Source: Candidatus Aquabacterium excrementipullorum
GTDB lineage: Bacteria; Pseudomonadota; Gammaproteobacteria; Burkholderiales; Burkholderiaceae_C
Direction: 5' to 3'
DNA length: 64,000 bases
Assembly: GCA_019112875.1 (NCBI GenBank)
Contig: DXIO01000036.1
Coordinates: 1 to 64,000, forward strand
The position numbers and the translations under genes are program-made. Shown in pieces: positions 1 through 64,000 of the stretch. Each line of letters opens with the position of its first letter. The stretch's first letter is position 1. Under the pieces are notes generated by a model, which searched no databases, was not told the origin of the DNA, and was given only the letters and a program-made list of their open reading frames with translations.

Positions 1-1174
1 CGACCAGGGCGACCGTTTCGCCTGGGCGTACGTTCAGGCTGACGTCATCCAGCGCGGCCTGGGTGGGGCGCGAGGGGTAATGGAAGCGCACGTCGCGCAA
101 CTCGACCGACAATCCGCCACGCGCATCGGCCAGGGCCAGAGGTTGCGGCGGTGACTGGATCTCGGGCCGCGTGTTCAGCAGTTCAATCAGGCGCTCGGTG
201 GCACCCGCAGCACGCAGGATCTCGCCATAGACCTCGGACAGCGCCGCGACCGAACTGATCAGCAGGATCACGTAGACAACCGTCTGGCCCATGTGGCCGG
301 CGGTGATGCGCCCATCGATCACCGATTGGGTGCCCTGGTACAGGCCCCAGAGCAGCGCGGCGGCCGTGGCGCTGATGATGAAGGCGACCAATGCGGCGCG
401 CGCGCTGATGCGGCGCTGCGCGGTCCGGAAGGCGCTCTCGGTGGACTCGTCGAAGCGCTGGGCCTCTCGGGGTTCGGCCGTGTAGCTCTGCACCACGGGG
501 ATGGCGCCCAGCACCTCGGCGGCGATGGCGCTGGCATCGGCCACGCGGTCCTGGCTGGCGCGTGACAGGCGCCGCACGCGCCGGCCGTAGACGATGGCCG
601 GCAGCACCACGAGCACCAGCGCGCCCAGCACCTGCGCCATCACCACCGGGTTGGTGACGACCAGCAGCACCAGCGCGCCCATGCCCATGATGGTGTTGCG
701 CAGGCCCATGGACAGGCTGGAGCCCACCACCGACTGGATCAGCGTCGTATCAGCCGTGAGGCGCGAGAGTACTTCGCCCGTCTGCGTGGTCTCGAAGAAC
801 ACGGGGCTCTGGCGCAGCATGTGCGCGTACACGGCGCGCTTCAGGTCAGCCGCCAGGCGCTCGCCCAGCCAGGTCACCGAGTAATAGCGCAAGGCGGAGA
901 ACACGCCCAGCGCCACACCCACGCCACCCAGCGCCAGAAAGTGATCGCGCAGCGCCATCACACGGTCACCTGGATCGGGCGACACCATGCCCCGGTCGAT
1001 CAGAGCGCGCAGGGCGATGGGCAACACCAGGGTTGTCAGCGCCGCCAGGATCAGGAACACGCCGGCCAGCACGATGCGGCCACGGTAAGGGCGCAGGAAC
1101 GGGCCCAGCGCACGCAGCGGGGCGGGCGATTTGGCCGCGGCGGGGGCCGCGGATGTGGTGTTGTTCTCACTCAT
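1..1174 (-). CDS. ABC exporter, fused membrane and ATPase domains (5' part only)
   Basis: The gene starts at the ATG at 1174 and runs leftward off the window, so about 391 codons are visible. The start reads MSENNTTSAAPAAAK. A type IV exporter membrane domain follows, with several long hydrophobic segments and the conserved stretch ETTQTGEVLSRLTADT near residue 125. The frame ends in the ATPase domain at RPGETVALV, just before the Walker A loop, so the ATP-binding motifs lie outside the window. This matches MsbA/BmrA-like half-transporters that export lipids or drugs; the substrate cannot be told. It is transcribed divergently from marR across 72 bases, so it may share MarR control. Confidence 0.9.
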   Translation of the reverse strand, partial: MSENNTTSAAPAAAKSPAPLRALGPFLRPYRGRIVLAGVFLILAALTTLVLPIALRALIDRGMVSPDPGDRVMALRDHFLALGGVGVALGVFSALRYYSVTWLGERLAADLKRAVYAHMLRQSPVFFETTQTGEVLSRLTADTTLIQSVVGSSLSMGLRNTIMGMGALVLLVVTNPVVMAQVLGALVLVVLPAIVYGRRVRRLSRASQDRVADASAIAAEVLGAIPVVQSYTAEPREAQRFDESTESAFRTAQRRISARAALVAFIISATAAALLWGLYQGTQSVIDGRITAGHMGQTVVYVILLISSVAALSEVYGEILRAAGATERLIELLNTRPEIQSPPQPLALADARGGLSVELRDVRFHYPSRPTQAALDDVSLNVRPGETVALV

Positions 1175-1211
1175 GTTGTCACCATTTTGACAGTTCCGAA
1201 ATTATGCTGTC

Positions 1212-1240
1212 TTGACAATATTTGCATAGGCAAATACATT
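1212..1240 (+). promoter_or_regulatory. marR-efflux operon promoter with palindromic operator
   Basis: A consensus -35 TTGACA (1212-1217) is followed, after a 17-base spacer, by TACATT (1235-1240). A perfect inverted repeat lies inside it: TATTTGC (1219-1225), 4-base spacer, GCAAATA (1230-1236). It overlaps the spacer and the -10, the usual place for a MarR-family autorepressor site. The predicted transcription start falls at about 1247, on the marR ATG itself, so a leaderless message is possible. Confidence 0.7.
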
Positions 1241-1246
1241 GCCCGC

Positions 1247-1738
1247 ATGAGCACACCGACCTTCTACAAGGCGCAGGGCTACTGCAGTGACGAGAGCGTG
1301 GGATTTCTCATGCGGCGCATCATGCTGGGCCTGGTGACCGACATCGACCGGCGGCTGGAAGTATTGGGTCTGACCCATGCGCAGTGGACGCCGCTGTTCA
1401 TGATCGCGCAAGGAAAGGCAGGCACATTGGCCGAGCTGTCACGCGAGCTTCAGATCGATCCGGGCGCGCTCACGCGCACGCTGGACCGGCTGGAGGCCAA
1501 GGGCCTGTGCCGTCGCGTGAGGTCCACGGAAGACCGCCGCGTGGCGCGCCTGGAGTTGACGGAAGAAGGCCGATCGCTGGCTGGTGAAGTCCCGAAGGTG
1601 ATGTCTGAAGTGCTCAATGCTTACCTGACGGGGTTCAGCCACGATGAGTGGCAGACCCTGTTGTCCCTGCTGCGGCGCATGGTGTGCAACGCCGACGCAT
1701 ACAAGGATGCACACCACCCCGGGAGTCAAGCGGGATGA
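1247..1738 (+). CDS. MarR-family transcriptional regulator of the efflux operon
   Basis: The protein has 163 residues, the usual MarR size. It shows the winged-helix core: AELSRELQIDPGALTRTLDRLE (given here only as AELSRELQIDPG then ALTRTLDRLE) around residues 64-85, then the wing RSTEDRRVARLELTEEG near 93-110. The start chosen is the ATG at 1247 (MSTPTFYKAQGYC), because the longer open frame upstream lies inside the divergent ABC gene. The stop overlaps the next start, so it is translationally coupled to the efflux genes. By analogy with EmrR/MprA it should repress this operon and release on binding a phenolic or lipophilic ligand; this is inference. Confidence 0.9.
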   Translation: MSTPTFYKAQGYCSDESVGFLMRRIMLGLVTDIDRRLEVLGLTHAQWTPLFMIAQGKAGTLAELSRELQIDPGALTRTLDRLEAKGLCRRVRSTEDRRVARLELTEEGRSLAGEVPKVMSEVLNAYLTGFSHDEWQTLLSLLRRMVCNADAYKDAHHPGSQAG

Positions 1739-3210
1739 TGGACCAGAAGAATTGGAAGACGGCCTGCCTGAGCGCCGTCGCGATCGCCGCGTTGGCGGGT
1801 TGCGCATCGCAGGGTGATCTGAAGGCCTCGGTGACGCCGCTGGATGCCGCGCGCTACGGCGTGGCCGATGCAAAGGCCCAGCCTTTGGCCGAGGCCGAAG
1901 CCTGGTGGGGCCGCCTGGGTGACCCCGCCCTGGGCACGCTGATCGACCAGGCGCTGAGCGCCCACCCCGACATGCAGGCCGCGAGCGCGCGCCTGGCGCG
2001 TGCCCAGTCCGCCGTGCAGGCCAAGGATGCGGCCGACATGCCTCAGATCGAGGCCCATGGCGAAGCCGCGCGCCAGCGCTTCACCGCCAACGGCCTGTAC
2101 CCTGCGCCGATCGCCGGCAACATCTGGAACATCGGCACCTTGCAGCTGCAAGGCCAGTGGGAGCTGGACTTGTTCGGCCGGCAGGGGGCGGAGTTGCGCT
2201 CGGCGCTGGGCCAGGCCCGTGCTTCGCAGGCCGATGCACAGGCCGCGCGCACGCTGCTGTCGGCCAACGTGGCCCGCGCGTATGTGCAATTGGCCCGCCA
2301 GCTCGCCCAGCGTGAAGTGGCTGCGCGTTCGCTGGCTCAGCGCGATGAGCTGCTGTCGCTGGTGCGCCAGCGCGTGGACGCCGGCCTGGACACCAATGTC
2401 GAGCTGCGCCAGGGTGAGGGTGCCTTGCCCGAGACCCGCCAGCAGATCGAGGCCCTGGACGAACAGATCGCCCTGACGCGCCACCTGTTGGCCGCCCTGA
2501 CGGCGCAACCCATGGAGAGCACGGCCAGCCTGTCTCCCAAGCTGGGCCAACTCCAGCTGGAGGCCTTGCCGGCTCAGGTGCCCCTGAACCTGCTGGCCCA
2601 GCGTGCCGACGTGATGGCGCTGCGCTGGCGTGCCGAGGCCGCCGGCGCCGAGGTCGATGCCGCGCGCACGCTGTTCTATCCCAACATCAACATCACCGGC
2701 TTTCTGGGCTTCAATGCCATCGGGCTGGACAACGTGCTCAAGTCGAGCAGCCGCCAGTACGGCGTCCTGCCCGCGATCGACCTGCCGCTGTTCGATGCGG
2801 GCCGTCGCCAGGCCAACCTCAAGGGCCGCCTGGCCGAGCAGGACCTGGCCGTGTCGGCCTACAACGGTTCGGTGATCGAGGCCGTGCACGATGTGGCCGA
2901 CCAGCTCACCACCGGCCAGTCCATCGACCGCCAGCTGCAGGAGCAAACCCTGGCGCAGCGCGCGGTGGAGTCGGCCTACGACCTGGCCCTGCAGCGCTAC
3001 CGCGCGGGCCTGGGCCCCTACCTCACGGTGCTCAGCGCCGAATCGGCGGTGCTCAACCAGCGCCGCCTGGGCGTGGACCTGCGCGCCCGTGCCGTGGACA
3101 ACCGCGTCAGCTTCATCAAGGCCCTGGGGGGACATTGGCCTGCCCCCAACGCCCTCGCAGTTCAAGGCGGTGCGCCCGTCGACACCACGGCCAAGCTTTC
3201 TCTGAAGTGA
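1735..3210 (+). CDS. Outer membrane efflux lipoprotein, NodT/OprM type
   Basis: The protein has 491 residues. It begins MMDQKNWK and has a hydrophobic signal ending in the lipobox LAGC at about residues 17-20, so it should be lipid-anchored in the outer membrane. Two OEP repeats follow, with characteristic stretches such as AQRADVMALRWRAEAAGAEVDAAR (seen as AQRADVMALRW and AEVDAARTLFYPNI) and the C-terminal YDLALQRYRAGLGPYLTVL. This is the TolC-like exit duct for the EmrAB pump encoded next. The ATG overlaps the marR stop, and GGGAG lies about ten bases upstream. Two adjacent ATG codons (1735 and 1738) are both possible starts. Confidence 0.93.
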   Translation: MMDQKNWKTACLSAVAIAALAGCASQGDLKASVTPLDAARYGVADAKAQPLAEAEAWWGRLGDPALGTLIDQALSAHPDMQAASARLARAQSAVQAKDAADMPQIEAHGEAARQRFTANGLYPAPIAGNIWNIGTLQLQGQWELDLFGRQGAELRSALGQARASQADAQAARTLLSANVARAYVQLARQLAQREVAARSLAQRDELLSLVRQRVDAGLDTNVELRQGEGALPETRQQIEALDEQIALTRHLLAALTAQPMESTASLSPKLGQLQLEALPAQVPLNLLAQRADVMALRWRAEAAGAEVDAARTLFYPNINITGFLGFNAIGLDNVLKSSSRQYGVLPAIDLPLFDAGRRQANLKGRLAEQDLAVSAYNGSVIEAVHDVADQLTTGQSIDRQLQEQTLAQRAVESAYDLALQRYRAGLGPYLTVLSAESAVLNQRRLGVDLRARAVDNRVSFIKALGGHWPAPNALAVQGGAPVDTTAKLSLK

Positions 3211-3217
3211 TGCATCC

Positions 3218-4531
3218 ATGAGCAACCCGAACACTCCCGTGGCCGCTGCACCGGCCAACCCCAAGCGCCAGAAGGCCCTCAAGATCATCGGCGGCGTCGT
3301 CCTCGTGGCCGGCGTGGCCTGGGGCATCCACTGGTGGCTGGTGAGCAGCCACATCGAGAGCACCGACAACGCCTACGTGCAGGCCAACGTGGTGCAGATC
3401 ACGCCGCAGGTCGGCGGCACCGTGCTGGCCATCCAGGCCGACGACACCGACGTGGTCAAGGCCGGCCAGTTGCTGGTGCGCCTGGACCCGGCCGATGCCC
3501 GCGTGGCGCTGGACCAGGCCGAGGCACAACTGGCGCAGACCGTGCGCGAAGTGCGCACCGTGTTCGCCAACAACGCCACGCTGGCCGCCCAGGTGGCCCT
3601 GCGCGAGGCCGACGTGGCCAAGGTGCAGAGCGATGTCGCCAAGGCGCAGGACGACGTGAACCGCCGCGCACCGCTGGTGGCCACCGGTGCCGTGGGCAAG
3701 GAAGAGTTCAACCACGCGCAGACGCAACTGGCTGCGGCCAAGAGCGCGCTGGTGGCCGCGCAATCCGCCCTGGCCGGCGCGCGCGAGCAGGCCACCTCCA
3801 ACCGCGCCCTGACCGATGGCACCACCGTGCAGGACCATCCCAACGTGCTGCGCGCCGCCGCCCGTGTGCGCGAGGCCTACCTGGCCTTCAAGCGCTCCGA
3901 CCTGGTCGCGCCCATCAACGGCATGATCGCGCGCCGCAGCGTGCAGGTCGGCCAGCGCGTGCAGGCCGGCGCGCCGCTGATGTCGCTGGTGACGCTGGAC
4001 AACGTCTGGGTGGACGCCAACTTCAAGGAAAGCCAGCTCAAGAACATTCGCCTGGGCCAGCCCGTGACGCTGACCGCCGACGTGTACGGCACCAAGGTGG
4101 AATACCGCGGCAAGGTGGCCGGCCTGGGCGCTGGCACCGGTGCGGCCTTCGCGCTGCTGCCCGCGCAGAACGCCACGGGCAACTGGATCAAGGTGGTGCA
4201 GCGCGTGCCCGTGCGCATCGCGCTCGATGCCGAAGAGGTGAAGAAGCACCCGCTGCGCGTGGGCCTGTCGATGGAAGCCACGGTGGACATCACCAAGCAG
4301 GACGGGCCGCTGCTCGTCGAGGCCACGCGCCAGCAGCCCGTGGCCCAGACCGCGGTGTTCGACGGCGTGCAGAAGGAAGCCGATGAGCGCGTGACCCGCA
4401 TCATCGCGTCCAACGCCGGCATCTCCGCCGCGGCCGCCTCGCATGCCAACCTGGCCAGCAACGCCAGCCAGGCCCGCGCCGCTGCCCTGCAGCGCGCCAG
4501 CACCAAGCCCGCCGCCGTTCCCGGCGCCTGA
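3218..4531 (+). CDS. emrA: EmrA/HlyD-family membrane fusion protein
   Basis: The protein has 437 residues with one N-terminal membrane anchor (about residues 25-45, IIGGVVLVAGVAWGIHWWLV). The EmrA hallmark STDNAYVQANVVQITPQVGG comes next, starting the lipoyl/barrel-sandwich domain. A long coiled-coil hairpin fills about residues 95-210 (LDQAEAQLAQTVREVRTV). A beta-barrel region carries VDANFKESQL. It bridges the EmrB transporter in the inner membrane to the outer membrane lipoprotein. The C-terminal 60 residues are Ala-rich and look disordered. It lies 7 bases after the outer membrane factor and 2 bases before emrB, so the genes form one operon. Confidence 0.93.
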   Translation: MSNPNTPVAAAPANPKRQKALKIIGGVVLVAGVAWGIHWWLVSSHIESTDNAYVQANVVQITPQVGGTVLAIQADDTDVVKAGQLLVRLDPADARVALDQAEAQLAQTVREVRTVFANNATLAAQVALREADVAKVQSDVAKAQDDVNRRAPLVATGAVGKEEFNHAQTQLAAAKSALVAAQSALAGAREQATSNRALTDGTTVQDHPNVLRAAARVREAYLAFKRSDLVAPINGMIARRSVQVGQRVQAGAPLMSLVTLDNVWVDANFKESQLKNIRLGQPVTLTADVYGTKVEYRGKVAGLGAGTGAAFALLPAQNATGNWIKVVQRVPVRIALDAEEVKKHPLRVGLSMEATVDITKQDGPLLVEATRQQPVAQTAVFDGVQKEADERVTRIIASNAGISAAAASHANLASNASQARAAALQRASTKPAAVPGA

Positions 4532-4533
4532 TC

Positions 4534-6096
4534 ATGAGCGCCGCTTCGTCTCCCGCTCAAGCGGCTCCGGCGCCGCTGACCGGCGGCACGCTGGCCCTGG
4601 GCACGCTGGCCCTGTCGCTGGCCACCTTCATGAACGTGCTGGATTCGTCCATCGCGAACGTGTCGCTGCCGGCCATCTCGGGTGACCTGGGCGTGAGCCC
4701 CACCCAGGGCACCTGGGTGATCACCAGCTTCGGCGTGGCCAACGCCATCTCGGTGCCGCTCACGGGCTGGCTCACGCAGCGCTTCGGCGCGGTGCGCCTG
4801 TTCGTGGGCAGCGTGCTGCTGTTCGTGCTGGCCTCGTGGCTGTGCGGCTTCGCGCCGTCGCTCGAGGCCCTGATCGGCTTCCGCGTGCTGCAAGGCCTGG
4901 TCGCCGGCCCGATGATCCCGCTGTCGCAGACCCTGCTGCTGGCCAGCTACCCGCCTGCGAAGGCGGGGATGGCGCTCGCCTTATGGGCCATGACCACGCT
5001 TGTCGCCCCGGTGACCGGGCCCTTGTTGGGGGGATGGATCACCGACAACATGACCTGGCCGTGGATCTTCTACATCAACGTGCCGGTGGGCCTGCTGGCT
5101 GCGGCGGTCGCCTGGCGCATCTATGCCAAGCGCGACACCCCCACGCGCAAGCTGCCGATCGACACGGTGGGCCTGGGCCTGCTGGTGTTGTGGGTCGGCT
5201 CGCTCCAGATCATGCTCGACAAGGGCAAGGAGCTGGAGTGGTTCGAGAGCGGCCAGATCGTGGCGCTGGCGGTGGTGGCCTTGGTGGGCTTCGTGCTCTT
5301 CGTGGCCTGGGAGCTCACGGAAGAGCACCCCATCGTCAACTTGCGGTTGTTCAAGGGGCGCAACTTCCTGCTCGGCACGCTGACGCTGTCCGTGGCCTAC
5401 ATGCTGTTCTTCGGCAACGTGGTGCTGCTGCCGCTGTGGCTGCAGCAGTTCATGGGTTACACGGCCACCTGGGCGGGCATCGCGCTGGCGCCGGTGGGCG
5501 TGTTGGCCATCATCCTGTCGCCGATGGTGGGCAAGAACGTGGGCAAGGTCGATCCGCGCCGGCTGGCCACCGTGGCCTTCGTGGTCTTCGCGCTGGTGCT
5601 GTGGATGCGCTCGCACTTCACGGTGCAAACCGACCTGCAGACGATCATGATCCCCACGATCATCCAGGGTGCGGCGATGGCCTTCTTCTTCGTGCCGCTG
5701 AGCGCGATCACGCTGTCGGGCTTGCGACCTGACCAGATCCCTTCGGCCTCGGGCCTGAGCAACTTCGCGCGGATCACGGCGGGCGCCATGGGCACCTCGA
5801 TCGTGACCACGCTGTGGGACAACCGGGCCACCATGCACCACGCCCACATGACGGAGCGCCTGACCAGCACCGACCCGACCATGGCCGGCACGCTGGACAT
5901 GCTCACCAAGGCGGGCCTGACCTTCGACCAGGCGGCGGCTCAGATCAACCGGCTGATCGACCAGCAGGCCTTCACGATGGCGGCCGATGACGTCTTCATG
6001 GTCTCGGCCTGGCTGTTCGCGGCGCTGATCCCGCTGCTGTGGCTGGCGCGTCCGGTCAAGGGCGGGGCCGCGGCGGATGCCGGCGGCGCGCACTGA
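4534..6096 (+). CDS. emrB: EmrB/QacA-type MFS multidrug transporter (DHA2, 14 TM)
   Basis: The protein has 520 residues with about 14 hydrophobic segments, the size and pattern of the DHA2 drug:proton antiporters. Family motifs include FMNVLDSSIANVSLPAIS in TM1, the loop GWLTQRFGAVRLF (motif A) and VAPVTGPLLGGWI in TM5 (motif C, the antiporter motif). It is the inner membrane component of the tripartite pump with the two genes upstream. An intrinsic terminator 26 bases after the stop closes the marR-omf-emrA-emrB operon. Substrates cannot be predicted. Confidence 0.94.
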   Translation: MSAASSPAQAAPAPLTGGTLALGTLALSLATFMNVLDSSIANVSLPAISGDLGVSPTQGTWVITSFGVANAISVPLTGWLTQRFGAVRLFVGSVLLFVLASWLCGFAPSLEALIGFRVLQGLVAGPMIPLSQTLLLASYPPAKAGMALALWAMTTLVAPVTGPLLGGWITDNMTWPWIFYINVPVGLLAAAVAWRIYAKRDTPTRKLPIDTVGLGLLVLWVGSLQIMLDKGKELEWFESGQIVALAVVALVGFVLFVAWELTEEHPIVNLRLFKGRNFLLGTLTLSVAYMLFFGNVVLLPLWLQQFMGYTATWAGIALAPVGVLAIILSPMVGKNVGKVDPRRLATVAFVVFALVLWMRSHFTVQTDLQTIMIPTIIQGAAMAFFFVPLSAITLSGLRPDQIPSASGLSNFARITAGAMGTSIVTTLWDNRATMHHAHMTERLTSTDPTMAGTLDMLTKAGLTFDQAAAQINRLIDQQAFTMAADDVFMVSAWLFAALIPLLWLARPVKGGAAADAGGAH

Positions 6097-6122
6097 CCGG
6101 CACCTTGCTGGAACCGAGCAGG

Positions 6123-6151
6123 AACGCCCCCTCGTGGGGCGTTTTCTTTTT
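6123..6151 (+). terminator. Intrinsic terminator of the emr operon
   Basis: The stem AACGCCCC (6123-6130) pairs with GGGGCGTT (6136-6143) around a 5-base loop, followed by a T-rich run broken by one C. Confidence 0.9.
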
Positions 6152-6200
6152 GGTCGTCTTGTCGGCATGTCCAGGGCGCCTGGCCATCATTTGACAGTGC

Positions 6201-6230
6201 TTGACCGTTTTTCTCTACCTTCTGTATGCT
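6201..6230 (+). promoter_or_regulatory. Candidate sigma-70 promoter for the chemoreceptor gene
   Basis: TTGACC (6201-6206) and TATGCT (6225-6230) are separated by 18 bases. A second TTGACA lies at 6191-6196. I see no convincing flagellar sigma-28 motif. A small hairpin GGGCG/CGCCC (6305-6320) sits just before the ribosome site GGGGG (6322-6326). Confidence 0.4.
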
Positions 6231-6332
6231 GGGATGGCATGGACAAATGGAGGGGCAGTAGCCATGGTGCGGGCGGGTGTGCGCGCCATCCAACTAACGT
6301 GACGGGGCGCTTCAACGCCCTGGGGGCCGACC

Positions 6333-8078
6333 ATGAAATTCCTCTCCAACCTGCCGCTCAAGGGCAAGCTGACGCTGGGCTTCGGGCTGATCGTGCTGGG
6401 CATGCTGATCGTCGGCATCCTGTCGATGGTGCAGCTGTCCAAGGTGAAGGACCAGGCGAGCGCCATCGTCACCTACAACATCAGCGGTGTGCGTGATGCG
6501 CTGCTGGTGGCCGAATCCGCCACGCGCTACCGCACGCGCGAGTACCGCCTGCTGCATACCACCGAGGCCGACCGACAGAAATACCTGGACCGCCTGCCCG
6601 AGGCCAGGGACACGGTGGCCAAGCACGCCAAGAGCTACTCCGAGTTCATGACCACCGACGAGGAGCGGGGGCTGTTCAAGAACTTCCAGGATCGCTGGGC
6701 CGTGTACCTGGCCCGCAGCGATGAGGTGCGTCAGGCGGTGATCGCGGGCGATCAGGCCAAAGCCGTTGAGCTGGTGCTGGACGGATCAAAACTGTTCGAT
6801 GCGGTGGCCGAATCCACGCGTGCACTGGCCGAGTTCAATGGCAAGCAGGCCGAGGAAGCCAGCCAGACCGCCGAGCGCGTCTACCAGAACAGCCGCACCT
6901 TCGTGATCGTGCTGCTGGTGCTGGCCGTGGGCACGGCCGTGGCGCTGGGATGGGTGATCTCCAATGCCATTGCGGTGCCGCTGCAGCGAGCCGTGAACCT
7001 GGCGCAGGGTGTGGCCGAGGGCGACCTGACCCACACCCTGGCGGCTGAGGGCCGTGACGAGATCGCCCAGCTCACGCGGGCCCTGGCGGCCATGGTGGAG
7101 CGCCTGCGCACCCTGGTGACCGAGGTGCGCAATGGCGTGGAATCGGTGTCCACGGCGTCGGCCGAGATCGCCACGGGCAACCAGGATCTGTCGGCCCGCA
7201 CGGAGCAGACGGCCTCCAGCCTGCAGCAGACGGCCTCGTCGATGGAGGAGCTCACCGGCACCGTCAGCCAGTCGGCCGACACGGCGCGTCAGGCCAACCA
7301 ACTGGCCAGCGGTGCGGCCGAGGCGGCGCGGCGTGGCGGCGACGTGGTCAGCCAGGTGGTGTCCAACATGGCGCAGATCACCTCATCGTCCAAGAAGATC
7401 GCCGACATCATCACGGTGATCGATGGCATCGCCTTCCAGACGAACATCCTGGCGCTGAATGCGGCCGTGGAGGCGGCGCGGGCCGGCGAGCAGGGCCGTG
7501 GCTTCGCGGTGGTGGCGGGCGAGGTGCGCACTTTGGCGCAACGCAGCGCACAAGCCGCCAAGGAGATCAAGGCCCTGATCGGCGATTCGGTGGACACGGT
7601 GGAATCCGGCGCGCGCCTGGTGGGCGATGCCGGCACGGTGATGCAGGAGATCGTGAACAGCGTGCAGCGCGTGACCGACCTGATGGGCGAGATCGCGGCG
7701 GCGGCCTCCGAGCAGCGCGACGGCATCGGCCAGGTCAACACCGCCGTGACCCACCTGGACCAGATGACGCAGCAGAACGCGGCGCTGGTGGAGGAATCCG
7801 CCGCGGCCGCCAGTTCACTGCGCGATCAGGCCCACCGCCTGAGCGAGGTCGTCAGCGTGTTCAATGTGGGCCACCACGGCGCGGTGGCGCAGGTGAGGGC
7901 GCCGTCGCATCGGCCGGCGCCGGCCAATGGCGCGATCCGCAAGCCGGCGGTGACGCAGGCGGTGCCCAAGGCGGTGGCGGCCAGCCGGCCTGCCGCGGTG
8001 GCTGCTGCGCCCAAGCAGGCAGCGCTGCCGGCGACGGCCAAGCCCGCTGCCCGCGAAGAGGACTGGGAGTCCTTCTGA
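6333..8078 (+). CDS. Methyl-accepting chemotaxis protein with C-terminal CheR/CheB tether
   Basis: The protein has 581 residues. A first membrane helix (about 11-33) is followed by a periplasmic four-helix-bundle-sized domain, then a second helix (about 188-210, [20 protein letters not shown]). A HAMP domain (about 211-265) leads to the cytoplasmic coiled coil. The signalling tip is clear: [20 protein letters not shown] and [18 protein letters not shown]. The last five residues are DWESF, matching the xWxxF tether that binds CheR and CheB in enterobacterial Tar/Tsr. An Ala/Pro-rich flexible linker of about 60 residues precedes it. The ligand is unknown. It stands alone, without che or flagellar genes nearby. 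Confidence 0.94.
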
Positions 8079-8081
8079 GGC

Positions 8082-9098
8082 CTAGGCCGCCGTGGCCTGC
8101 CGGATCAGCTGAACGACGTCATTCACATCGATGCCCTGATCGCAAGGCAGCACATGCCGCCATGGCATGGAGCGCAGCCACGTGATCTGGCGCTTGGCCA
8201 GTTGGCGCGTGGCGGCGGCGCCTCGCTCCGCCACGTCGGCGCGGATCTTCGGGTTGTGCAGGTCCAGACCTTCGTCGAGCGCCTCCCACACCTGCCGGTA
8301 GCCCACGCAGCGGATGGAGGGCAGGCCCAGGTGCAGGTCTGGCCGCTGGCGCAAGCGTTGAACCTCGTCGATCAGGCCCTGGTCCATCATCTGGGTGAAG
8401 CGCAGGTTGATGCGACCGTGCAGCCAGGCGCGGTCCGTGGGCTCCATTGAGAGCAGCAGACCTTGTGGCTTGGCTGCCTGTTCGGTTTCCGCGTTCTCCG
8501 CACGGTGGCGGCGCTGGAAATCCGAGATCGGCCGGCCGGTGGTGTGCCAGACCTCCAGCGCCCGCTGGATACGCTGGGCGTCGTTGGGTGGCAGCCGCGC
8601 GGCGGTGAGCGGGTCGACGAGGGTCAGCTCAGCATGCATGGCAGGCCAGCCTTCTGCCGCCGCGCGCGCATCCAGCATGGCACGCACCTCGGGCGAGGCG
8701 GAGGGAATGTCGTCCAGCCCATCGAGCAGGGCCTTGATGTAAAGCATCGTGCCGCCGACCAGCAGCGGCAGTTTGCCGCGCGCGCGGATCTCGCCCATCA
8801 GGCGGTGCGTGTCCTGCACGAAGCGAGCGGCGTTGTAGCTCTCGGCCGGGTCGATGATGTCGATCAAATGGTGCGGCACGCGGGCCAGTTCATCGGCGCT
8901 GGGCTTGGCCGTGCCGATGTCCATGTCGCGGTAGACCAGGGCCGAATCGACGCTGATGATCTCCAGCGGCAGGTGCTCGGCCAGGGCCAGGGCCAGCGCG
9001 GTCTTGCCCGAGGCGGTGGGGCCGGCCAGGATCAGCGGAGCGAAGCTGTCGTCCTGCTCGGGCATGGTGAGGCCTTGGGGCGCGGTGGGCGTGTTCAT
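8082..9098 (-). CDS. miaA: tRNA dimethylallyltransferase MiaA
   Basis: The 338-residue protein transfers the dimethylallyl group to A37 of tRNAs reading UNN codons. The P-loop [16 protein letters not shown] lies near residues 25-41, followed by [20 protein letters not shown] and the DIIDP motif. [17 protein letters not shown] and GYRQVWEAL are typical of the family. Its start overlaps the stop of the upstream transporter gene by four bases (ATGA), placing it last in a leftward mutL-RluF-like-bcr-miaA string. mutL and miaA are also linked in enterobacteria. Confidence 0.97.
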
Positions 9099-10378
9099 GA
9101 GGCTGTCTGCTCATCGGCAGGCGCGTCGGGCACCGGGCGACCATGGCGCTGCACCAGGCCCAGCGCCACCCAGGCCGTGATCGCGCCACCCAGGGCCACG
9201 CCCAGGGTCAGCGGGTGCAGGGTGCCGGCCAGGCCGGGCGTCTTCATCCACACGGCCAGCACCGCACTGATGCCGAAGGCGATCCAGCACATCACGAAGC
9301 CCGACAACGCCGAGGCCGCGCCCGCCTGGCGCGGAAAGGACGCGACCACGCCAGCCTGGCTGCAAGGCTGGTGCATGCCGTGGCCGATGGCGTAGATCCA
9401 CAGGCCGGGCATCACGGCCCAGGGCGATGGTGTGTGATCGGTGAGCAGCGTCCACGCGGAGGTGGCGGCGCACCACAGCCCGCCGGTGAGCGAACAGCCC
9501 GCGCCCACGCGCACCGTGCCCGTCAGGCCTCGGTGGGGAAGCCAGCGACGGCACAGCAGCGTGCCGCCCAGGTAGAACATCGACATGGACGCCATCACCA
9601 GCCCGAACACCGGCCGGCTGACATGCAGCACCTCGATGAAGGCGAAAGACGACGCGGCCAGGAACACGTAAAGCCCGCCGTAGGTGGACGAGGTGAGCGC
9701 TGTGTAGGCCCGGAACATGGGCTGGCGGACGATGCCTTGCCATTGGCGCAGGCGTTCAGCCACGCTCAGGCCCTGCTGGCGCCGGTGCTCGGGCAGCGTT
9801 TCAGGCAGGCGGCGCCAGATGAAGATCAGGGCGGCCAGCGCGAACAGGCCCAGCAGGGCCAGCGTGGCGCGCCAGCCCAGGCTGGCGGCCGTGAGCCCGC
9901 CGATGACGGGGCCGACCAGGGCGATCACGCCCAGCCCGCTCAGGCCTTGCGCCAGCACGTGCGCGCCCACATCGGGCGTGTACAGATCCCGGATCATCGC
10001 GCGGGCGCAGACCAGGCCGGCGGCCAGGCCGACGCCCTGCACGGCGCGCGCCACGACCAGCACGCTCAGATTGGGCGCGGCCACGGTGACGACGCTGGCC
10101 AGCACGAAGAGTGATAGCCCGGCCATCAGCACAGGCCGTCGGCCCAGTCGGTCGGACACCGGCCCCCAGAACAGCTGCGCGATGCCGAAGGCCAGCACCA
10201 GCACCGAGAGCGTCCACTGCACCGCGGCCGCGCTCACACCGAGCGAGGCGGGCATCTGCGGCAGGGCAGGCAGGTACAGGTCGGTGGCCACCGGCTGCAG
10301 GCCCAGCAGCAGCGACAGCGTCAGCACCACCACCCAGTGCGGCGGCAGTGCGGCGGCAGGTGTGTCAGAAGCGCTCAT
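9095..10378 (-). CDS. Bcr/CflA-type MFS multidrug transporter
   Basis: The 427-residue protein has about 12 hydrophobic segments. It opens with the DHA1/Bcr signature [22 protein letters not shown] and carries the motif A loop [18 protein letters not shown] after TM2. Such proteins export drugs such as bicyclomycin or sulfonamides, or small metabolites; no substrate can be assigned here. The start overlaps the end of the RluF-like gene by 14 bases and the stop overlaps miaA by 4, so it is embedded in an operon of RNA-modification genes. Confidence 0.9.
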
Positions 10379-11648
10379 GGGGGCCCAGGAAGCGCCACTG
10401 CCCCACGGGCAGCTTGCCCAGCACCACCTGGCCCATGCGCACGCGCTTGAGGCCGGTCACCTTCAGGCCGACCTGCTCGCACATGCGTCGGATCTGCCGC
10501 TTCTTGCCTTCGCGCAGCACGAAGCGCAGTTGCTGCTCGTTCTGCCAGGACACCTTGGCGGGCTTGAGCGGCTTGCCATCCAGCATCAGGCCGTGGCGCA
10601 GCAGTTCCAACTGGTCTTCGGGCAGCAGGGCGGAGACGTTCTCCGCATCGGGCTGCGCCATGCTCTGCACGCGCACCAGGTATTCCTTCTCGACGATGGC
10701 GTCCTCGCCGATCAGTTGGCGCGCGATGCGGCCATCCTGCGTGAGCACCAGCAGGCCGGTGGAATCGATGTCCAGGCGGCCCGCAGGCGCCAGCTTGTGC
10801 AGGTGGCCGCGCGTGAGCTGCCAGGGCGCCTTGTCGTCGGCCCAGCGGTTCTCCGGGCGGATCAGCACGACGGCGGGGTCGTAGCCATCCTCGGCCTGGC
10901 CGCTGACATAGCCGATGGGCTTGTTCAGCAGGATGGTGACGCGCTGCGACTGCTCGGTGCGCGCGCGCTGGTCGACGGTGATGGTCTGGTGCGGCCACAC
11001 GCGGGTGCCCAGTTCGGTGACCACCTCGCCATCGACGCTGACCCAGCCTTCGGCGATCCAGTCGTCGGCTTCGCGGCGCGAGGACAGGCCTTGCTCGCTC
11101 ATCAGCTTGGACAGGCGCACGCGGCCGTCTTCAGGGGCTTGGCGGGGCGTCTCGATCGGTGCGCGGCGCTGCGTGGGTTGGGACTCTGCGTCGTAGTTGT
11201 CGCGTGGCGAGCGTGGGTTGCGGCCAGGTGATCGCGCATCGCGCGGGCCATCGGCTCGGCGGTCGCGGCCCTGGTGGCGATCACGGTCTTGTCCTCGGTC
11301 CTGCGGGCGGCCCTCGGCGCGTGGGCCCCGGTCCCCACCACGTGGGGCAGAACGCGGCGCATCGTTGCGCGGGCGTTCTGCGCGCGGGCCGTCGCGGCGC
11401 TCACCGCGGTCACCGTATCCACTGCGCTCATCACGGGGACCTCGCTCACCGCGTGGCGCTTCGCTGCGTGGTCGCTCGTATCCTTCAGCCGGGGCGGCTT
11501 GCGGGGTGGACGCATCCGAGTCGGGCGGGGCACGGCGCACGCGGTCGCGCACGATGGGCGCATTGGGCCGCACGGGCTTGCGCCGGGGCGTGGAGGCATC
11601 GGCCTCCTTGGCGGGGGCGCTCAGGCTCAGTTTGCGGCGTTCGCTCAT
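10365..11648 (-). CDS. RluF-like 23S rRNA pseudouridine synthase with disordered N-terminal extension
   Basis: The 427-residue protein carries a C-terminal RsuA/RluB/E/F-family module. An S4 domain lies near residues 176-225 (RLSKLMSEQGLSSRREADDW). The catalytic region is GRLDIDSTGLLVLTQDGRIA near 290, with the Asp of GRLD as nucleophile. EGKKRQIRRMCEQVGLKV near the end is most like RluF. The first 170 or so residues are unusual: very rich in Arg, Asp, Gly and Pro with RGD/RDG-like repeats and probably disordered. The catalytic module should modify 23S rRNA; which uridine is uncertain (RluF, RluB and RluE are the alternatives). Confidence 0.87.
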   Translation of the reverse strand: MSERRKLSLSAPAKEADASTPRRKPVRPNAPIVRDRVRRAPPDSDASTPQAAPAEGYERPRSEAPRGERGPRDERSGYGDRGERRDGPRAERPRNDAPRSAPRGGDRGPRAEGRPQDRGQDRDRHQGRDRRADGPRDARSPGRNPRSPRDNYDAESQPTQRRAPIETPRQAPEDGRVRLSKLMSEQGLSSRREADDWIAEGWVSVDGEVVTELGTRVWPHQTITVDQRARTEQSQRVTILLNKPIGYVSGQAEDGYDPAVVLIRPENRWADDKAPWQLTRGHLHKLAPAGRLDIDSTGLLVLTQDGRIARQLIGEDAIVEKEYLVRVQSMAQPDAENVSALLPEDQLELLRHGLMLDGKPLKPAKVSWQNEQQLRFVLREGKKRQIRRMCEQVGLKVTGLKRVRMGQVVLGKLPVGQWRFLGPHERF

Positions 11649-11687
11649 GGTCGTTGGATGCAGGGGAAAAGGGGCAGGCGGCGGACA

Positions 11688-13859
11688 TCAGCGGCCGCGC
11701 AGGAACAGGTTGTCGAGCTCGGCCACGGTGACCTGCCGCCACGTGGGGCGGCCATGGTTGCACTGGTCGGCGCGCTCGGTGGCTTCCATGTCGCGCAGCA
11801 GCGCGTTCATCTCGGCGATGGTCAGGCGGCGGTTGGCGCGCACGGCGCCATGGCAGGCCATGGTGGCCAGCAGTTCGTGCTGGGCGCGCTGCACCACCTG
11901 GCTGGCGTCGAAGCCGGACAGCTCGGCCAGCACCGAGCGGGTCAGCTCGACCAGGTCGGCCTGGTCCAGTGCCATGGGGCGCGAGCGCACGGCCAGGGTG
12001 TTCGGGCCGAGCGGGCCGACGTCCAGTCCCACGGCGTTCAGTGCGTCGCGGTGGCTTTCAGTGGTGGCCATCTCGGTGGGCGTGGCCGAGAAGGTGACCG
12101 GGATCAGCAGGGGTTGGGCGGGCAGGGCGTCCTGCGCGATCTGGCTTTTCAGGCGCTCGTAGACGATGCGCTCGTGCGCGGCATGCATGTCCACGATGAC
12201 CAGGCCCTGGGCGTTCTCGGCCAGCACGTAGATGCCGCCGATCTGTGCGATGGCGCGGCCCAGGGGCCAGTCTTCGGGGGCATGCGAGGCCAGCGGCTGG
12301 GCGGGTTTGGCGTCCAGGGGCCGGGGCGGCAGCGATGGGGCCGCCGCTGGTGCGGTGCGAGGTGCCAGGTTGCTGGCGGGCGCATAGGCCGCCGGGCGCG
12401 ATTCGGTGCGCAGTTCGGCGTTGACCTCATCGCGTTGTGTGGCGACGCCTGAAGCCGCGTGCTGGTCGGCGGGCACTTCCGCAGGCACGTCCACGGGCGC
12501 CGTGCGCGGCATCCAGCCTTCCAGCGGCGCGCGTTCGCGGGCTGTCGGCACGGTGCCGTCGTCATTGCCGGCCGGATCGCCGCGACGCGCTTCGGTCGTG
12601 GCGGCACCATCGCCCAGGAAGCTCGCGGCAGGCCAGCCGGCCCAGCGCTGCTGCGGTGCCGCTTCACCGAAGCCACCCGGCGCACGCCTCACGCCATTCA
12701 AGGCCTGCGTGTTCTGCTGGATGGCGCCCCAGGGCAGGCGGTCCTGCTGAGTGGTTGGCAGCGGCTCGACCACGGCGGGGCCATCGGTGCCGGTCGCGGG
12801 CAGCGGGGTGGCGTCGCCAGCGGGCACGGCATCCTGCGAAGTGGCTGCGCCCAGGCCCGCACGCGACACGGCCAGCGCGGCCTCCACGGCTTTGCGCGCC
12901 GCCTGATGCACCGCCCGACCATCGCGGAAGCGCACCTCGATCTTGGTCGGGTGCACGTTCACATCGACCAATTCCGGCGTGATCTCGATGAACAGCGCGT
13001 ACACCGGCTGGCGGTGACCGTGCAGCACGTCTTCATAGGCGGAGCGCACGCCGTGCACCAGCAGCTTGTCGCGCACGAAGCGGCCGTTCACGTAGCAGTA
13101 CTGCAGGTCGGCGCGCGAGCGGGCGGCGTCGGGGATGCCGGCGCGGCCGGTCACGCGCACGGGGCCGATCTGCCAATCCACCGGGCGGCTGTCGCGCACG
13201 AAGGCGTCGCCCAGCACGTCGCGCAGGCGCTGCTCCTGGTCGCCGGCGCGCCATTGTTCGATCAGCTTGCCCTCGTGCCACACGGCGAAGCCCACGTCGG
13301 GCCGGGCCAGGGCGTGCCGACGCACCGCGTCCACGCAATGCGCCAACTCGGTGTTTTCGGACTTGAGGAACTTGCGCCGCGCCGGGGTGTTGAAGAACAG
13401 TTCGCGCACCTCGACGCTGGTGCCCACGCCGCGCGCGGCCGGGGTCAGCTCGCCGGAGCGGGCGTCCAGCCGGTTGGCGTGCGCGTCGCTGGCCGTGCGG
13501 CTGGAGATCGCCATCTCGGCCACCGAGGACACGGCGGCCAGCGCCTCCCCCCGGAAACCCATGGTCAGCACGCTTTCCAGGTCGCCCAGCGAGCGGATCT
13601 TGCTGGTGGCGTGGCGCTTGAGGGCCAGCGGCATTTCATCGACCGGAATGCCGCAGCCATCGTCCTCGATCAGGATCTGGCGCACGCCGCCAGCCATCAG
13701 CTTGACGGTGATCTGGCTGGCACCCGCGTCGAGTGCGTTGTCCACCAGTTCGCGCACCACCGAGGCGGGGCGCTCGACCACCTCGCCGGCGGCGATCTGG
13801 CTGATCAGCTCGTCGGGCAGCTCGCGGATACTCGCTCGGGGGGGGCGCTCTGGGGTCAT
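11688..13859 (-). CDS. mutL: DNA mismatch repair protein MutL, endonuclease-type
   Basis: From the ATG at 13859 the protein has 723 residues. The N-terminal GHKL ATPase shows ELPDELISQIAAGEVVERPA, DDGCGIP and TMGFRGEALAAVSSVA. A long Ala/Pro-rich linker (about 330-530) leads to the C-terminal dimerisation domain. There the metal-site motif reads DMHAAHERIVYE, fitting D-x-H-A-x2-E-x4-E of nicking MutL proteins, as expected for a lineage without MutH. Longer in-frame starts exist at 13886 and 13910, but the latter would overlap the divergent dedA start and none has a good ribosome site. It acts with MutS in strand-directed repair. Confidence 0.95.
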   Translation of the reverse strand: MTPERPPRASIRELPDELISQIAAGEVVERPASVVRELVDNALDAGASQITVKLMAGGVRQILIEDDGCGIPVDEMPLALKRHATSKIRSLGDLESVLTMGFRGEALAAVSSVAEMAISSRTASDAHANRLDARSGELTPAARGVGTSVEVRELFFNTPARRKFLKSENTELAHCVDAVRRHALARPDVGFAVWHEGKLIEQWRAGDQEQRLRDVLGDAFVRDSRPVDWQIGPVRVTGRAGIPDAARSRADLQYCYVNGRFVRDKLLVHGVRSAYEDVLHGHRQPVYALFIEITPELVDVNVHPTKIEVRFRDGRAVHQAARKAVEAALAVSRAGLGAATSQDAVPAGDATPLPATGTDGPAVVEPLPTTQQDRLPWGAIQQNTQALNGVRRAPGGFGEAAPQQRWAGWPAASFLGDGAATTEARRGDPAGNDDGTVPTARERAPLEGWMPRTAPVDVPAEVPADQHAASGVATQRDEVNAELRTESRPAAYAPASNLAPRTAPAAAPSLPPRPLDAKPAQPLASHAPEDWPLGRAIAQIGGIYVLAENAQGLVIVDMHAAHERIVYERLKSQIAQDALPAQPLLIPVTFSATPTEMATTESHRDALNAVGLDVGPLGPNTLAVRSRPMALDQADLVELTRSVLAELSGFDASQVVQRAQHELLATMACHGAVRANRRLTIAEMNALLRDMEATERADQCNHGRPTWRQVTVAELDNLFLRGR

Positions 13860-13897
13860 GGGCTCGATTGTAAAAGGCGCGGTCATAATCGGGCGCC

Positions 13898-14545
13898 ATG
13901 GACATCGCACTTTTCCTGATCGACTTCATCCTGCACGTGGACCAGCACTTGGCCGAGTTCGTGCGCGACTACGGCATGTGGATCTACGCCCTGCTGTTCC
14001 TGATCGTGTTCGTCGAAACCGGCCTGGTGGTGATGCCCTTCCTGCCGGGCGATTCGCTGCTCTTCATGGTGGGGGCGCTGGCCGGCACGGGCGTCATGAG
14101 CCTGCCGGTGGCCATGGCCGTGCTGCTGGTGGCTGCGATCCTGGGGGATCAGGTCAACTACACCATCGGCCGCACCATCGGGCCCAAGGTGTTCCAGTGG
14201 GACAACTCGCGCTGGTTCAACCGCAAGGCCTTCGATGCGGCGCACAGCTTCTACGAGAAGCACGGCGGCATCACCATCATCCTGGCGCGTTTCATGCCAT
14301 TCGTGCGCACCTTCGCGCCTTTCGTGGCCGGCGTCGCGCAGATGAACCGGGCCACCTTCACCATGTTCAACGTGGTGGGCGCGCTGATCTGGGTGCTGGG
14401 TTTGACGACGGTGGGCTACCTGTTCGGCAACATCCCGCTGGTGCAGCAGCACCTGAGCAAGATCATCTGGGCGCTGATCCTGATCCCTGGCCTCATCGCC
14501 ATCTTCGGCGCCTGGAAGGCGCGTCGGGCTCAGGCGGCGGCCTGA
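13898..14545 (+). CDS. DedA-family membrane protein
   Basis: The 215-residue protein has several hydrophobic segments. DedA/SNARE-associated signatures are visible: FVETGLVVMPFLPGDSLLF near residue 40, GDQVNYTIGRTIG near 85, and the conserved arginine-bearing FYEKHGGITIILARFMPFVRTFAPFVAG near 120-150 (seen as ARFMPFVRTFAP). Recent work assigns DedA proteins to undecaprenyl-phosphate or phospholipid translocation; the role here is inferred from family only. It is divergent from mutL with a 38-base gap and convergent with nadB. Confidence 0.92.
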   Translation: MDIALFLIDFILHVDQHLAEFVRDYGMWIYALLFLIVFVETGLVVMPFLPGDSLLFMVGALAGTGVMSLPVAMAVLLVAAILGDQVNYTIGRTIGPKVFQWDNSRWFNRKAFDAAHSFYEKHGGITIILARFMPFVRTFAPFVAGVAQMNRATFTMFNVVGALIWVLGLTTVGYLFGNIPLVQQHLSKIIWALILIPGLIAIFGAWKARRAQAAA

Positions 14546-14573
14546 TCCCGAGCAACAGCGCTGGCCGGCCCGC

Positions 14574-16220
14574 TCAGGGCAGCCAGGCGTCCTTCTTCTT
14601 CGGCTTCTTGCACAGAATGGTCGGGAAGCTCACCGGCAGGGTGCGCGGGTAGTCGCGGCTGAAATGCAGCCCGCGGCTCTCCTGGCGCGACAGGGCCGAG
14701 CGGACGATCAGCTCGGCGCAATCGACCAGGTTGCGCAGCTCCAGCAGGTCGCGCGTCACCTTGAAGGCGGCGTAGTAGTCGTCGATCTCGCTGCGCAGCA
14801 GCTTGATGCGGTGCAGCGCGCGCTCCAGGCGGCGCGTGGTCCGCACGATGCCCACGTAGTTCCACATCACCAGGCGCAGTTCGTCCCAGTTGTGCGAGAT
14901 CACGACTTCTTCGTCGGCATCGGACACCTGGCTCTCGTCCCAGCCTGGCAGGGTGGGCGTGCGCGTCGGGATCTGCCGCTCGATGTCGTTGGCGCAGGTG
15001 CGGCCCAGCACCACGCATTCCAGCAGTGAATTGCTGGCCAGGCGGTTGGCGCCGTGCAGGCCGGTGTAGCTGGTCTCGCCCACGGCGTACAGGCCGGGCA
15101 GGTCGGTGCGGCCGCTCAGGTCGGTGACCACGCCGCCGCAGGTGTAGTGTGCCGCCGGCACCACCGGGATGGGCTGGCGGGCGATGTCGATGCCCAATGA
15201 CAGGCAACGCGCGTGGATGGTCGGGAAGTGCTCCTTCAGGAAGGCCTCGCCCAGGTGGGTGGCGTCCAGCAGCACGTAGTCCAGGCCGTGCTTCTTCATC
15301 TCGAAGTCGATGGCGCGGGCGACGATGTCGCGCGGGGCCAGCTCGCCGCGCTCGTCGTGCGCGGGCATGAAGCGCGTGCCGTCGGGCAGCTTGAGGTGGG
15401 CGCCTTCGCCGCGCATGGCCTCGGTGATCAGGAAGCTGCGCTCTTGCGGGTGGTACAGGCAGGTCGGGTGGAACTGGATGAACTCCATGTTGCCCACCCG
15501 GCAGCCGGCGCGCCAGGCCATGGCGATGCCGTCGCCCGTGGAGGTGTCCGGGTTGCTGGTGTAGCGGTAGACCTTGCCCACGCCGCCGGTGGCCAGCACC
15601 ACGGCCGCGGCCGGCAGGGTTTCGACGCGCTGGCTGTCGATGTCGAGCGCGTAGACACCATGGCAGCGCTGGGGCTCGCCCTGCTGGATCACGCCGCTGC
15701 GCTTGAGGTGGCGGTTGGTGATCAGGTCCAGCGCCATCCACTTCTCACGCAGCGTGATGTTGGGGTGGCGCTTGACCTCGGCCAGCAGCACGTCGTGGAT
15801 GGCCTTGCCGGTGGCATCGGCTGCGTGGGCGATGCGGCGCACGGCGTGGCCGCCTTCGCGCGTGAGGTGCAGGCCCAGCGGGCCTTCGGGGTCCGGCGAG
15901 AAAGGCACGCCCCGGGCCACCAGCCATTCGACGGCGGCGGCGCTGTGCTCGGCGATGAACTCGGCCGCGTTCTCATCGACCAGGCCGGCGCCAGCGTCCT
16001 GCGTGTCGCGCACGTGCGAGGCGATGCTGTCGTCGCTGCCCAGCACGCCCACGATGCCGCCTTGCGCCCAGGCCGTGGCGGCTTCTTCGAGGTGGCGCTT
16101 GGCCAGCACCACGACGGGCTGGGTCTCTGCCAGGTGCAGGGCCACCGTCAGACCGGCCAGGCCGGCCCCGATGATGACGACGGGAAGGGGCGCGGCCCCG
16201 GCGGATTGTTCTCTCACCAT
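14574..16220 (-). CDS. nadB: L-aspartate oxidase NadB
   Basis: The 548-residue flavoenzyme oxidises L-aspartate to iminoaspartate, the first step of de novo NAD synthesis. The N-terminal FAD-binding motif is [41 protein letters not shown] is the family's Ser/Gln loop region, here with AATAWAQGG. Further motifs are [28 protein letters not shown] and [26 protein letters not shown]. It lies about 8 kb from nadA and nadC, so the pathway is split between two loci. The start ATG at 16220 is divergent from the ypfJ-like gene. Confidence 0.97.
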
Positions 16221-16376
16221 GATCGGCCGATTCTACGGCCCGCCTTGAAAGCCCACGGCGTTCCGGCGTGGCGGCCGCGCTGCTAACATCCCCAGCCAGC
16301 GCGCCGAGCGAGCGCGCCGCTTCCGCCATCCGGCCCGTCGGGCGTTGAATGGGCGGCAGCGCTACGAGGAGTCCCC

Positions 16377-17276
16377 ATGCGCTGGCAAGGTCAACGACAG
16401 AGCGACAACGTGGATGATCTGCGCGACGAGGGATCGTCGGGCGGCGGTGGCTTCGGCCTGCCCATCGGCGGGCGGGGCATCGGCTTGGGCACCGTGGTGA
16501 TCGCCCTGGTGGCCAGCTACGTGCTGGGCGTGAACCCGCTCACGGTGCTGAGCATGCTCAGCGGCGGCGGTGGCCAGATCCAGACGCAGTCGCGCCCGGC
16601 GCAGACGCCTTCGGCCCAAGGCTCGGGCAAGGACGACCCGCAAAAAGCCTTCGTCGCCACCGTGCTGGCCGACACCGAAGACGTGTGGCGCGAGCAGTTC
16701 CAACAGGCGGGACGCCAGTACGAAGATCCGCGCCTGGTGCTGTTCCGGGGCGCCACGCGCACGGCCTGCGGCCAGGGCGAATCGGCCATGGGCCCGTTCT
16801 ACTGCCCGGCCGACCACAAGGTCTACATCGATCTGGATTTCTACGACACCCTGCGTGACCGCCTGGGCGCGCCCGGCGATTTCGCCCAGGCCTACGTGAT
16901 CGCGCACGAGGTGGGCCACCACGTGCAGAACCTGCTGGGCACCTCGGCCAAGATGGAGCAATTGCGCGGTCGCGTCAGCCAGGCCCAGTACAACGCGGCG
17001 AGCGTGCGCCTGGAGCTGCAGGCCGACTGCTTCGCCGGCGTGTGGGCTCACCACGCCGAGCGCAGCAAGCAAATCCTGGAGCAAGGCGACATCGACGAGG
17101 CCCTGAACGCCGCCGCGCAGATCGGCGACGACACGCTGCAGAAGAAATCGCAGGGCCGCGTGGTGCCCGAGAGCTTCACCCACGGCAGCAGCGAGCAGCG
17201 CGTGCGCTGGTTCAAGCGCGGCTTCGAATCGGGCGACACAGCCCAGTGCAATACCTTCACCAAGCAGCCGGTGTGA
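16377..17276 (+). CDS. YpfJ-like neutral zinc metallopeptidase
   Basis: The 299-residue protein begins MRWQGQRQSDNVDDLRDE, typical of the YpfJ family. One membrane helix (about 38-60) follows a Gly-rich stretch. The zinc motif HEVGHH (HExxH) is at about residue 178 in YVIAHEVGHHVQNLLG. A downstream Glu in RLELQADCFAGVW is the likely third ligand. CPADHKVYIDLDFYDTLRDR is conserved. The start has a strong ribosome site, GAGGAG, six bases upstream. It is predicted to be anchored in the inner membrane; the physiological substrate is unknown. Confidence 0.93.
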   Translation: MRWQGQRQSDNVDDLRDEGSSGGGGFGLPIGGRGIGLGTVVIALVASYVLGVNPLTVLSMLSGGGGQIQTQSRPAQTPSAQGSGKDDPQKAFVATVLADTEDVWREQFQQAGRQYEDPRLVLFRGATRTACGQGESAMGPFYCPADHKVYIDLDFYDTLRDRLGAPGDFAQAYVIAHEVGHHVQNLLGTSAKMEQLRGRVSQAQYNAASVRLELQADCFAGVWAHHAERSKQILEQGDIDEALNAAAQIGDDTLQKKSQGRVVPESFTHGSSEQRVRWFKRGFESGDTAQCNTFTKQPV

Positions 17277-17328
17277 CCTGGGCTGCCCCTTTCTTTCCAC
17301 AACCCGAACGACGACTGGAGACGACCCC

Positions 17329-18306
17329 ATGCAAGCCTGGTTCTGCGAAACGCTCGACGGCCCTGACGCCCTGAACTGGAAAGAGGCGCCCACGCCCGAG
17401 CCCGGCAAGGGCGAGGTGCGCGTGGCCATCAAGGCCGCCAGCCTGAACTTCCCGGATCTGCTGATCGTTCAAGGCAAGTACCAGATGAAGCCGCCGCTGC
17501 CCTTTGTGCCCGGCGCCGAGTTCGCCGGCGTGGTCGAAGCCGTGGGCGAGGGCGTCAAGCACCTGGCCGTGGGCTCGCACGTGGCGGGCTTCGCGGGCAC
17601 GGGCGGCTTCGGCACGCACACCATCGCGCCGGCTGCCGTGCTGATGCCGCTGCCGCCCGCCTTCAGTTTCGAAGATGGCGCCGCTTTCCTGTGCACCTAT
17701 GGCACGACCTACCATGGCCTGGTCGACCGCGCCCAGCTCAAGGCCGGTGAGACGGTGCTGGTGCTGGGCGCCGCCGGTGGCGTGGGCACGGCCGCGATCC
17801 AGATCGCCAAGGCTGCCGGTGCCAAGGTGATCGCGGCTGCGTCGACCGATGAGAAGCTCGCGCTGTGCAAGACCCTGGGCGCCGACGAAGTCATCAACTA
17901 CAGCACGCAGAACCTGCGCGACGAGCTCAAGACGCTGACCGGCGGCAAAGGCCCCGACGTGGTCTACGACCCGGTGGGCGGTGACTTCACCGAGGCGGCT
18001 TTCCGCTCCATCGCCTGGCGTGGCCGTTACCTGGTGGTGGGCTTCGCCAACGGCGAGATCCCTTCGCTGCCGCTGAACCTGCCGCTGCTCAAGGGCGCGT
18101 CGGTGCTGGGCGTGTTCTGGGGCGAGTTCGCCAAGCGCGAGCCGCAGAACAACGCCGCCAGCCTGATGCAGCTGGCCGCCTGGTACATGGAAGGCAAGAT
18201 CAAGCCGCTGATCGAGCACAAGCTGCCGATGTCGCAGCTGAAAGAAGCCTTCACGCTGATGGGCTCGCGCCAGGTGCGCGGCAAGCTGGTGCTGGTCAAC
18301 AGCTGA
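17329..18306 (+). CDS. Quinone oxidoreductase-like MDR dehydrogenase (NADPH:quinone type)
   Basis: The 325-residue protein belongs to the zinc-free QOR branch of the medium-chain dehydrogenases. It has the GroES-like N-terminal half (ASLNFPDLLIVQGKYQ, PFVPGAEFAGVVEAVGEGV) and a Rossmann half with VLGAAGGVGTAAIQIAKAAG near residue 145. YDPVGGDFTEAAFRSI is typical. No structural zinc cysteines are seen. It probably reduces quinones or enones with NADPH. Its stop directly abuts the stop of the convergent ltrA gene with no gap, so no terminator fits between them. Confidence 0.92.
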   Translation: MQAWFCETLDGPDALNWKEAPTPEPGKGEVRVAIKAASLNFPDLLIVQGKYQMKPPLPFVPGAEFAGVVEAVGEGVKHLAVGSHVAGFAGTGGFGTHTIAPAAVLMPLPPAFSFEDGAAFLCTYGTTYHGLVDRAQLKAGETVLVLGAAGGVGTAAIQIAKAAGAKVIAAASTDEKLALCKTLGADEVINYSTQNLRDELKTLTGGKGPDVVYDPVGGDFTEAAFRSIAWRGRYLVVGFANGEIPSLPLNLPLLKGASVLGVFWGEFAKREPQNNAASLMQLAAWYMEGKIKPLIEHKLPMSQLKEAFTLMGSRQVRGKLVLVNS

Positions 18307-19491
18307 TCAGTGCCCGGTGGCTGAGGTGGGCAGGCAGCGCGCCCGGTTGCGCGCCTCCCACACCGCGATGGCCACCAGCACCACGGACGAGCCGGTGGCC
18401 AGTGCCAGCGGCGGCCAGTGTTCCGCGGTGAGTCCGAGCGCCACCAGCACGGCCATGCCCAGCACGCAGGCGCCGGACCAATGCCCCATCACCACGCGCC
18501 GGAACAGCAGCCCGCCCATCAGGTAGGCCAGCGTGCCGCCGATCACCGCCACCGCCGTGGCGGGCGCGGTGTGGCCCATCGGGTGGTGCAGCACGAACTC
18601 GTCGGCCACGGCCGACACGATGATGCCGGCCACGAAGAACAGGTGCAGGTAGGTGTAGCCCAGGCGTGCCAGCCGGCCCGGGTCGTTGGCATGCTCGATC
18701 TGGTGCGAGGCGATGTCGGCCGTGGCGTCGAAGTACAGCCACCACATCGCCAGTGAGCCCACGAAGGACGCGACCATGGCCGTGATGGCCTCGGGCGTCC
18801 AGTCCATGCCCGCGAAGGTGGCGCCCGTCACCAGCACCGATTCGCCCAGCGCGATGATGATGAACAGGCCGCAGCGCTCGGACAGGTGCGCGCCGTCCAC
18901 GTCCCAATCGGTGGTGGCCGATCGGCCCAGGCCTGGCACGTGAAAGCCCAGCGAGGGCGACAGGTACTCGATCACCAGCGCCGCGGCCCACCAGATCGGC
19001 CGCGTCTGCTCGTCGGTCCAGGCGCCGGCCAGCCAGCACACGGCACCTGCCATCAGCCACGCCAGGATGCGCTGGAAGTTGCGGACCATGCCCGGGTGTC
19101 CGCGCACGGCCCACAGAAAGAACAGCGAACGGCCCACCTGCATGGCCACGTAGGTGCAGGCGAACACGGGGGCGCGTTCGGCGAAGGCCTGCGGGATGCT
19201 CGCGGCCAGCACCAGGCCGGCCAGCGACAGGGCCATCATGGCCACGCGCACCGGCGAGCGATCCGGGTCCAGCCAGTTGGTCACCCAGGTGGTGAAGATC
19301 CACACCCACCACACGGCCAGCATCAGCATCAGCGCGCGCAAGGCACCCTGCGGCGAGAAATCGGCGATCAGCGCGTGCGAGAGCTGCGTGATCGCGAACA
19401 CGAAGACCAGGTCGAAGAACAGCTCGATGAAGCTGACCTTGTTGTGCTGGTGGGCGCCGCGGCCGCGCAGCAGGGTGGGGTGTTTGATCAT
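18307..19491 (-). CDS. LtrA-family (low temperature requirement A) membrane protein
   Basis: The 394-residue protein has about ten hydrophobic segments and the N-terminal LtrA signature KVSFIELFFDLVFVFAITQL near residues 18-37. SERCGLFIIIALGESVLVTG near residue 200 is also conserved. The start chosen is the ATG at 19491, which overlaps the queG stop by four bases (ATGA), rather than 27 bases upstream. The family was named from a Listeria cold-growth gene; its biochemical function is not known. Cotranscription with queG is likely. Confidence 0.9.
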   Translation of the reverse strand: MIKHPTLLRGRGAHQHNKVSFIELFFDLVFVFAITQLSHALIADFSPQGALRALMLMLAVWWVWIFTTWVTNWLDPDRSPVRVAMMALSLAGLVLAASIPQAFAERAPVFACTYVAMQVGRSLFFLWAVRGHPGMVRNFQRILAWLMAGAVCWLAGAWTDEQTRPIWWAAALVIEYLSPSLGFHVPGLGRSATTDWDVDGAHLSERCGLFIIIALGESVLVTGATFAGMDWTPEAITAMVASFVGSLAMWWLYFDATADIASHQIEHANDPGRLARLGYTYLHLFFVAGIIVSAVADEFVLHHPMGHTAPATAVAVIGGTLAYLMGGLLFRRVVMGHWSGACVLGMAVLVALGLTAEHWPPLALATGSSVVLVAIAVWEARNRARCLPTSATGH

Positions 19492-20702
19492 TCGGCGGTC
19501 TGTGGTGTGGCGGGCCATTGGCTCAAGGCCCAGCGCACATGTTCGCCGACCAGGTCCACGTCCGTGCCGACGGGCGGTGCGAGCAGCCAGGCGTGCAAGG
19601 CGCCGTTCAGGTTGGCCACGCGGACATCTTGCGCACTGGCGCCCCGGGCGGCCAGTGTGCGCAAGGCATTGCCCATGGCCACCGCGATGTTGCGCTGCCA
19701 GCGCGAGAAGCCGATGCGCCGGATCGGGCTGCCTTCGGTCAGGCGCAGAAAGCGCGCTTCGTCCCAGCCCCAGAGGTCGAGCAAGCTCGGGCCGTCGAGC
19801 GCGGGGCGCACGTCGAAATCAGGCACGCTGGCGCGTTGCGCGAACTTGTTCCAGGGGCAGGCCAGTTGGCAGTCGTCGCAGCCGTAGATGCGGTTGCCCA
19901 TCAGCGGGCGCAGCGCCAGCGGGATCGGTCCGCCATGCTCGATGGTCAGGTAGGAGATGCAGCGCCGCGCATCCACCAGCTTCTCACCGACGATGGCCTG
20001 CGTGGGGCAGATGTCGATGCAGGCGGTGCAGGCGCCGCAGTGCGCGGTCTCGGGCTCGGTGATCGGCAGTGGCACGTCCACGAAGATCTCGCCGAGAAAA
20101 AACGTGGACCCGGCCTCGCGCGACAGCAGCAGCGTGTGCTTGCCCCGCCAGCCCAGGCCGCTGCGGCTGGCCAGCTCCACCTCCATCACCGGGGCCGAGT
20201 CGGTGAACACGCGGTAGCCGTAGGGCCCGATCAGCAGCGCCAGTTCATCGGCCAGCTTCTGCAGTCGGGCGCGCAGCACCTTGTGATAGTCCCGGCCTCG
20301 GGCGTACATGGACACCGTGGCCGCATCGGGCCGGTCCACGCGCTCCCACTCGATGCGCTGCCAGCCCGGCGGCACGCTGGCGGGCAGGTAGTTCATGCGC
20401 GCCGTGATCACGCGCACAGTGCCTGGCACCAGTTCGGCCGGGCGAGCGCGCTTGAGCCCGTGGCTGGCCATGTAGTGCATCTCGCCGTGGAAGCCGCGAG
20501 ACAACCAGTCCTGAAAAGCGGGCTCAACACTTGACAAGTCCACGCCTGCTACGCCAATCTGAGAAAATCCCAGAATCGCGGCTTTGTGCCGCAGTTGCGC
20601 CATCACGTCCTGCGCGTCCCAGCCGGTGTTGTTGCCAGGCTGGGCCAGGCCGGTCGATTGACCAGCCGGAGCGGCGGGGGACGGGGATGGGGCCGAATGC
20701 AT
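19488..20702 (-). CDS. queG: Epoxyqueuosine reductase QueG
   Basis: The protein is up to 404 residues. It reduces epoxyqueuosine to queuosine in tRNA using cobalamin and two [4Fe-4S] clusters. The ferredoxin part reads CGACTACIDICPTQAI, with a second cluster set at CDDCQLACPWNKF. HGEMHYMASHGLKRARPAELVPG near the N-terminus is characteristic. Start choice is open: the ATG at 20702 has no clear ribosome site, while an in-frame ATG at 20603 has AGGA five bases upstream and would give about 371 residues, near the E. coli length. Confidence 0.95.
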   Translation of the reverse strand: MHSAPSPSPAAPAGQSTGLAQPGNNTGWDAQDVMAQLRHKAAILGFSQIGVAGVDLSSVEPAFQDWLSRGFHGEMHYMASHGLKRARPAELVPGTVRVITARMNYLPASVPPGWQRIEWERVDRPDAATVSMYARGRDYHKVLRARLQKLADELALLIGPYGYRVFTDSAPVMEVELASRSGLGWRGKHTLLLSREAGSTFFLGEIFVDVPLPITEPETAHCGACTACIDICPTQAIVGEKLVDARRCISYLTIEHGGPIPLALRPLMGNRIYGCDDCQLACPWNKFAQRASVPDFDVRPALDGPSLLDLWGWDEARFLRLTEGSPIRRIGFSRWQRNIAVAMGNALRTLAARGASAQDVRVANLNGALHAWLLAPPVGTDVDLVGEHVRWALSQWPATPQTAE

Positions 20703-20780
20703 GTGACGATCGTAGCAAGCCCGACGACCAAGGATTCAGCCTCGCGCCTTGCCGTACCCGATACCGCAGGTGAGGCCACC

Positions 20781-21287
20781 GTGCGCCAGCACTGGCCCAC
20801 CGAAGACGAATGCGCTTTTGACGCCCAGGCCCTGGCCCGCGTGCTGACGCCGGCCTTGCAGCAGGGGGCGTCGGTCCTGATCGAACTGCGCGGCACCCTG
20901 GGTGCCGGCAAGACCACTTTCACGCGGCACCTGCTGCGCGCCCTGGGTGTCCAGGGCCGCATCAAAAGCCCGAGCTACGCCGTTGTCGAGCCCTATGAAC
21001 CACAAGGCCTGCCCGTGTGGCATTTCGATTTCTACCGCTTCGCCGACCCGCGCGAATGGGAGGACGCGGGCTTTCGCGACATCTTCGCCGGCCCCGGTCT
21101 CAAGATCGTGGAGTGGCCCGACAAGGCGGCTGGCCTGCTGCCGCCGGCCGATCTGATGATGGACCTGGACACCGATGCCGAGGGCGCACGCCAGGTGGCG
21201 TTGCGCACACGCACGCCGCAAGGGCAGGGCATTTTGTCGGCCCTGGGCGCGCCGGCATCGACATCGGCGGGAGGCCACAAGGCATGA
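20781..21287 (+). CDS. tsaE: tRNA t6A synthesis ATPase TsaE
   Basis: The protein is the ATPase partner in formation of threonylcarbamoyl-A37 in tRNA. The Walker A motif is GTLGAGKTTFTRHLL; SPSYAVVEPYE and HFDFYRFADPREWEDAGF are family motifs. I choose the GTG at 20781, because AGGTGAGG (20768-20775) lies six bases before it and the result, 168 residues, fits the family. A longer ATG form from 20697 would overlap the divergent queG start. The stop overlaps the amiC start (ATGA), so the two are coupled, a neighbour pair also seen in enterobacteria. Confidence 0.95.
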   Translation: MRQHWPTEDECAFDAQALARVLTPALQQGASVLIELRGTLGAGKTTFTRHLLRALGVQGRIKSPSYAVVEPYEPQGLPVWHFDFYRFADPREWEDAGFRDIFAGPGLKIVEWPDKAAGLLPPADLMMDLDTDAEGARQVALRTRTPQGQGILSALGAPASTSAGGHKA

Positions 21288-22891
21288 GCCAGGATCAGTC
21301 ACCCCAAAAGAAAAGCTTGAACAAGGCACTGGACAACGCCTCGACGAACGCTGGCATCACCCGCCGCAGCGTGCTGGCGGCTGGCGCGCGCGGCTCGCTG
21401 CTGCTGGCCTTGGGCCCGGCCCAACTGGCCTGGGGTGCCGATGTGATGGCCGTGCGCGTGTGGCCGGCCAAGGACTACACCCGCGTCACGCTCGAATCCG
21501 ACGTGGCGCTCAAGGCCAGGCATTTTCTGATGCCCAATCCGCATCGCTTGGTCATCGACATCGACGGGCTGGAGCTCAGCCCCCAGCTGCGTGATCTGGT
21601 GCGCAAGGTGCGCCCTGATGACCCTTTCATCGCCCATGTGCGCGTCGGGCAGAACAAGCCGGGCGTGGTGCGCCTGGTGCTGGACTTGAAGCAGGGCGTG
21701 AAGCCGCAGGTTTTCGGCCTGACGCCGGTGGCGGCCTACCAGTACCGCATGGTCTTCGACCTGTATCCCACGCAGGAGGCCGATCCGGCCGTGGCCTTGC
21801 AGACGGGGGCTCCGGGCCGGGCGGGTGTTTCGGAAGGGGCCGCTTCTGCTGCGGGCGCCCCGCCCTCAACGTCTGCAGGCACGGCATTGCCCGGCACGGG
21901 CACGGCATCGGCGCAAGCCCAGCCCGCACCCGACGGCACGGCCAGCGGTGCGCAATCCTCCGCCGGTGCCAGCACGGCCTCGAAAGAAGCGGCAGATGCC
22001 TTGAACGACGCGCTGGGCGACTTCATCACCGACCTGCGCCGCAAGCCGGGTGACAAGACGCCGGACAAAGGTTCGGACCGTGCCGGTGACAAGGCTCTGG
22101 CCAAGACCCCGCCACCGCGTTCATCCAACGGATCGGGCGATGACGATGCCGATGACCTCGCCGCGCTGAAATCGGGCGCACAGCGTCTGGTGATCGTGGC
22201 GTTGGACCCAGGCCATGGCGGTGAAGACCCTGGCGCCATTGGCCCCAGCGGCCTGCATGAGAAGGATGTGGCCCTGGCCATCGCGATGAAGCTGCGCGCG
22301 CGCATCAATGCTCAGCCGGGCATGCGCGCCATGCTCACGCGCGAGGCCGACTACTTCGTGCCTCTGCACGACCGCGTGCGCAAGGCGCGTCGCGTGCAGG
22401 CCGACTTGTTCGTGTCCATCCACGCCGATGCGTTCATGAATCCGCAGGCGCGGGGCGCGTCGGTGTTCGCGCTGTCAGAAGGCGGGGCCACCAGTGCGGC
22501 TGCGCGCTGGATCGCCAACAAGGAAAACTCGTCCGATCTGGTGGGGGGTGTCAACGTCAAGTCACGCGATGCCCAGGTCATGAAGGCCATGCTGGACATG
22601 TCCACCACGGCGCAGATCAAGGACAGCCTCAAGCTGGGCAAGGTCGTGCTGGGGCACCTGGGCAAGGTCGGCAAGCTGCACAAATCGCATGTGGAACAGG
22701 CGGGCTTCGCGGTGCTCAAGGCGCCCGATATTCCTTCGATCCTGGTCGAGACGGGCTTCATTTCCAACCCGGATGAAGAGCGCAAGCTGCAGGACGAGAA
22801 CTACCAGCTGGAGCTGGTCGATGCGCTGACCACGGGCATCACGCGCTACTTCGCGCGCAATCCGCCGCTGGCGCGCAACCGGGCGCTCTGA
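21284..22891 (+). CDS. amiC: N-acetylmuramoyl-L-alanine amidase AmiC-type, Tat-exported
   Basis: The 535-residue protein cleaves the amide bond between N-acetylmuramic acid and the stem peptide during cell separation. The N-terminus has a twin-arginine signal: TRRSVLAAG followed by a hydrophobic run ending near AWGA. An AMIN domain (about 55-160) should target it to peptidoglycan at the septum. A long Ala/Thr/Pro-rich linker (about 165-300) leads to the amidase_3 domain with zinc-site motifs DPGHGGEDPGAIG, LHEKDVAL, SIHADAF and LVETGFISN. It is coupled to tsaE. Confidence 0.95.
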   Translation: MSQDQSPQKKSLNKALDNASTNAGITRRSVLAAGARGSLLLALGPAQLAWGADVMAVRVWPAKDYTRVTLESDVALKARHFLMPNPHRLVIDIDGLELSPQLRDLVRKVRPDDPFIAHVRVGQNKPGVVRLVLDLKQGVKPQVFGLTPVAAYQYRMVFDLYPTQEADPAVALQTGAPGRAGVSEGAASAAGAPPSTSAGTALPGTGTASAQAQPAPDGTASGAQSSAGASTASKEAADALNDALGDFITDLRRKPGDKTPDKGSDRAGDKALAKTPPPRSSNGSGDDDADDLAALKSGAQRLVIVALDPGHGGEDPGAIGPSGLHEKDVALAIAMKLRARINAQPGMRAMLTREADYFVPLHDRVRKARRVQADLFVSIHADAFMNPQARGASVFALSEGGATSAAARWIANKENSSDLVGGVNVKSRDAQVMKAMLDMSTTAQIKDSLKLGKVVLGHLGKVGKLHKSHVEQAGFAVLKAPDIPSILVETGFISNPDEERKLQDENYQLELVDALTTGITRYFARNPPLARNRAL

Positions 22892-22931
22892 GCGCCTGCT
22901 TGAAAGCTGAAAGCGAAAAGACCGGGTCGGC

Positions 22932-23216
22932 TCAGCGCCGCGCCCGCATCGCGAAGCGGGCCTGTACGAACTCGAAGGCGTAGCGCACGGCCTCGTCGAT
23001 CACGCGTTCATTTTCCGTGCGCTCTTTCTCTGTCAGGTAGAAGGCCAGATCCACCTCGTGGCGGATGTAGCGCGGCGGCAGGCGGTTCAGCGCCACGCAG
23101 GCCACGTCCGGGTGCTGCTCGTCATTCAGCATGGGGTAATTGGGCGCGTGGTCGTTCACGCATTCGATGACCTGGCGCTCGTAGTAGTTGCGCAGGGTGT
23201 GGAAGTCGGCGGGCAT
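22932..23216 (-). CDS. ComFB-domain small protein
   Basis: The 94-residue protein matches the late competence protein ComFB family: NYYERQVIECVNDH at the start and DVACVALNRLPPRYIRHEVDLAF in the middle (the LNRLPPRY core is diagnostic). The family's CxxC zinc residues are not obvious here. Recent work on ComFB-type proteins in cyanobacteria links them to cyclic dinucleotide binding; whether that holds here is unknown. It is the last gene of the nadA-nadC leftward string, 180 bases after nadC. A hairpin with GGCCCA/TGGGCC arms lies at 23293-23310 in that leader. Confidence 0.82.
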   Translation of the reverse strand: MPADFHTLRNYYERQVIECVNDHAPNYPMLNDEQHPDVACVALNRLPPRYIRHEVDLAFYLTEKERTENERVIDEAVRYAFEFVQARFAMRARR

Positions 23217-23396
23217 GGCGTCGTCGGCGGTACGGGATCAGAACGCAAGGCGGAATGCGGGCACGAGCCATGGAAGGCTCACGCCGCAGTGTGGCCCAAG
23301 CATGTGGGCCCGATGCCGTGAAGAATGCGCGCTTTGCCCGATGTTCGGACGCCATCCCCCTGGTCTGGGGATTCCTGCCGGGCTTTCAGGCAGGCT

Positions 23397-24302
23397 TCAC
23401 GCGATGCGTTCGAGCACCCGCAGCGAGAAGTCCACGGCGCGCACGTCCTTGGTCAGCTTGCCGATGGAGATGCGGTCCACGCCCGTGGCGGCAATGCCGC
23501 GCAGTTGGTCGAGCTGTACGCTGCCCGAGGCTTCCAGCAGGGCTTGGCCACCGGTCAGCTCCTGGTTGATGGCCACGGCCTGGCGCATCAGCTCGGTGTC
23601 GAAGTTGTCCAGCAGGATGCTGACGGCGCCGGCGCCCAGGGCCTCGCGCAACTGGTCGAGCGTTTCCACCTCGATCTGGATGCCGATGTCGTGACCCTTG
23701 GGTGTGGCCTGCTCGGCCACCAGGGCCTGGGCGTTGCGCAGCGCGGCGGTCACGCTGCCGGCCGAGGCGATGTGGTTCTCTTTGATGAGAATGCCGTCGT
23801 ACAAGGCCAGGCGCTGGTTGGCGCCTCCGCCCACACGCACGGCGTACTTCTGGGCCAGGCGCAGGCCGGGCAGGGTCTTGCGGGTGTCCAGCACCGAGCA
23901 GCCGCGTGGGTTGGGCGAGGCACCTTCGATGGCGTCCATGTGCTGGCGCGTGAGCGTGGCCACGGCCGACAGGGTCTGCAAAAAATTCAGGCCCGGGCGC
24001 TCGGCGGTGAGGAGGGCGCGCGCATCGGCCTCGATGGCGCAGACCTGCGTATCGGCGGCCATGCGGTCACCCTCGGCATAGGCCCAGTCGATGCTGGCCT
24101 GCGCATCGAGCGCGCGCAGGCAGCCTTCGAACCACTCGCGGCCGCACAGCACGGCTTCTTCGCGCACCAGCAGGCGGGCCTTGACGCGCTGGCCGGGCTT
24201 GACGAGGGCCGCCGTCCAGTCGCACACGCCCACGTCTTCGAACAGGGCATCGCGGATGTTGCGGGCACGGGCCTCGGCCAGGGTTTCGTTGTGGTCGAAC
24301 AT
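23397..24302 (-). CDS. nadC: Nicotinate-nucleotide pyrophosphorylase (quinolinate phosphoribosyltransferase) NadC
   Basis: The 301-residue enzyme converts quinolinate and PRPP to nicotinate mononucleotide. Signature motifs are RPGLNFLQTLSAVATLTR near residue 104, DTRKTLPGLRLAQKYAVRVGGG (seen as DTRKTLPGLRLAQKYAV) near 135, and DGILIKENHI near 170. The C-terminal barrel has ILLDNFD and EASGSVQ. It follows nadA by 52 bases on the same strand and uses that enzyme's product directly. Confidence 0.97.
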   Translation of the reverse strand: MFDHNETLAEARARNIRDALFEDVGVCDWTAALVKPGQRVKARLLVREEAVLCGREWFEGCLRALDAQASIDWAYAEGDRMAADTQVCAIEADARALLTAERPGLNFLQTLSAVATLTRQHMDAIEGASPNPRGCSVLDTRKTLPGLRLAQKYAVRVGGGANQRLALYDGILIKENHIASAGSVTAALRNAQALVAEQATPKGHDIGIQIEVETLDQLREALGAGAVSILLDNFDTELMRQAVAINQELTGGQALLEASGSVQLDQLRGIAATGVDRISIGKLTKDVRAVDFSLRVLERIA

Positions 24303-24354
24303 GGGGATCAGCGATTCGGAAGAAGCAAAAGAGCGACGGAAGCGGCAAGGGCGC

Positions 24355-25473
24355 TCAGGCGGCGCCCACGTTGGGCACGAAGCCCTGCGCCGGTTTGGCG
24401 ATGGCCGATGGGTTACGGGCGACGAAATCCAGCATGCGGTCGATGCAGCCGTGGGCCTTCAGGCGCGTGGCCTCGTCCACATGGATCTCGCCGGAGCCTT
24501 GTTCCAGGCAGGCCAGCACGCCCTGCAGCGCGTTCATCGCCATCCACGGGCAGTGCGCGCAGCTCTTGCAGGTGGCACTGTTGCCGGCGGTGGGGGCCTC
24601 GATCAGCGTCTTGCCCGGGGCGAGCTGGCGCATGCGGTGCAGGATGCCGTTGTCCGTGGCCACGATGAAGGCGGGCGCGTCCAGCTCGACCACGGCCTTG
24701 AGCAGCTGCGAGGTGGAGCCGACCACATCGGCCTGCGCGACCACGCTCTCGGGCGATTCGGGGTGCACCAGCACCTTGGCACCGGGGTGCTGTGCCTTCA
24801 GCAGGTCCAGCTCCAGGCCCTTGAACTCGTCGTGCACGATGCAGGCGCCGTTCCACATCAGCATGTCGGCACCGGTCTGCTGCTGGATGTAGCGGCCCAG
24901 GTGGCGGTCGGGTGCCCACAGCACCTTCTCGCCTTGCGCCTTGAGGTGGCTGACGATGGCCAGCGCGCAGGAGCTGGTGACCATCCAGTCGGCGCGCGCC
25001 TTCACCGCGGCGCTCGTGTTCGCGTAGACCACCACCTTGCGGTCCGGATGGGCGTCGCAGAACTTGGCGAAGTCGTCTGCGTCGCAGCCCAGGTCGAGCG
25101 AACAGGTGGCGTCCAGGTCGGGCATCAGCACGCGCTTTTCGGGGCTGAGGATCTTGGCCGATTCGCCCATGAACTTCACGCCGGCCACGATCAGGGTCTG
25201 GGCGGCGTGGTCACGGCCGAAGCGGGCCATCTCCAGCGAATCGGACACACAGCCGCCGGTTTCCAGCGCCAGATCCTGCAGATCGCCATCGACGTAGTAG
25301 TGCGCGACCAGCACGGCGTTGCGTTCCGCCAGCAGCGACTTGATGCGGGCCTTGACGGCGGCTTTTTCGTCGGCGGGCAGGGCGGGCGGCACCTTGGCCC
25401 AGGCGTGGGCGGTGCAACTGGCGCCGGACGCATCCTGGCGCGTGTAATCGAAAAGGACGGCTTCGGAAGACAT
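24355..25473 (-). CDS. nadA: Quinolinate synthase NadA
   Basis: The 372-residue iron-sulfur enzyme condenses iminoaspartate (from NadB) with dihydroxyacetone phosphate to form quinolinate. Three cluster cysteines are visible in the expected contexts: [27 protein letters not shown] and [25 protein letters not shown] and [12 protein letters not shown] are conserved. It lies 13 bases after the PAP2 gene and 52 before nadC, so the NAD genes are read as the distal part of the lipid-modification gene string. Confidence 0.97.
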
Positions 25474-25486
25474 AAACGGGACGACG

Positions 25487-26287
25487 TCAGGACGCGGTGG
25501 GGGCGCGGGGTGGGGCTTGCCGGCGCTGATCCCAGCGCCGCATGCCGAAGGCTACCAGTTCGCAGGACAGCCACACGGCGTAGAAGGCAAACACCACATC
25601 GCTGAGATAGTGGCCGCCCTGCATGATGCGGCCCAGGCCGACGAGCGAGCCCGTGACCAGGCCAATCAGCAGCCAGCGGCGGCGCCAGATGCGGCCGGCG
25701 AACAGGCCCAGCGTGATGAGTGTGTAGCCGGCGGTGGCATGGCCGCTGATGAAGCTGCGGTGGCTGCCGGGATTGGGGCCGCGCTCGAAGGCGGCGTGGA
25801 AGGGCTGGTCGCCGCCGAACTCGACGGTCTGCACCGGGCGCGGGCGGCCCATGAGGTTCTTCAGACCCAGTTCCACGATCAGGCCGGAGCTGAGCGTCGC
25901 CACGCAGACGATGGCGATGGCGGTGCGCCGCCACAGGCCCAGCATCAGGCTGGCGGTGTTCTCGGCACCGCGTTGGCGGGCCAGACGTGCGAACCAAGGG
26001 GCGCCCAGCGCCAGGATCGCCGCCAGGACCAGCAGCGTGTTGCCCACCACGGGCGTGTACTGGTAGAGCGCCTGCACCAGCGGGTTGTTGGCCTGGAAAA
26101 AGCCGGCCTCGGGCGTGTAGTAGCGCTGCGAGACAAGGATGTCCACGCGTGGCACCTTGGCGAACAGCGCCAGGCTCAGGAACAGGCCCGCCCACACCAG
26201 GCGGGTGTCGAGGGTGTCGTCCTCGTCGTCGGGTGTGGCGTCGTGCGGTGTCCGGGAAGGGCGGTGCAATCGATCAGGTCGGGTCAC
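25487..26287 (-). CDS. PAP2-family membrane phosphatase
   Basis: The 266-residue protein has about five hydrophobic segments and the three PAP2 phosphatase motifs: KNLMGRPRP near residue 137, [10 protein letters not shown] near 180 and [13 protein letters not shown] near 225, which provide the catalytic His and its partners. Such enzymes dephosphorylate lipid phosphates, often undecaprenyl pyrophosphate or phosphatidylglycerol phosphate. The start is GTG, overlapping the stop of the GT39 gene by four bases (GTGA). That coupling suggests a role in recycling the polyprenyl carrier used by the two glycosyltransferases upstream; this is inference. Confidence 0.9.
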
Positions 26288-28119
26288 TTCGAGGTTCCGT
26301 CGTCCGTCTCGGTGAAGGGCACGCCTTCACCACGCTCGGTGCCGCTCTGTTCGCGGTAGGTCTGGTTGTCGTAGCCGACGAAGCCACGCGCCAGGTGCAG
26401 GTACAGCGTGAGTTGGCGGCCGGGGCCGACCTGCACCACCGAACGGCCCAGCTCGCGTTTGAACGCGAAGCGGTTCAGGATGTGGTCGGCATTGGGCGTG
26501 TCGGTCAGCACCAGCACGTCCTGGCCCACGGTGTTGGGCATGCTCTGCTGCAGTTGGTAGTGGTCGCCGTGCTCGCCCTTGGGGTTCCAGGCCATGATGC
26601 GCGGCTTGTGGTCGCGCCATTGGTAGGCCGCCTGGGCCAGCAGCAGGCGCTTGTCGGCGACCACGGGCAGGCCTTGCACGCGCGGGTCGTCCAGCAGGGA
26701 GCCGAGCTGGCCGAAGGCGGCATCCCAGCCGCGCATGCGCACCAGCACGTCGGCCTTGGCGGGCAGCTTGTCGCCCATGACATCACGGGCGTGCAGCACG
26801 ATGCCTGTCAGCACCAGGTTGCTGACCAGCACGATCCAGAACCAGTTGCGAGGGCGCGGCGCGGACAGCGGCACCAGCGGCTGGCTGAGGCGCGTGGCCA
26901 GCAGCAGGAACAGGCTGATCATGGCCGGCGCGGCCCAGTTCACGTGGGCATCGGCCATGAAGGCCTGCACCACGGCGACCAACAGCAGCGGCGCGCTCAG
27001 TGCCACCAGGTAACGGTAGGACGTGACCGAGGCCAGGTAGTAGGCCGAGTTGCGGGTGGACTTGGCGCGCTGCTGATCGCCTTGGGACAGCTGCGAGCTG
27101 GCGGGCTGGCTGGAGGCCACCTGCGTGCTCATCTGCGTGCTGGCGGCCCACTGGCTGGGCGGCAGCATCTGGCTGGACGCTGCCCATTGGCTCTGGCCGG
27201 CCACCTCATTGGTGCCGGTGTGCACGCGGCGGTGCAGCCACAGGCCGGCGATCACGGCCACCGGGCCCAGCATGGCGATCTGTCCGATCAGGAACACCAG
27301 CGCCGCCACTGGCCCGCCCGAGCGGCTGGACTTGGTGGTGATGTCCGCCGTGTGCTGCAGTGTGGGGAAGCCCCATTCGGCGTTCCACATCACGTTGGGG
27401 CTGAGCACCACCAGCGCGGCGGCGATGGCCACCCAGGGGCCGATGCGCAGCAGGCCGCGCTTGGGGCCATGCACGCCCCACAGCGCCCACAGCGCCGTGA
27501 TCGCGAAGGCCGCCATCGTGTACTTGCTCAGCATGCCGATGCCGCACAGCACGCCACACAGCAGCCACAGGCCGAGGCGGTTGGTGACCTGGGCGCGCCA
27601 CAGGGCCCAGGCGGCCAGCGTCCAGCACAGCAGCAGCGGGCCGTCCGTGCTGGCGAACATGCCCAGCATGCCGGCCATGGGCGAGGTCAGGAACAACGCG
27701 CCTGCCACGATGCCCGTGCGCACGCCGCTGGAGGTGGGCCACAGCGCCCGTGCCAGCCCGACCATGCCGATGGCCGTGGCCACGTAGGTGAGCATGGTCA
27801 GCAGCTTGACGCCCAGCACGCTGTTGCCGAACACGGTGGTGCTGGCCGCGATCAGCCCGGCGATCACCGGCGGCTTGGAGAAATAGCCCCACTGCAGGTG
27901 CCGCGACCAATCCCAGTACTGCGCTTCGTCGAAGAACAGCGAGATGCCGCTGTAGTACACCACGCCTGCGCGGTAGAGCAGCAGCGCGGCCGCCAGGGCC
28001 AGCAGCAGCCACATGCGGCGGCCCCACAGGCGGGGCCAGCGGTGGGCGGGCCTTGCGCCCTGGGTGCGCGCGATGTCGGGGGTGGGTACTGCCGTGGCGG
28101 GAGGGGTGATGTCGGTCAT
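26284..28119 (-). CDS. ArnT-like GT39 family glycosyltransferase with Ser/Gln-rich insert
   Basis: The 611-residue integral membrane protein has the ArnT/PMT-type first loop FFDEAQYWDWSRHLQWGYFSKPPV, whose Asp-Glu is catalytic, shown here as FFDEAQYWDW then FSKPPV. About 11-12 hydrophobic segments and a C-terminal periplasmic domain follow. These enzymes transfer a sugar from a polyprenyl phosphate to lipid A or another acceptor. A polar insert at about residues 310-355 repeats SQWAAS and Q/S-rich units (SQWAASSQM, SQWAASTQM). The start chosen is the ATG at 28119 (MTDITPPATAVP), 19 bases after the GT2 stop; longer starts would overlap that gene. Confidence 0.88.
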   Translation of the reverse strand: MTDITPPATAVPTPDIARTQGARPAHRWPRLWGRRMWLLLALAAALLLYRAGVVYYSGISLFFDEAQYWDWSRHLQWGYFSKPPVIAGLIAASTTVFGNSVLGVKLLTMLTYVATAIGMVGLARALWPTSSGVRTGIVAGALFLTSPMAGMLGMFASTDGPLLLCWTLAAWALWRAQVTNRLGLWLLCGVLCGIGMLSKYTMAAFAITALWALWGVHGPKRGLLRIGPWVAIAAALVVLSPNVMWNAEWGFPTLQHTADITTKSSRSGGPVAALVFLIGQIAMLGPVAVIAGLWLHRRVHTGTNEVAGQSQWAASSQMLPPSQWAASTQMSTQVASSQPASSQLSQGDQQRAKSTRNSAYYLASVTSYRYLVALSAPLLLVAVVQAFMADAHVNWAAPAMISLFLLLATRLSQPLVPLSAPRPRNWFWIVLVSNLVLTGIVLHARDVMGDKLPAKADVLVRMRGWDAAFGQLGSLLDDPRVQGLPVVADKRLLLAQAAYQWRDHKPRIMAWNPKGEHGDHYQLQQSMPNTVGQDVLVLTDTPNADHILNRFAFKRELGRSVVQVGPGRQLTLYLHLARGFVGYDNQTYREQSGTERGEGVPFTETDDGTSK

Positions 28120-28138
28120 GGCTAGCAGGTGAGGGAAA

Positions 28139-29164
28139 TCAGGTCCGGCGATGCCAGCTGTCGGCGTCGGACGCAGGGGCCGTGTGCGATGTGTGGTACG
28201 GCGCCACATCGCCTCGGTCGTAGTAAATGCGGATCAGCAATTCGGCGAGCACGCCGGTGGTCAGGAACTGCAGGCCACCGAGCACACAGAAGAAGCCCAG
28301 CCACAGCAATGGGCGGCCGCCGATGGATTCGCCCAGCAGCTTGAGCACGCCCAGGTAGGACAGGATCAGCGTGCCGACCAGGCCCACGCCCAGCCCCACA
28401 CCGCCGAAGAAATGGCCAGGGCGCCCCGCGAAACGCAGGAAGAAGTTCACCGCCAGCAGGTCGAGCACCACGCGCAAGGTGCGCGAGATGCCGTACTTGG
28501 ATTCACCGGCCGTGCGGGCATGGTGGCTCACGGCCACTTCGGACATGCGCGCCGGCGATGTCACCGTGGCCATCCACGCGGGGATGAAGCGGTGCATCTC
28601 GCCGTACAGGCGCACGCGCTTGAGCACGTCGGTGCGGTAGGCCTTGAGGCTGCAACCCAGATCCTGGAACTCCAGGCCGGTGATGCGGCGGATCAGGCGG
28701 TTGGCGATGCGCGAGGGTATCTTGCGCAGGATGAAGCCGTCCTGGCGGTTCTGGCGCCAGCCGGCCACCAGGTCGAGGTCGTCGTTGAGCAGTTTGTCGA
28801 CGAGGGCAGGGATGTCCTTCGGGTCGTTCTGCAGGTCGCCGTCGAGCGTGACGATCACATCGCCGCGCGCCGCATCGATGCCGGCCTGCATCGCCGCCGT
28901 CTGGCGGAAGTTGCGCCACAGGTGGATCGGGCGCACGTGCGGGCCGCGCAATTGGGCCTGTTTGTCCAGCGCCTGTTGGGTGCCGTCGCGGCTGCCGTCG
29001 TTGACGATGATCAGCTCCCACGGGTGCGGGTAGCTGTCCAGGGCATTGTGCACCGCGGTCACGAAGGGCTCGACATTGTCCACCTCGTTGTACATCGGCA
29101 CGACGATGGACAGGCGGTGCGAGGGGGAACGGGAGAGAGCGTTGTCCATGGACTCAACAGGCAT
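28139..29164 (-). CDS. GT2 polyprenyl-phosphate glycosyltransferase (ArnC/GtrB/DPM1-like)
   Basis: The protein has 341 residues from the ATG at 29164; an ATG at 29149 is also possible. The GT-A domain opens with LSIVVPMYNEVDNVEPFV and has IIVNDGSRDGT and the DGDLQNDPKDIP metal site (DxD-like). DLVAGWRQNRQDGFILRKIPSR is typical of the ArnC/GtrB group. Two C-terminal hydrophobic segments (about 240-320) anchor it in the inner membrane. It should load a sugar onto undecaprenyl phosphate at the cytoplasmic face, making the donor for the GT39 enzyme encoded next. The sugar cannot be told. Confidence 0.9.
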   Translation of the reverse strand: MPVESMDNALSRSPSHRLSIVVPMYNEVDNVEPFVTAVHNALDSYPHPWELIIVNDGSRDGTQQALDKQAQLRGPHVRPIHLWRNFRQTAAMQAGIDAARGDVIVTLDGDLQNDPKDIPALVDKLLNDDLDLVAGWRQNRQDGFILRKIPSRIANRLIRRITGLEFQDLGCSLKAYRTDVLKRVRLYGEMHRFIPAWMATVTSPARMSEVAVSHHARTAGESKYGISRTLRVVLDLLAVNFFLRFAGRPGHFFGGVGLGVGLVGTLILSYLGVLKLLGESIGGRPLLWLGFFCVLGGLQFLTTGVLAELLIRIYYDRGDVAPYHTSHTAPASDADSWHRRT

Positions 29165-29199
29165 GAGAAAGGGGTTGTAGCAAAAACGCGCGGGCGTCG

Positions 29200-30189
29200 T
29201 CAGTCGGGAAGACGCGGGGACGTCCACGAGGGCGTGGCCCAGGCGATGGCGCCCGCAGCCACCGCACACAGCAGAAAACACAGATGCAAGGCCAGCGCGG
29301 CAGCCACCGCATGGCCGAGGCCGGCCGAATCACCCGGCAGGCTCAGCGCGAAGCCGCCCCAGACGCCGGCCTCGTAGGTGCCGAAACCTGCCGGGCCCTG
29401 GATGGGTATCACGGCAGCCAGTTCGCCACCCAGGGCGCCAGCCCAGCCAATGGCCAGGGAGGTCTGGGTGATGGCGGACAGCAACAGAGCCCCCGCCGTC
29501 AGCTTGATCGTCCAGTTGGCCCAGGTGAACAGCCAGGCCGCCGGGCGGTGGTGATGGGGATCGAGCAGGGCTGCGTGCAAGCGTTGCAGCAGCGCCTTCC
29601 ATTTGGCGTTGGCAGGCTGGCTGCCGGTCGATGCATGCAGGGCGTTCAGCAGCTTGATGCCCAGCATCCAACCCAGCACCAGCAAAACCAGACCGGCAGC
29701 ACGCCAGGCCACCGGCAGGCCCGGCCACAGCAACAGCCCCAGCGACAGCAGCACGGCCAGATCCTGCAGCCGCATCCACAGCAGGCTGGCCACGGCGTGC
29801 GCCAGCGGCATGCGCAACTGGGTCGAGGCCAGCCACGGAAAACTCAGTTCACCAGCCCGCATGGGCAGCAGGTTCACGGCGGCGTTGTGCATGAGGATCA
29901 CGCGCAGCGCATCGAGCCGCAAGCCCAATGCCGTGCGGGCCGCAGGGGTTTGGCTGCCGGCCTCCAGGCCCAGCACCACCTGCAGGCGCGCGGCACGCAT
30001 CAAATAGCTCAGCAGCAGGCCCAGCAGCGTGCCGGCCCACACCGGGGCGGAGGGCGCCGTGATCGCCTCGCGCACCGTGTCCAGCGGCACGTGCCGCAGC
30101 AGCCAGGCCAGCAGCCCCAGGCCCACGAGCCACGTCAGCGCCTGGCGCAGCCAGGGGCGTGAGGGTGTGGGGGCGGGCGAGGAGGTCAT
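29200..30189 (-). CDS. Flippase-like integral membrane protein (UPF0104 / LPG synthase TM region family)
   Basis: The protein has 329 residues from the ATG at 30189; a start at 30228 is possible. About eight hydrophobic segments are seen. Family features include LLSYLMRAARLQVVLG near residue 60, NLLPMRAGELSFPWL near 105 (the conserved N-x-x-P-x-R-x-G-E pattern) and IPIQGPAGFGTYEAG near 260. Members include AglD/YbhN and the membrane part of MprF. The soluble MprF synthase domain is absent. Position at the head of the GT2-GT39-PAP2 string suggests a lipid- or glycolipid-handling role. Confidence 0.85.
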   Translation of the reverse strand: MTSSPAPTPSRPWLRQALTWLVGLGLLAWLLRHVPLDTVREAITAPSAPVWAGTLLGLLLSYLMRAARLQVVLGLEAGSQTPAARTALGLRLDALRVILMHNAAVNLLPMRAGELSFPWLASTQLRMPLAHAVASLLWMRLQDLAVLLSLGLLLWPGLPVAWRAAGLVLLVLGWMLGIKLLNALHASTGSQPANAKWKALLQRLHAALLDPHHHRPAAWLFTWANWTIKLTAGALLLSAITQTSLAIGWAGALGGELAAVIPIQGPAGFGTYEAGVWGGFALSLPGDSAGLGHAVAAALALHLCFLLCAVAAGAIAWATPSWTSPRLPD

Positions 30190-30311
30190 GCAGGGGCGCG
30201 TGGCGGACAGCCTTCCATTGTCCCCCATTCAAGCGTCCCGGCCGGTTGAAGCCTGCTGGCGGGCGACAATAAGCCCATACCTTTACCCGACTTGAATCTC
30301 TGGAGCCTGCC

Positions 30312-30815
30312 ATGACCGATTTCGTGACCTGCGACCTCTGCGACGACCACAAGAACGACACCGATGGCGCCTTCCGCGTGCTGCCGCCCGTGTTCAAGGA
30401 CTTCGGCAAGCAGCGCAAGTTCGCAGGCCCCGTCAGCACCGTCAAGTGCTTCGAGGACAACTCCTTCGTGAAGGCCGCCGTGGATTCGCCGGGCAACGGC
30501 CGTGTGCTGGTGGTCGATGGCGGCGCCTCGTTGCGTCGCGCGCTGGTGGGCGGCAACCTGGGCAAGGCCGCCGCCAAGAACGGTTGGGCCGGCGTGCTGG
30601 TCGATGGTTGCGTGCGCGACGTGGCCGAGCTGGCCGAGTGCGACACCGGCATCCGTGCGCTGGCGTCCATGCCCCTGCCCACCGAGAAGCGCAACGAAGG
30701 CCAGCGCGATGTGGCCGTGCAGATCCAGGGTGTGTGGGTGCGCCCGGGTGATTGGCTCTATGCCGATGAAGACGGCATCGTGGTGACGGCCGAGCCGCTG
30801 CACACCAAAGCTTAA
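30312..30815 (+). CDS. rraA: RraA-family protein (ribonuclease E regulator / HMG aldolase fold)
   Basis: The 167-residue protein has the RraA fold signatures: [10 protein letters not shown] at the start, [40 protein letters not shown] and [13 protein letters not shown]. The family contains both RNase E inhibitors and 4-hydroxy-4-methyl-2-oxoglutarate aldolases, with the G-x(20)-R-D active site compatible with either. [14 protein letters not shown] is the conserved C-terminus. The ATG has a TGGAG ribosome site. It stands alone, divergent from the UPF0104 gene. Confidence 0.92.
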
Positions 30816-30894
30816 CAAGCTGTCACGCGAACCCCTCAAGCGAGGGAGTGGCGCGATTGGTCAAAAGCCCTGAAGTCGCCGTACATTGGTCTCC

Positions 30895-32265
30895 ATGGAC
30901 CGTACAACGATTGCACTTCAGGGAACCTTGGCTGGCTACATGGCCGAGATGGACAAACTCGCTTCGGGCGCAGCGCCAGGCACGGCATTGCCCCGCGCCA
31001 CCTCGCTGCTGGACCGGCTCAGCCCCTTGCCCTATGGCTGGGACATGCTGGACGACTTCGGCATCGACACCTTCGCCAAGCAGATCGTCGGCCCCGTGCT
31101 CACGCAGGCACGGGCCAATGACCGCCGGGGCCGCCTGCTGGGCGATGGCATCAACTTCGCCAGCCAGGATTACCTGTCGCTGGCCTGCCATCCCCAAATC
31201 CAGGCCGCGGCGGTAGAGGCCATCGCGCGCTACGGCGTGCATTCCGCCGGCAGCCCGGCGCTGATGGGCAACACCACCTTGTCGGTCGAGCTGGAACAAC
31301 GCCTGGCGTCCTTCCTCGGCATGCGCTCGTGCTCGCTCTTTCCCACCGGCTGGGGCGCGGGTTACGGGGCCATCCGCACGCTGGTGCGTGCCACCGATCA
31401 CGTGGTCATCGACCACCTGTCGCATGCCTGTCTGTGGGAGGGCGCGCGCAACGCCACCCGCAACGTGCACAGCTTCGCCCACCTGTCGCTGAAAGGGCTG
31501 GAGGAGCACCTCGTGCGCATCCGCCAGCAGGATCCGTCGGGCGGCATCCTGGTCGTCACCGAATCGCTGTTCTCGATGGACGCCGATTCGCCCGATCTGC
31601 AGGCGCACCAGGAACTGGCCAAGGGGCACAACGCCACCTTGCTGGTCGACATGGCGCATGACCTGGGCAGCATGGGCCCCACTGGCCTGGGCGCGCTGGA
31701 AACCCAGGGCATGCAGGGCAAGATCGACGTGGTCATGGGCAGCTTCTCCAAGACCTTCGCTGCGAATGGCGGCTTCGTGGCCTGCAACGAGCCAGGGCTG
31801 AAGCTGGCCATCCGCTTCGGCTGCGGCCCGCACACGTTCACCAACGCGATGTCGCCCGTGCAGGCGGCGGTGGTGCTCAAGGCGCTGGACATCGTGCAGT
31901 CACCAGAGGGGCAAGTACGCCGGCACTGCCTGCTGGACAACGCCCTGCACCTGCGCAAGGCGCTGGCCGGCACGGGCCACACGGTGCTGGGGCTGCCTTC
32001 GGCCGTGGTACCCGTGGTGGTGGGCGGCATCGCGCACTCGCGTCTGCTCACGCGCTTCATGCTGGCGGGGGGCATGCTGGTCAACCTGATCGAGCACCCG
32101 GCGGTGCCTCGCGACGCCAGCCGCCTGCGCCTGCAGATCATGGCCGATCACACCCATGCGCAGATCGACCGCCTGGTGGCCGTGCTGGCCGAGGCCGGCA
32201 GGCAGGCCGGCGACGAGTTGGCGCGCATCAACGAGGCCCGGCCCGAGGGCGAGGCGCTGCGCTGA
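30895..32265 (+). CDS. Alpha-oxoamine synthase family PLP enzyme, product unknown
   Basis: The 456-residue protein belongs to the family of AONS (BioF), ALAS, KBL and serine palmitoyltransferase. NFASQDYLSLACHPQIQ, GVHSAGSPALMGNTTLSVELE, LVDMAHDLGSMGPTG and the PLP-lysine motif GSFSKTFAANGGF are all in place. An N-terminal extension of about 85 residues precedes the fold. No biotin, heme or sphingolipid partner genes are nearby, so the acyl-CoA and amino acid used are unknown. Autoinducer synthases of the CqsA/LqsA type are in the same family. The ATG at 30895 is preferred to a TTG at 30886. Confidence 0.85.
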   Translation: MDRTTIALQGTLAGYMAEMDKLASGAAPGTALPRATSLLDRLSPLPYGWDMLDDFGIDTFAKQIVGPVLTQARANDRRGRLLGDGINFASQDYLSLACHPQIQAAAVEAIARYGVHSAGSPALMGNTTLSVELEQRLASFLGMRSCSLFPTGWGAGYGAIRTLVRATDHVVIDHLSHACLWEGARNATRNVHSFAHLSLKGLEEHLVRIRQQDPSGGILVVTESLFSMDADSPDLQAHQELAKGHNATLLVDMAHDLGSMGPTGLGALETQGMQGKIDVVMGSFSKTFAANGGFVACNEPGLKLAIRFGCGPHTFTNAMSPVQAAVVLKALDIVQSPEGQVRRHCLLDNALHLRKALAGTGHTVLGLPSAVVPVVVGGIAHSRLLTRFMLAGGMLVNLIEHPAVPRDASRLRLQIMADHTHAQIDRLVAVLAEAGRQAGDELARINEARPEGEALR

Positions 32266-32295
32266 GGCTGGATGGCCTGAGCGCGCTTGGGCTGC

Positions 32296-32997
32296 TCAGA
32301 TCAGCAGTTCGAGCACGCGGTCCAGGCCGCCTTCGTTGATGGCGACCATGGCCTGCTCGCGCACCTTGGGCTTGGCGTGGTAGGCCACGCTCAGGCCGGT
32401 CGCGCCCATCATGGGCAGGTCGTTGGCGCCGTCGCCCACGGCGATGCTCTGTGAGGGCTCGCAGCCGATGCGGGCGCACAGGGCCAGCAGGTGGCGCTTC
32501 TTGGCTTCGCCATCGACGATGTCGCCCAGCACCTGGCCGGTCAGCAGGCCGCCTTGCACTTCCAGCACATTCGAATGGGCCTCGTGCATGCCCAGTCGCT
32601 CGCGCACGCGGTCCGCGAAGAAGGTGAAGCCGCCGGACACCAGCAGCGTCTGCAGGCCAGCGGCCTTGGCCGCGTTGATCAGTTCCGGTGCGCCCGGGTT
32701 GAGCTTGAGCCGCAGGTCGTAGACCTGCTGCAGCGCTTCGGCCGGCACGCCCTTGAGCAGGGCCACGCGGCGGCGCAGGCTGTCCTTGAAATCGGTGATC
32801 TCGCCGCGCATGGCGGCCTCGGTGATGGCGGCCACCTCGGCCTTCTTGCCTACCGCGTCGGCGATCTCGTCGATGCACTCGATGTTGATCAACGTGGAGT
32901 CCATGTCGAAAGCGATGGCCTTGAAGGCGCGCAGGCTCAGCGGCGGCGTGAAGCGCTGGACGACCAGGCCGGGGGCGAATTCGAGGGGAGCACTCAT
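32296..32997 (-). CDS. serB: Phosphoserine phosphatase SerB
   Basis: The 233-residue HAD-family enzyme makes L-serine from phosphoserine. HAD motif I is AFDMDSTLINIECIDEIAD (nucleophile Asp in DMDST), motif II is LLVSGGFTFFADRV, and motif III/IV lies in IAVGDGANDLPMMGATG. No N-terminal ACT domain is present, unlike E. coli SerB, so it is the short form. The start is the ATG at 32997; a longer open frame upstream to 33270 lacks any homology-like features. It is divergent from tfoX. Confidence 0.94.
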   Translation of the reverse strand: MSAPLEFAPGLVVQRFTPPLSLRAFKAIAFDMDSTLINIECIDEIADAVGKKAEVAAITEAAMRGEITDFKDSLRRRVALLKGVPAEALQQVYDLRLKLNPGAPELINAAKAAGLQTLLVSGGFTFFADRVRERLGMHEAHSNVLEVQGGLLTGQVLGDIVDGEAKKRHLLALCARIGCEPSQSIAVGDGANDLPMMGATGLSVAYHAKPKVREQAMVAINEGGLDRVLELLI

Positions 32998-33112
32998 GGC
33001 GGAGATCAAAGCACGGCTTGAAAGAGGCTGGATTATCCCCGCCTTCGGCCATTGGAGCGCCACCCGCGGTGCCCGTGGGGGTGAACTTGCCCCGCCAGGG
33101 CCGATCAAGGAT

Positions 33113-33124
33113 ATTGGCGCCAAT
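33113..33124. promoter_or_regulatory. Perfect palindrome between serB and tfoX
   Basis: ATTGGCGCCAAT is a perfect 12-base palindrome in the 160-base divergent intergenic region. It may be an operator for one or both genes. No regulator can be named. Confidence 0.3.
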
Positions 33125-33157
33125 TCCTTCCGTGTCATTTCCCGCAGGATGCTGACC

Positions 33158-33865
33158 ATGTCCACCGCTTCCCATGTATCCCGCAAGCAGGCCTTCGCCA
33201 ACCAGGTGGTCGAGCAGATGGCCGCGTTCGCGCCGGTACAGGCCAAGCCCATGTTTGGCGGCTTCGGCATCTACCGCGACGGCCTGATGTTCGCCCTGAT
33301 CACGCAGGAGCAGCTCTACTTCAAGGCCGATGACCAGACCGAGCCGGTGTTCACGCGCGAAGGCCTGAATCCCTTCACCTACGAATCCAAGGGCAAGACT
33401 GCACGTCTGCGCTACTACGAAGCGCACGCCGAGGTGTTCGACGACCCGCAGCGCATGGCCTGGTGGGCACGTCTGGCCTATGACTGCGCGGTGCGTAACC
33501 GGCCGGCGGCGCGCAAGGCCGCCAAGCTGCCAGACAAGAAGCCGACATCGCGCAGCCAGGCCGAGGGGCGATCGGCTGCGGGCCTGGCCCGCCTGGAAGC
33601 CTTGCCCAACCTGGGGCCAAAGTTCGCGGAGATGCTGGTGCGGGCGGGCATTCGCTCCGAGTCAGCCTTGCGCAAGGCCGGAGCCGTCAAGGCCTTCGTG
33701 CAGGTGCGGGGCGCGATGCCCGAAGCCACGCTGCAACTGCTCTGGGCACTGGAAGGGGCCTTGAGCGGTCGCCCCGCACAGGAGATCGACGAGTCAGACC
33801 GCACCAGCCTGCTGATGGCGCTGGAGGATGCCACCCGCCATCAGCCGGGCAGGCCTGACCGCTGA
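33158..33865 (+). CDS. TfoX/Sxy-type protein with N- and C-terminal domains
   Basis: The 235-residue protein has a TfoX N-terminal domain (about 20-105: AKPMFGGFGIYRDGLMFALI, then EPVFTREGLNPFTYESKGK) and a TfoX C-terminal helix-hairpin domain (about 150-215: LARLEALPNLGPKFAEMLVRAGI). Full-length TfoX/Sxy proteins activate CRP-dependent competence genes in gammaproteobacteria; in Burkholderiales the role is unproven. The ATG at 33158 has AGGA (33146-33149) upstream; another ATG lies at 33149. The stop is one base before the next gene, so the two are an operon. Confidence 0.9.
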   Translation: MSTASHVSRKQAFANQVVEQMAAFAPVQAKPMFGGFGIYRDGLMFALITQEQLYFKADDQTEPVFTREGLNPFTYESKGKTARLRYYEAHAEVFDDPQRMAWWARLAYDCAVRNRPAARKAAKLPDKKPTSRSQAEGRSAAGLARLEALPNLGPKFAEMLVRAGIRSESALRKAGAVKAFVQVRGAMPEATLQLLWALEGALSGRPAQEIDESDRTSLLMALEDATRHQPGRPDR

Positions 33866-33866
33866 C

Positions 33867-34709
33867 ATGGATGTGATCTCGCTGACGCCCTGGGTGCAGG
33901 CCGTGATCGACCATCAGTTGCCGCTGGTGGTGGCGCTGATCGTGCTGGAGATGGCCTGCTCTGCCTGGCGGCGACGTGCGACCCACACGGTGCGCGTCAC
34001 CCTGTCCAATGCCGCGCTGGCGCTGCTGCATTTCGCGGCCTATGTGCTGACCACGGTGGGCATTGCGCTGCCTGTGCTGACGGCCACGCGCGAGGCCTTC
34101 GGGGTGTTCGATCTGCCTGCCGACGGCCTGCTGACCTGGTTGCTGTGCCTGCTCGGCACCGATTTCTGCGCCTACTGGTTGCACCGCACCCAGCACCACG
34201 TGCGCTGGTTCTGGGTGGGCCACAGCGTGCATCACACGGCGCCCGAGTTCAACCTCACGGTCGGCCCTCGGCTGGGCCTGCTGGACACGCTGGACCGCAT
34301 CCCGTTCTTCCTGCCGCTGGCGCTGCTGGGCTTTCATGCCGAGATGATTGTGCTGTGCTACGCGCTGATCGAGTTGTGGTCGTTCTGGACGCACACCTCC
34401 TGGATTCCGCGCCTGCGCTGGCTGCCCTGGTTCGAATGGCTGTTCAACACACCGGCCAACCACCGCTTGCACCACGGCCGCAACGCGGTCTACCTGGATC
34501 GCAACTTTGGCGAGTTCACCATGCTGTGGGACCACCTCTTCGGAACCTATGTGCGGCACAGCGAGCCCGTGGACTATGGCGCTACCGTCATGCCGCCCCG
34601 CCAGGATCCCTGGACGGCCAACATGTTCGAGCTCAAGCGGCTGTGGGCCGACATGCGCGCGGCACCCAGCTGGCCGGTGGCCTTGACCTTGCCCTGGCGT
34701 GGTTTTTGA
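33867..34709 (+). CDS. Sterol desaturase / fatty acid hydroxylase superfamily membrane protein
   Basis: The 280-residue protein has about four to five hydrophobic segments and the His-box set of the di-iron hydroxylases: HRTQHH near residue 107, HSVHH near 121, and HRLHHG near 205. GTDFCAYWLHRTQHH and NHRLHHGRNAVYLDRNFG are typical. The substrate could be a lipid, carotenoid or fatty acid; none can be assigned. It follows tfoX with a one-base gap. A longer start at 33828 would overlap tfoX. Confidence 0.9.
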   Translation: MDVISLTPWVQAVIDHQLPLVVALIVLEMACSAWRRRATHTVRVTLSNAALALLHFAAYVLTTVGIALPVLTATREAFGVFDLPADGLLTWLLCLLGTDFCAYWLHRTQHHVRWFWVGHSVHHTAPEFNLTVGPRLGLLDTLDRIPFFLPLALLGFHAEMIVLCYALIELWSFWTHTSWIPRLRWLPWFEWLFNTPANHRLHHGRNAVYLDRNFGEFTMLWDHLFGTYVRHSEPVDYGATVMPPRQDPWTANMFELKRLWADMRAAPSWPVALTLPWRGF

Positions 34710-34805
34710 CCTGGCCTCGCCCATGCGCGGCGGGCGGCGGCCTCAAAGGTGTGTTTGTGGCCTAAAATGGAGAGTTCTGATCATTCACCCTGTACCGGAG
34801 CCATC

Positions 34806-34973
34806 ATGGGCAACAAAATCGTCACCGAAGCTGACCGCCTCGCCACCCCCCGTCCTGCCGCTCCCAAGGGCGTGACCTTCACCCGTGGCAACGGCCAGAA
34901 GCGCAGCCTGGAGCGCGGCTCGCACACCCGCAGCAAGAAGAACGCCGGCAAGCGCTGCCACAAGGGCGGCTGA
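34806..34973 (+). CDS. Small basic protein of unknown function
   Basis: The protein has 55 residues, beginning MGNKIVTEADRLATPRP and ending SKKNAGKRCHKGG. It is rich in Lys, Arg and Gly and strongly basic, with no hydrophobic segment. The start has a good ribosome site, GGAG at 34797-34800. A -10-like TAAAAT lies at 34763-34768. The composition resembles nucleic-acid-binding small proteins, but I recognise no family. It stands between the hydroxylase and the FAD enzyme. Confidence 0.65.
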   Translation: MGNKIVTEADRLATPRPAAPKGVTFTRGNGQKRSLERGSHTRSKKNAGKRCHKGG

Positions 34974-35006
34974 TCGGCTCTGCCGATCGAATCCTGCGCA
35001 TCGTCC

Positions 35007-36695
35007 ATGCTGAGAATCACTGAACTGCGGTTGCCGCTGGACCATGCGCAAGATGCCCTGAGACCAGCCATCGTGGCCCGCCTGGGCCTGAAGGCTGGCT
35101 CTGACCTCAAGGACTTCACGGTTTTCAAGCGCAGCTACGACGCGCGCAAGAAATCCGCCATCGTCCTGATCTACACGGTGGACTGCGAACTGGCTGATTC
35201 GGCTTCGCAGGCCCGCCTGCTGGACGCCTTCAAGGGCGATCCGCACATCCGGCCCACGCCGGACACCCGCTATCACTTCATCGGCCATGCATCGGCCGAT
35301 GGCAGCGCGGCACAAACACCTCGCCCCGTCATCGTCGGCTTCGGGCCTTGTGGCCTGTTCGTCGCCTTGATCCTCGCGCAGATGGGCCTGCGTCCGATCG
35401 TGCTCGAGCGTGGCAAGGAAGTGCGCCAGCGCACCAAGGACACCTGGGGCCTGTGGCGCCAGAGCGAGCTCAATCCCGAATCGAACGTGCAGTTCGGCGA
35501 GGGCGGCGCGGGCACCTTCTCCGACGGCAAGCTCTGGAGCCAGATCAGCGACCCGCGCCACCTCACGCGCAAGGTGCTGACCGAGTTCGTCAAGGCTGGC
35601 GCGCCCGAAGAGATCCTCTACGTCAGCAAGCCCCACATCGGCACCTTCCGCCTGGTCAGCATGATCGAGAAGATGCGTGCCGAGATCGAATCGCTGGGCG
35701 GCGAGATCCGCTTCCAGCAGCGCGTCACCGGCCTGCAGATCGAAAAAGGGCATGTGCGTGGCGTCACCCTGGCCAGCGGCGAGCAGATTCGCGCCGACCA
35801 CGTCGTGCTGGCGCTGGGCCACAGCGCGCGCGACACCTTCAGGATGCTGCACGAGCAAGGCGTGCACATGGAGGCCAAGCCCTTCTCGATCGGCTACCGC
35901 ATCGAGCACCCGCAGGGTGTGATCGACCGCGCACGCTTCGGGCCCAACGCGGGCAACGAGATCCTCGGCGCGGCCGACTACAAGCTGGTGCACCACGCCC
36001 GCAATGGCCGCTCGGTCTACAGCTTCTGCATGTGCCCGGGCGGCACGGTGGTGGCCGCCACCTCCGAGCCCGAGCGCGTGGTCACCAACGGCATGAGCCA
36101 GTACTCGCGCAACGAGCGCAACGCCAACGCCGGCATCGTGGTGGGCATCTCGCCGCAAGACTATCGGCAAGATGGGTTGAGCGACGGCCCCGTGAACCCG
36201 CTGGACGGCATGGCCTTCCAGCGCATCTGGGAGTCGCGCGCCTACGAACTGGGCGGTGGCAGCTACATCGCGCCAGGCCAACTGGTGGGCGATTTCATCA
36301 AGGGTCAGCGCAGCACCGCCCTGGGCGATGTGATGCCGTCCTACAAGCCGGGCGTGCTGATGACGGACCTGGCCCAGAAGGGCCGCGGCAGCCTGCCCGA
36401 CTACGCGCTGGCCGCGATCCGTGAAGCGCTGCCCGCGTTCGAGAAGCAGATCAAGGGCTTCTCGATGGCCGACGCTGTTCTCACGGGCGTCGAAACGCGC
36501 ACCTCGTCGCCGCTGCGCATCACGCGCGGCCGCGATTACCAGAGCCTCAACGTCAAGGGGCTGTACCCGGCGGGTGAGGGGGCTGGCTACGCTGGCGGCA
36601 TCATGTCGGCTGGCGTCGATGGCATCGAGGTGGCCGAGGCGGTTGGCGCCTCGATCCTGGGCGTCAAGGCGCCTGGCATCAAAGACCTGGCCTGA
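35007..36695 (+). CDS. FAD-dependent dehydrogenase of unknown substrate
   Basis: The 562-residue protein has an N-terminal domain (1-100, LRITELRLPLDHAQDALRPA) followed by an FAD/NAD(P)-binding fold with VIVGFGPCGLFVALILAQMG near residue 110 and an acidic residue at the end of the second strand (VLERG). QFGEGGAGTFSDGKLWSQI and FCMCPGGTVVAATSEPERVVTNG are signatures of a widespread uncharacterised dehydrogenase group. GLYPAGEGAGYAGGIMSAGVDG near the end is the second FAD motif. The reaction is not known. It is convergent with mfd, the stops six bases apart. Confidence 0.88.
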   Translation: MLRITELRLPLDHAQDALRPAIVARLGLKAGSDLKDFTVFKRSYDARKKSAIVLIYTVDCELADSASQARLLDAFKGDPHIRPTPDTRYHFIGHASADGSAAQTPRPVIVGFGPCGLFVALILAQMGLRPIVLERGKEVRQRTKDTWGLWRQSELNPESNVQFGEGGAGTFSDGKLWSQISDPRHLTRKVLTEFVKAGAPEEILYVSKPHIGTFRLVSMIEKMRAEIESLGGEIRFQQRVTGLQIEKGHVRGVTLASGEQIRADHVVLALGHSARDTFRMLHEQGVHMEAKPFSIGYRIEHPQGVIDRARFGPNAGNEILGAADYKLVHHARNGRSVYSFCMCPGGTVVAATSEPERVVTNGMSQYSRNERNANAGIVVGISPQDYRQDGLSDGPVNPLDGMAFQRIWESRAYELGGGSYIAPGQLVGDFIKGQRSTALGDVMPSYKPGVLMTDLAQKGRGSLPDYALAAIREALPAFEKQIKGFSMADAVLTGVETRTSSPLRITRGRDYQSLNVKGLYPAGEGAGYAGGIMSAGVDGIEVAEAVGASILGVKAPGIKDLA

Positions 36696-36701
36696 TCAAA
36701 C

Positions 36702-39700
36702 CTAGGCCTTGATCGGCTGGCCCAACTGCCTAAGCAGATCCCGCACGTACTGCGCGCGGTCCTTCGGATCGCTCAGCGCCTTCTCCACGCGCAGCTTGTC
36801 GTTACCCGCCAGCTTGATCTGCTTGTTTTTCTGCACCAGCTCGATGATGCGCATGGGCTCGATCGGCGGGTTGGGTCGGAAGGTCACGTTGATGATGCCC
36901 GGCGCGGCATCGATCTTGACCACGCCGTAGGGCTTGGCCAGCACGCGCAGCTTGTGCGTGTCGAACAGGGTCTGTGCCTGCGGGGGCAGCTTGCCGAAGC
37001 GGTCGACGATCTCCTCCAGCATGGTCTCGATCTTCTCAAGTGAATCGGCCGTGGCCAGGCGCTTGTACAGGCTCAGGCGCACGTGCACGTCGCCGCAGTA
37101 GGCATCCGGCAGCAGCGCGGGCGCGTGCAGGTTGATGTCGGTGTTGCTGCCAAACATGCCCAGCGGCGAGAGCAGGTCCGGCTCCTTGCCGTTCTTCAGC
37201 GAGCGCACTGCCTCGGCCAGCATCTCGTTGTAGAGCTGGAAGCCCACCTCCATCATGTTGCCGCTCTGGTTGTCGCCCAGCACCTCGCCGGCGCCGCGGA
37301 TCTCCAGGTCGTGCATGGCCAGGTAGAAGCCGCTGCCCAGCTCTTCCATGTTCTGGATGGCGTCCAGGCGCTGCTGGGCCTGCTTGGTCAGGCCTTCCAC
37401 ATCGGGCACCAGCAGGTAGGCATAGGCCTGGTGGTGCGAGCGCCCCACGCGGCCGCGCAACTGGTGCAGCTGCGCCAGGCCGAACTTGTCGGCGCGCGTC
37501 ATCACGATGGTGTTGGCGCTGGGCACGTCGATGCCTGTCTCGATGATGGTGGAGCACAGCAGCACGTTGTGGCGCTGGGCCACGAAGTCGCGCATCACGC
37601 GTTCCAGCTCGCGCTCGGGCATCTGCCCGTGGGCGATGGCGATGCGCGCCTCGGGCAGCAGCTCGACCAGCTTGTCGCGCCGGTTCTCGATGGTCTCGAC
37701 CTCGTTGTGCAGGAAGTAGACCTGGCCGCCGCGCTTGAGCTCACGCAGCACGGCCTCGCGGATCACGCTGCTTGACTCGCTGCGCACGAAGGTCTTGATG
37801 GCCAGGCGGCGCTGCGGCGCGGTGGCGATCACGGACAGATCGCGCAGGCCTTCCATCGCCATGCCCAACGTGCGCGGGATCGGCGTGGCCGTGAGCGTGA
37901 GCACGTCGATGTCGGCGCGCATGGCCTTGATGGCCTCCTTGTGGCGCACGCCGAAACGGTGCTCCTCGTCGATGATGAGCAGACCCAGGCGCTTGAACTT
38001 GACCGAATCGCTCAGCAGCTTGTGCGTGCCGATGACGATGTCGATCGTGCCGTCTTCCAGGCCCAGCATCGCGGCCTTGATCTCCTTGGCCGATCGGAAG
38101 CGCGACATCTCGGCCACGCGCACCGGCCACTGCGAGAAGCGGTCGGAGATGTTCTGGTAGTGCTGCTCGGCCAGCAGCGTGGTGGGCGCCAGCAGTGCCA
38201 CCTGCTTGCCGCCGGTCACGGCCACGAAGGCGGCGCGCAGGGCCACCTCGGTCTTGCCGAAGCCCACGTCGCCGCAGACCAGGCGGTCCATGGGGCGCGG
38301 GCTGATCATGTCCTGCACCACGGCGTGGATGGCGGCGCGCTGGTCGGCCGTTTCCTCGAAGCCGAAGCTGGCGGCAAAGGCCTCGTAATCCTGCGCGCTG
38401 AAGCGGAAGGCGAAGCCTTCGCGCGCGGCGCGGCGGGCGTACAGGTTCAGCAGTTCGGCCGCGGTGTCGCGCACCTGCTCGGCGGCCTTGCGCTTGGCCT
38501 TGTCCCATTGCGGCGAGCCCAGCTTGTGCAGGGGTGCCTCTTCGGCGCTCACGCCGGTGTAGCGGCTGATCAGGTGCAACTGCGACACGGGCACGTAGAG
38601 CGTGGCCTTGTCGGCGTATTCCAGGTGCAGGAACTCTGAAGGGCCATCGCCCAGGTCCAGGTTGATCAGGCCCTGGTAGCGGCCGATGCCGTGGTTGCTG
38701 TGCACCACCGGGTCGCCCACGTTCAGCTCGGACAGGTCCTTGATCAGCGAATCGACATCGGTGGTCTGCTCGGCTTTCTTGCGGCGGCGCGTGGTCGGGC
38801 TGGCGTCGAACAGCTCGGTCTCTGTGATGAACTGCAGGCCATTGTCCGGCTCGGCCGCTTCCTGCCAGATGAAGCCGCCGGCCAGCGGGGCCACCACCAT
38901 CGCGCGGGCATGGTCGCTGGCGGCAAAGGCCTGCAGCGAATCCACCGAGGGCAGGTCGATGCCGTGGTCGCGCAGCAGCTCCAGCAGGCTTTCGCGGCGG
39001 CCGCCGCTCTCGGCCACCACCAGCACGCGCTGGCGGGCGTTCTTCACGTGGGCCTGCAGCTTGCGCAGGGGCTCCTGCGCGCCGCGTTCGGTCGACAGGT
39101 CCGGCAGCGGGCGGGCCCAGTCCACCGGTTCGCTGCCGCGCACGGCCAGTTGCGCGTGCGCGTTGGCCAGCGTGAAGAAATCTTCGGGCTTGAGGTAGAT
39201 GTCCTCGGGCGGCAGGATGGGCCGTTCCGGGTCGTGCTGCAGGAAGCGGTGGCGCTCGCGTGTCTCCGTCCAGAACCGGCGCAGGGCCTCGTCGATGTCG
39301 CCGTGCAGCACCAGGGCCGTGCTGGCGCCCAAGTGCGTGAACAGTGTCGAGGTCTCGTCGAAGAACAGTGGCAGGTAGTACTCGATGCCGGCCGTGGCCA
39401 CGCCGTTGCCGATGTCCTTGTAGATGCGCGACTTGGTGGGGTCGCCCTCGATGCGCTCGCGCCAACGGTTGCGGAAGGCGCCGCGTGCCGCATCGTCCAT
39501 CGGGAACTCGCGGCCGGGCAGCAGGCGCACCTCGGGCACGGGGTACAGGCTGCGCTGGCTGTCGGGATCGAAGGTGCGGATGGAATCGACCTCGTCGCCG
39601 AACAGGTCCACGCGGTAGGGCACGAGCGAGCCCATCGGGAACAGGTCGATCAGGCCGCCGCGCACGGCGTATTCACCCGGCGACACCACTTGGCTCACGT

Positions 39701-40184
39701 GCGTGTAGCCGGCCAGCGTGAGCTGTGATTTCAGCGCGGCTTCATCGAGCTTTTGCTTCTGCTTGAAATGGAAGGTGTAGGCCGCCAGGAAGGAGGGCGG
39801 CGCCATGCGCGTGAGCGCCGTGGTGGCGGGCAGCAGCACCACGTCCACGCCGGTGTCGCCCTCGCCTTTCACGCCCTGCTGCACGCGCCACAGGGTGGCC
39901 AGGCGCTCCGAGATCAGATCCTGGTGCGGCGAGAAAGTGTCGTAGGGCAATGTTTCCCAATCCGGGAACACCGCACGGCCCAGTTCGGGCGCGAAAAAGC
40001 CGATCTCGTCGATCAGGCGCTGTGCATCCGCCGGGTCGGCCGTGATGATGGCGGTGAGCTGCCCTTGCGCCTTGCGCGCCCGTGCGAACTGCGCCAGCAG
40101 CAAGGCATCGGCCGAGCCGAGCGGGCGGGGCACGGTGTAGCGTTTGCCGGGGGCGATGGAAGGCAGGGGCAGGGCAGGCAGCAT
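36702..40184 (-). CDS. mfd: Transcription-repair coupling factor Mfd
   Basis: The 1160-residue protein displaces RNA polymerase stalled at lesions and recruits UvrA. The UvrB-like N-terminal part has AIITADPADAQRLIDEI and the DxE-type SPGEYAVRGGLIDLFP. The RNA polymerase interaction domain is near 480-560 (DPVVHSNHGIGRYQGL). The RecG-like motor shows MDRLVCGDVGFGKTEVALRAAF (as GDVGFGKTEVALRAA), LLIIDEEHRFGVRHKE and LTATPIPRTLGMA, then VLLCSTIIETGIDVPSANT and RGRVGRS. It is full length. Confidence 0.97.
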   Translation of the reverse strand: MLPALPLPSIAPGKRYTVPRPLGSADALLLAQFARARKAQGQLTAIITADPADAQRLIDEIGFFAPELGRAVFPDWETLPYDTFSPHQDLISERLATLWRVQQGVKGEGDTGVDVVLLPATTALTRMAPPSFLAAYTFHFKQKQKLDEAALKSQLTLAGYTHVSQVVSPGEYAVRGGLIDLFPMGSLVPYRVDLFGDEVDSIRTFDPDSQRSLYPVPEVRLLPGREFPMDDAARGAFRNRWRERIEGDPTKSRIYKDIGNGVATAGIEYYLPLFFDETSTLFTHLGASTALVLHGDIDEALRRFWTETRERHRFLQHDPERPILPPEDIYLKPEDFFTLANAHAQLAVRGSEPVDWARPLPDLSTERGAQEPLRKLQAHVKNARQRVLVVAESGGRRESLLELLRDHGIDLPSVDSLQAFAASDHARAMVVAPLAGGFIWQEAAEPDNGLQFITETELFDASPTTRRRKKAEQTTDVDSLIKDLSELNVGDPVVHSNHGIGRYQGLINLDLGDGPSEFLHLEYADKATLYVPVSQLHLISRYTGVSAEEAPLHKLGSPQWDKAKRKAAEQVRDTAAELLNLYARRAAREGFAFRFSAQDYEAFAASFGFEETADQRAAIHAVVQDMISPRPMDRLVCGDVGFGKTEVALRAAFVAVTGGKQVALLAPTTLLAEQHYQNISDRFSQWPVRVAEMSRFRSAKEIKAAMLGLEDGTIDIVIGTHKLLSDSVKFKRLGLLIIDEEHRFGVRHKEAIKAMRADIDVLTLTATPIPRTLGMAMEGLRDLSVIATAPQRRLAIKTFVRSESSSVIREAVLRELKRGGQVYFLHNEVETIENRRDKLVELLPEARIAIAHGQMPERELERVMRDFVAQRHNVLLCSTIIETGIDVPSANTIVMTRADKFGLAQLHQLRGRVGRSHHQAYAYLLVPDVEGLTKQAQQRLDAIQNMEELGSGFYLAMHDLEIRGAGEVLGDNQSGNMMEVGFQLYNEMLAEAVRSLKNGKEPDLLSPLGMFGSNTDINLHAPALLPDAYCGDVHVRLSLYKRLATADSLEKIETMLEEIVDRFGKLPPQAQTLFDTHKLRVLAKPYGVVKIDAAPGIINVTFRPNPPIEPMRIIELVQKNKQIKLAGNDKLRVEKALSDPKDRAQYVRDLLRQLGQPIKA

Positions 40185-40201
40185 GGTCCGGAAATGACAA
40201 A

Positions 40202-40227
40202 GCGCCCGAACACGGGGTGTGCGGGCG
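40202..40227 (-). terminator. Possible weak terminator upstream of mfd
   Basis: CGCCCG (40203-40208) pairs with CGGGCG (40222-40227), with an inner CAC/GTG pair (40211-40213, 40219-40221). Read leftward, the hairpin is followed by only a broken T-rich stretch, so termination would be inefficient. Confidence 0.35.
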
Positions 40228-40270
40228 TTGAAGGGATCAGCCAGGGATTCTAGAGCGCGGTGGCCGGCGG

Positions 40271-40469
40271 CTATGCGTTGCCTGGTTCAACCACTTTGCA
40301 GGCCCAGGTGCTGCTGACCCATTCCAGCAGCGCACGGGCCTGCGGGAAAACTTCCTCCCCCGCGAACAGGTTGGTGTAAAGGGTCGCGGGGCGCACTTCG
40401 AACAGCAGGACATACGGGTACTGCTTGGGCGCCTTGGGATCAAAGGCGTGAGGCAGTGCTGTTCTTCAT
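40271..40469 (-). pseudogene. Frameshifted small gene, family unknown
   Basis: Leftward from 40469, an ATG has a strong AAGGAAGAG ribosome site five bases upstream, but its frame (MKNSTASRL) stops after nine codons. One base out of phase, a frame open from 40465 to the TAG at 40271 reads like real protein: it contains KAPKQYPYVLLFEVRPATLY, FAGEEVFPQARALLEWVSS and ends VVEPGNA. That frame has no ATG, GTG or TTG near its start because TGA closes it at 40466-40468. A single indel would join the two into a gene of about 65 codons. It may be a degenerate gene, a sequencing error, or a frameshift-read gene. Confidence 0.45.
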
Positions 40470-40552
40470 CGGCGCTCTTCCTTGCAAAGTCGGTTCATCT
40501 TCGGGTCGCGCATCATGGCCATGAAAGAAGTTGGGGCAGCGACAATAGCCGC

Positions 40553-41311
40553 ATGTCCATGTCTTTCCAATCCCCTGATTTCAAGGCACGTTGTTTTGCC
40601 GTCGTGCCTTGCGCGGGCATCGGCGAGCGGGCCGGGGTGGGCGGCCCCAAGCAGTACCACCCCGTGGCCGGCACGGCCATGGTGGCCCACACGCTGGCTG
40701 CCTTGGCTGCGGTGCCCAGGCTGGACGCCACCCTGGTGGTGCTCTCGCCGCAGGACACCCAATTCGAGCAGCATGCCCCCGGTTTCGAGGGCGAGCGCGG
40801 CTGGGTGGCCCGCGTAGGCGGCGCCTCACGTGCCGAAAGCGTCGCTAACGGCCTGGATGAACTGCTGGCACGCGGCGCGCAGCCCCACGATTGGGTGCTG
40901 GTGCATGACGCCGCCCGGTGCCTGCTGCGGCCCGAGTGGGTCGAGCGCCTGATCAAGGCCTGTGAGGACGACGAGGTCGGCGGCCTGCTGGCCTTGCCGC
41001 TGGCCGACACGCTCAAGGCGGCCACACCGGGTCATGAAGGAGAGCCCCGGGCAGCCAACACGGTGGACCGCGCGGCGAAATGGGCTGCCCAGACTCCGCA
41101 AATGTTCCGCCTGGGCCTGCTGCGCCCCGCGCTGGTCGGCGCCTTGAGCGACCCCGATCTGGCGGCTCGCATCACCGACGAAGCCAGCGCCATCGAGGCG
41201 CTGGGCCATCAGCCCCGGCTGGTGCCGGGCGATTTTGAGAACTTCAAGCTCACTTGGCCGGGCGATTTCGCCTTGGCGGCGCGTCTGCTGGCGACGGTGT
41301 CTCCGGCTTGA
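40553..41311 (+). CDS. ispD: 2-C-methyl-D-erythritol 4-phosphate cytidylyltransferase IspD
   Basis: The 252-residue enzyme joins MEP and CTP in isoprenoid synthesis. The nucleotide-binding loop PCAGIGERAGVGGPKQY is near residues 20-36, with VLVHDAARCLL near 115 and TVDRAAKWAAQTPQMFRLGLL near 175. ITDEASAIEALG is the conserved C-terminal motif. Start is the ATG at 40553 (an ATG at 40559 is also in frame). The last 62 bases overlap the end of the opposite-strand zeta-toxin-like gene. ispF, its usual neighbour, is 2.7 kb away. Confidence 0.95.
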   Translation: MSMSFQSPDFKARCFAVVPCAGIGERAGVGGPKQYHPVAGTAMVAHTLAALAAVPRLDATLVVLSPQDTQFEQHAPGFEGERGWVARVGGASRAESVANGLDELLARGAQPHDWVLVHDAARCLLRPEWVERLIKACEDDEVGGLLALPLADTLKAATPGHEGEPRAANTVDRAAKWAAQTPQMFRLGLLRPALVGALSDPDLAARITDEASAIEALGHQPRLVPGDFENFKLTWPGDFALAARLLATVSPA

Positions 41312-42104
41312 CCGGCGCCAAGGCGGCGCGCCTGGGGCGCTCCGCCTTGTCCTTTTCCTTGACGACTGACTTGCTGCCTGCGCTGGCCTTGCCAGGCGAA
41401 GCAGCCTCGCCCTCGGCACGACCCGTGTCAGCGGCTGAGGCAGAAGCTTTCAGCGCGGCCATCACGACCGGCTTGGCCCACTCGGGCGTGGCCGCCAGGG
41501 CCGTCGCATCCTGCGGTTGCTTGACCACGCCGCGGCCATCCTTGCCGCGCTGCCAATGCAGCAGCAGTTGCGGCTTGGGCGGCACGCCCTTGTGCGGATC
41601 GGCCTCGGCCGTGTTGTCGTACACCCGCAGCTCGGTCAGCACCGGCAGCAACTGGATCAGCTGCAGGCGGCTCTGGTCGAAGCGGCGGCGGATGTCGGCC
41701 TCTGGGATGTCGTGGCCGCCCTTGCGCACGCGGGCCTTCACCCGCGCCAGGTGGTGTTCCGGGCTGGCCAGTCCCACATACCACACGCGCACCTCGAAGC
41801 CCTGGCGTGCGGCCTCTTCCAGCAGCTTGGCGAAGCTCTTGCCGCCCAGCGTGGTCTCGAAGTTGTAGTCCATCCCCTTGGCGATGGCGTGCTGCAGCAG
41901 GCGCTTGCCCTCGTGCCAGGCGGCGCTGTTGGCCTGTGTGGCGCTCAGGTGGGGCTGGGCACGCCGGATGGCGGCGGCGGCTTCGTCGGGGTTGAAGTAC
42001 TGGGCCCCACGCGCCCGGATGGTGGCGCCCCCGACACTGCTCTTGCCGGCGCCGTTGGTACCGGCCAGGACAAAAAGGCGAGGGGTGTGGTCGGTGGTGG
42101 CCAC
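41250..42104 (-). CDS. Zeta-toxin-like P-loop kinase
   Basis: The 284-residue protein starts at GTG (42104), with GAGAGAG upstream. It has the Walker A motif AGTNGAGKSSVGG near residue 15, YFNPDEAAAAIRRA, and YNFETTLGGKSFAKLL near 80, which place it with zeta-toxin-like ATPases (COG4185 group). Zeta toxins phosphorylate UDP-N-acetylglucosamine and block wall synthesis; whether this one does is unknown. Residues from about 210 on form a Lys/Ala/Pro-rich tail that looks disordered, and its last 62 coding bases are antisense to ispD. A Phd-like gene lies 99 bases upstream on the same strand. Confidence 0.8.
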   Translation of the reverse strand: MATTDHTPRLFVLAGTNGAGKSSVGGATIRARGAQYFNPDEAAAAIRRAQPHLSATQANSAAWHEGKRLLQHAIAKGMDYNFETTLGGKSFAKLLEEAARQGFEVRVWYVGLASPEHHLARVKARVRKGGHDIPEADIRRRFDQSRLQLIQLLPVLTELRVYDNTAEADPHKGVPPKPQLLLHWQRGKDGRGVVKQPQDATALAATPEWAKPVVMAALKASASAADTGRAEGEAASPGKASAGSKSVVKEKDKAERPRRAALAPVKPETPSPADAPPRRNRPAK

Positions 42105-42203
42105 GGTGGATGTCTCTCTCGTTTTATGAACAGGTTCAGGCGCACCGAAGGGTGCGCCGTTCCATCAGGATTCTGACGCCAACCGGCGTCTGCCGCGGAA
42201 GGC

Positions 42204-42548
42204 TCAGCCTTTGACGGCGGCCACGGCCGCCAGGCCCAGCTCATCGGGCGATGCGTCGAAGGCATCGAGCATCGCATCGCGGGCGGCAGGCCCCTGCATG
42301 CGCTGCAGCAGGGCGTCGAACTCGTGGCTTAGGGTGTCCAGCGGTTGCGCTTGTGCGTCCAGCAGGGCCTGGTAGGCGTCGAGCGACAGCACCACGGCGG
42401 TGGGGCGGTCACGCTTGGTGATGGCCACCACGCCCTGGCTGAAGACCGTGTCCAGCACCTTGCCGAAGCTGTTCTTGGCCTCCGTGGCTGAAAATTCAGC
42501 CACCGGCACATCTTCGCCTCGGGGATTGCGCAGGGTCAGAGCGGTCAT
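42204..42548 (-). CDS. Phd/YefM-type antitoxin
   Basis: The 114-residue protein has the Phd/YefM fold: VPVAEFSATEAKNSFGKVLD near residues 14-33, then VVAITKRDRPTAVVLSLDAYQALL near 40-63. The N-terminal half binds DNA and dimerises; the tail (about 75-114) would wrap a partner toxin. Phd proteins usually pair with Doc, RelE or PIN toxins, but here the next gene is a zeta-like kinase, an uncommon combination. Its promoter carries a perfect palindrome, as expected for autorepression. Confidence 0.85.
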   Translation of the reverse strand: MTALTLRNPRGEDVPVAEFSATEAKNSFGKVLDTVFSQGVVAITKRDRPTAVVLSLDAYQALLDAQAQPLDTLSHEFDALLQRMQGPAARDAMLDAFDASPDELGLAAVAAVKG

Positions 42549-42578
42549 GATGGGACATCCGTCGTCAATGTGTGGGCC

Positions 42579-42606
42579 ATTTTAGCCATTTTGGCCAAAA
42601 TGTCCA
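42579..42606 (-). promoter_or_regulatory. Promoter of the antitoxin-toxin pair with palindromic operator
   Basis: Read leftward, TGGACA (42606-42601) and TAAAAT (42584-42579) are separated by 16 bases. The perfect palindrome CATTTTGGCCAAAATG (42587-42602) fills the spacer and overlaps the -35. GCCATTTT is also repeated directly. The layout fits autoregulation by the Phd-like protein. Confidence 0.65.
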
Positions 42607-42618
42607 GCCGCCCTCATT

Positions 42619-43821
42619 TCACCACGAGACTTCCTGCTCAGGACTGGCCTTGATGCGGTGGATGGACAGGTCCGCGCCGTCGAATTCCTCTTCCTGCGTC
42701 AGGCGCAAGCCCAGCACACGGTGCAGCAAGCCGTAAACGGCAAAGCCCGTAGCCAGCGCGAAGAACACCACGATCACGGTACCGATCAGCTGCGTGCCCA
42801 GGTGCACGCCACCGACACCGCCCAGAGCCTTTTGCCCGAAGATGCCGGCCGCGATGCCGCCCCAGGCGCCGCACAGTCCATGCAGTGGCCACACGCCCAG
42901 CACGTCGTCGATCTTCCACTTGTTCTGCGTCAGCGTGAACATCGTGACGAAGATGGCCCCGGCGATGCCACCCACCACCAGCGCGCCTGCGGGATGCATG
43001 ATGTCCGAGCCAGCGCACACGGCCACGAGGCCGGCCAACGGACCGTTGTAGGCGAAACCCGGGTCATTGCGGCCCATCAGCACGGCCACCAGGGTGCCAC
43101 CGGCCAGCGCCATCAGCGAGTTCACTGCCACCAGCCCGGAGATCTTGTCGATGGTCTGGGCGCTCATCACGTTGAAGCCGAACCAGCCGACGGCCAGGAT
43201 CCACGAGCCCAGCGCCAGGAAGGGGATGGAGGAGGGCGGGTGGGCCGACATCGCGCCGTCCTTGCGGTAGCGGTTGCGGCGCGCACCCAGGATCAGCACG
43301 GCGGGCAAGGCCACCCATCCCCCGAAGGCGTGGACCACCAGCGAACCGGCGAAATCATGGAAGGTGCCGCCCGTGACGCGCATGAGCCAGTCGCCGAAGC
43401 CGAACTTGTTGGCCCACATCACGCCTTCGCACAGGGGGTAGAACACGCCGACGATGAGGGCCGTGGCCAGCAGTTGTGGCCCGAACTTGGCCCGCTCTGC
43501 GATGCCGCCCGAGATGATGGCCGGAATGGCCGCCGCGAAGGTCAGCAGGAAGAAGAACTTCACCAGCGCATAGCCGTTGTTCTGCGCCAGGGTGCCGGCG
43601 CCCGCGTAGAAATCGACCCCATAGGCCACGGTGTAGCCCACGAAGAAATACACGATCGTGGAGACGCAGAAATCCACCAGGATCTTGACCAGCGCATTGA
43701 CCTGGTTCTTGCCCCGTACGGTGCCCAGTTCCAGGAAAGCGAAGCCGGCATGCATGGCCAGCACCATCACGGCGCCCAGCAGGATGAACAGCGCATCCGT
43801 GCCTTGTTTGAGTTGTTCCAT
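42619..43821 (-). CDS. amtB: Ammonium transporter AmtB
   Basis: The 400-residue protein has about 11 hydrophobic segments. It shows Amt features such as FAFLELGTVRGKNQVNAL, HDFAGSLVVHAFGGWVALPAV (the first pore His in HAFGG), GFNVMSAQ and WPLHGLCGAWGGIAAGIFG (second pore His). The start chosen is the ATG at 43821 (MEQLKQGTDALF), because the extra upstream residues run through the promoter region. No glnK lies beside it, unlike the common glnK-amtB pair. It imports ammonium and should be induced under nitrogen limitation. Confidence 0.94.
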   Translation of the reverse strand: MEQLKQGTDALFILLGAVMVLAMHAGFAFLELGTVRGKNQVNALVKILVDFCVSTIVYFFVGYTVAYGVDFYAGAGTLAQNNGYALVKFFFLLTFAAAIPAIISGGIAERAKFGPQLLATALIVGVFYPLCEGVMWANKFGFGDWLMRVTGGTFHDFAGSLVVHAFGGWVALPAVLILGARRNRYRKDGAMSAHPPSSIPFLALGSWILAVGWFGFNVMSAQTIDKISGLVAVNSLMALAGGTLVAVLMGRNDPGFAYNGPLAGLVAVCAGSDIMHPAGALVVGGIAGAIFVTMFTLTQNKWKIDDVLGVWPLHGLCGAWGGIAAGIFGQKALGGVGGVHLGTQLIGTVIVVFFALATGFAVYGLLHRVLGLRLTQEEEFDGADLSIHRIKASPEQEVSW

Positions 43822-43903
43822 CGTCGGTGACTTGTGAAAGAACGAGCTGACGCACCGTTGTGGGTTGAATGCGCCAGCCTGGGTTGTTGATGCACCGAAA
43901 TAA

Positions 43904-43920
43904 AGCAAAACACATGCCCG
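43904..43920 (-). promoter_or_regulatory. Sigma-54-like promoter of amtB
   Basis: Read leftward the sequence is CGGGCATGTGTTTTGCT, with the invariant GG and GC exactly 10 bases apart and TTGCT at the -12, close to the YTGGCACGN4TTGCW consensus. It lies about 82 bases before the amtB ATG. Confidence 0.6.
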
Positions 43921-43969
43921 AATTTGGCGCTGCAAAACAACAAACTGGCGCTGAATGCTTTCTTGTTGC

Positions 43970-43984
43970 GCACTTAACTGGTGC
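43970..43984. promoter_or_regulatory. NtrC-like binding site upstream of amtB
   Basis: GCACTTAACTGGTGC has GCAC and GTGC half-sites 7 bases apart, as in the classical NtrC site GCACCAACATGGTGC. It lies about 85 bases upstream of the start point predicted from the sigma-54-like promoter. Confidence 0.5.
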
Positions 43985-44052
43985 TTTAGCCTAACAATTG
44001 CTCAGCATTGGTGCATTCGGACGCCTCTTTGGCGTCTGCGATACTGGCGCCC

Positions 44053-44577
44053 ATGACGACGTCTTCAACGCCATCAACCCTGTCAATTCCCGCCCTGCGC
44101 ATCGGCGAGGGCTGGGACACCCATGCCCTGGTCACCGGCCGTCCCCTGGTGTTGGGCGGCGTGACCATCCCCCACACCCATGGCCTGCTCGGCCATTCCG
44201 ATGCCGACGCCCTGCTGCACGCCCTGACCGACGCCTTACTCGGCGCAGCCGGTCTGGGTGACATCGGCCGCCACTTCCCCGACACCGATCCCACGTTCAA
44301 GGGGGCGGATTCCTTCGCCTTGCTGGTCGAGGCTCATCGCCGCGTGGTACAGGCCGGCTGGCAGGTGGTCAACGTGGACACCACCATCGTGGCCCAGGCG
44401 CCCAAGATGGCGCTGCACATCCCGGCCATGCGGGAGCGCATTGCGCAGGCACTGTCGGTCGGCGTGGCGCAGGTCAATGTGAAGGCCAAGACGGCCGAGA
44501 AGATGGGCCCTGTGGGTGAGGGCCGTGCCATCGAGGCCCGCGCGGTCTGTCTGCTGGCTGCCAGCCAAGCAGGCTGA
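44053..44577 (+). CDS. ispF: 2-C-methyl-D-erythritol 2,4-cyclodiphosphate synthase IspF
   Basis: The 174-residue enzyme forms the cyclodiphosphate in the MEP pathway. [21 protein letters not shown] holds the Asp-x-His zinc ligands (DTH), [23 protein letters not shown] is the main signature, and [18 protein letters not shown] and [19 protein letters not shown] follow (each seen in part). The start is the ATG at 44053; 45 bases of open frame lie upstream. It normally sits next to ispD but is here separated by the toxin-antitoxin pair and amtB. Confidence 0.95.
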
Positions 44578-44610
44578 GTCCACACAGCCTGAGCGGTCTG
44601 AAGAGGCAGC

Positions 44611-45939
44611 TCAGGGCGCCCGCTTCAACCGAATGTGCGCCAGCAACCCACCGCCAGGCGCGTTGGCCAGCTCCAGCGCGCCACCCATGCGCTGCAGGGC
44701 CTTGTCCACAATGGCCAGGCCCAGCCCAGCGCCTGACGCCGCCGTGCGCGCGGCATCCCCGCGGAAGAACGGCGTGGTCAGCTGCACCAGCTTCTCCGGG
44801 CTCACGCCGGGGCCGTGGTCGCGCACGCTCAGGATCACCCACGAGCCCGAACGCGTGTAGTTCACCTCCACATTGGCCACGCCCGTGTAGGTGTTGCGCC
44901 CATAGCGGCGCGCGTTTTCGAACAGGTTGCTCAGCACGCGGCCCAGTTCGGTCTCGTCGGCCATCACCTTGGTGTCGATGGGCAGCTTGGCCGAGATGCG
45001 GATGCGCTTGGTGTCGCGGAACTGGCTGATCGCCTTGTCCACCACGCTGGACACGTGAACCGGCACCAGGCTGACCTCGCCGGGGCGCGCGTAGTCCATG
45101 AACTTGTCGATGATGGCGTCGAGCTGGTCCACGTCGGCAGCGATGTTGCGGCGCGCCTCTTCGTCGTGCACGCTCATCTCCGCCTCCAGGCGGATGCGTG
45201 CCAGCGGCGTGCGCAGATCGTGCGAGATGCCGGCCAGCATCACGGCGCGGTCTTCCTCCACCTTGGCCAGTTCGCGCGCCATGCGGTTGAAGCCCTGGTT
45301 CACCTCGCGGATCTCGCGCGTGAGCATGGACTCATCGAGGATCGAGTCGTACTCGCCCTCGCGGATGCGGCTGGCTGCGAACGACAGCTCCTTGAGCGGC
45401 TGGTTGATCAGCCGCGCGATGGTGGCCGAGCCCAGCACCGTGGCGATCATCGCGATGCCCACCCAGATGAACCAGGTGCGCCCCGTCAGGGGCTCCACAC
45501 GTGTCGAATCGGCCTGCAGCCAGTAGCGGTCTCCATCGATCTGAAAGCCCACCCACAGGCCCTGCACGTTGTTCACGCTGCTGGCAATGACGGTGTCGGG
45601 ACCCAGACGCGAACGCAGTTCCGCCGAGATGGCGCCCGTGAAGCGGCTCACCTCGAAGCGCACATACTGGTCCGAGGGCTCGCGCGGCTTGAGCGAGATG
45701 GATTCCTGATCGAAGATGGTCTTGACCAGGGTGACGCGGTTGATGCGGTCCGCGTACTGCAATGCCGCGCGCGACAGGTTCACCAGCGAGGCGATCTGCT
45801 GCGCGGCCTGGATGGCGCGCGGTTCGAACTCCAATGCCCGAAAGGTCTGCACCCACGCGACAATGCCCGCCGTCAACAGCACGGCCAGCAGGATGAAGGT
45901 ACGCCAGAACAGACTGAGGGCGAAGCGGTTGCGGGGCAT
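44611..45939 (-). CDS. envZ: Sensor histidine kinase, EnvZ-like
   Basis: The 442-residue kinase has a first membrane helix at about 10-30, a periplasmic region of about 120 residues, a second helix near 155-175 and a HAMP domain (ARLINQPLKELSFAASRI). The phosphorylated His is in the H-box AGISHDLRTPLARIRLEAEM near 240. The N, G1 and G2 boxes are NLFENARRYG, VRDHGPGVSPE and GAGLGLAIV. Together with the OmpR gene 64 bases upstream it forms a two-component system. A 9-bp hairpin (GCAAGGGGC/GCCCCTTGC, 45975-45998) lies between the genes. Confidence 0.93.
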   Translation of the reverse strand: MPRNRFALSLFWRTFILLAVLLTAGIVAWVQTFRALEFEPRAIQAAQQIASLVNLSRAALQYADRINRVTLVKTIFDQESISLKPREPSDQYVRFEVSRFTGAISAELRSRLGPDTVIASSVNNVQGLWVGFQIDGDRYWLQADSTRVEPLTGRTWFIWVGIAMIATVLGSATIARLINQPLKELSFAASRIREGEYDSILDESMLTREIREVNQGFNRMARELAKVEEDRAVMLAGISHDLRTPLARIRLEAEMSVHDEEARRNIAADVDQLDAIIDKFMDYARPGEVSLVPVHVSSVVDKAISQFRDTKRIRISAKLPIDTKVMADETELGRVLSNLFENARRYGRNTYTGVANVEVNYTRSGSWVILSVRDHGPGVSPEKLVQLTTPFFRGDAARTAASGAGLGLAIVDKALQRMGGALELANAPGGGLLAHIRLKRAP

Positions 45940-46003
45940 TGGAATCGTTATGGAAGGGGAACAGCTTCACGCGGGCAAGGGGCGCGGCGGCCCCTTGCTT
46001 CAA

Positions 46004-46741
46004 TCAGCTGCCACCGTCCGGCACGAACACATAGCCCACCCCCCAGACCGTCTGAATGTAGCGCGGTTGCGAAGGATCCGGCTCGATCATCTTGCGCAGT
46101 CGCGAGATCTGCACATCCAGGCTGCGGTCGAAGGGCTCGAACTCGCGGCCGCGGGCCAGTTGGGCCAGCTTGTCGCGCGACAGCGGCTGGCGAGGGTGGC
46201 GCACCAGGGCCTTGAGCATCGAGAACTCGCCCGTGGTCAGCGCAATGGGCTCGCCTTCCTTGCTCAGACGGCGCAGGGCCAGGTCGAACTCGAACGGCCC
46301 GAACAGCACGGTTTGCGCTTCCTTGGCAGGTGCGCCAGGGGCTTCGGGGGAAGGGCGGCGGCGCAGCACGGCATGGATGCGGGCCAGCAGTTCGCGGGGG
46401 TTGAAGGGCTTGGGCAGGTAGTCGTCAGCACCGACTTCCAGGCCGACGATGCGGTCCACGTCCTCGACCTTGGCGGTCAGCATGATGATGGGGGTGATGT
46501 CGTTGGCGGCGCGTAGGCGGCGGCAGATCGACAGACCGTCTTCGCCGGGCAGCATCAGGTCCAGCACGATCAGGTCAACGGTTTCGCGGGTCAGCAGGCG
46601 GTTCAGGGCCTTGGCGTCCTCGGCCAGCAGCACTTCGAAGCCTTCCTGGCTCAGGTAGCGACGCAGCAGATCGCGGATGCGTGCATCGTCGTCAACCACC
46701 AGGACTCGATCGTGGCGCTGATTACTGGCGTTAGGTGTCAT
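46004..46741 (-). CDS. ompR: OmpR-like response regulator
   Basis: The 245-residue protein has a receiver domain with VLVVDDDARIRDLLRRYL, the phosphorylated Asp in LIVLDLMLPGEDGLSI and the switch Lys in YLPKPFNPREL. A winged-helix domain (about 140-240) ends with the OmpR-typical RDKLAQLARGREFEPFDRSLDV, seen as FDRSLDVQISRLRKMIE, and YIQTVWGVGYVFVPDG. It is encoded just upstream of envZ on the same strand. Motifs resembling OmpR half-sites lie in the divergent region ahead of it. Confidence 0.94.
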   Translation of the reverse strand: MTPNASNQRHDRVLVVDDDARIRDLLRRYLSQEGFEVLLAEDAKALNRLLTRETVDLIVLDLMLPGEDGLSICRRLRAANDITPIIMLTAKVEDVDRIVGLEVGADDYLPKPFNPRELLARIHAVLRRRPSPEAPGAPAKEAQTVLFGPFEFDLALRRLSKEGEPIALTTGEFSMLKALVRHPRQPLSRDKLAQLARGREFEPFDRSLDVQISRLRKMIEPDPSQPRYIQTVWGVGYVFVPDGGS

Positions 46742-46760
46742 GGTTATGGTCCTCAGCGAA

Positions 46761-46830
46761 ATTTGTAACAGAGACGATTTTGAACAGTTTGTCGGGTCGT
46801 TTTTCGACTGCCTGACCGCTTGTTACAAAT
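46761..46830. promoter_or_regulatory. Inverted repeat in the ompR-SIMPL divergent region
   Basis: ATTTGTAACA (46761-46770) and its perfect reverse complement TGTTACAAAT (46821-46830) are 50 bases apart. The GTAACA core resembles the OmpR half-site, so the pair may serve autoregulation of ompR and control of the divergent gene. Confidence 0.45.
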
Positions 46831-46924
46831 CTTGCCGATGGGTAAGAAATGCATATGACGTCGGCGGGGACATGGAATAGCGCGTTAGGCTGAGGTGTCT
46901 TTACAAGGAAAAGGAACCCACCCG

Positions 46925-47692
46925 ATGACTTCACCCCGTCGTTCTGCCGCCGTTCTGCGTCCTCGCCAACAGGCCCTCGTGGCGGCAGGTCTTGCCTTGC
47001 TCATCGGGGCTGCGACCCTGGGTGCCACCAAGGCCCACGCCCAGGCCGCGCCGGCTGAGCGGCGCAACGCGGTGTCCTTCTCGGCCACCGCCACGCAGGA
47101 GCTGACGCAGGATCTGCTCATCGTCACCTTGCAAGCCAACAAGGATGGTGCTCAGGCGGCCGAGGTGCAGGCGGGGCTCAAGCAGCAGCTGGATGCAGCA
47201 CTGGTCGAAGCCCGCAAGGCGGTGCAGCCCAATGGCGCGCTGGATGTGCGCACAGGCTCGTTCTCCATCCACCCGCGCTACACCAACCAGGGCAAGGTCA
47301 ACGGTTGGCAAGGGCAGGCTCAGCTGGTGATCGAAGGCACCGACATGGCGCGTATCGCCCAGACGGTGGGCCGCTTGAACCAGCTCAATGTGGTCAATGT
47401 GCGGTACGACCTGTCGCGCGCCCTGCGCGAGAAGCACGAGTCGCAGATCACGGCCAACGCCATCACGGCTTACCGCGCCAAGGCGGTCGAGATGGCCAAG
47501 GCTTTCGGCTACAGCAACTACACCCTGGGCGAGGTCACGGTGCAGACCGGCGAAGGCTTCGAGAACCGCCCGGTGCCCATGATGATGAAGGCCGCCCGCG
47601 CGGAAGCCGCTGATTCGGCGCCTCTGCCGGTGGAGCCTGGCAAGGGCACGGTCACGGCCACGGTCTCCGGTGTGGTCATCCTCACGCCCTGA
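46925..47692 (+). CDS. SIMPL-domain (DUF541) periplasmic protein
   Basis: The 255-residue protein has an N-terminal signal with a hydrophobic run (ALVAAGLALLIGAATLGAT) and a likely cleavage after AHAQA near residue 42. The SIMPL domain follows: VSFSATATQELTQDLLIVTL, then FSIHPRYTNQGKVNGWQGQA and AYRAKAVEMAKAFGYSNYTLG (in parts). Relatives such as E. coli YggE are periplasmic and linked to oxidative stress; the mechanism is unknown. The ATG at 46925 follows the ribosome site AAGGAA. It diverges from ompR across a region with OmpR-like repeats. Confidence 0.88.
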   Translation: MTSPRRSAAVLRPRQQALVAAGLALLIGAATLGATKAHAQAAPAERRNAVSFSATATQELTQDLLIVTLQANKDGAQAAEVQAGLKQQLDAALVEARKAVQPNGALDVRTGSFSIHPRYTNQGKVNGWQGQAQLVIEGTDMARIAQTVGRLNQLNVVNVRYDLSRALREKHESQITANAITAYRAKAVEMAKAFGYSNYTLGEVTVQTGEGFENRPVPMMMKAARAEAADSAPLPVEPGKGTVTATVSGVVILTP

Positions 47693-47708
47693 GGCGCGAG
47701 GTACGGCT

Positions 47709-48506
47709 TCAGGCCTTCTTGATCTTGATGAAGGCCTGAGGCTTGTCCGCTTGCTGAGGGGCTGGGCGCTGATCCTGTTCCCGCCAGTGGCCTTGCTGCA
47801 GGATCTGGAACGGCCTGAACGTGGCCTTGTAGGCCATCTTCGGGCTCTTCTCGATCCAGTAGCCCAGGTAGGCGTAAGGCAGGCTCAACTGCCGGGCCTG
47901 CTCGATCTGCCACAGAATGTTGTAGGTGCCGTAGCTCGCATGCGGATCCGGATCGTAGAAGGTGTAGACCGCCGACAGCCCGTCGTTGAGGATGTCCAGG
48001 ATGGACACCATGCGCAGCGTGCCAGGCTGACCAGGCGTGCCTGGATCACGGAACTCCACCAGGCGTGAATTCACGCGGCTCTGCAGCAGGAACTGGGTGT
48101 ACTGGTCCACCGAGTCCTGATCCATGCCACCACCGCTGTGCCGGCTGGCCTGGTAATTCAGATAGAGCCGGTAGTGCTCCGGCGTGAAGCACAGGCGTGA
48201 CACGCGTGCTTCCAGCCCATGGTGTGCTTTCCAGGCGCGGCGCTGGCTGCGGCTGGGCTGGAACTGCTCCACCGGCACACGCAAGGGAATGCACGCCTGG
48301 CAACCGTCGCAATAAGGGCGGTAGGTGAACATGCCGCTGCGCCGGAACCCGCTGGACACCAGCCCTGAGTAGACGTCGGCGTTGATCAGGTGGCTGGGCG
48401 TGGCCACCTGCGAGCGGGCCGTCTTGTCCCCGAGGTAACTGCAAGGGTAGGGCGCCGTCGCATAGAACTGCAATGACGCCAGGGGCAGGTCTTTGAGGTG
48501 TGTCAC
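47709..48506 (-). CDS. bpt: Aspartate/glutamate leucyltransferase Bpt
   Basis: The 265-residue enzyme adds Leu to proteins with N-terminal Asp or Glu, marking them for ClpAP. ATE-family signatures are [20 protein letters not shown] near residue 20, [20 protein letters not shown] near 53 (with the CxxC pair) and [17 protein letters not shown] near 190, followed by [20 protein letters not shown]. The start is GTG, overlapping the aat stop by four bases (GTGA). The pair constitutes the aminoacyl-transferase part of the bacterial N-degron pathway. Confidence 0.95.
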
Positions 48507-49270
48507 GGCAACAGGGGCGACTCAGGGCTCGAAGAAGGGGGCTCGGTCAGGTGCGACCAGAAGGAATCATCATAGGCCCAAAGCTCCGGCCTGGGTTGAT
48601 CCACCACCTGTTTCAAGTGCGCTTCGAAGCGTTCGCGTGACCAAGGCACGGCCCCGAGCGAGGCCAGATGCTCGGTCTGCTGCTGGCAGTCGATCACATC
48701 GATGCCGTTGGCCCGGCAGAAGCACACCAAGGCGGACAGCGCGATCTTGGAGGCATCGGTGCGGTGGGCGAACATCGATTCGCCGAAGAACATGCGTCCC
48801 ACGTTGACGCCGTACAGCCCTCCCACCAGTTCGCCATCGATCCAGGTTTCGAAAGAGTGGACCTGCCCGGCGCGATGCCAGTGGCCATAGGCCTCCTGGA
48901 TGGCTGGCACGATCCAGGTGCCGTCCTGCCCCTCCCGTGGCTTGTCTGCGCACGACCGGATCACTGCAGGGAAATCGTGGTCGATGCGCACCTCGCAGCC
49001 TGGCGTGCGGCGAAAGCGCGCGATCGTCTTGCGCAGCGAGCGCGACAGCTTGAACTGCGCCACCGGCAGCACCATGCGGGGGGCGGGTGACCACCACATC
49101 ACAGGCTGCCCCGGGCCGAACCACGGAAAGATGCCGCGCCGATAGGCCGCCTGAAGGCGTTCGATGGTCAATTCCCCACCGGCGGCCAACAAGCCGGGCG
49201 CATCGGTCTCAGGACCCAGCGCGCGGCGTGTGTCCGGAAAGGGGGTGTGAGCCTGTAGCCAATCGATCAT
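48503..49270 (-). CDS. aat: Leucyl/phenylalanyl-tRNA-protein transferase Aat
   Basis: The 255-residue enzyme adds Leu or Phe to proteins with N-terminal Lys or Arg. Family motifs are [22 protein letters not shown] near residue 10, [22 protein letters not shown] near 45, and [28 protein letters not shown] and [14 protein letters not shown] (each seen in part). The start is the ATG at 49270; a longer frame upstream crosses the phasin terminator. It is coupled to bpt. Confidence 0.96.
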
Positions 49271-49294
49271 GGGTGACAAGCATAAACAACAAGC

Positions 49295-49324
49295 AAAAAA
49301 AAGCCCGGTGGCAAGCCACCGGGC
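49295..49324 (-). terminator. Intrinsic terminator of the phasin gene
   Basis: GCCCGGTGGC (49303-49312) pairs with GCCACCGGGC (49315-49324) around a 2-base loop. Read leftward it is followed by eight T (A run at 49295-49302). Confidence 0.92.
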
Positions 49325-49380
49325 CTTAAGGTACCTTGAATGAGGATCGGAGGTACCGAGGAGACAACCTTTCAAGGAGT

Positions 49381-49471
49381 GCCGCTTGTCCAGAGCGGCA
49401 TCCGTGGGAGTGCGCAGACTCCCGCAAAGTTCCGCGATCTGTCGGGCAACGGCGACGCCGCATCCCGACAG
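49381..49471 (-). other. Structured 3' untranslated region of the phasin mRNA
   Basis: Three perfect hairpins lie between the phasin stop and its terminator: GCCGCT/AGCGGC (49381-49399), GGGAGT/ACTCCC (49406-49423) and CTGTCGGG/CCCGACAG (49439-49471). With the terminator this makes a four-stem 3' tail of about 180 bases. It could stabilise the mRNA or yield a 3'-derived small RNA. Confidence 0.5.
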
Positions 49472-49478
49472 TGCGCGC

Positions 49479-50027
49479 TCAGGCCGTCTTGCGGGGCTTG
49501 GCGGCTTGCGAGGCCTTCACGGCGGTGTTCGTGATGGCCTGGAAGTTGGCTTCGGCCACGTCGGCAGCCTGCTTGGCAGCCTTCTGCACCGAGTCGAACG
49601 CGTTGTTGGCGGCGGCCACGGCCGACTTCACCAGCACGACGGCGTTCTCGGTGCCGGCAGGGGCGTTCTTGACAGCGTTGTCAACCACCGACAGGAACTT
49701 CTGCTGGGCTTCAGCGGCTTGCGACTCGGCCAGCTTGCTCACTTCGGAACTGGTGCTGGCGGCGATGTCGTAGACGTGGCGGCTGTAGGCGGCGACCTTC
49801 TCGGCATTGGGTTGCAGCAGGGCGGTCTGCAGGGCGACCAGCTCCTGGGCGTCCTTCACGGACAGCACGGCGCGGGTGTGGTCGGCCACTTCGTCCAGCG
49901 TGGTCTTGGCCGTTTGCAGGTTCAACTCGACCAGCTTTTCAACGCCTTCGAAAGCCTTCTGACCCAGGGTGAACAGGGTTTCGATGTTAGCTTTGTGGGT
50001 GGCCAGCAGTTGTTCGGCAGTCAGCAT
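49479..50027 (-). CDS. phaP: Phasin (PHA granule-associated protein)
   Basis: The 182-residue protein is helical and Ala-rich, with the phasin pattern [30 protein letters not shown] at the start (seen as [15 protein letters not shown]) and repeated Ala/Lys/Gln helices to the end, closing with a basic PRKTA tail. Phasins coat polyhydroxyalkanoate granules and control their size. No phaC, phaA or phaB lies in the window. TGC-rich repeated motifs upstream resemble PhaR operators. The gene has its own strong terminator. Confidence 0.92.
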
Positions 50028-50097
50028 CGTGAATCTCCATCGTCAGTCAATGAGTGGATTGCTTGGCGACAAGCGGTCGATACTTCTGAGGCCGCTA

Positions 50098-50171
50098 TGT
50101 TGCGCTGCAACATGGTTCGAAGTATTGGGGAAGCCGAAGCACATTGCAAGCGTCTTTTGTGCGCTGCAACA
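50098..50171. promoter_or_regulatory. Repeated TGC-rich operator candidates between phasin and ppa
   Basis: TGTTGCGCTGCAACA (50098-50112) is an inverted repeat with TGTTGC/GCAACA arms. A near copy, TTGTGCGCTGCAACA, lies at 50157-50171; TGCGCTGCAACA is shared. TGC-rich inverted motifs are known targets of the PHA regulator PhaR, so these may control phaP. Confidence 0.45.
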
Positions 50172-50274
50172 TTGATTAGATTTATTGATCTAAAAAGGCT
50201 TGGCCTACACTGGCGCCCTTGCGCCATGCGCACCCGCTTTCGTCTTCATTCCAAACCATCACGCACCGCACACC

Positions 50275-50805
50275 ATGAGCCTGCTGAATGTCACCCCCGG
50301 GTCCAAGGCCCCCGACGTCTTCAACGTCATCATCGAAATCTCCGCCAACGCCGCGCCCGTCAAGTACGAGGTCGACAAGGACAGCGGCGCGGTGTTCGTG
50401 GACCGCTTCATGGGCACGGCGATGCACTACCCCTGCAACTACGGTTACGTGCCGCAGACGCTGGCACCCGATGGCGACCCGGTCGATGTGCTGGTCGTGA
50501 CCCCGTTCCCCCTGCCCCCGGGCGTGGTCGTGGCTGTGCGCCCCCTCGGCATCCTGAAGATGGAAGACGAGGCTGGTGGTGACTCCAAGCTGGTGGCCGT
50601 GCCGACCGAAAAGCTGTGCCCCATGTACAAGAAGATCCAGGCCCTGGAAGACCTGCCCGAGCTGCTGCTGGCGCAGATCAAGCACTTCTTCGAGCACTAC
50701 AAGGACCTGGAGCCCGGCAAGTGGGTGAAGGTGGTCGGCTGGGCCGGCATCGACGAGGCCAAGGAAGAAGTCCGCTCCGGCCTGGAAGCCGTCAAGAAGG
50801 CCTGA
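50275..50805 (+). CDS. ppa: Inorganic pyrophosphatase (family I)
   Basis: The 176-residue enzyme hydrolyses pyrophosphate. The active-site stretch is [22 protein letters not shown] near residue 42 and the metal-binding signature [10 protein letters not shown] near 66. [15 protein letters not shown] and [15 protein letters not shown] are also conserved. The start is the ATG at 50275; a TTG 75 bases upstream would add residues unlike the family. It is followed by a strong terminator and diverges from the phasin gene. Confidence 0.97.
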
Positions 50806-50830
50806 TCGGTTTTCTGTCGCACCATGAAGA

Positions 50831-50854
50831 AACCGCCCCGAGGGGCGGTTTTTT
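50831..50854 (+). terminator. Intrinsic terminator of ppa
   Basis: AACCGCCCC (50831-50839) pairs with GGGGCGGTT (50842-50850) around a 2-base loop, followed by a T run. Confidence 0.93.
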
Positions 50855-50875
50855 ATTGCTGGGCAGGGGCGGAGA

Positions 50876-52186
<1,311 letters not shown>

Positions 52187-52359
52187 CTAGGGCTCCTTGC
52201 GGGTCGAATGTACTGATCCCTTACCTTAGGCCCGATTCATGACCCGCGCCTGACGCAGGGCCTCGTGGTTTGCCCCTAGGTTTGTGTCCGTCCGCAACGG
52301 ATTCCAGGGTCCCGACCGTGTGACCGAATCACCAAAGATCCCCGCGTTTGAAGGATCAA

Positions 52360-52410
52360 GTCTTATATAAGACACAAGTCTTCCACAACCGAGGGGAAAC
52401 CAGCTACACT
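52360..52410 (+). promoter_or_regulatory. aceA promoter region with perfect palindrome
   Basis: GTCTTATATAAGAC (52360-52373) is a perfect 14-base palindrome. A half-copy, AAGTCTT, follows at 52376-52382. TCCACA (52382-52387) and TACACT (52405-52410), 17 bases apart, may be the -35 and -10. The palindrome directly precedes the -35, so it fits a regulator of the glyoxylate shunt. I cannot name the protein. Confidence 0.5.
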
Positions 52411-52455
52411 GCGAGCCTTCTTTCTTAGCACCTCCCACCAACCCCGGAGATCGTC

Positions 52456-53772
52456 ATGACTCAACTCACCCGTGAACAGCAAATCGCTGCCCTGGAAAAG
52501 GACTGGGCCGAAAACCCCCGTTGGAAGCTCGTCAAGCGCGGCTACTCCGCAGCTGACGTGGTTCGCCTGCGCGGCAGCCTGCAGCCCGAGTACACGCTGG
52601 CCAAGCGCGGCGCTGAAAAGCTGTGGGAAAAGGTCAACGGCGGTGCCAAGAAGGGCTACGTGAACGCTTTCGGCGCCATCACCGCCGGTCAAGCCATGCA
52701 ACAGGCCAAGGCTGGCCTGGAAGCCGTGTACCTGTCGGGCTGGCAAGTCGCCGCCGACGGCAACACCTCGGAAACCATGTACCCCGACCAGTCGCTGTAC
52801 GCGTACGACTCGGTGCCCACGATGGTTCGCCGCATCAACAACACGTTCAAGCGTGCTGACGAAATCCAATGGTCGCGTGGCATCAACCCCGGCGACGAGC
52901 AGTTCGTCGACTACTTCCTGCCCATCGTCGCTGATGCTGAAGCCGGTTTCGGTGGTGTTCTGAACGCCTTCGAACTGATGAAGAACATGATCACGGCTGG
53001 CGCCGCTGGCGTGCACTTCGAAGACCAACTGGCCGCTGTGAAGAAGTGCGGTCACATGGGTGGCAAGGTGCTGGTCCCCACGCAGGAAGCCATCGAAAAG
53101 CTGATCGCTGCTCGTTTCGCTGCCGACGTGCTGGGCGTGCCCACCATCGTGCTGGCTCGTACCGACGCTGAAGCCGCCAACCTGATCACCTCCGATCACG
53201 ACGCCAACGACAAGCCCTTCCTGACGGGCGAGCGCACGCAAGAAGGCTTCTACCGCGTCAAGAACGGCCTGGAGCAATCCATCAGCCGTGGCGTGGCCTA
53301 CGCTCCCTATGCCGACCTGGTGTGGTGTGAAACCGGCGTGCCTGACATCGGCTTCGCCCGTGAATTCGCGCAAGCCGTGCACGCCAAGTGCCCGGGCAAG
53401 CTGCTGTCGTACAACTGCTCGCCTTCCTTCAACTGGAAGAAGAACCTGGACGACAAGCAGATCGCCAAGTTCCAGCAAGACCTGTCGGACCTGGGCTACA
53501 AGTACCAGTTCATCACGCTGGCTGGTATCCACATCAACTGGTACAACACGTTCCAGTTCGCCCACGCTTACGCACGCGGCGAAGGCATGAAGCACTACAC
53601 CGAAATGGTGCAAGAGCCGGAATTCGCAGCGCGCGAAAAGGGCTACACCTTCGTGTCGCACCAACAAGAAGTGGGCGCTGGCTACTTCGACGACGTGACC
53701 ACCGTGATCCAAGGCGGCTCGTCTTCCGTGAAGGCCCTGACCGGCTCGACCGAAGAAGACCAGTTCCACTGA
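52456..53772 (+). CDS. aceA: Isocitrate lyase AceA
   Basis: The 438-residue enzyme splits isocitrate into succinate and glyoxylate. The catalytic motif [17 protein letters not shown] is near residue 195. [41 protein letters not shown], and [13 protein letters not shown] are conserved (first two seen in part). Codon use near the start shows more A/T endings than its neighbours, as in highly expressed genes. It has its own promoter and terminator. No malate synthase gene is adjacent. Confidence 0.97.
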
Positions 53773-53822
53773 TCTGCGCGTTGATGGGGCTGCTGTTGAG
53801 GCAGCGGTCTCGTCGGCAGAAC

Positions 53823-53848
53823 AAAGGCACCCCGAGGGGTGCCTTTTT
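53823..53848 (+). terminator. Intrinsic terminator of aceA
   Basis: AAAGGCACCCC (53823-53833) pairs with GGGGTGCCTTT (53836-53846) around a 2-base loop and runs into five T. Confidence 0.93.
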
Positions 53849-54107
53849 CATTTCAATCCAAGAGGCGAATTGCGTACCGATGTACACCCGCATCGGGGCG
53901 GTTGTGCCCTTGCATCACTTGCTCACCCCTTAAGTGGGAGATTTCCCCGAGATGTAGAAAAAATGTGTGATTTTTTTCAGGATATGGCTACATTGACAAA
54001 ACGGAGGGGCGATTCCTGAAGCCGGTCAAGACAGCGCGAAAGAAGCGTCTGCGGCCCGGTCGGAGTGCAGGAATCGGCCAGTCAATCAATGCCCTACAGA
54101 GGTCGCC

Positions 54108-54764
54108 ATGACAGTCAATGACATCCTGAAAATGATGTTGGTGTTCGTTCATTTCTTTGCCAGCGCAGTCGCCGTGGCCACGATCTTGCGAACGGATTTC
54201 CTCATCCTCTCGTACTACACCAGCCCATTGACGCGCAAGGCCGTGGATCGCATCCACAGCGCCAAATCCGTGGTGAGTGCATCGTTGACCGTGCTGTGGG
54301 TTTCAGGGGTTGCCATCTGCGTGCAGGGCTACCTGAGCGATCCCGCCTATCTGTTGAACCAGAAGCTGTGGCTCAAGGTCATGGTGGTGCTCACGCTTAC
54401 CGCCAATGGCTGGTTCCTGCACCGCTTTGCATTCGATGCCATCCGCCGTGGTGCGCGCCTGTGCGATGCGATGCCGCATCAACGCGCCACCCTCGTGTTG
54501 ATGGCCAGTGTCAGCTCCACCAGCTGGATCTTCGCGTGCTTCCTGGGCATTGCCCGGGCGCTGAACAACAAGCACAACTTCGCCGGATTGCTCAGCCTCT
54601 ATCTGCTGATGCTCGGCGTGTCGCTGGTGGCCTCGTTGGTGTTGACGAACCTGCTGGGGCGAGTGGCTCGTGGCGGCTCGCGTGATGCGCAGCGCTGGCA
54701 GGCTCGGGTCAAGGCGCTCAAGCACCGATTGGATGCGGGGCAGGAGAGTGAGCTGCAGGTGTGA
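54108..54764 (+). CDS. Membrane protein of unknown function
   Basis: The 218-residue protein has about five hydrophobic segments (about 8-28, 52-75, 87-105, 125-145, 155-180) and a basic C-terminal tail. VHFFASAVAVATILRTDFLIL and the polar TRKAVDRIHSAKSVV are the most distinctive parts. I do not recognise a family with certainty; it resembles small membrane proteins related to the CopD/DUF2214 kind. The ATG at 54108 follows AGAGG. It is followed by tRNA-Leu on the opposite strand. Confidence 0.7.
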   Translation: MTVNDILKMMLVFVHFFASAVAVATILRTDFLILSYYTSPLTRKAVDRIHSAKSVVSASLTVLWVSGVAICVQGYLSDPAYLLNQKLWLKVMVVLTLTANGWFLHRFAFDAIRRGARLCDAMPHQRATLVLMASVSSTSWIFACFLGIARALNNKHNFAGLLSLYLLMLGVSLVASLVLTNLLGRVARGGSRDAQRWQARVKALKHRLDAGQESELQV

Positions 54765-54785
54765 TTTGGCGTAGCCCACTGCGCA

Positions 54786-54877
54786 TGGTGCCCCGGGCCG
54801 GGATCGAACCGGCACGCCCCTTTGCAGGAAGCGGCGGATTTTAAGTCCGCAGTGTCTACCAATTTCACCACCGGGGC
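54786..54877 (-). tRNA. tRNA-Leu (UAA)
   Basis: Read leftward from 54877 the acceptor GCCCCGG pairs with CCGGGGC before an encoded CCA. The anticodon loop is CTTAAAA (anticodon UAA) between CGGA and TCCG. A long variable arm, as in class II tRNAs, is present, and the T-loop reads GGTTCGATCC. Length is 92 bases with CCA. Confidence 0.97.
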
Positions 54878-54923
54878 ACGGGCCACAGTGTAGCGGCCTC
54901 AGCATGAAAAATTTCTGGCTGAC

Positions 54924-54953
54924 TTGCGAAGCGGCTTTAAAGTGATGTATAGT
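54924..54953 (+). promoter_or_regulatory. Promoter of the tRNA-Gly/tRNA-Cys unit
   Basis: TTGCGA (54924-54929) and TATAGT (54948-54953) are 18 bases apart, about 70 bases before the tRNA-Gly 5' end. Confidence 0.6.
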
Positions 54954-55029
54954 CTAGGTCTTCGCTGATCACTGCTTGCAACAAGGCAAGTTGCTCAAAA
55001 AAGAGTGGTGAATCGTTGTGCGAAGGCAT

Positions 55030-55105
55030 GCGGGATTAGCTCAGTTGGTAGAGCGATACCTTGCCAAGGTATAGGTCGAGAGTTCGAGCCTCTTATCCCG
55101 CTCCA
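55030..55105 (+). tRNA. tRNA-Gly (GCC)
   Basis: The acceptor GCGGGAT pairs with ATCCCGC before encoded TCCA. The anticodon loop is TTGCCAA (anticodon GCC). The D-loop and T-loop (GAGTTCGAGCC) are canonical. Length is 76 bases with CCA. Confidence 0.97.
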
Positions 55106-55117
55106 GCTTCTTCAAAA

Positions 55118-55149
55118 GGGAAGCCAACGCCAAGTTGGCTTCCCTTTTT
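55118..55149 (+). terminator. Intrinsic terminator between tRNA-Gly and tRNA-Cys
   Basis: GGGAAGCCAAC (55118-55128) pairs with GTTGGCTTCCC (55134-55144) around a 5-base loop, followed by five T. Confidence 0.88.
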
Positions 55150-55195
55150 CATCACAGGCCCGATTTCTGCTCGGGAATGTGAAAGCGGCTTCAGA

Positions 55196-55269
55196 GGCGC
55201 GGTAGCAAAGCGGTTATGCAACGGATTGCAAATCCGTCTAGCCCGGTTCGACTCCGGGCCGCGCCTCCA
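55196..55269 (+). tRNA. tRNA-Cys (GCA)
   Basis: The acceptor GGCGCGG pairs with CCGCGCC before encoded TCCA. The anticodon loop is TTGCAAA (anticodon GCA) between GGA and TCC. Length is 74 bases with CCA. A terminator precedes it, so it needs read-through or its own promoter. Confidence 0.96.
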
Positions 55270-55345
55270 TCTCCCCCAAGATCTCTTTGTTGATGGCCGA
55301 TCAGCGCGGCATGTTGGCCGCGCCCTGCTGGCGTGTGGTGGTGTT

Positions 55346-55375
55346 GCGACACAAAGATGTGCGGGCGGCTACAAT
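55346..55375 (+). promoter_or_regulatory. Candidate promoter of the thrS attenuator
   Basis: GCGACA (55346-55351) and TACAAT (55370-55375) are 18 bases apart. Transcription would start near 55382, about 90 bases before the leader peptide start. The 377 bases between tRNA-Cys and thrS hold only this promoter, the leader peptide and the attenuator. Confidence 0.5.
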
Positions 55376-55471
55376 GGGGCATCGCGCCGTTTCGCCACAC
55401 CGTGGGTGTGTGATCCAAGCATCTGGCGGCGCTCTTTGCATCGGTAAGGAACGGGGAAAGGCATTCTGGTT

Positions 55472-55519
55472 ATGACACCGCGAACTTCGACCACCACCTT
55501 CACCTCGACCGAGGTCTAG
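55472..55519 (+). CDS. Threonine-rich leader peptide of thrS
   Basis: The open frame encodes 15 residues, [15 protein letters not shown], and ends at TAG (55517-55519). Seven of 15 codons are Thr (ACA, ACT, five ACC), three of them consecutive. GGGGAAAGG ends ten bases upstream of the ATG as a ribosome site. Placed between a promoter and a terminator ahead of the gene for threonyl-tRNA synthetase, it looks like the sensing element of a ribosome-mediated attenuator: shortage of charged tRNA-Thr would stall the ribosome in the Thr run. Confidence 0.75.
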
Positions 55520-55527
55520 TCGGCTGG

Positions 55528-55569
55528 CCGCTGCTTTCGCATTCCTTTCCTCCTTATCAGAAAGCGCGG
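55528..55569 (+). promoter_or_regulatory. Antiterminator stem of the thrS attenuator
   Basis: CCGC-T-GCTTTC (55528-55538) can pair with GAAAGCGCGG (55560-55569): 10 base pairs with one bulged T and a 21-base loop. It uses the left arm of the terminator, so the two structures exclude each other. The upstream arm begins 9 bases after the leader stop codon. GCGAA inside the leader (55480-55484) could pair with TTCGC (55536-55540) when no ribosome stalls. Confidence 0.6.
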
Positions 55570-55587
55570 CACCTACCGCGCTTTTTT
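55561..55587 (+). terminator. Attenuator terminator before thrS
   Basis: AAAGCGCGG (55561-55569) pairs with CCGCGCTTT (55576-55584) around a 6-base loop and is followed by a run of T to 55587. It lies 60 bases before the thrS start. Confidence 0.88.
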
Positions 55588-55646
55588 GTTGTCTGCGCAT
55601 CCCGACCTCGTCCAATCGCCTTCATATACCCAACAGGTTGAACACC

Positions 55647-57566
<1,920 letters not shown>

Positions 57567-57573
57567 GGCGGGA

Positions 57574-57609
57574 GCGTGCTTTGCCTGTGCCGTAAAGGCC
57601 AAAGCACGC
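57574..57609 (+). other. Long hairpin in the thrS-infC spacer
   Basis: GCGTGCTTTG (57574-57583) pairs with CAAAGCACGC (57600-57609), with an inner CCT/AGG pair. No T run follows, so it is not a normal intrinsic terminator. It lies in the infC 5' leader and may be a processing or translational control element. Confidence 0.5.
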
Positions 57610-57691
57610 GCCAGCCGGCATTGTCTGGGTGCGTGAACATTGTTAACTGGTGCGGTTGCCGCCGGGCGGCCGTGGCCTGAAGGAATTCGAC

Positions 57692-58240
57692 ATCGCTAAC
57701 TTCTTTGACCGCCGTACGCGCAATGATGAGCGCAAGCATCGGCTGAACCGTGAAATCACTGCGCCTGAAGTCCGTCTGAACGGCATGGAGAACGAACCCC
57801 TTGGCATCGTCAGCATCCAGGACGCCCTGCGCATGTCTGCCGAGGCCGATGTGGACCTGGTTGAGATTTCCGCCACGGCGGATCCTCCTGTTTGCCGCCT
57901 GATGGACTACGGCAAGTTCAAGTACCAGGAGCAGAAGAAGGCGCACGACGCCAAGCAGAAGCAGAAGGTCATCGAAGTCAAGGAAGTCAAATTCCGTCCC
58001 GGCACGGACGAAGGCGACTACCAGATCAAGCTGCGCAACCTGCGCCGCTTTTTGGAAGATGGCGACAAGGGCAAGGTCACGCTGCGTTTCCGCGGTCGTG
58101 AGATCACCCACCAGGAGCTGGGCATGCGCCTGCTCGAGCGTGTCCGTGATGACCTGACCGATGTCTCCGTCGTCGAGAACATGCCCAAGCTGGAAGGGCG
58201 CCAGATGATCATGGTGCTCGGCCCGAAGAAGAAAAAGTGA
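57692..58240 (+). CDS. infC: Translation initiation factor IF-3, ATC start
   Basis: From the ATC at 57692 the protein has 182 residues, starting [21 protein letters not shown] after the initiator (the core is [15 protein letters not shown]). AAGGAA lies seven bases upstream of the ATC, which is a much better ribosome site than any before the in-frame GTG at 57650. Rare start codons (AUU, AUC, AUA) are a known feature of infC and allow IF-3 to repress its own translation. [19 protein letters not shown] and [15 protein letters not shown] are family motifs. It is the first gene of infC-rpmI-rplT. Confidence 0.93.
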
Positions 58241-58437
58241 TGCAAAGACGGCTTCGGCCGTCGTAGAATGTCAGCTTCGCCCAAAATTGCTTTGGACGAA
58301 AGACACCGGGCAGGCGGTTTGGTCATCGCCTGCCACGGACGAGTGCAAAAACCAAGCACTTGATAAGTTTCTGGGGGCCATCAAGACGCGGAGCAGTTTC
58401 GCGGCGCCTGGCAGGAACAACGTAAAAGGAGCAGAAC
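58241..58437 (+). other. infC-rpmI leader with hairpins
   Basis: A GACGGC/GCCGTC stem with a TTCG loop (58247-58262) follows the infC stop, then a -10-like TAGAAT (58264-58269) and an AGTGC/GCACT hairpin (58342-58360). In E. coli the rpmI leader binds L20 for autorepression; this spacer could play that role. I see no ORF in it. Confidence 0.4.
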
Positions 58438-58641
58438 ATGCCCAAAATGAAGACCAAGAGCAGCGCGAAGAAGCGTTTTCGCGTGCGTCCGGGTGGTACC
58501 GTCAAGCGCGGTCACGCCTTCAAGCGCCACATCCTGACCAAGAAGTCCACGAAGACCAAGCGCCAACTGCGCGGCGTCGCCAACGTGCACGAGACCAACC
58601 TGGGCCACATCGCCCAGATGCTGCCTTTCGCCGGCCTGTAA
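58438..58641 (+). CDS. rpmI: 50S ribosomal protein L35
   Basis: The 67-residue basic protein has the L35 signature [20 protein letters not shown] and [16 protein letters not shown]. It is assembled early into the 50S subunit. The ATG follows AAAGGAGC. The gene lies between infC and rplT in the usual order. Confidence 0.98.
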
Positions 58642-58711
58642 TCGGCTGCCGCGAATCGCAACAACCGTCTCGAATTTCTGGTTTTAGGTATCAACGCCGA
58701 AGGAGTCACTC

Positions 58712-59071
58712 ATGCCTCGCGTCAAACGTGGTGTAACAGCCCGCGCTCGTCACAAGAAAGTTCTCGCCCTGGCCAAGGGTTTCCGTGGTCGCCGCAAGAA
58801 CGTCTATCGCATCGCCAAACAGGCGGTCATGAAGGCAGGCCAATATGCCTACCGTGACCGCCGCGCCAAGAAGCGCGAATTCCGTCGCCTCTGGATCGCT
58901 CGTATCAACGCCGGTAGCCGTGCACTGGGCCTGACTTACAGCAAGCTCATCGCCGGTATCAAGAAGGCGTCGATCGAGATCGACCGCAAGGTGCTGGCTG
59001 ACCTCGCCGTCAACGACCCCGCTGCTTTCGCCAGCATCGTTGAAAAGGCCAAGGCTCAACTGGCTGCTTGA
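58712..59071 (+). CDS. rplT: 50S ribosomal protein L20
   Basis: The 119-residue basic protein starts [20 protein letters not shown] and shows [19 protein letters not shown] and [20 protein letters not shown], all standard for L20. Besides its assembly role it represses rpmI-rplT translation in E. coli. A terminator follows 82 bases after the stop, immediately before pheS. Confidence 0.98.
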
Positions 59072-59094
59072 TTTTTTCAAGCGGGCAGCAAAAG

Positions 59095-59199
59095 ATGCTG
59101 CTCCGGCCCACGCCGGCCGAGGTTCACCCCTCGGACGGCCAGGCCGGTGACTCAAAGGCCAACGGTTCGTTGGCCTTTTTTTTCGACACAAGACCATGA
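59095..59199 (+). CDS. Small ORF crossing the terminator and overlapping the pheS start
   Basis: An ATG at 59095 opens a 34-residue frame ([15 protein letters not shown]... ending AFFFDTRP) whose TGA overlaps the pheS ATG (ATGA). Its three consecutive Phe codons are the T run of the terminator at 59154-59183. pheS lacks a clear ribosome site of its own, so coupling to this frame would help explain its translation. Its own ribosome site is weak. It may be a regulatory ORF for phenylalanyl-tRNA synthetase or a chance reading of the leader. Confidence 0.35.
59117..59134 (+). other. Leader hairpin upstream of the pheS terminator
   Basis: CCGAGG (59117-59122) pairs with CCTCGG (59129-59134) around a 6-base loop, with further GGCC blocks on both sides. 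It precedes the terminator by 20 bases. Confidence 0.45.
59154..59183 (+). terminator. Intrinsic terminator between rplT and pheS
   Basis: AAAGGCCAACG (59154-59164) pairs with CGTTGGCCTTT (59168-59178) around a 3-base loop, followed by T to 59183. It ends 12 bases before the pheS ATG, so it must limit read-through from the ribosomal protein operon into pheS. Confidence 0.92.
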
Positions 59200-60245
59200 A
59201 CGACCAGCCAAGCGACCTGCAGGCCCTGGTGCAATCGGCCCAGGAAGCTTTCGCCGCAGCCCTCACGCCCGCCGACCTCGAGAACGCCAAGGCGCGTTTC
59301 CTGGGCAAGTCCGGCAGCGTGACCGAACTGCTCAAGGGCATGGGTGCCCTGAGCCCCGAAGACAAGAAGACCCGGGGCGCGGCCATCAACCAGGCCAAGC
59401 AGCAGGTCGAGGCAGCCTTGAACGCTCGCCGCCAGGGTTTGGCCGATGCCGAACTGGCGCAGCAACTGCAGGCCGAAAAGCTGGACGTGACCTTGCCGGG
59501 CCGCCGCCGTGGCGAGGGTGGCCTGCACCCCGTGTCGCTCAGCATCGAGCGCATCGAGGGCATCTTCGGCTCCATGGGTTTCGACGTGGCCGACGGCCCC
59601 GAGATCGAGGCCGATTGGTTCAATTTCACCGCACTGAACACGCCGGAAGATCATCCCGCGCGTTCGATGCACGACACCTTCTACGTCGAGGGCGGCCACC
59701 TGCTGCGCACGCACACCAGCCCGATGCAGGTGCGCTATGCGGTGCAGCATGTCAAGCAACATGCCGATCTGATCGCCAAGGGCGAGCGCATGCCCGAGAT
59801 CCGTGTGATCGCGCCGGGCCGCACTTACCGCGTCGACAGCGACGCCACGCACTCGCCGATGTTCCACCAGTGCGAAGGCCTGTGGATCGGCGAATCGGTG
59901 AGCTTTGCTGACCTGAAGGCGGTGCTGGGCGATTTCTTCAGCACCTTCTTCGAGACGGACGATCTCGACATTCGCTTCCGCCCGTCCTTCTTCCCGTTCA
60001 CCGAGCCCTCGGCCGAGGTGGACATCGCTTTCAGCAGCGGCCCGCTCAAGGGGCGCTGGCTGGAAGTGGGTGGGGCAGGGCAGGTGCACCCCAATGTGGT
60101 CCGCAACTTCGGGCTCGACCCGGAGCAGTACATCGGCTTCGCCTTCGGTTTGGGCCCGGACCGCCTGACCATGCTGCGCTACGGCGTGAACGACCTGCGC
60201 CTGTTCTACGAAGGCGATCTGCGTTTCCTGCAGCAGTTCCAGTGA
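59196..60245 (+). CDS. pheS: Phenylalanyl-tRNA synthetase alpha subunit
   Basis: The 349-residue subunit has an N-terminal coiled coil (about 1-85) and a class II catalytic domain: [57 protein letters not shown], and near the end [13 protein letters not shown] and [22 protein letters not shown] (each seen in part). It forms an alpha2beta2 enzyme with PheT. A gene for an alcohol dehydrogenase separates it from pheT. The start codon lies 12 bases after a terminator and has no clear ribosome site. Confidence 0.97.
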
Positions 60246-60309
60246 GTGAGTCCCGATCGCCATACCCCAGCGATCGGCCGAACCGTTTGACCAGAGAACA
60301 GAACAAGCC

Positions 60310-61341
60310 ATGAGCACCACCAACATCCGCGCCTGGGCCGCCCAGGAAGCCGCCAAGCCGCTGGTGAATTTCGAATACGACCCCGGCCCGCTGGGCGCCG
60401 AAGAGGTCGAGATCCGTGTTGAGCACAGCGGCCTGTGCCACTCCGATCTTTCGCTGATCGACAACGAGTGGGGCTTCTCGAACTTCCCGATCGTGGGCGG
60501 TCATGAGGTGGTCGGCACGGTGCTGGCGCTCGGCCCGAACACGCGCGGCCTGAAGGTGGGCCAGCGCGTCGGTCTGGGCTGGATGGCCGAATCATGCATG
60601 GCCTGCCGCAGCTGCCTCAATGGCGAGCCGCAGTTGTGCCGTGCGGGCCGCCCGACCATCGTCGGCCACCATGGCGGTTTCGCCGAGCGCGTGCGCGCGC
60701 ACTGGCTGTGGGTGTGCCCGATCCCTGAGGGGCTGGATCCTGCCAAGGCCGGCCCGCTGCTGTGCGGTGGCATCACGGTGTTCTCGCCATTCCTCAACTT
60801 CGACATCAAGCCGACGCACCGCGTCGGCGTGGTCGGCATCGGCGGCCTGGGCCACCTGGCGCTGAAGTTCGCACGCGCCTGGGGCTGCGAGGTCACGGCC
60901 TTCACGTCCAGCGATTCCAAGCGCGATGAGGCGCTGCAACTGGGCGCGCACCAGGTGGTGTCCAGTGTGGACGCCAAGGCCATGAAGCAGGTGGCCGGCC
61001 GTTTGGACATGGTGCTGGTCACCGTGAACGTGATGCTCAACTGGAAGGCGCTGATGAGCACGCTGGCGCCCAATGGCCGCCTGCACCTGGTCGGCATCTT
61101 GCCGCAGCCGATGGAGGTCGAGGCCTTCCCGCTGATCGGTGGGCAGCGTAGCGTGTCGGGTTCGCCCACGGGCTCGCGCCAGGACATCGACACCATGCTG
61201 GAGTTCGCCGCGCGCCACGGCATCGAGCCGCAGACCGAGCACTTCCCGATGAGCCGCATCAACGACGCGCTGGATCACCTGCGCGCCGGCAAGGCCCGCT
61301 ACCGCGTGGTGCTGGATGCCGATTTCGGCGCGGCCGCCTGA
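60310..61341 (+). CDS. Zinc-dependent NAD(P) alcohol dehydrogenase (MDR), inserted between pheS and pheT
   Basis: The 343-residue enzyme has the catalytic zinc ligands in SGLCHSDLSLI and GGHEVVGTV and four structural-zinc Cys in CMACRSCLNGEPQLC. The Rossmann motif is GVVGIGGLGHLALKFARAWG near residue 178. The pattern is that of the cinnamyl-alcohol-dehydrogenase-like group that reduces aldehydes. It is 64 bases after pheS and 43 before pheT, on the same strand, so it is probably cotranscribed. Its GC content and codon use look like the neighbours. Why it sits there is unknown. Confidence 0.92.
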   Translation: MSTTNIRAWAAQEAAKPLVNFEYDPGPLGAEEVEIRVEHSGLCHSDLSLIDNEWGFSNFPIVGGHEVVGTVLALGPNTRGLKVGQRVGLGWMAESCMACRSCLNGEPQLCRAGRPTIVGHHGGFAERVRAHWLWVCPIPEGLDPAKAGPLLCGGITVFSPFLNFDIKPTHRVGVVGIGGLGHLALKFARAWGCEVTAFTSSDSKRDEALQLGAHQVVSSVDAKAMKQVAGRLDMVLVTVNVMLNWKALMSTLAPNGRLHLVGILPQPMEVEAFPLIGGQRSVSGSPTGSRQDIDTMLEFAARHGIEPQTEHFPMSRINDALDHLRAGKARYRVVLDADFGAAA

Positions 61342-61384
61342 CGCCGCCTGAAGAACCGTTTTTCAAGAGATTCCCGAGGATCCC

Positions 61385-63814
61385 ATGCAATTCCCCGAGT
61401 CCTGGCTGCGCAGCTTCTGCAACCCCGACCTCGACACCCGGCAACTGGCCGATTTGCTGACCATGGCCGGCCTGGAGGTGGAGGAGCTGGAGCCCGTGGC
61501 GCCGCCCTTCACGGGCGTGGTCGTGGCCCAGGTGCTCGAGGTGGCCCGCCACCCCGATGCAGACCGCCTGAACGTGTGCAAGGTGGACGCGGGCACCGGC
61601 ACCGTGCTGCAGATCGTGTGCGGCGCGCCCAATGTGCGCCCGGGCATCAAGGTGCCGTGCGCCACCGTGGGTGCCGAGCTGCCTCCCGGCGCCGATGGCA
61701 AGCCCTTCAAGATCAAGCTGGGCAAGCTGCGTGGCGTCGAGAGCCAGGGCATGCTGTGCTCGGCGCGCGAACTGGGTGTCTCGGAAGAATCCAACGGCCT
61801 GCACATCCTGGCCGATGACGCGCCCGTAGGCGAAAGCATCCGCACGCACCTCAAGCTGGACGACACGCTGTTCACGCTCAAGCTCACGCCCAATCTGGCG
61901 CATTGCCTGAGCGTGGCCGGCATCGCCCGCGAGGTGTCGGCGCTGACCGGCGCACCGCTGGTGCTGCCCACCATCGCGCCCGTCAAGCCTGCGATCGACG
62001 ACACGCTGAAGGTGTCAGTGCAGGCGCAGGACCTGTGCGGTCGCTTCGGTGGTCGTGTGATCCGTGGTGTGAATCCTCAAGCCGCGACGCCCGGCTGGAT
62101 GATCGAGCGCCTGGCGCGCTGCGGCCAACGCTCGGTGTCGGCGTTGGTCGACATCTCCAACTACGTGATGTTCGAGCTGGGCCAGCCTTCGCATGTGTTC
62201 GACCTGTACAAGATCCATGGCGGCCTGACGGTGCGCTGGGGCCGCGCGGGCGAAACGCTCAAGCTGCTCAATGGCCAGACCATCACGCTGGACGAACAGG
62301 TCGGCGTGATCGCCGACGATTCGCAGGTCGAATCGCTGGCCGGCATCATGGGCGGCGACGCCACCTCGGTAGGCGACGACACGCGCAACATCTACCTGGA
62401 GGCCGCCTTCTGGTGGCCCAAGGCGATCGCCGGCCGCGCGCGCCGCTACAACTTTTCGACCGACGCGTCGCACCGTTACGAGCGTGGCGTGGATCCGGCG
62501 CCCACGGCCCAGTACATCGAGCGCATCACGCAGCTGATCCTGGAAATCTGCGGTGGCGAGGCCGGCCCTCTGGATGACCAGCAACTGCACCTGCCCGAGC
62601 GCAAGCCCGTGACCCTGCGCCTGTCGCGCGCCCAGCGCGTGATCGGCATGGACGTGTCGCTGGTCGATTGCCAGACCGTGTTCCACCGCCTGGGCCTGCA
62701 CTACACCACGCAGGCGCTCAAGCACGACACGAACCTGATCGTGAACCCGCCGAGCTGGCGCTTCGACATCCAGATCGAAGAGGACCTGATCGAGGAAGTG
62801 GTGCGCGTGATCGGCTTCGACAAGCTGCCCAAGCGCGCGCCCAAGGCCCCGGTGACCAGCCAGGTGCGCCCTGAGCGCCAGCGCGGCCTGTATGCCGTGC
62901 GCCGTGCCGTGGCTGCGCGTGGCTATCAAGAGGCGATCACCTTCAGCTTCGTGGAAGAGCGCTGGGAGCGCGAGCTGGCCGGCAACGCCGACCCGATCCG
63001 CGTGCTCAACCCCATCGCCAGCCCGCTGGCCGTGATGCGCTCCAGCCTGATCGGCAGCCTGGTGGAGGTGCTGCGCCTGAACCTGTCGCGCAAGGCCGAC
63101 CGCGTGCGCGTGTTCGAGATTGGCCGCGTGTTCAAACGGGATGCCTCCGTGCAGGATGGTGATCAGACCGTGGCCGGTTTCGACCAGCCTGTGCGGGTGA
63201 GTGGCCTGGCTTATGGCCCGTCCGATGTCGCGCAATGGGGCACGGCCTCGCGCCCGGTCGATTTCTTCGATGTGAAGGGTGACGTCGAGGCGTTGCTCGC
63301 CCCGCGTCAGCCGCGCTTCGTGGCGGCCGAGCATCCTGCTTTCCACCCTGGCCGTTGCGCCCGTGTGGAGCTGGATGGCCAGGCCATCGGCTTCATCGGC
63401 GAGCTGCACCCCAAGTGGCGCCAGGCCTATGAGCTGCCGCAGGCGCCCGTGCTGTTCGAGCTGGATGCGCAGGCCCTGTCCACCCGTGTGGTGCCGGCCT
63501 TCACCAGCGTGCCCAAGCTGCAGTCCGTCTACCGCGACCTGGCGCTGGTGGTGAACGACGCCACCGCGCACGAGTCGCTGATCAATGCCATCGTGCAGGC
63601 CAGGACGGATGGCCTGGTGCGCGGTGCGCGTCTGTTCGACATCTACAAGCCCAAGACGCCGGTGGCTGGCATCGCCGACAATGAACGCAGCCTCGCCGTG
63701 CGCGTGGAGCTGCGCGATGATGAGCAGACGCTGACCGACGAACGCATCGAAGCCGCCATCGCCGCGGTGATCGACGCCCTGTCGCAAAGCGTGGGCGCCC
63801 GCGTGCGTGCGTGA
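61385..63814 (+). CDS. pheT: Phenylalanyl-tRNA synthetase beta subunit
   Basis: The 809-residue subunit begins [22 protein letters not shown] tRNA-binding (EMAP-like) domain spans about 40-150 ([23 protein letters not shown]), followed by B3/B4 editing domains ([20 protein letters not shown]), the B5 domain near 410-490 and the catalytic-like fold ([28 protein letters not shown], seen in part). The C-terminal anticodon-binding domain holds [12 protein letters not shown]. It is full length and precedes ihfA by 24 bases. Confidence 0.97.
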
Positions 63815-63838
63815 CGGCCAAGGGGAGGGCCAGGAGAC

Positions 63839-64000
63839 ATGAACGACAAGATCCGCGATCTGACGGTGCTGCTGCCAGCCACGCTGGAGACGCCCACGCT
63901 GACCAAGGCCGAGCTCTCGGACATGCTGTTCGAGCGCCTGGGCCTGAACAAGCGCGAGTCCAAGGACATGGTGGAGGCCTTCTTCGAACTGGTGCACGAG
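63839..64000 (+). CDS. ihfA: Integration host factor subunit alpha (5' part only)
   Basis: The gene starts at the ATG at 63839 (ribosome site CAGGAG) and runs off the window; 54 codons are visible. After an N-terminal extension of about 20 residues the IHF-alpha signature appears: [20 protein letters not shown] then [17 protein letters not shown] bends DNA at promoters and recombination sites. The pheT-ihfA order is the common one in proteobacteria. Confidence 0.95.

Follow-up and report, generated by a model that had tools for sequence, protein, structure and literature searches.

Candidate ribosome-mediated transcription attenuator with a threonine-rich leader ahead of thrS in Aquabacterium and other betaproteobacteria

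How is the synthetase gene thrS controlled in Candidatus Aquabacterium excrementipullorum, where a short threonine-rich frame and a terminator-like hairpin precede it? The window analyzed here is a stretch of 64,000 nucleotides (contig DXIO01000036.1, positions 1 to 64,000), and an earlier note on it had proposed ribosome-mediated transcription attenuation of thrS that senses charged tRNA-Thr. We consider it highly likely that the stretch is a classical attenuator of this ribosome-mediated type, and the proposal is supported by the conservation of threonine codons, by covariation of the terminator, by the fit of leader, linker and terminator to one another at the family and order levels, and by thrS-linked matches to a model of the leader.

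The features of the locus are collected in Table 1. The downstream ORF is one that we take to be thrS, encoding threonyl-tRNA synthetase (ThrRS); the closest named ThrRS among the matches listed are those of Roseateles terrae and a Rubrivivax MAG, at 84% identity. The window has genes for tRNA-Gly and tRNA-Cys a short way upstream, the tRNA-Cys gene ending at 55269, and a −10-like site would place the start of transcription approximately 90 nt before the leader ORF. Such an element, in a looser form, occurs 64–104 nt before the leader ATG in 23 of the 27 genus loci that have leader and terminator, and the exact string GCTACAAT occurs 40–140 nt before the ATG in 16 of the 27. Further along the window a second arrangement was noticed by eye, with a 10-bp hairpin and, directly after it, eight T in a row (59154-59183) just before pheS (59196) and a short frame from 59095 that reads FFF within that T run and overlaps the start of pheS; this may be a phenylalanine attenuator or chance.

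Table 1. Coordinates of the features at the thrS leader locus in the window.
Feature	Coordinates	Strand	Details and basis
Promoter-like site GGCTACAAT	55346-55375	+	−10 element TACAAT at 55370-55375; consensus scan
Shine-Dalgarno-like GAAAGG of the leader ORF	55456-55461	+	Sequence; GAAAGGCA invariant in 29/29 aligned genus sequences
Leader peptide ORF	55472-55519	+	ATG at 55472, stop TAG at 55517-55519; 15 codons, 7 Thr
Segment 1, leader codons predicted to pair with segment 2 in ribosome-free RNA	55480-55495	+	MFE fold of the window transcript
Small hairpin ACCTC-GACC-GAGGT, 3' end of the ORF	55502-55515	+	Fold; kept in the leaderless L020
Segment 2, antiterminator 5' arm	55524-55538	+	GCCGC at 55527-55531 and GCTTTC at 55533-55538; duplex with segment 3; near-invariant in the genus
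Segment 3, terminator left arm, common to the antiterminator	55559-55569	+	Terminator and duplex prediction
Intrinsic terminator	55559-55587	+	11-pair stem 55559-55586, 6-nt loop, T run to 55587; sequence and covariation
Presumed thrS (threonyl-tRNA synthetase), putative controlled gene	55647-57566	+	ORF; N-terminus conserved in relatives

The claim of a 15-codon frame with seven threonine codons is confirmed (Table 1). Among the 953 frames of 10–25 codons on both strands of the window, this is the sole frame to reach both 6 Thr and 35% Thr, and a covariance model of the leader, built from 29 genus sequences, makes one strong match in its own genome (E 3.5e-39), the next-best reaching E 0.07. 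A frame as short as this one would presumably be easily overlooked in annotation.

The spread of the leader was followed outward from the genus. Forty-two genus genomes, the own one included (41 relatives), were searched with ThrRS, a few giving only weak or partial matches, and the best 30 loci were read, own included, leaving 29 relatives. Leaders beginning MTPRT stand in 28 of these 29 same-genus loci, with 4–9 Thr each (a coarser rule picks MTPRT in 26 of the 29). Within the genus alignment the Shine-Dalgarno-like element, the ATG, segment 2 and the terminator are near-invariant, and the spacer before the terminator varies in both sequence and length. The one locus without the leader, L020, keeps the hairpin and the terminator. 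A terminator-like hairpin without a threonine-rich leader of the MTPRT type is likewise seen at L097, L098, L102, L103, L104 and L108. These seven loci count against the reading, and the attenuator may have decayed there; five of the seven genomes do not exceed 3.4 Mb.

Beyond the genus, matches to the leader model were obtained in 100 of 120 genomes of the family and in 44 of 200 of the order. All 14 order matches with E up to 1e-7, the own one included, are found immediately before thrS. In at least 11 of the 44 order genomes the best match is away from thrS, which tells against the reading; these matches are all weak and were judged to be chance (G201, G205, G229, G253, G257, G259, G266, G269, G271, G273 and G344), as were weak extra matches in the family genomes G073, G087 and G140. 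A plasmid collection that was also searched gave no match.

The gene thrS was located independently, and upstream regions were drawn from genomes with and without model matches. The family sample has 112 regions and omits seven of the 118 other family genomes. The model search listed 28 of these regions, the order search contributed 4, and starting from thrS gave 80, including 19 in genomes that the model does not match. The order sample of 98 regions comprises 80 from the thrS side, taken as the best-scoring places listed among 194 genomes with thrS, and 18 chosen via the model; among these 18, L085 lies away from thrS and two repeat regions already drawn from the thrS side. Twenty regions, the best-scoring of 138 genomes with thrS, represent other orders of the class. 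MTPRT leaders are present in 89/112 family, 14/98 order and 0/20 class regions, and frames with an early Arg-Thr step in 97/112, 41/98 and 1/20 on the forward strand vs. 11, 13 and 2 on the reverse strand. With Thr-rich ORFs defined as having at least 4 Thr and at least 28% Thr, the family gives 56/112 forward and 0/112 reverse, and the same richness test for other amino acids gives none above 5/112. In the 80 order regions drawn from the thrS side, 7 Thr-rich ORFs occur forward and 1 reverse; since alanine also reaches 7, enrichment in the order rests on the Arg-Thr rule (27/80 forward, 9/80 reverse). In the other orders of the class, none of the 20 loci read has a Thr-rich frame.

Named carriers of the leader include Roseateles terrae (MTPRTTTTPTKV), Acidovorax delafieldii (MTPRTTSEMLTGR), Cupriavidus necator (MTPRTTTAGKRQ), Massilia (MTPRTTTKVSK) and Burkholderia sp. 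(MTPRTLTETTSERR), and Vogesella (MFKRTTTTRISR) exemplifies the diverged leaders kept in other betaproteobacterial families. Of the 79 named loci with enough upstream sequence, 53 have a short frame in which Arg-Thr or Leu-Thr comes early, some of these frames being clearly chance, and 26 have none. As to the neighborhood, a tRNA-Val (GAC) gene lies just upstream of the leader in 20 of 25 order loci scanned (e.g., L184, L196, L212, L227, L237 and L250) and in 1 of 10 family loci scanned, the window having tRNA-Gly and tRNA-Cys instead; at L065 two upstream tRNA genes with equal Rfam scores lie at 179-252 and 380-453.

The conserved threonine codons that a functional leader peptide would show are found at all three levels, in that ACN triplets after codon 5 are concentrated in the reading frame of the leader: the counts for frames 0/1/2 are 118/1/2 in the genus (own included), 220/12/24 in the family and 80/15/9 in the order, where leaders that do not start MTP are counted from codon 2, so that their counts include the Thr used to pick them. 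The third base of the threonine codons varies from codon 6 onward, and genus leaders change length in whole codons only (14–16 codons). Because the in-frame ACN bias coexists with varying third bases and with length changes of whole codons, selection appears to act on translation, and this signature, together with the genus-invariant GAAAGG, would fit translation of the leader ORF.

Codons 2–5 behave differently. In the window they occupy 55475-55486, and in the family they are near-fixed as nucleotides (ACA in 88, CCG in 89, CGA in 84 and ACT in 78 of 89 leaders), which counts against a plain attenuator, as threonine sensing alone would not need them. In addition, 21 of the 89 family MTPRT leaders have only 2 or 3 Thr, and the CGA-ACN (Arg-Thr) step recurs across distant betaproteobacteria (MTPRT, MFRTS, MSFRTT, MFKRTT), even where few Thr codons remain. 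It is conceivable, if rather unlikely in our estimate, that the leader holds a second signal besides the counting of threonine; CGA-Thr might serve as a programmed slow site for stalling, or the signal might be an RNA element through which ribosome entry is set or which pairs with the terminator arm. If so, the attenuator would sense one Thr codon at a fixed position or integrate a second cue.

Downstream of the frame, the intrinsic terminator described in the earlier note is present, with a distance of 39 nt from the stop codon to the stem in place of the 42 bases given there. The alternative stem also stands as to its shared left arm and its bulge, and its length is 11 bp rather than 10: GCCGC(T)GCTTTC (55527-55538) pairs with the terminator left arm with one bulged T and a duplex energy of −19.5 kcal/mol. 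By fixed rules, leader and terminator are found together in 27/30 genus loci (own included), 94/112 family regions and 40/98 order regions, a few of the family and order frames being doubtful. The leader before the terminator is only modestly more folded than shuffles (mean z of −1.25, −1.04 and −0.65), which tells against the reading. Pairing of the linker with the terminator arm beats that of a shuffled linker in 27/27 genus, 79/94 family and 27/38 order loci.

Covariation of the two stems, which the earlier note had named as a check, is strong for the terminator and weak for the antiterminator. In a set of 95 sequences chosen for matching the leader model, double changes occur in 11 of the 11 terminator pairs, with 33 cells vs. 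3.1 in shuffles, a value reached by 0 of 500. The direct antiterminator columns (segments 2:3) give 42 cells vs. 31.3 in shuffles (6/500), and the number of antiterminator pairs with double changes is reached in 57 of 500 shuffles. At the genus level covariation is uninformative (0/29 pairs with double changes) because the leader is too conserved.

These elements would act together as follows. RNA polymerase would start upstream of the leader ORF, and a ribosome would translate the threonine-rich leader behind it. If charged tRNA-Thr runs short, this ribosome would stall on the Thr codons (codons 5–9), covering segment 1 and freeing segment 2, which would then pair with segment 3 so that no terminator forms and transcription continues into thrS. 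With ample charged tRNA-Thr, the ribosome would finish and leave, allowing segment 1 to pair with segment 2 (alternatively, a ribosome at the stop codon would cover part of segment 2), and segments 3 and 4 would form the terminator, ending transcription before thrS. While the ORF, its in-frame threonine codons, the terminator, the shared arm and their conservation are computed, as is the mutual fit in family and order, we infer the start of transcription, leader translation, stalling, termination and derepression. As the arrangement of leader and terminator is kept in many betaproteobacteria, many of them probably tune thrS by sensing charged tRNA-Thr during leader translation.

To characterize the proposed switch, equilibrium folding was used to stand in for co-transcriptional folding, and ribosome footprints of 12, 15 and 18 nt gave similar results. 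In the ribosome-free folded transcript of the window, leader codons 4–8 pair with RNA beyond the stop codon, and the pairing of ORF and linker peaks at codons 4–8 in the genus and 3–4 in the family. The terminator left arm pairs with upstream RNA at 0.11 in the free RNA vs. 0.99–1.0 with a ribosome on codons 5–9. With a ribosome at the stop codon the antiterminator pairing is still 0.61–0.81 in the window, and hence termination must rely on ribosome release in the proposed scheme.

We define the switch score as the gain in pairing between the left arm and upstream RNA on going from free RNA to RNA with a ribosome placed on codon 6. The family mean of 0.39 vs. 0.08 for a shuffled linker is higher in 79/93 loci (p=5e-13), and it is higher than with the linker of another genome (0.18) in 72/93 (p=1e-8). 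For the order, the score of 0.24 exceeds that of the shuffled linker (0.03) in 28/38 loci (p=1e-5) and that of another genome's linker (0.04) in 28/38 (p=3e-5). The genus shows no such win: 0.26 vs. 0.07 for the shuffled linker, higher in 16/27 (p=0.10), and vs. 0.16 for the linkers of other genomes, higher in 12/27 (p=0.75). Scores above 0.2 are reached at 8/27 genus, 67/94 family and 21/38 order loci, and the free RNA of genus loci already favors the antiterminator (mean 0.76).

The switch score is the third form of the test, and which test to use had not been settled in advance. In plain duplexes of ORF and linker, the native ORF binds more weakly than a shuffled one in 27/27 genus loci and more strongly in just 36/94 family loci, and swapping the partners of the plain duplexes in family and order indicated no covariation of 1:2 or 2:3. 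A revised swap test in the order, with the loop included and swaps made between families only, gives modest results for 2:3 (27/38, p=2e-3) and 1:2 (24/38, p=0.02), and 23/38 (p=0.24) for the expected ORF-linker pairs. Because a locus was included only if its leader and its terminator could be detected (two duplicates in the order, and a family locus whose linker is below 15 nt, were dropped), the test speaks to mutual fit and not to frequency, and its p-values overstate certainty since related genomes are treated as independent.

It is important to consider other readings of the same locus. A translated threonine leader might regulate thrS mainly without the terminator, through thrS translation, a Rho site or re-initiation, the hairpin being secondary. 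In line with this, a stricter scan finds no terminator at L144, L147, L148 and L157 despite their MTPRT leaders (a looser rule finds one), and the distances from stop codon to terminator and from terminator to thrS vary widely. The frequency with which fixed rules recover frame and terminator together in family and order, the covariation of the terminator and the fit of the linker to both leader and terminator nevertheless make us regard this as very improbable. We place even less weight on the suggestion that the terminator merely ends the upstream tRNA transcripts and that the short ORF is chance, which would be in keeping with the tRNA-Gly and tRNA-Cys genes just upstream in the window and the tRNA-Val gene in many relatives; it is contradicted by the conservation of the frame and its codon bias across family and order, and the distinct −10-like element that follows tRNA-Cys and precedes the leader, seen in most genus loci as noted above, also argues against it, so that we give it practically no credence.

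A protein-mediated mechanism has more to recommend it in that the gene is thrS: ThrRS would bind a tRNA-Thr-like structure in the leader and autoregulate thrS as in enteric bacteria, the Thr codons being incidental, and the near-fixed codons 2–5 could be a contact site for protein or for RNA. Yet the in-frame ACN bias, the varying third bases and the whole-codon length changes point to selection on translation, and ARAGORN and Rfam, as general scans rather than operator-specific ones, gave no tRNA-like match inside the leader. We therefore think autoregulation of this kind very improbable, and ribosome-mediated attenuation remains the preferred reading.

The closest parallels to such an attenuator are the classical amino-acid attenuators of enteric bacteria (trp, his, leu, ilv, phe and thrL-thrABC). 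Common to both are a short ORF rich in cognate codons, an intrinsic terminator, an alternative stem that shares an arm with it and, on the reading proposed here, the stalling of a ribosome as the switch. The enteric examples control biosynthetic operons, whereas the leader described here would control the gene of an aminoacyl-tRNA synthetase. The enterobacterial threonine operon leader of Rfam has no match in window positions 53000-58500 or at 14 loci, and in the same regions Rfam 15 holds no matching family for the leader (matches to HPnc0260 are weak, below the gathering score and mostly overlap tRNA genes, and were set aside as not relevant). Ribosome-mediated attenuation of a synthetase operon has long been known from pheM-pheST of E. 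coli, which resembles the proposed thrS attenuator in its synthetase target and differs in sensing Phe rather than Thr, in the gene and in the clade. In E. coli, thrS itself is subject to translational autorepression by ThrRS; the same gene would thus be under the control of a 5' leader in both cases, with the E. coli system depending on a translational repressor protein and having no Thr-rich frame. T-box leaders bind tRNA directly and have no leader peptide, and no T-box was matched by Rfam up to E 1 in window positions 53000-58500 or up to E 0.5 at the 14 loci. No description of a thrS leader peptide in betaproteobacteria was found in the open-licence literature, which lacks most subscription journals. 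A study of the attenuation of amino acid and aminoacyl-tRNA operons by Lopatovskaya et al. in 2010 (Mol Biol 44:128) may already predict a betaproteobacterial thrS leader.

Autoregulation by ThrRS is mentioned in PMC2965389. According to PMC2494555, thrS of Firmicutes is under T-box control, which likewise amounts to transcriptional control of thrS by tRNA charging. For Streptomyces lividans, of a different phylum, PMC8079986 puts forward a weak thrL that would precede thrS, with threonine sensing inferred for it, so that a leader peptide would lie before thrS there too. If the attenuator operates as proposed, betaproteobacteria would control thrS in a third way, as compared with the T-box of Firmicutes and the ThrRS repressor of enteric bacteria, and many environmental and industrial species would carry a readable sensor of threonine starvation. 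The leaders would also provide an extensive natural collection of diverging attenuators for tracking how terminator, antiterminator and leader codons change.
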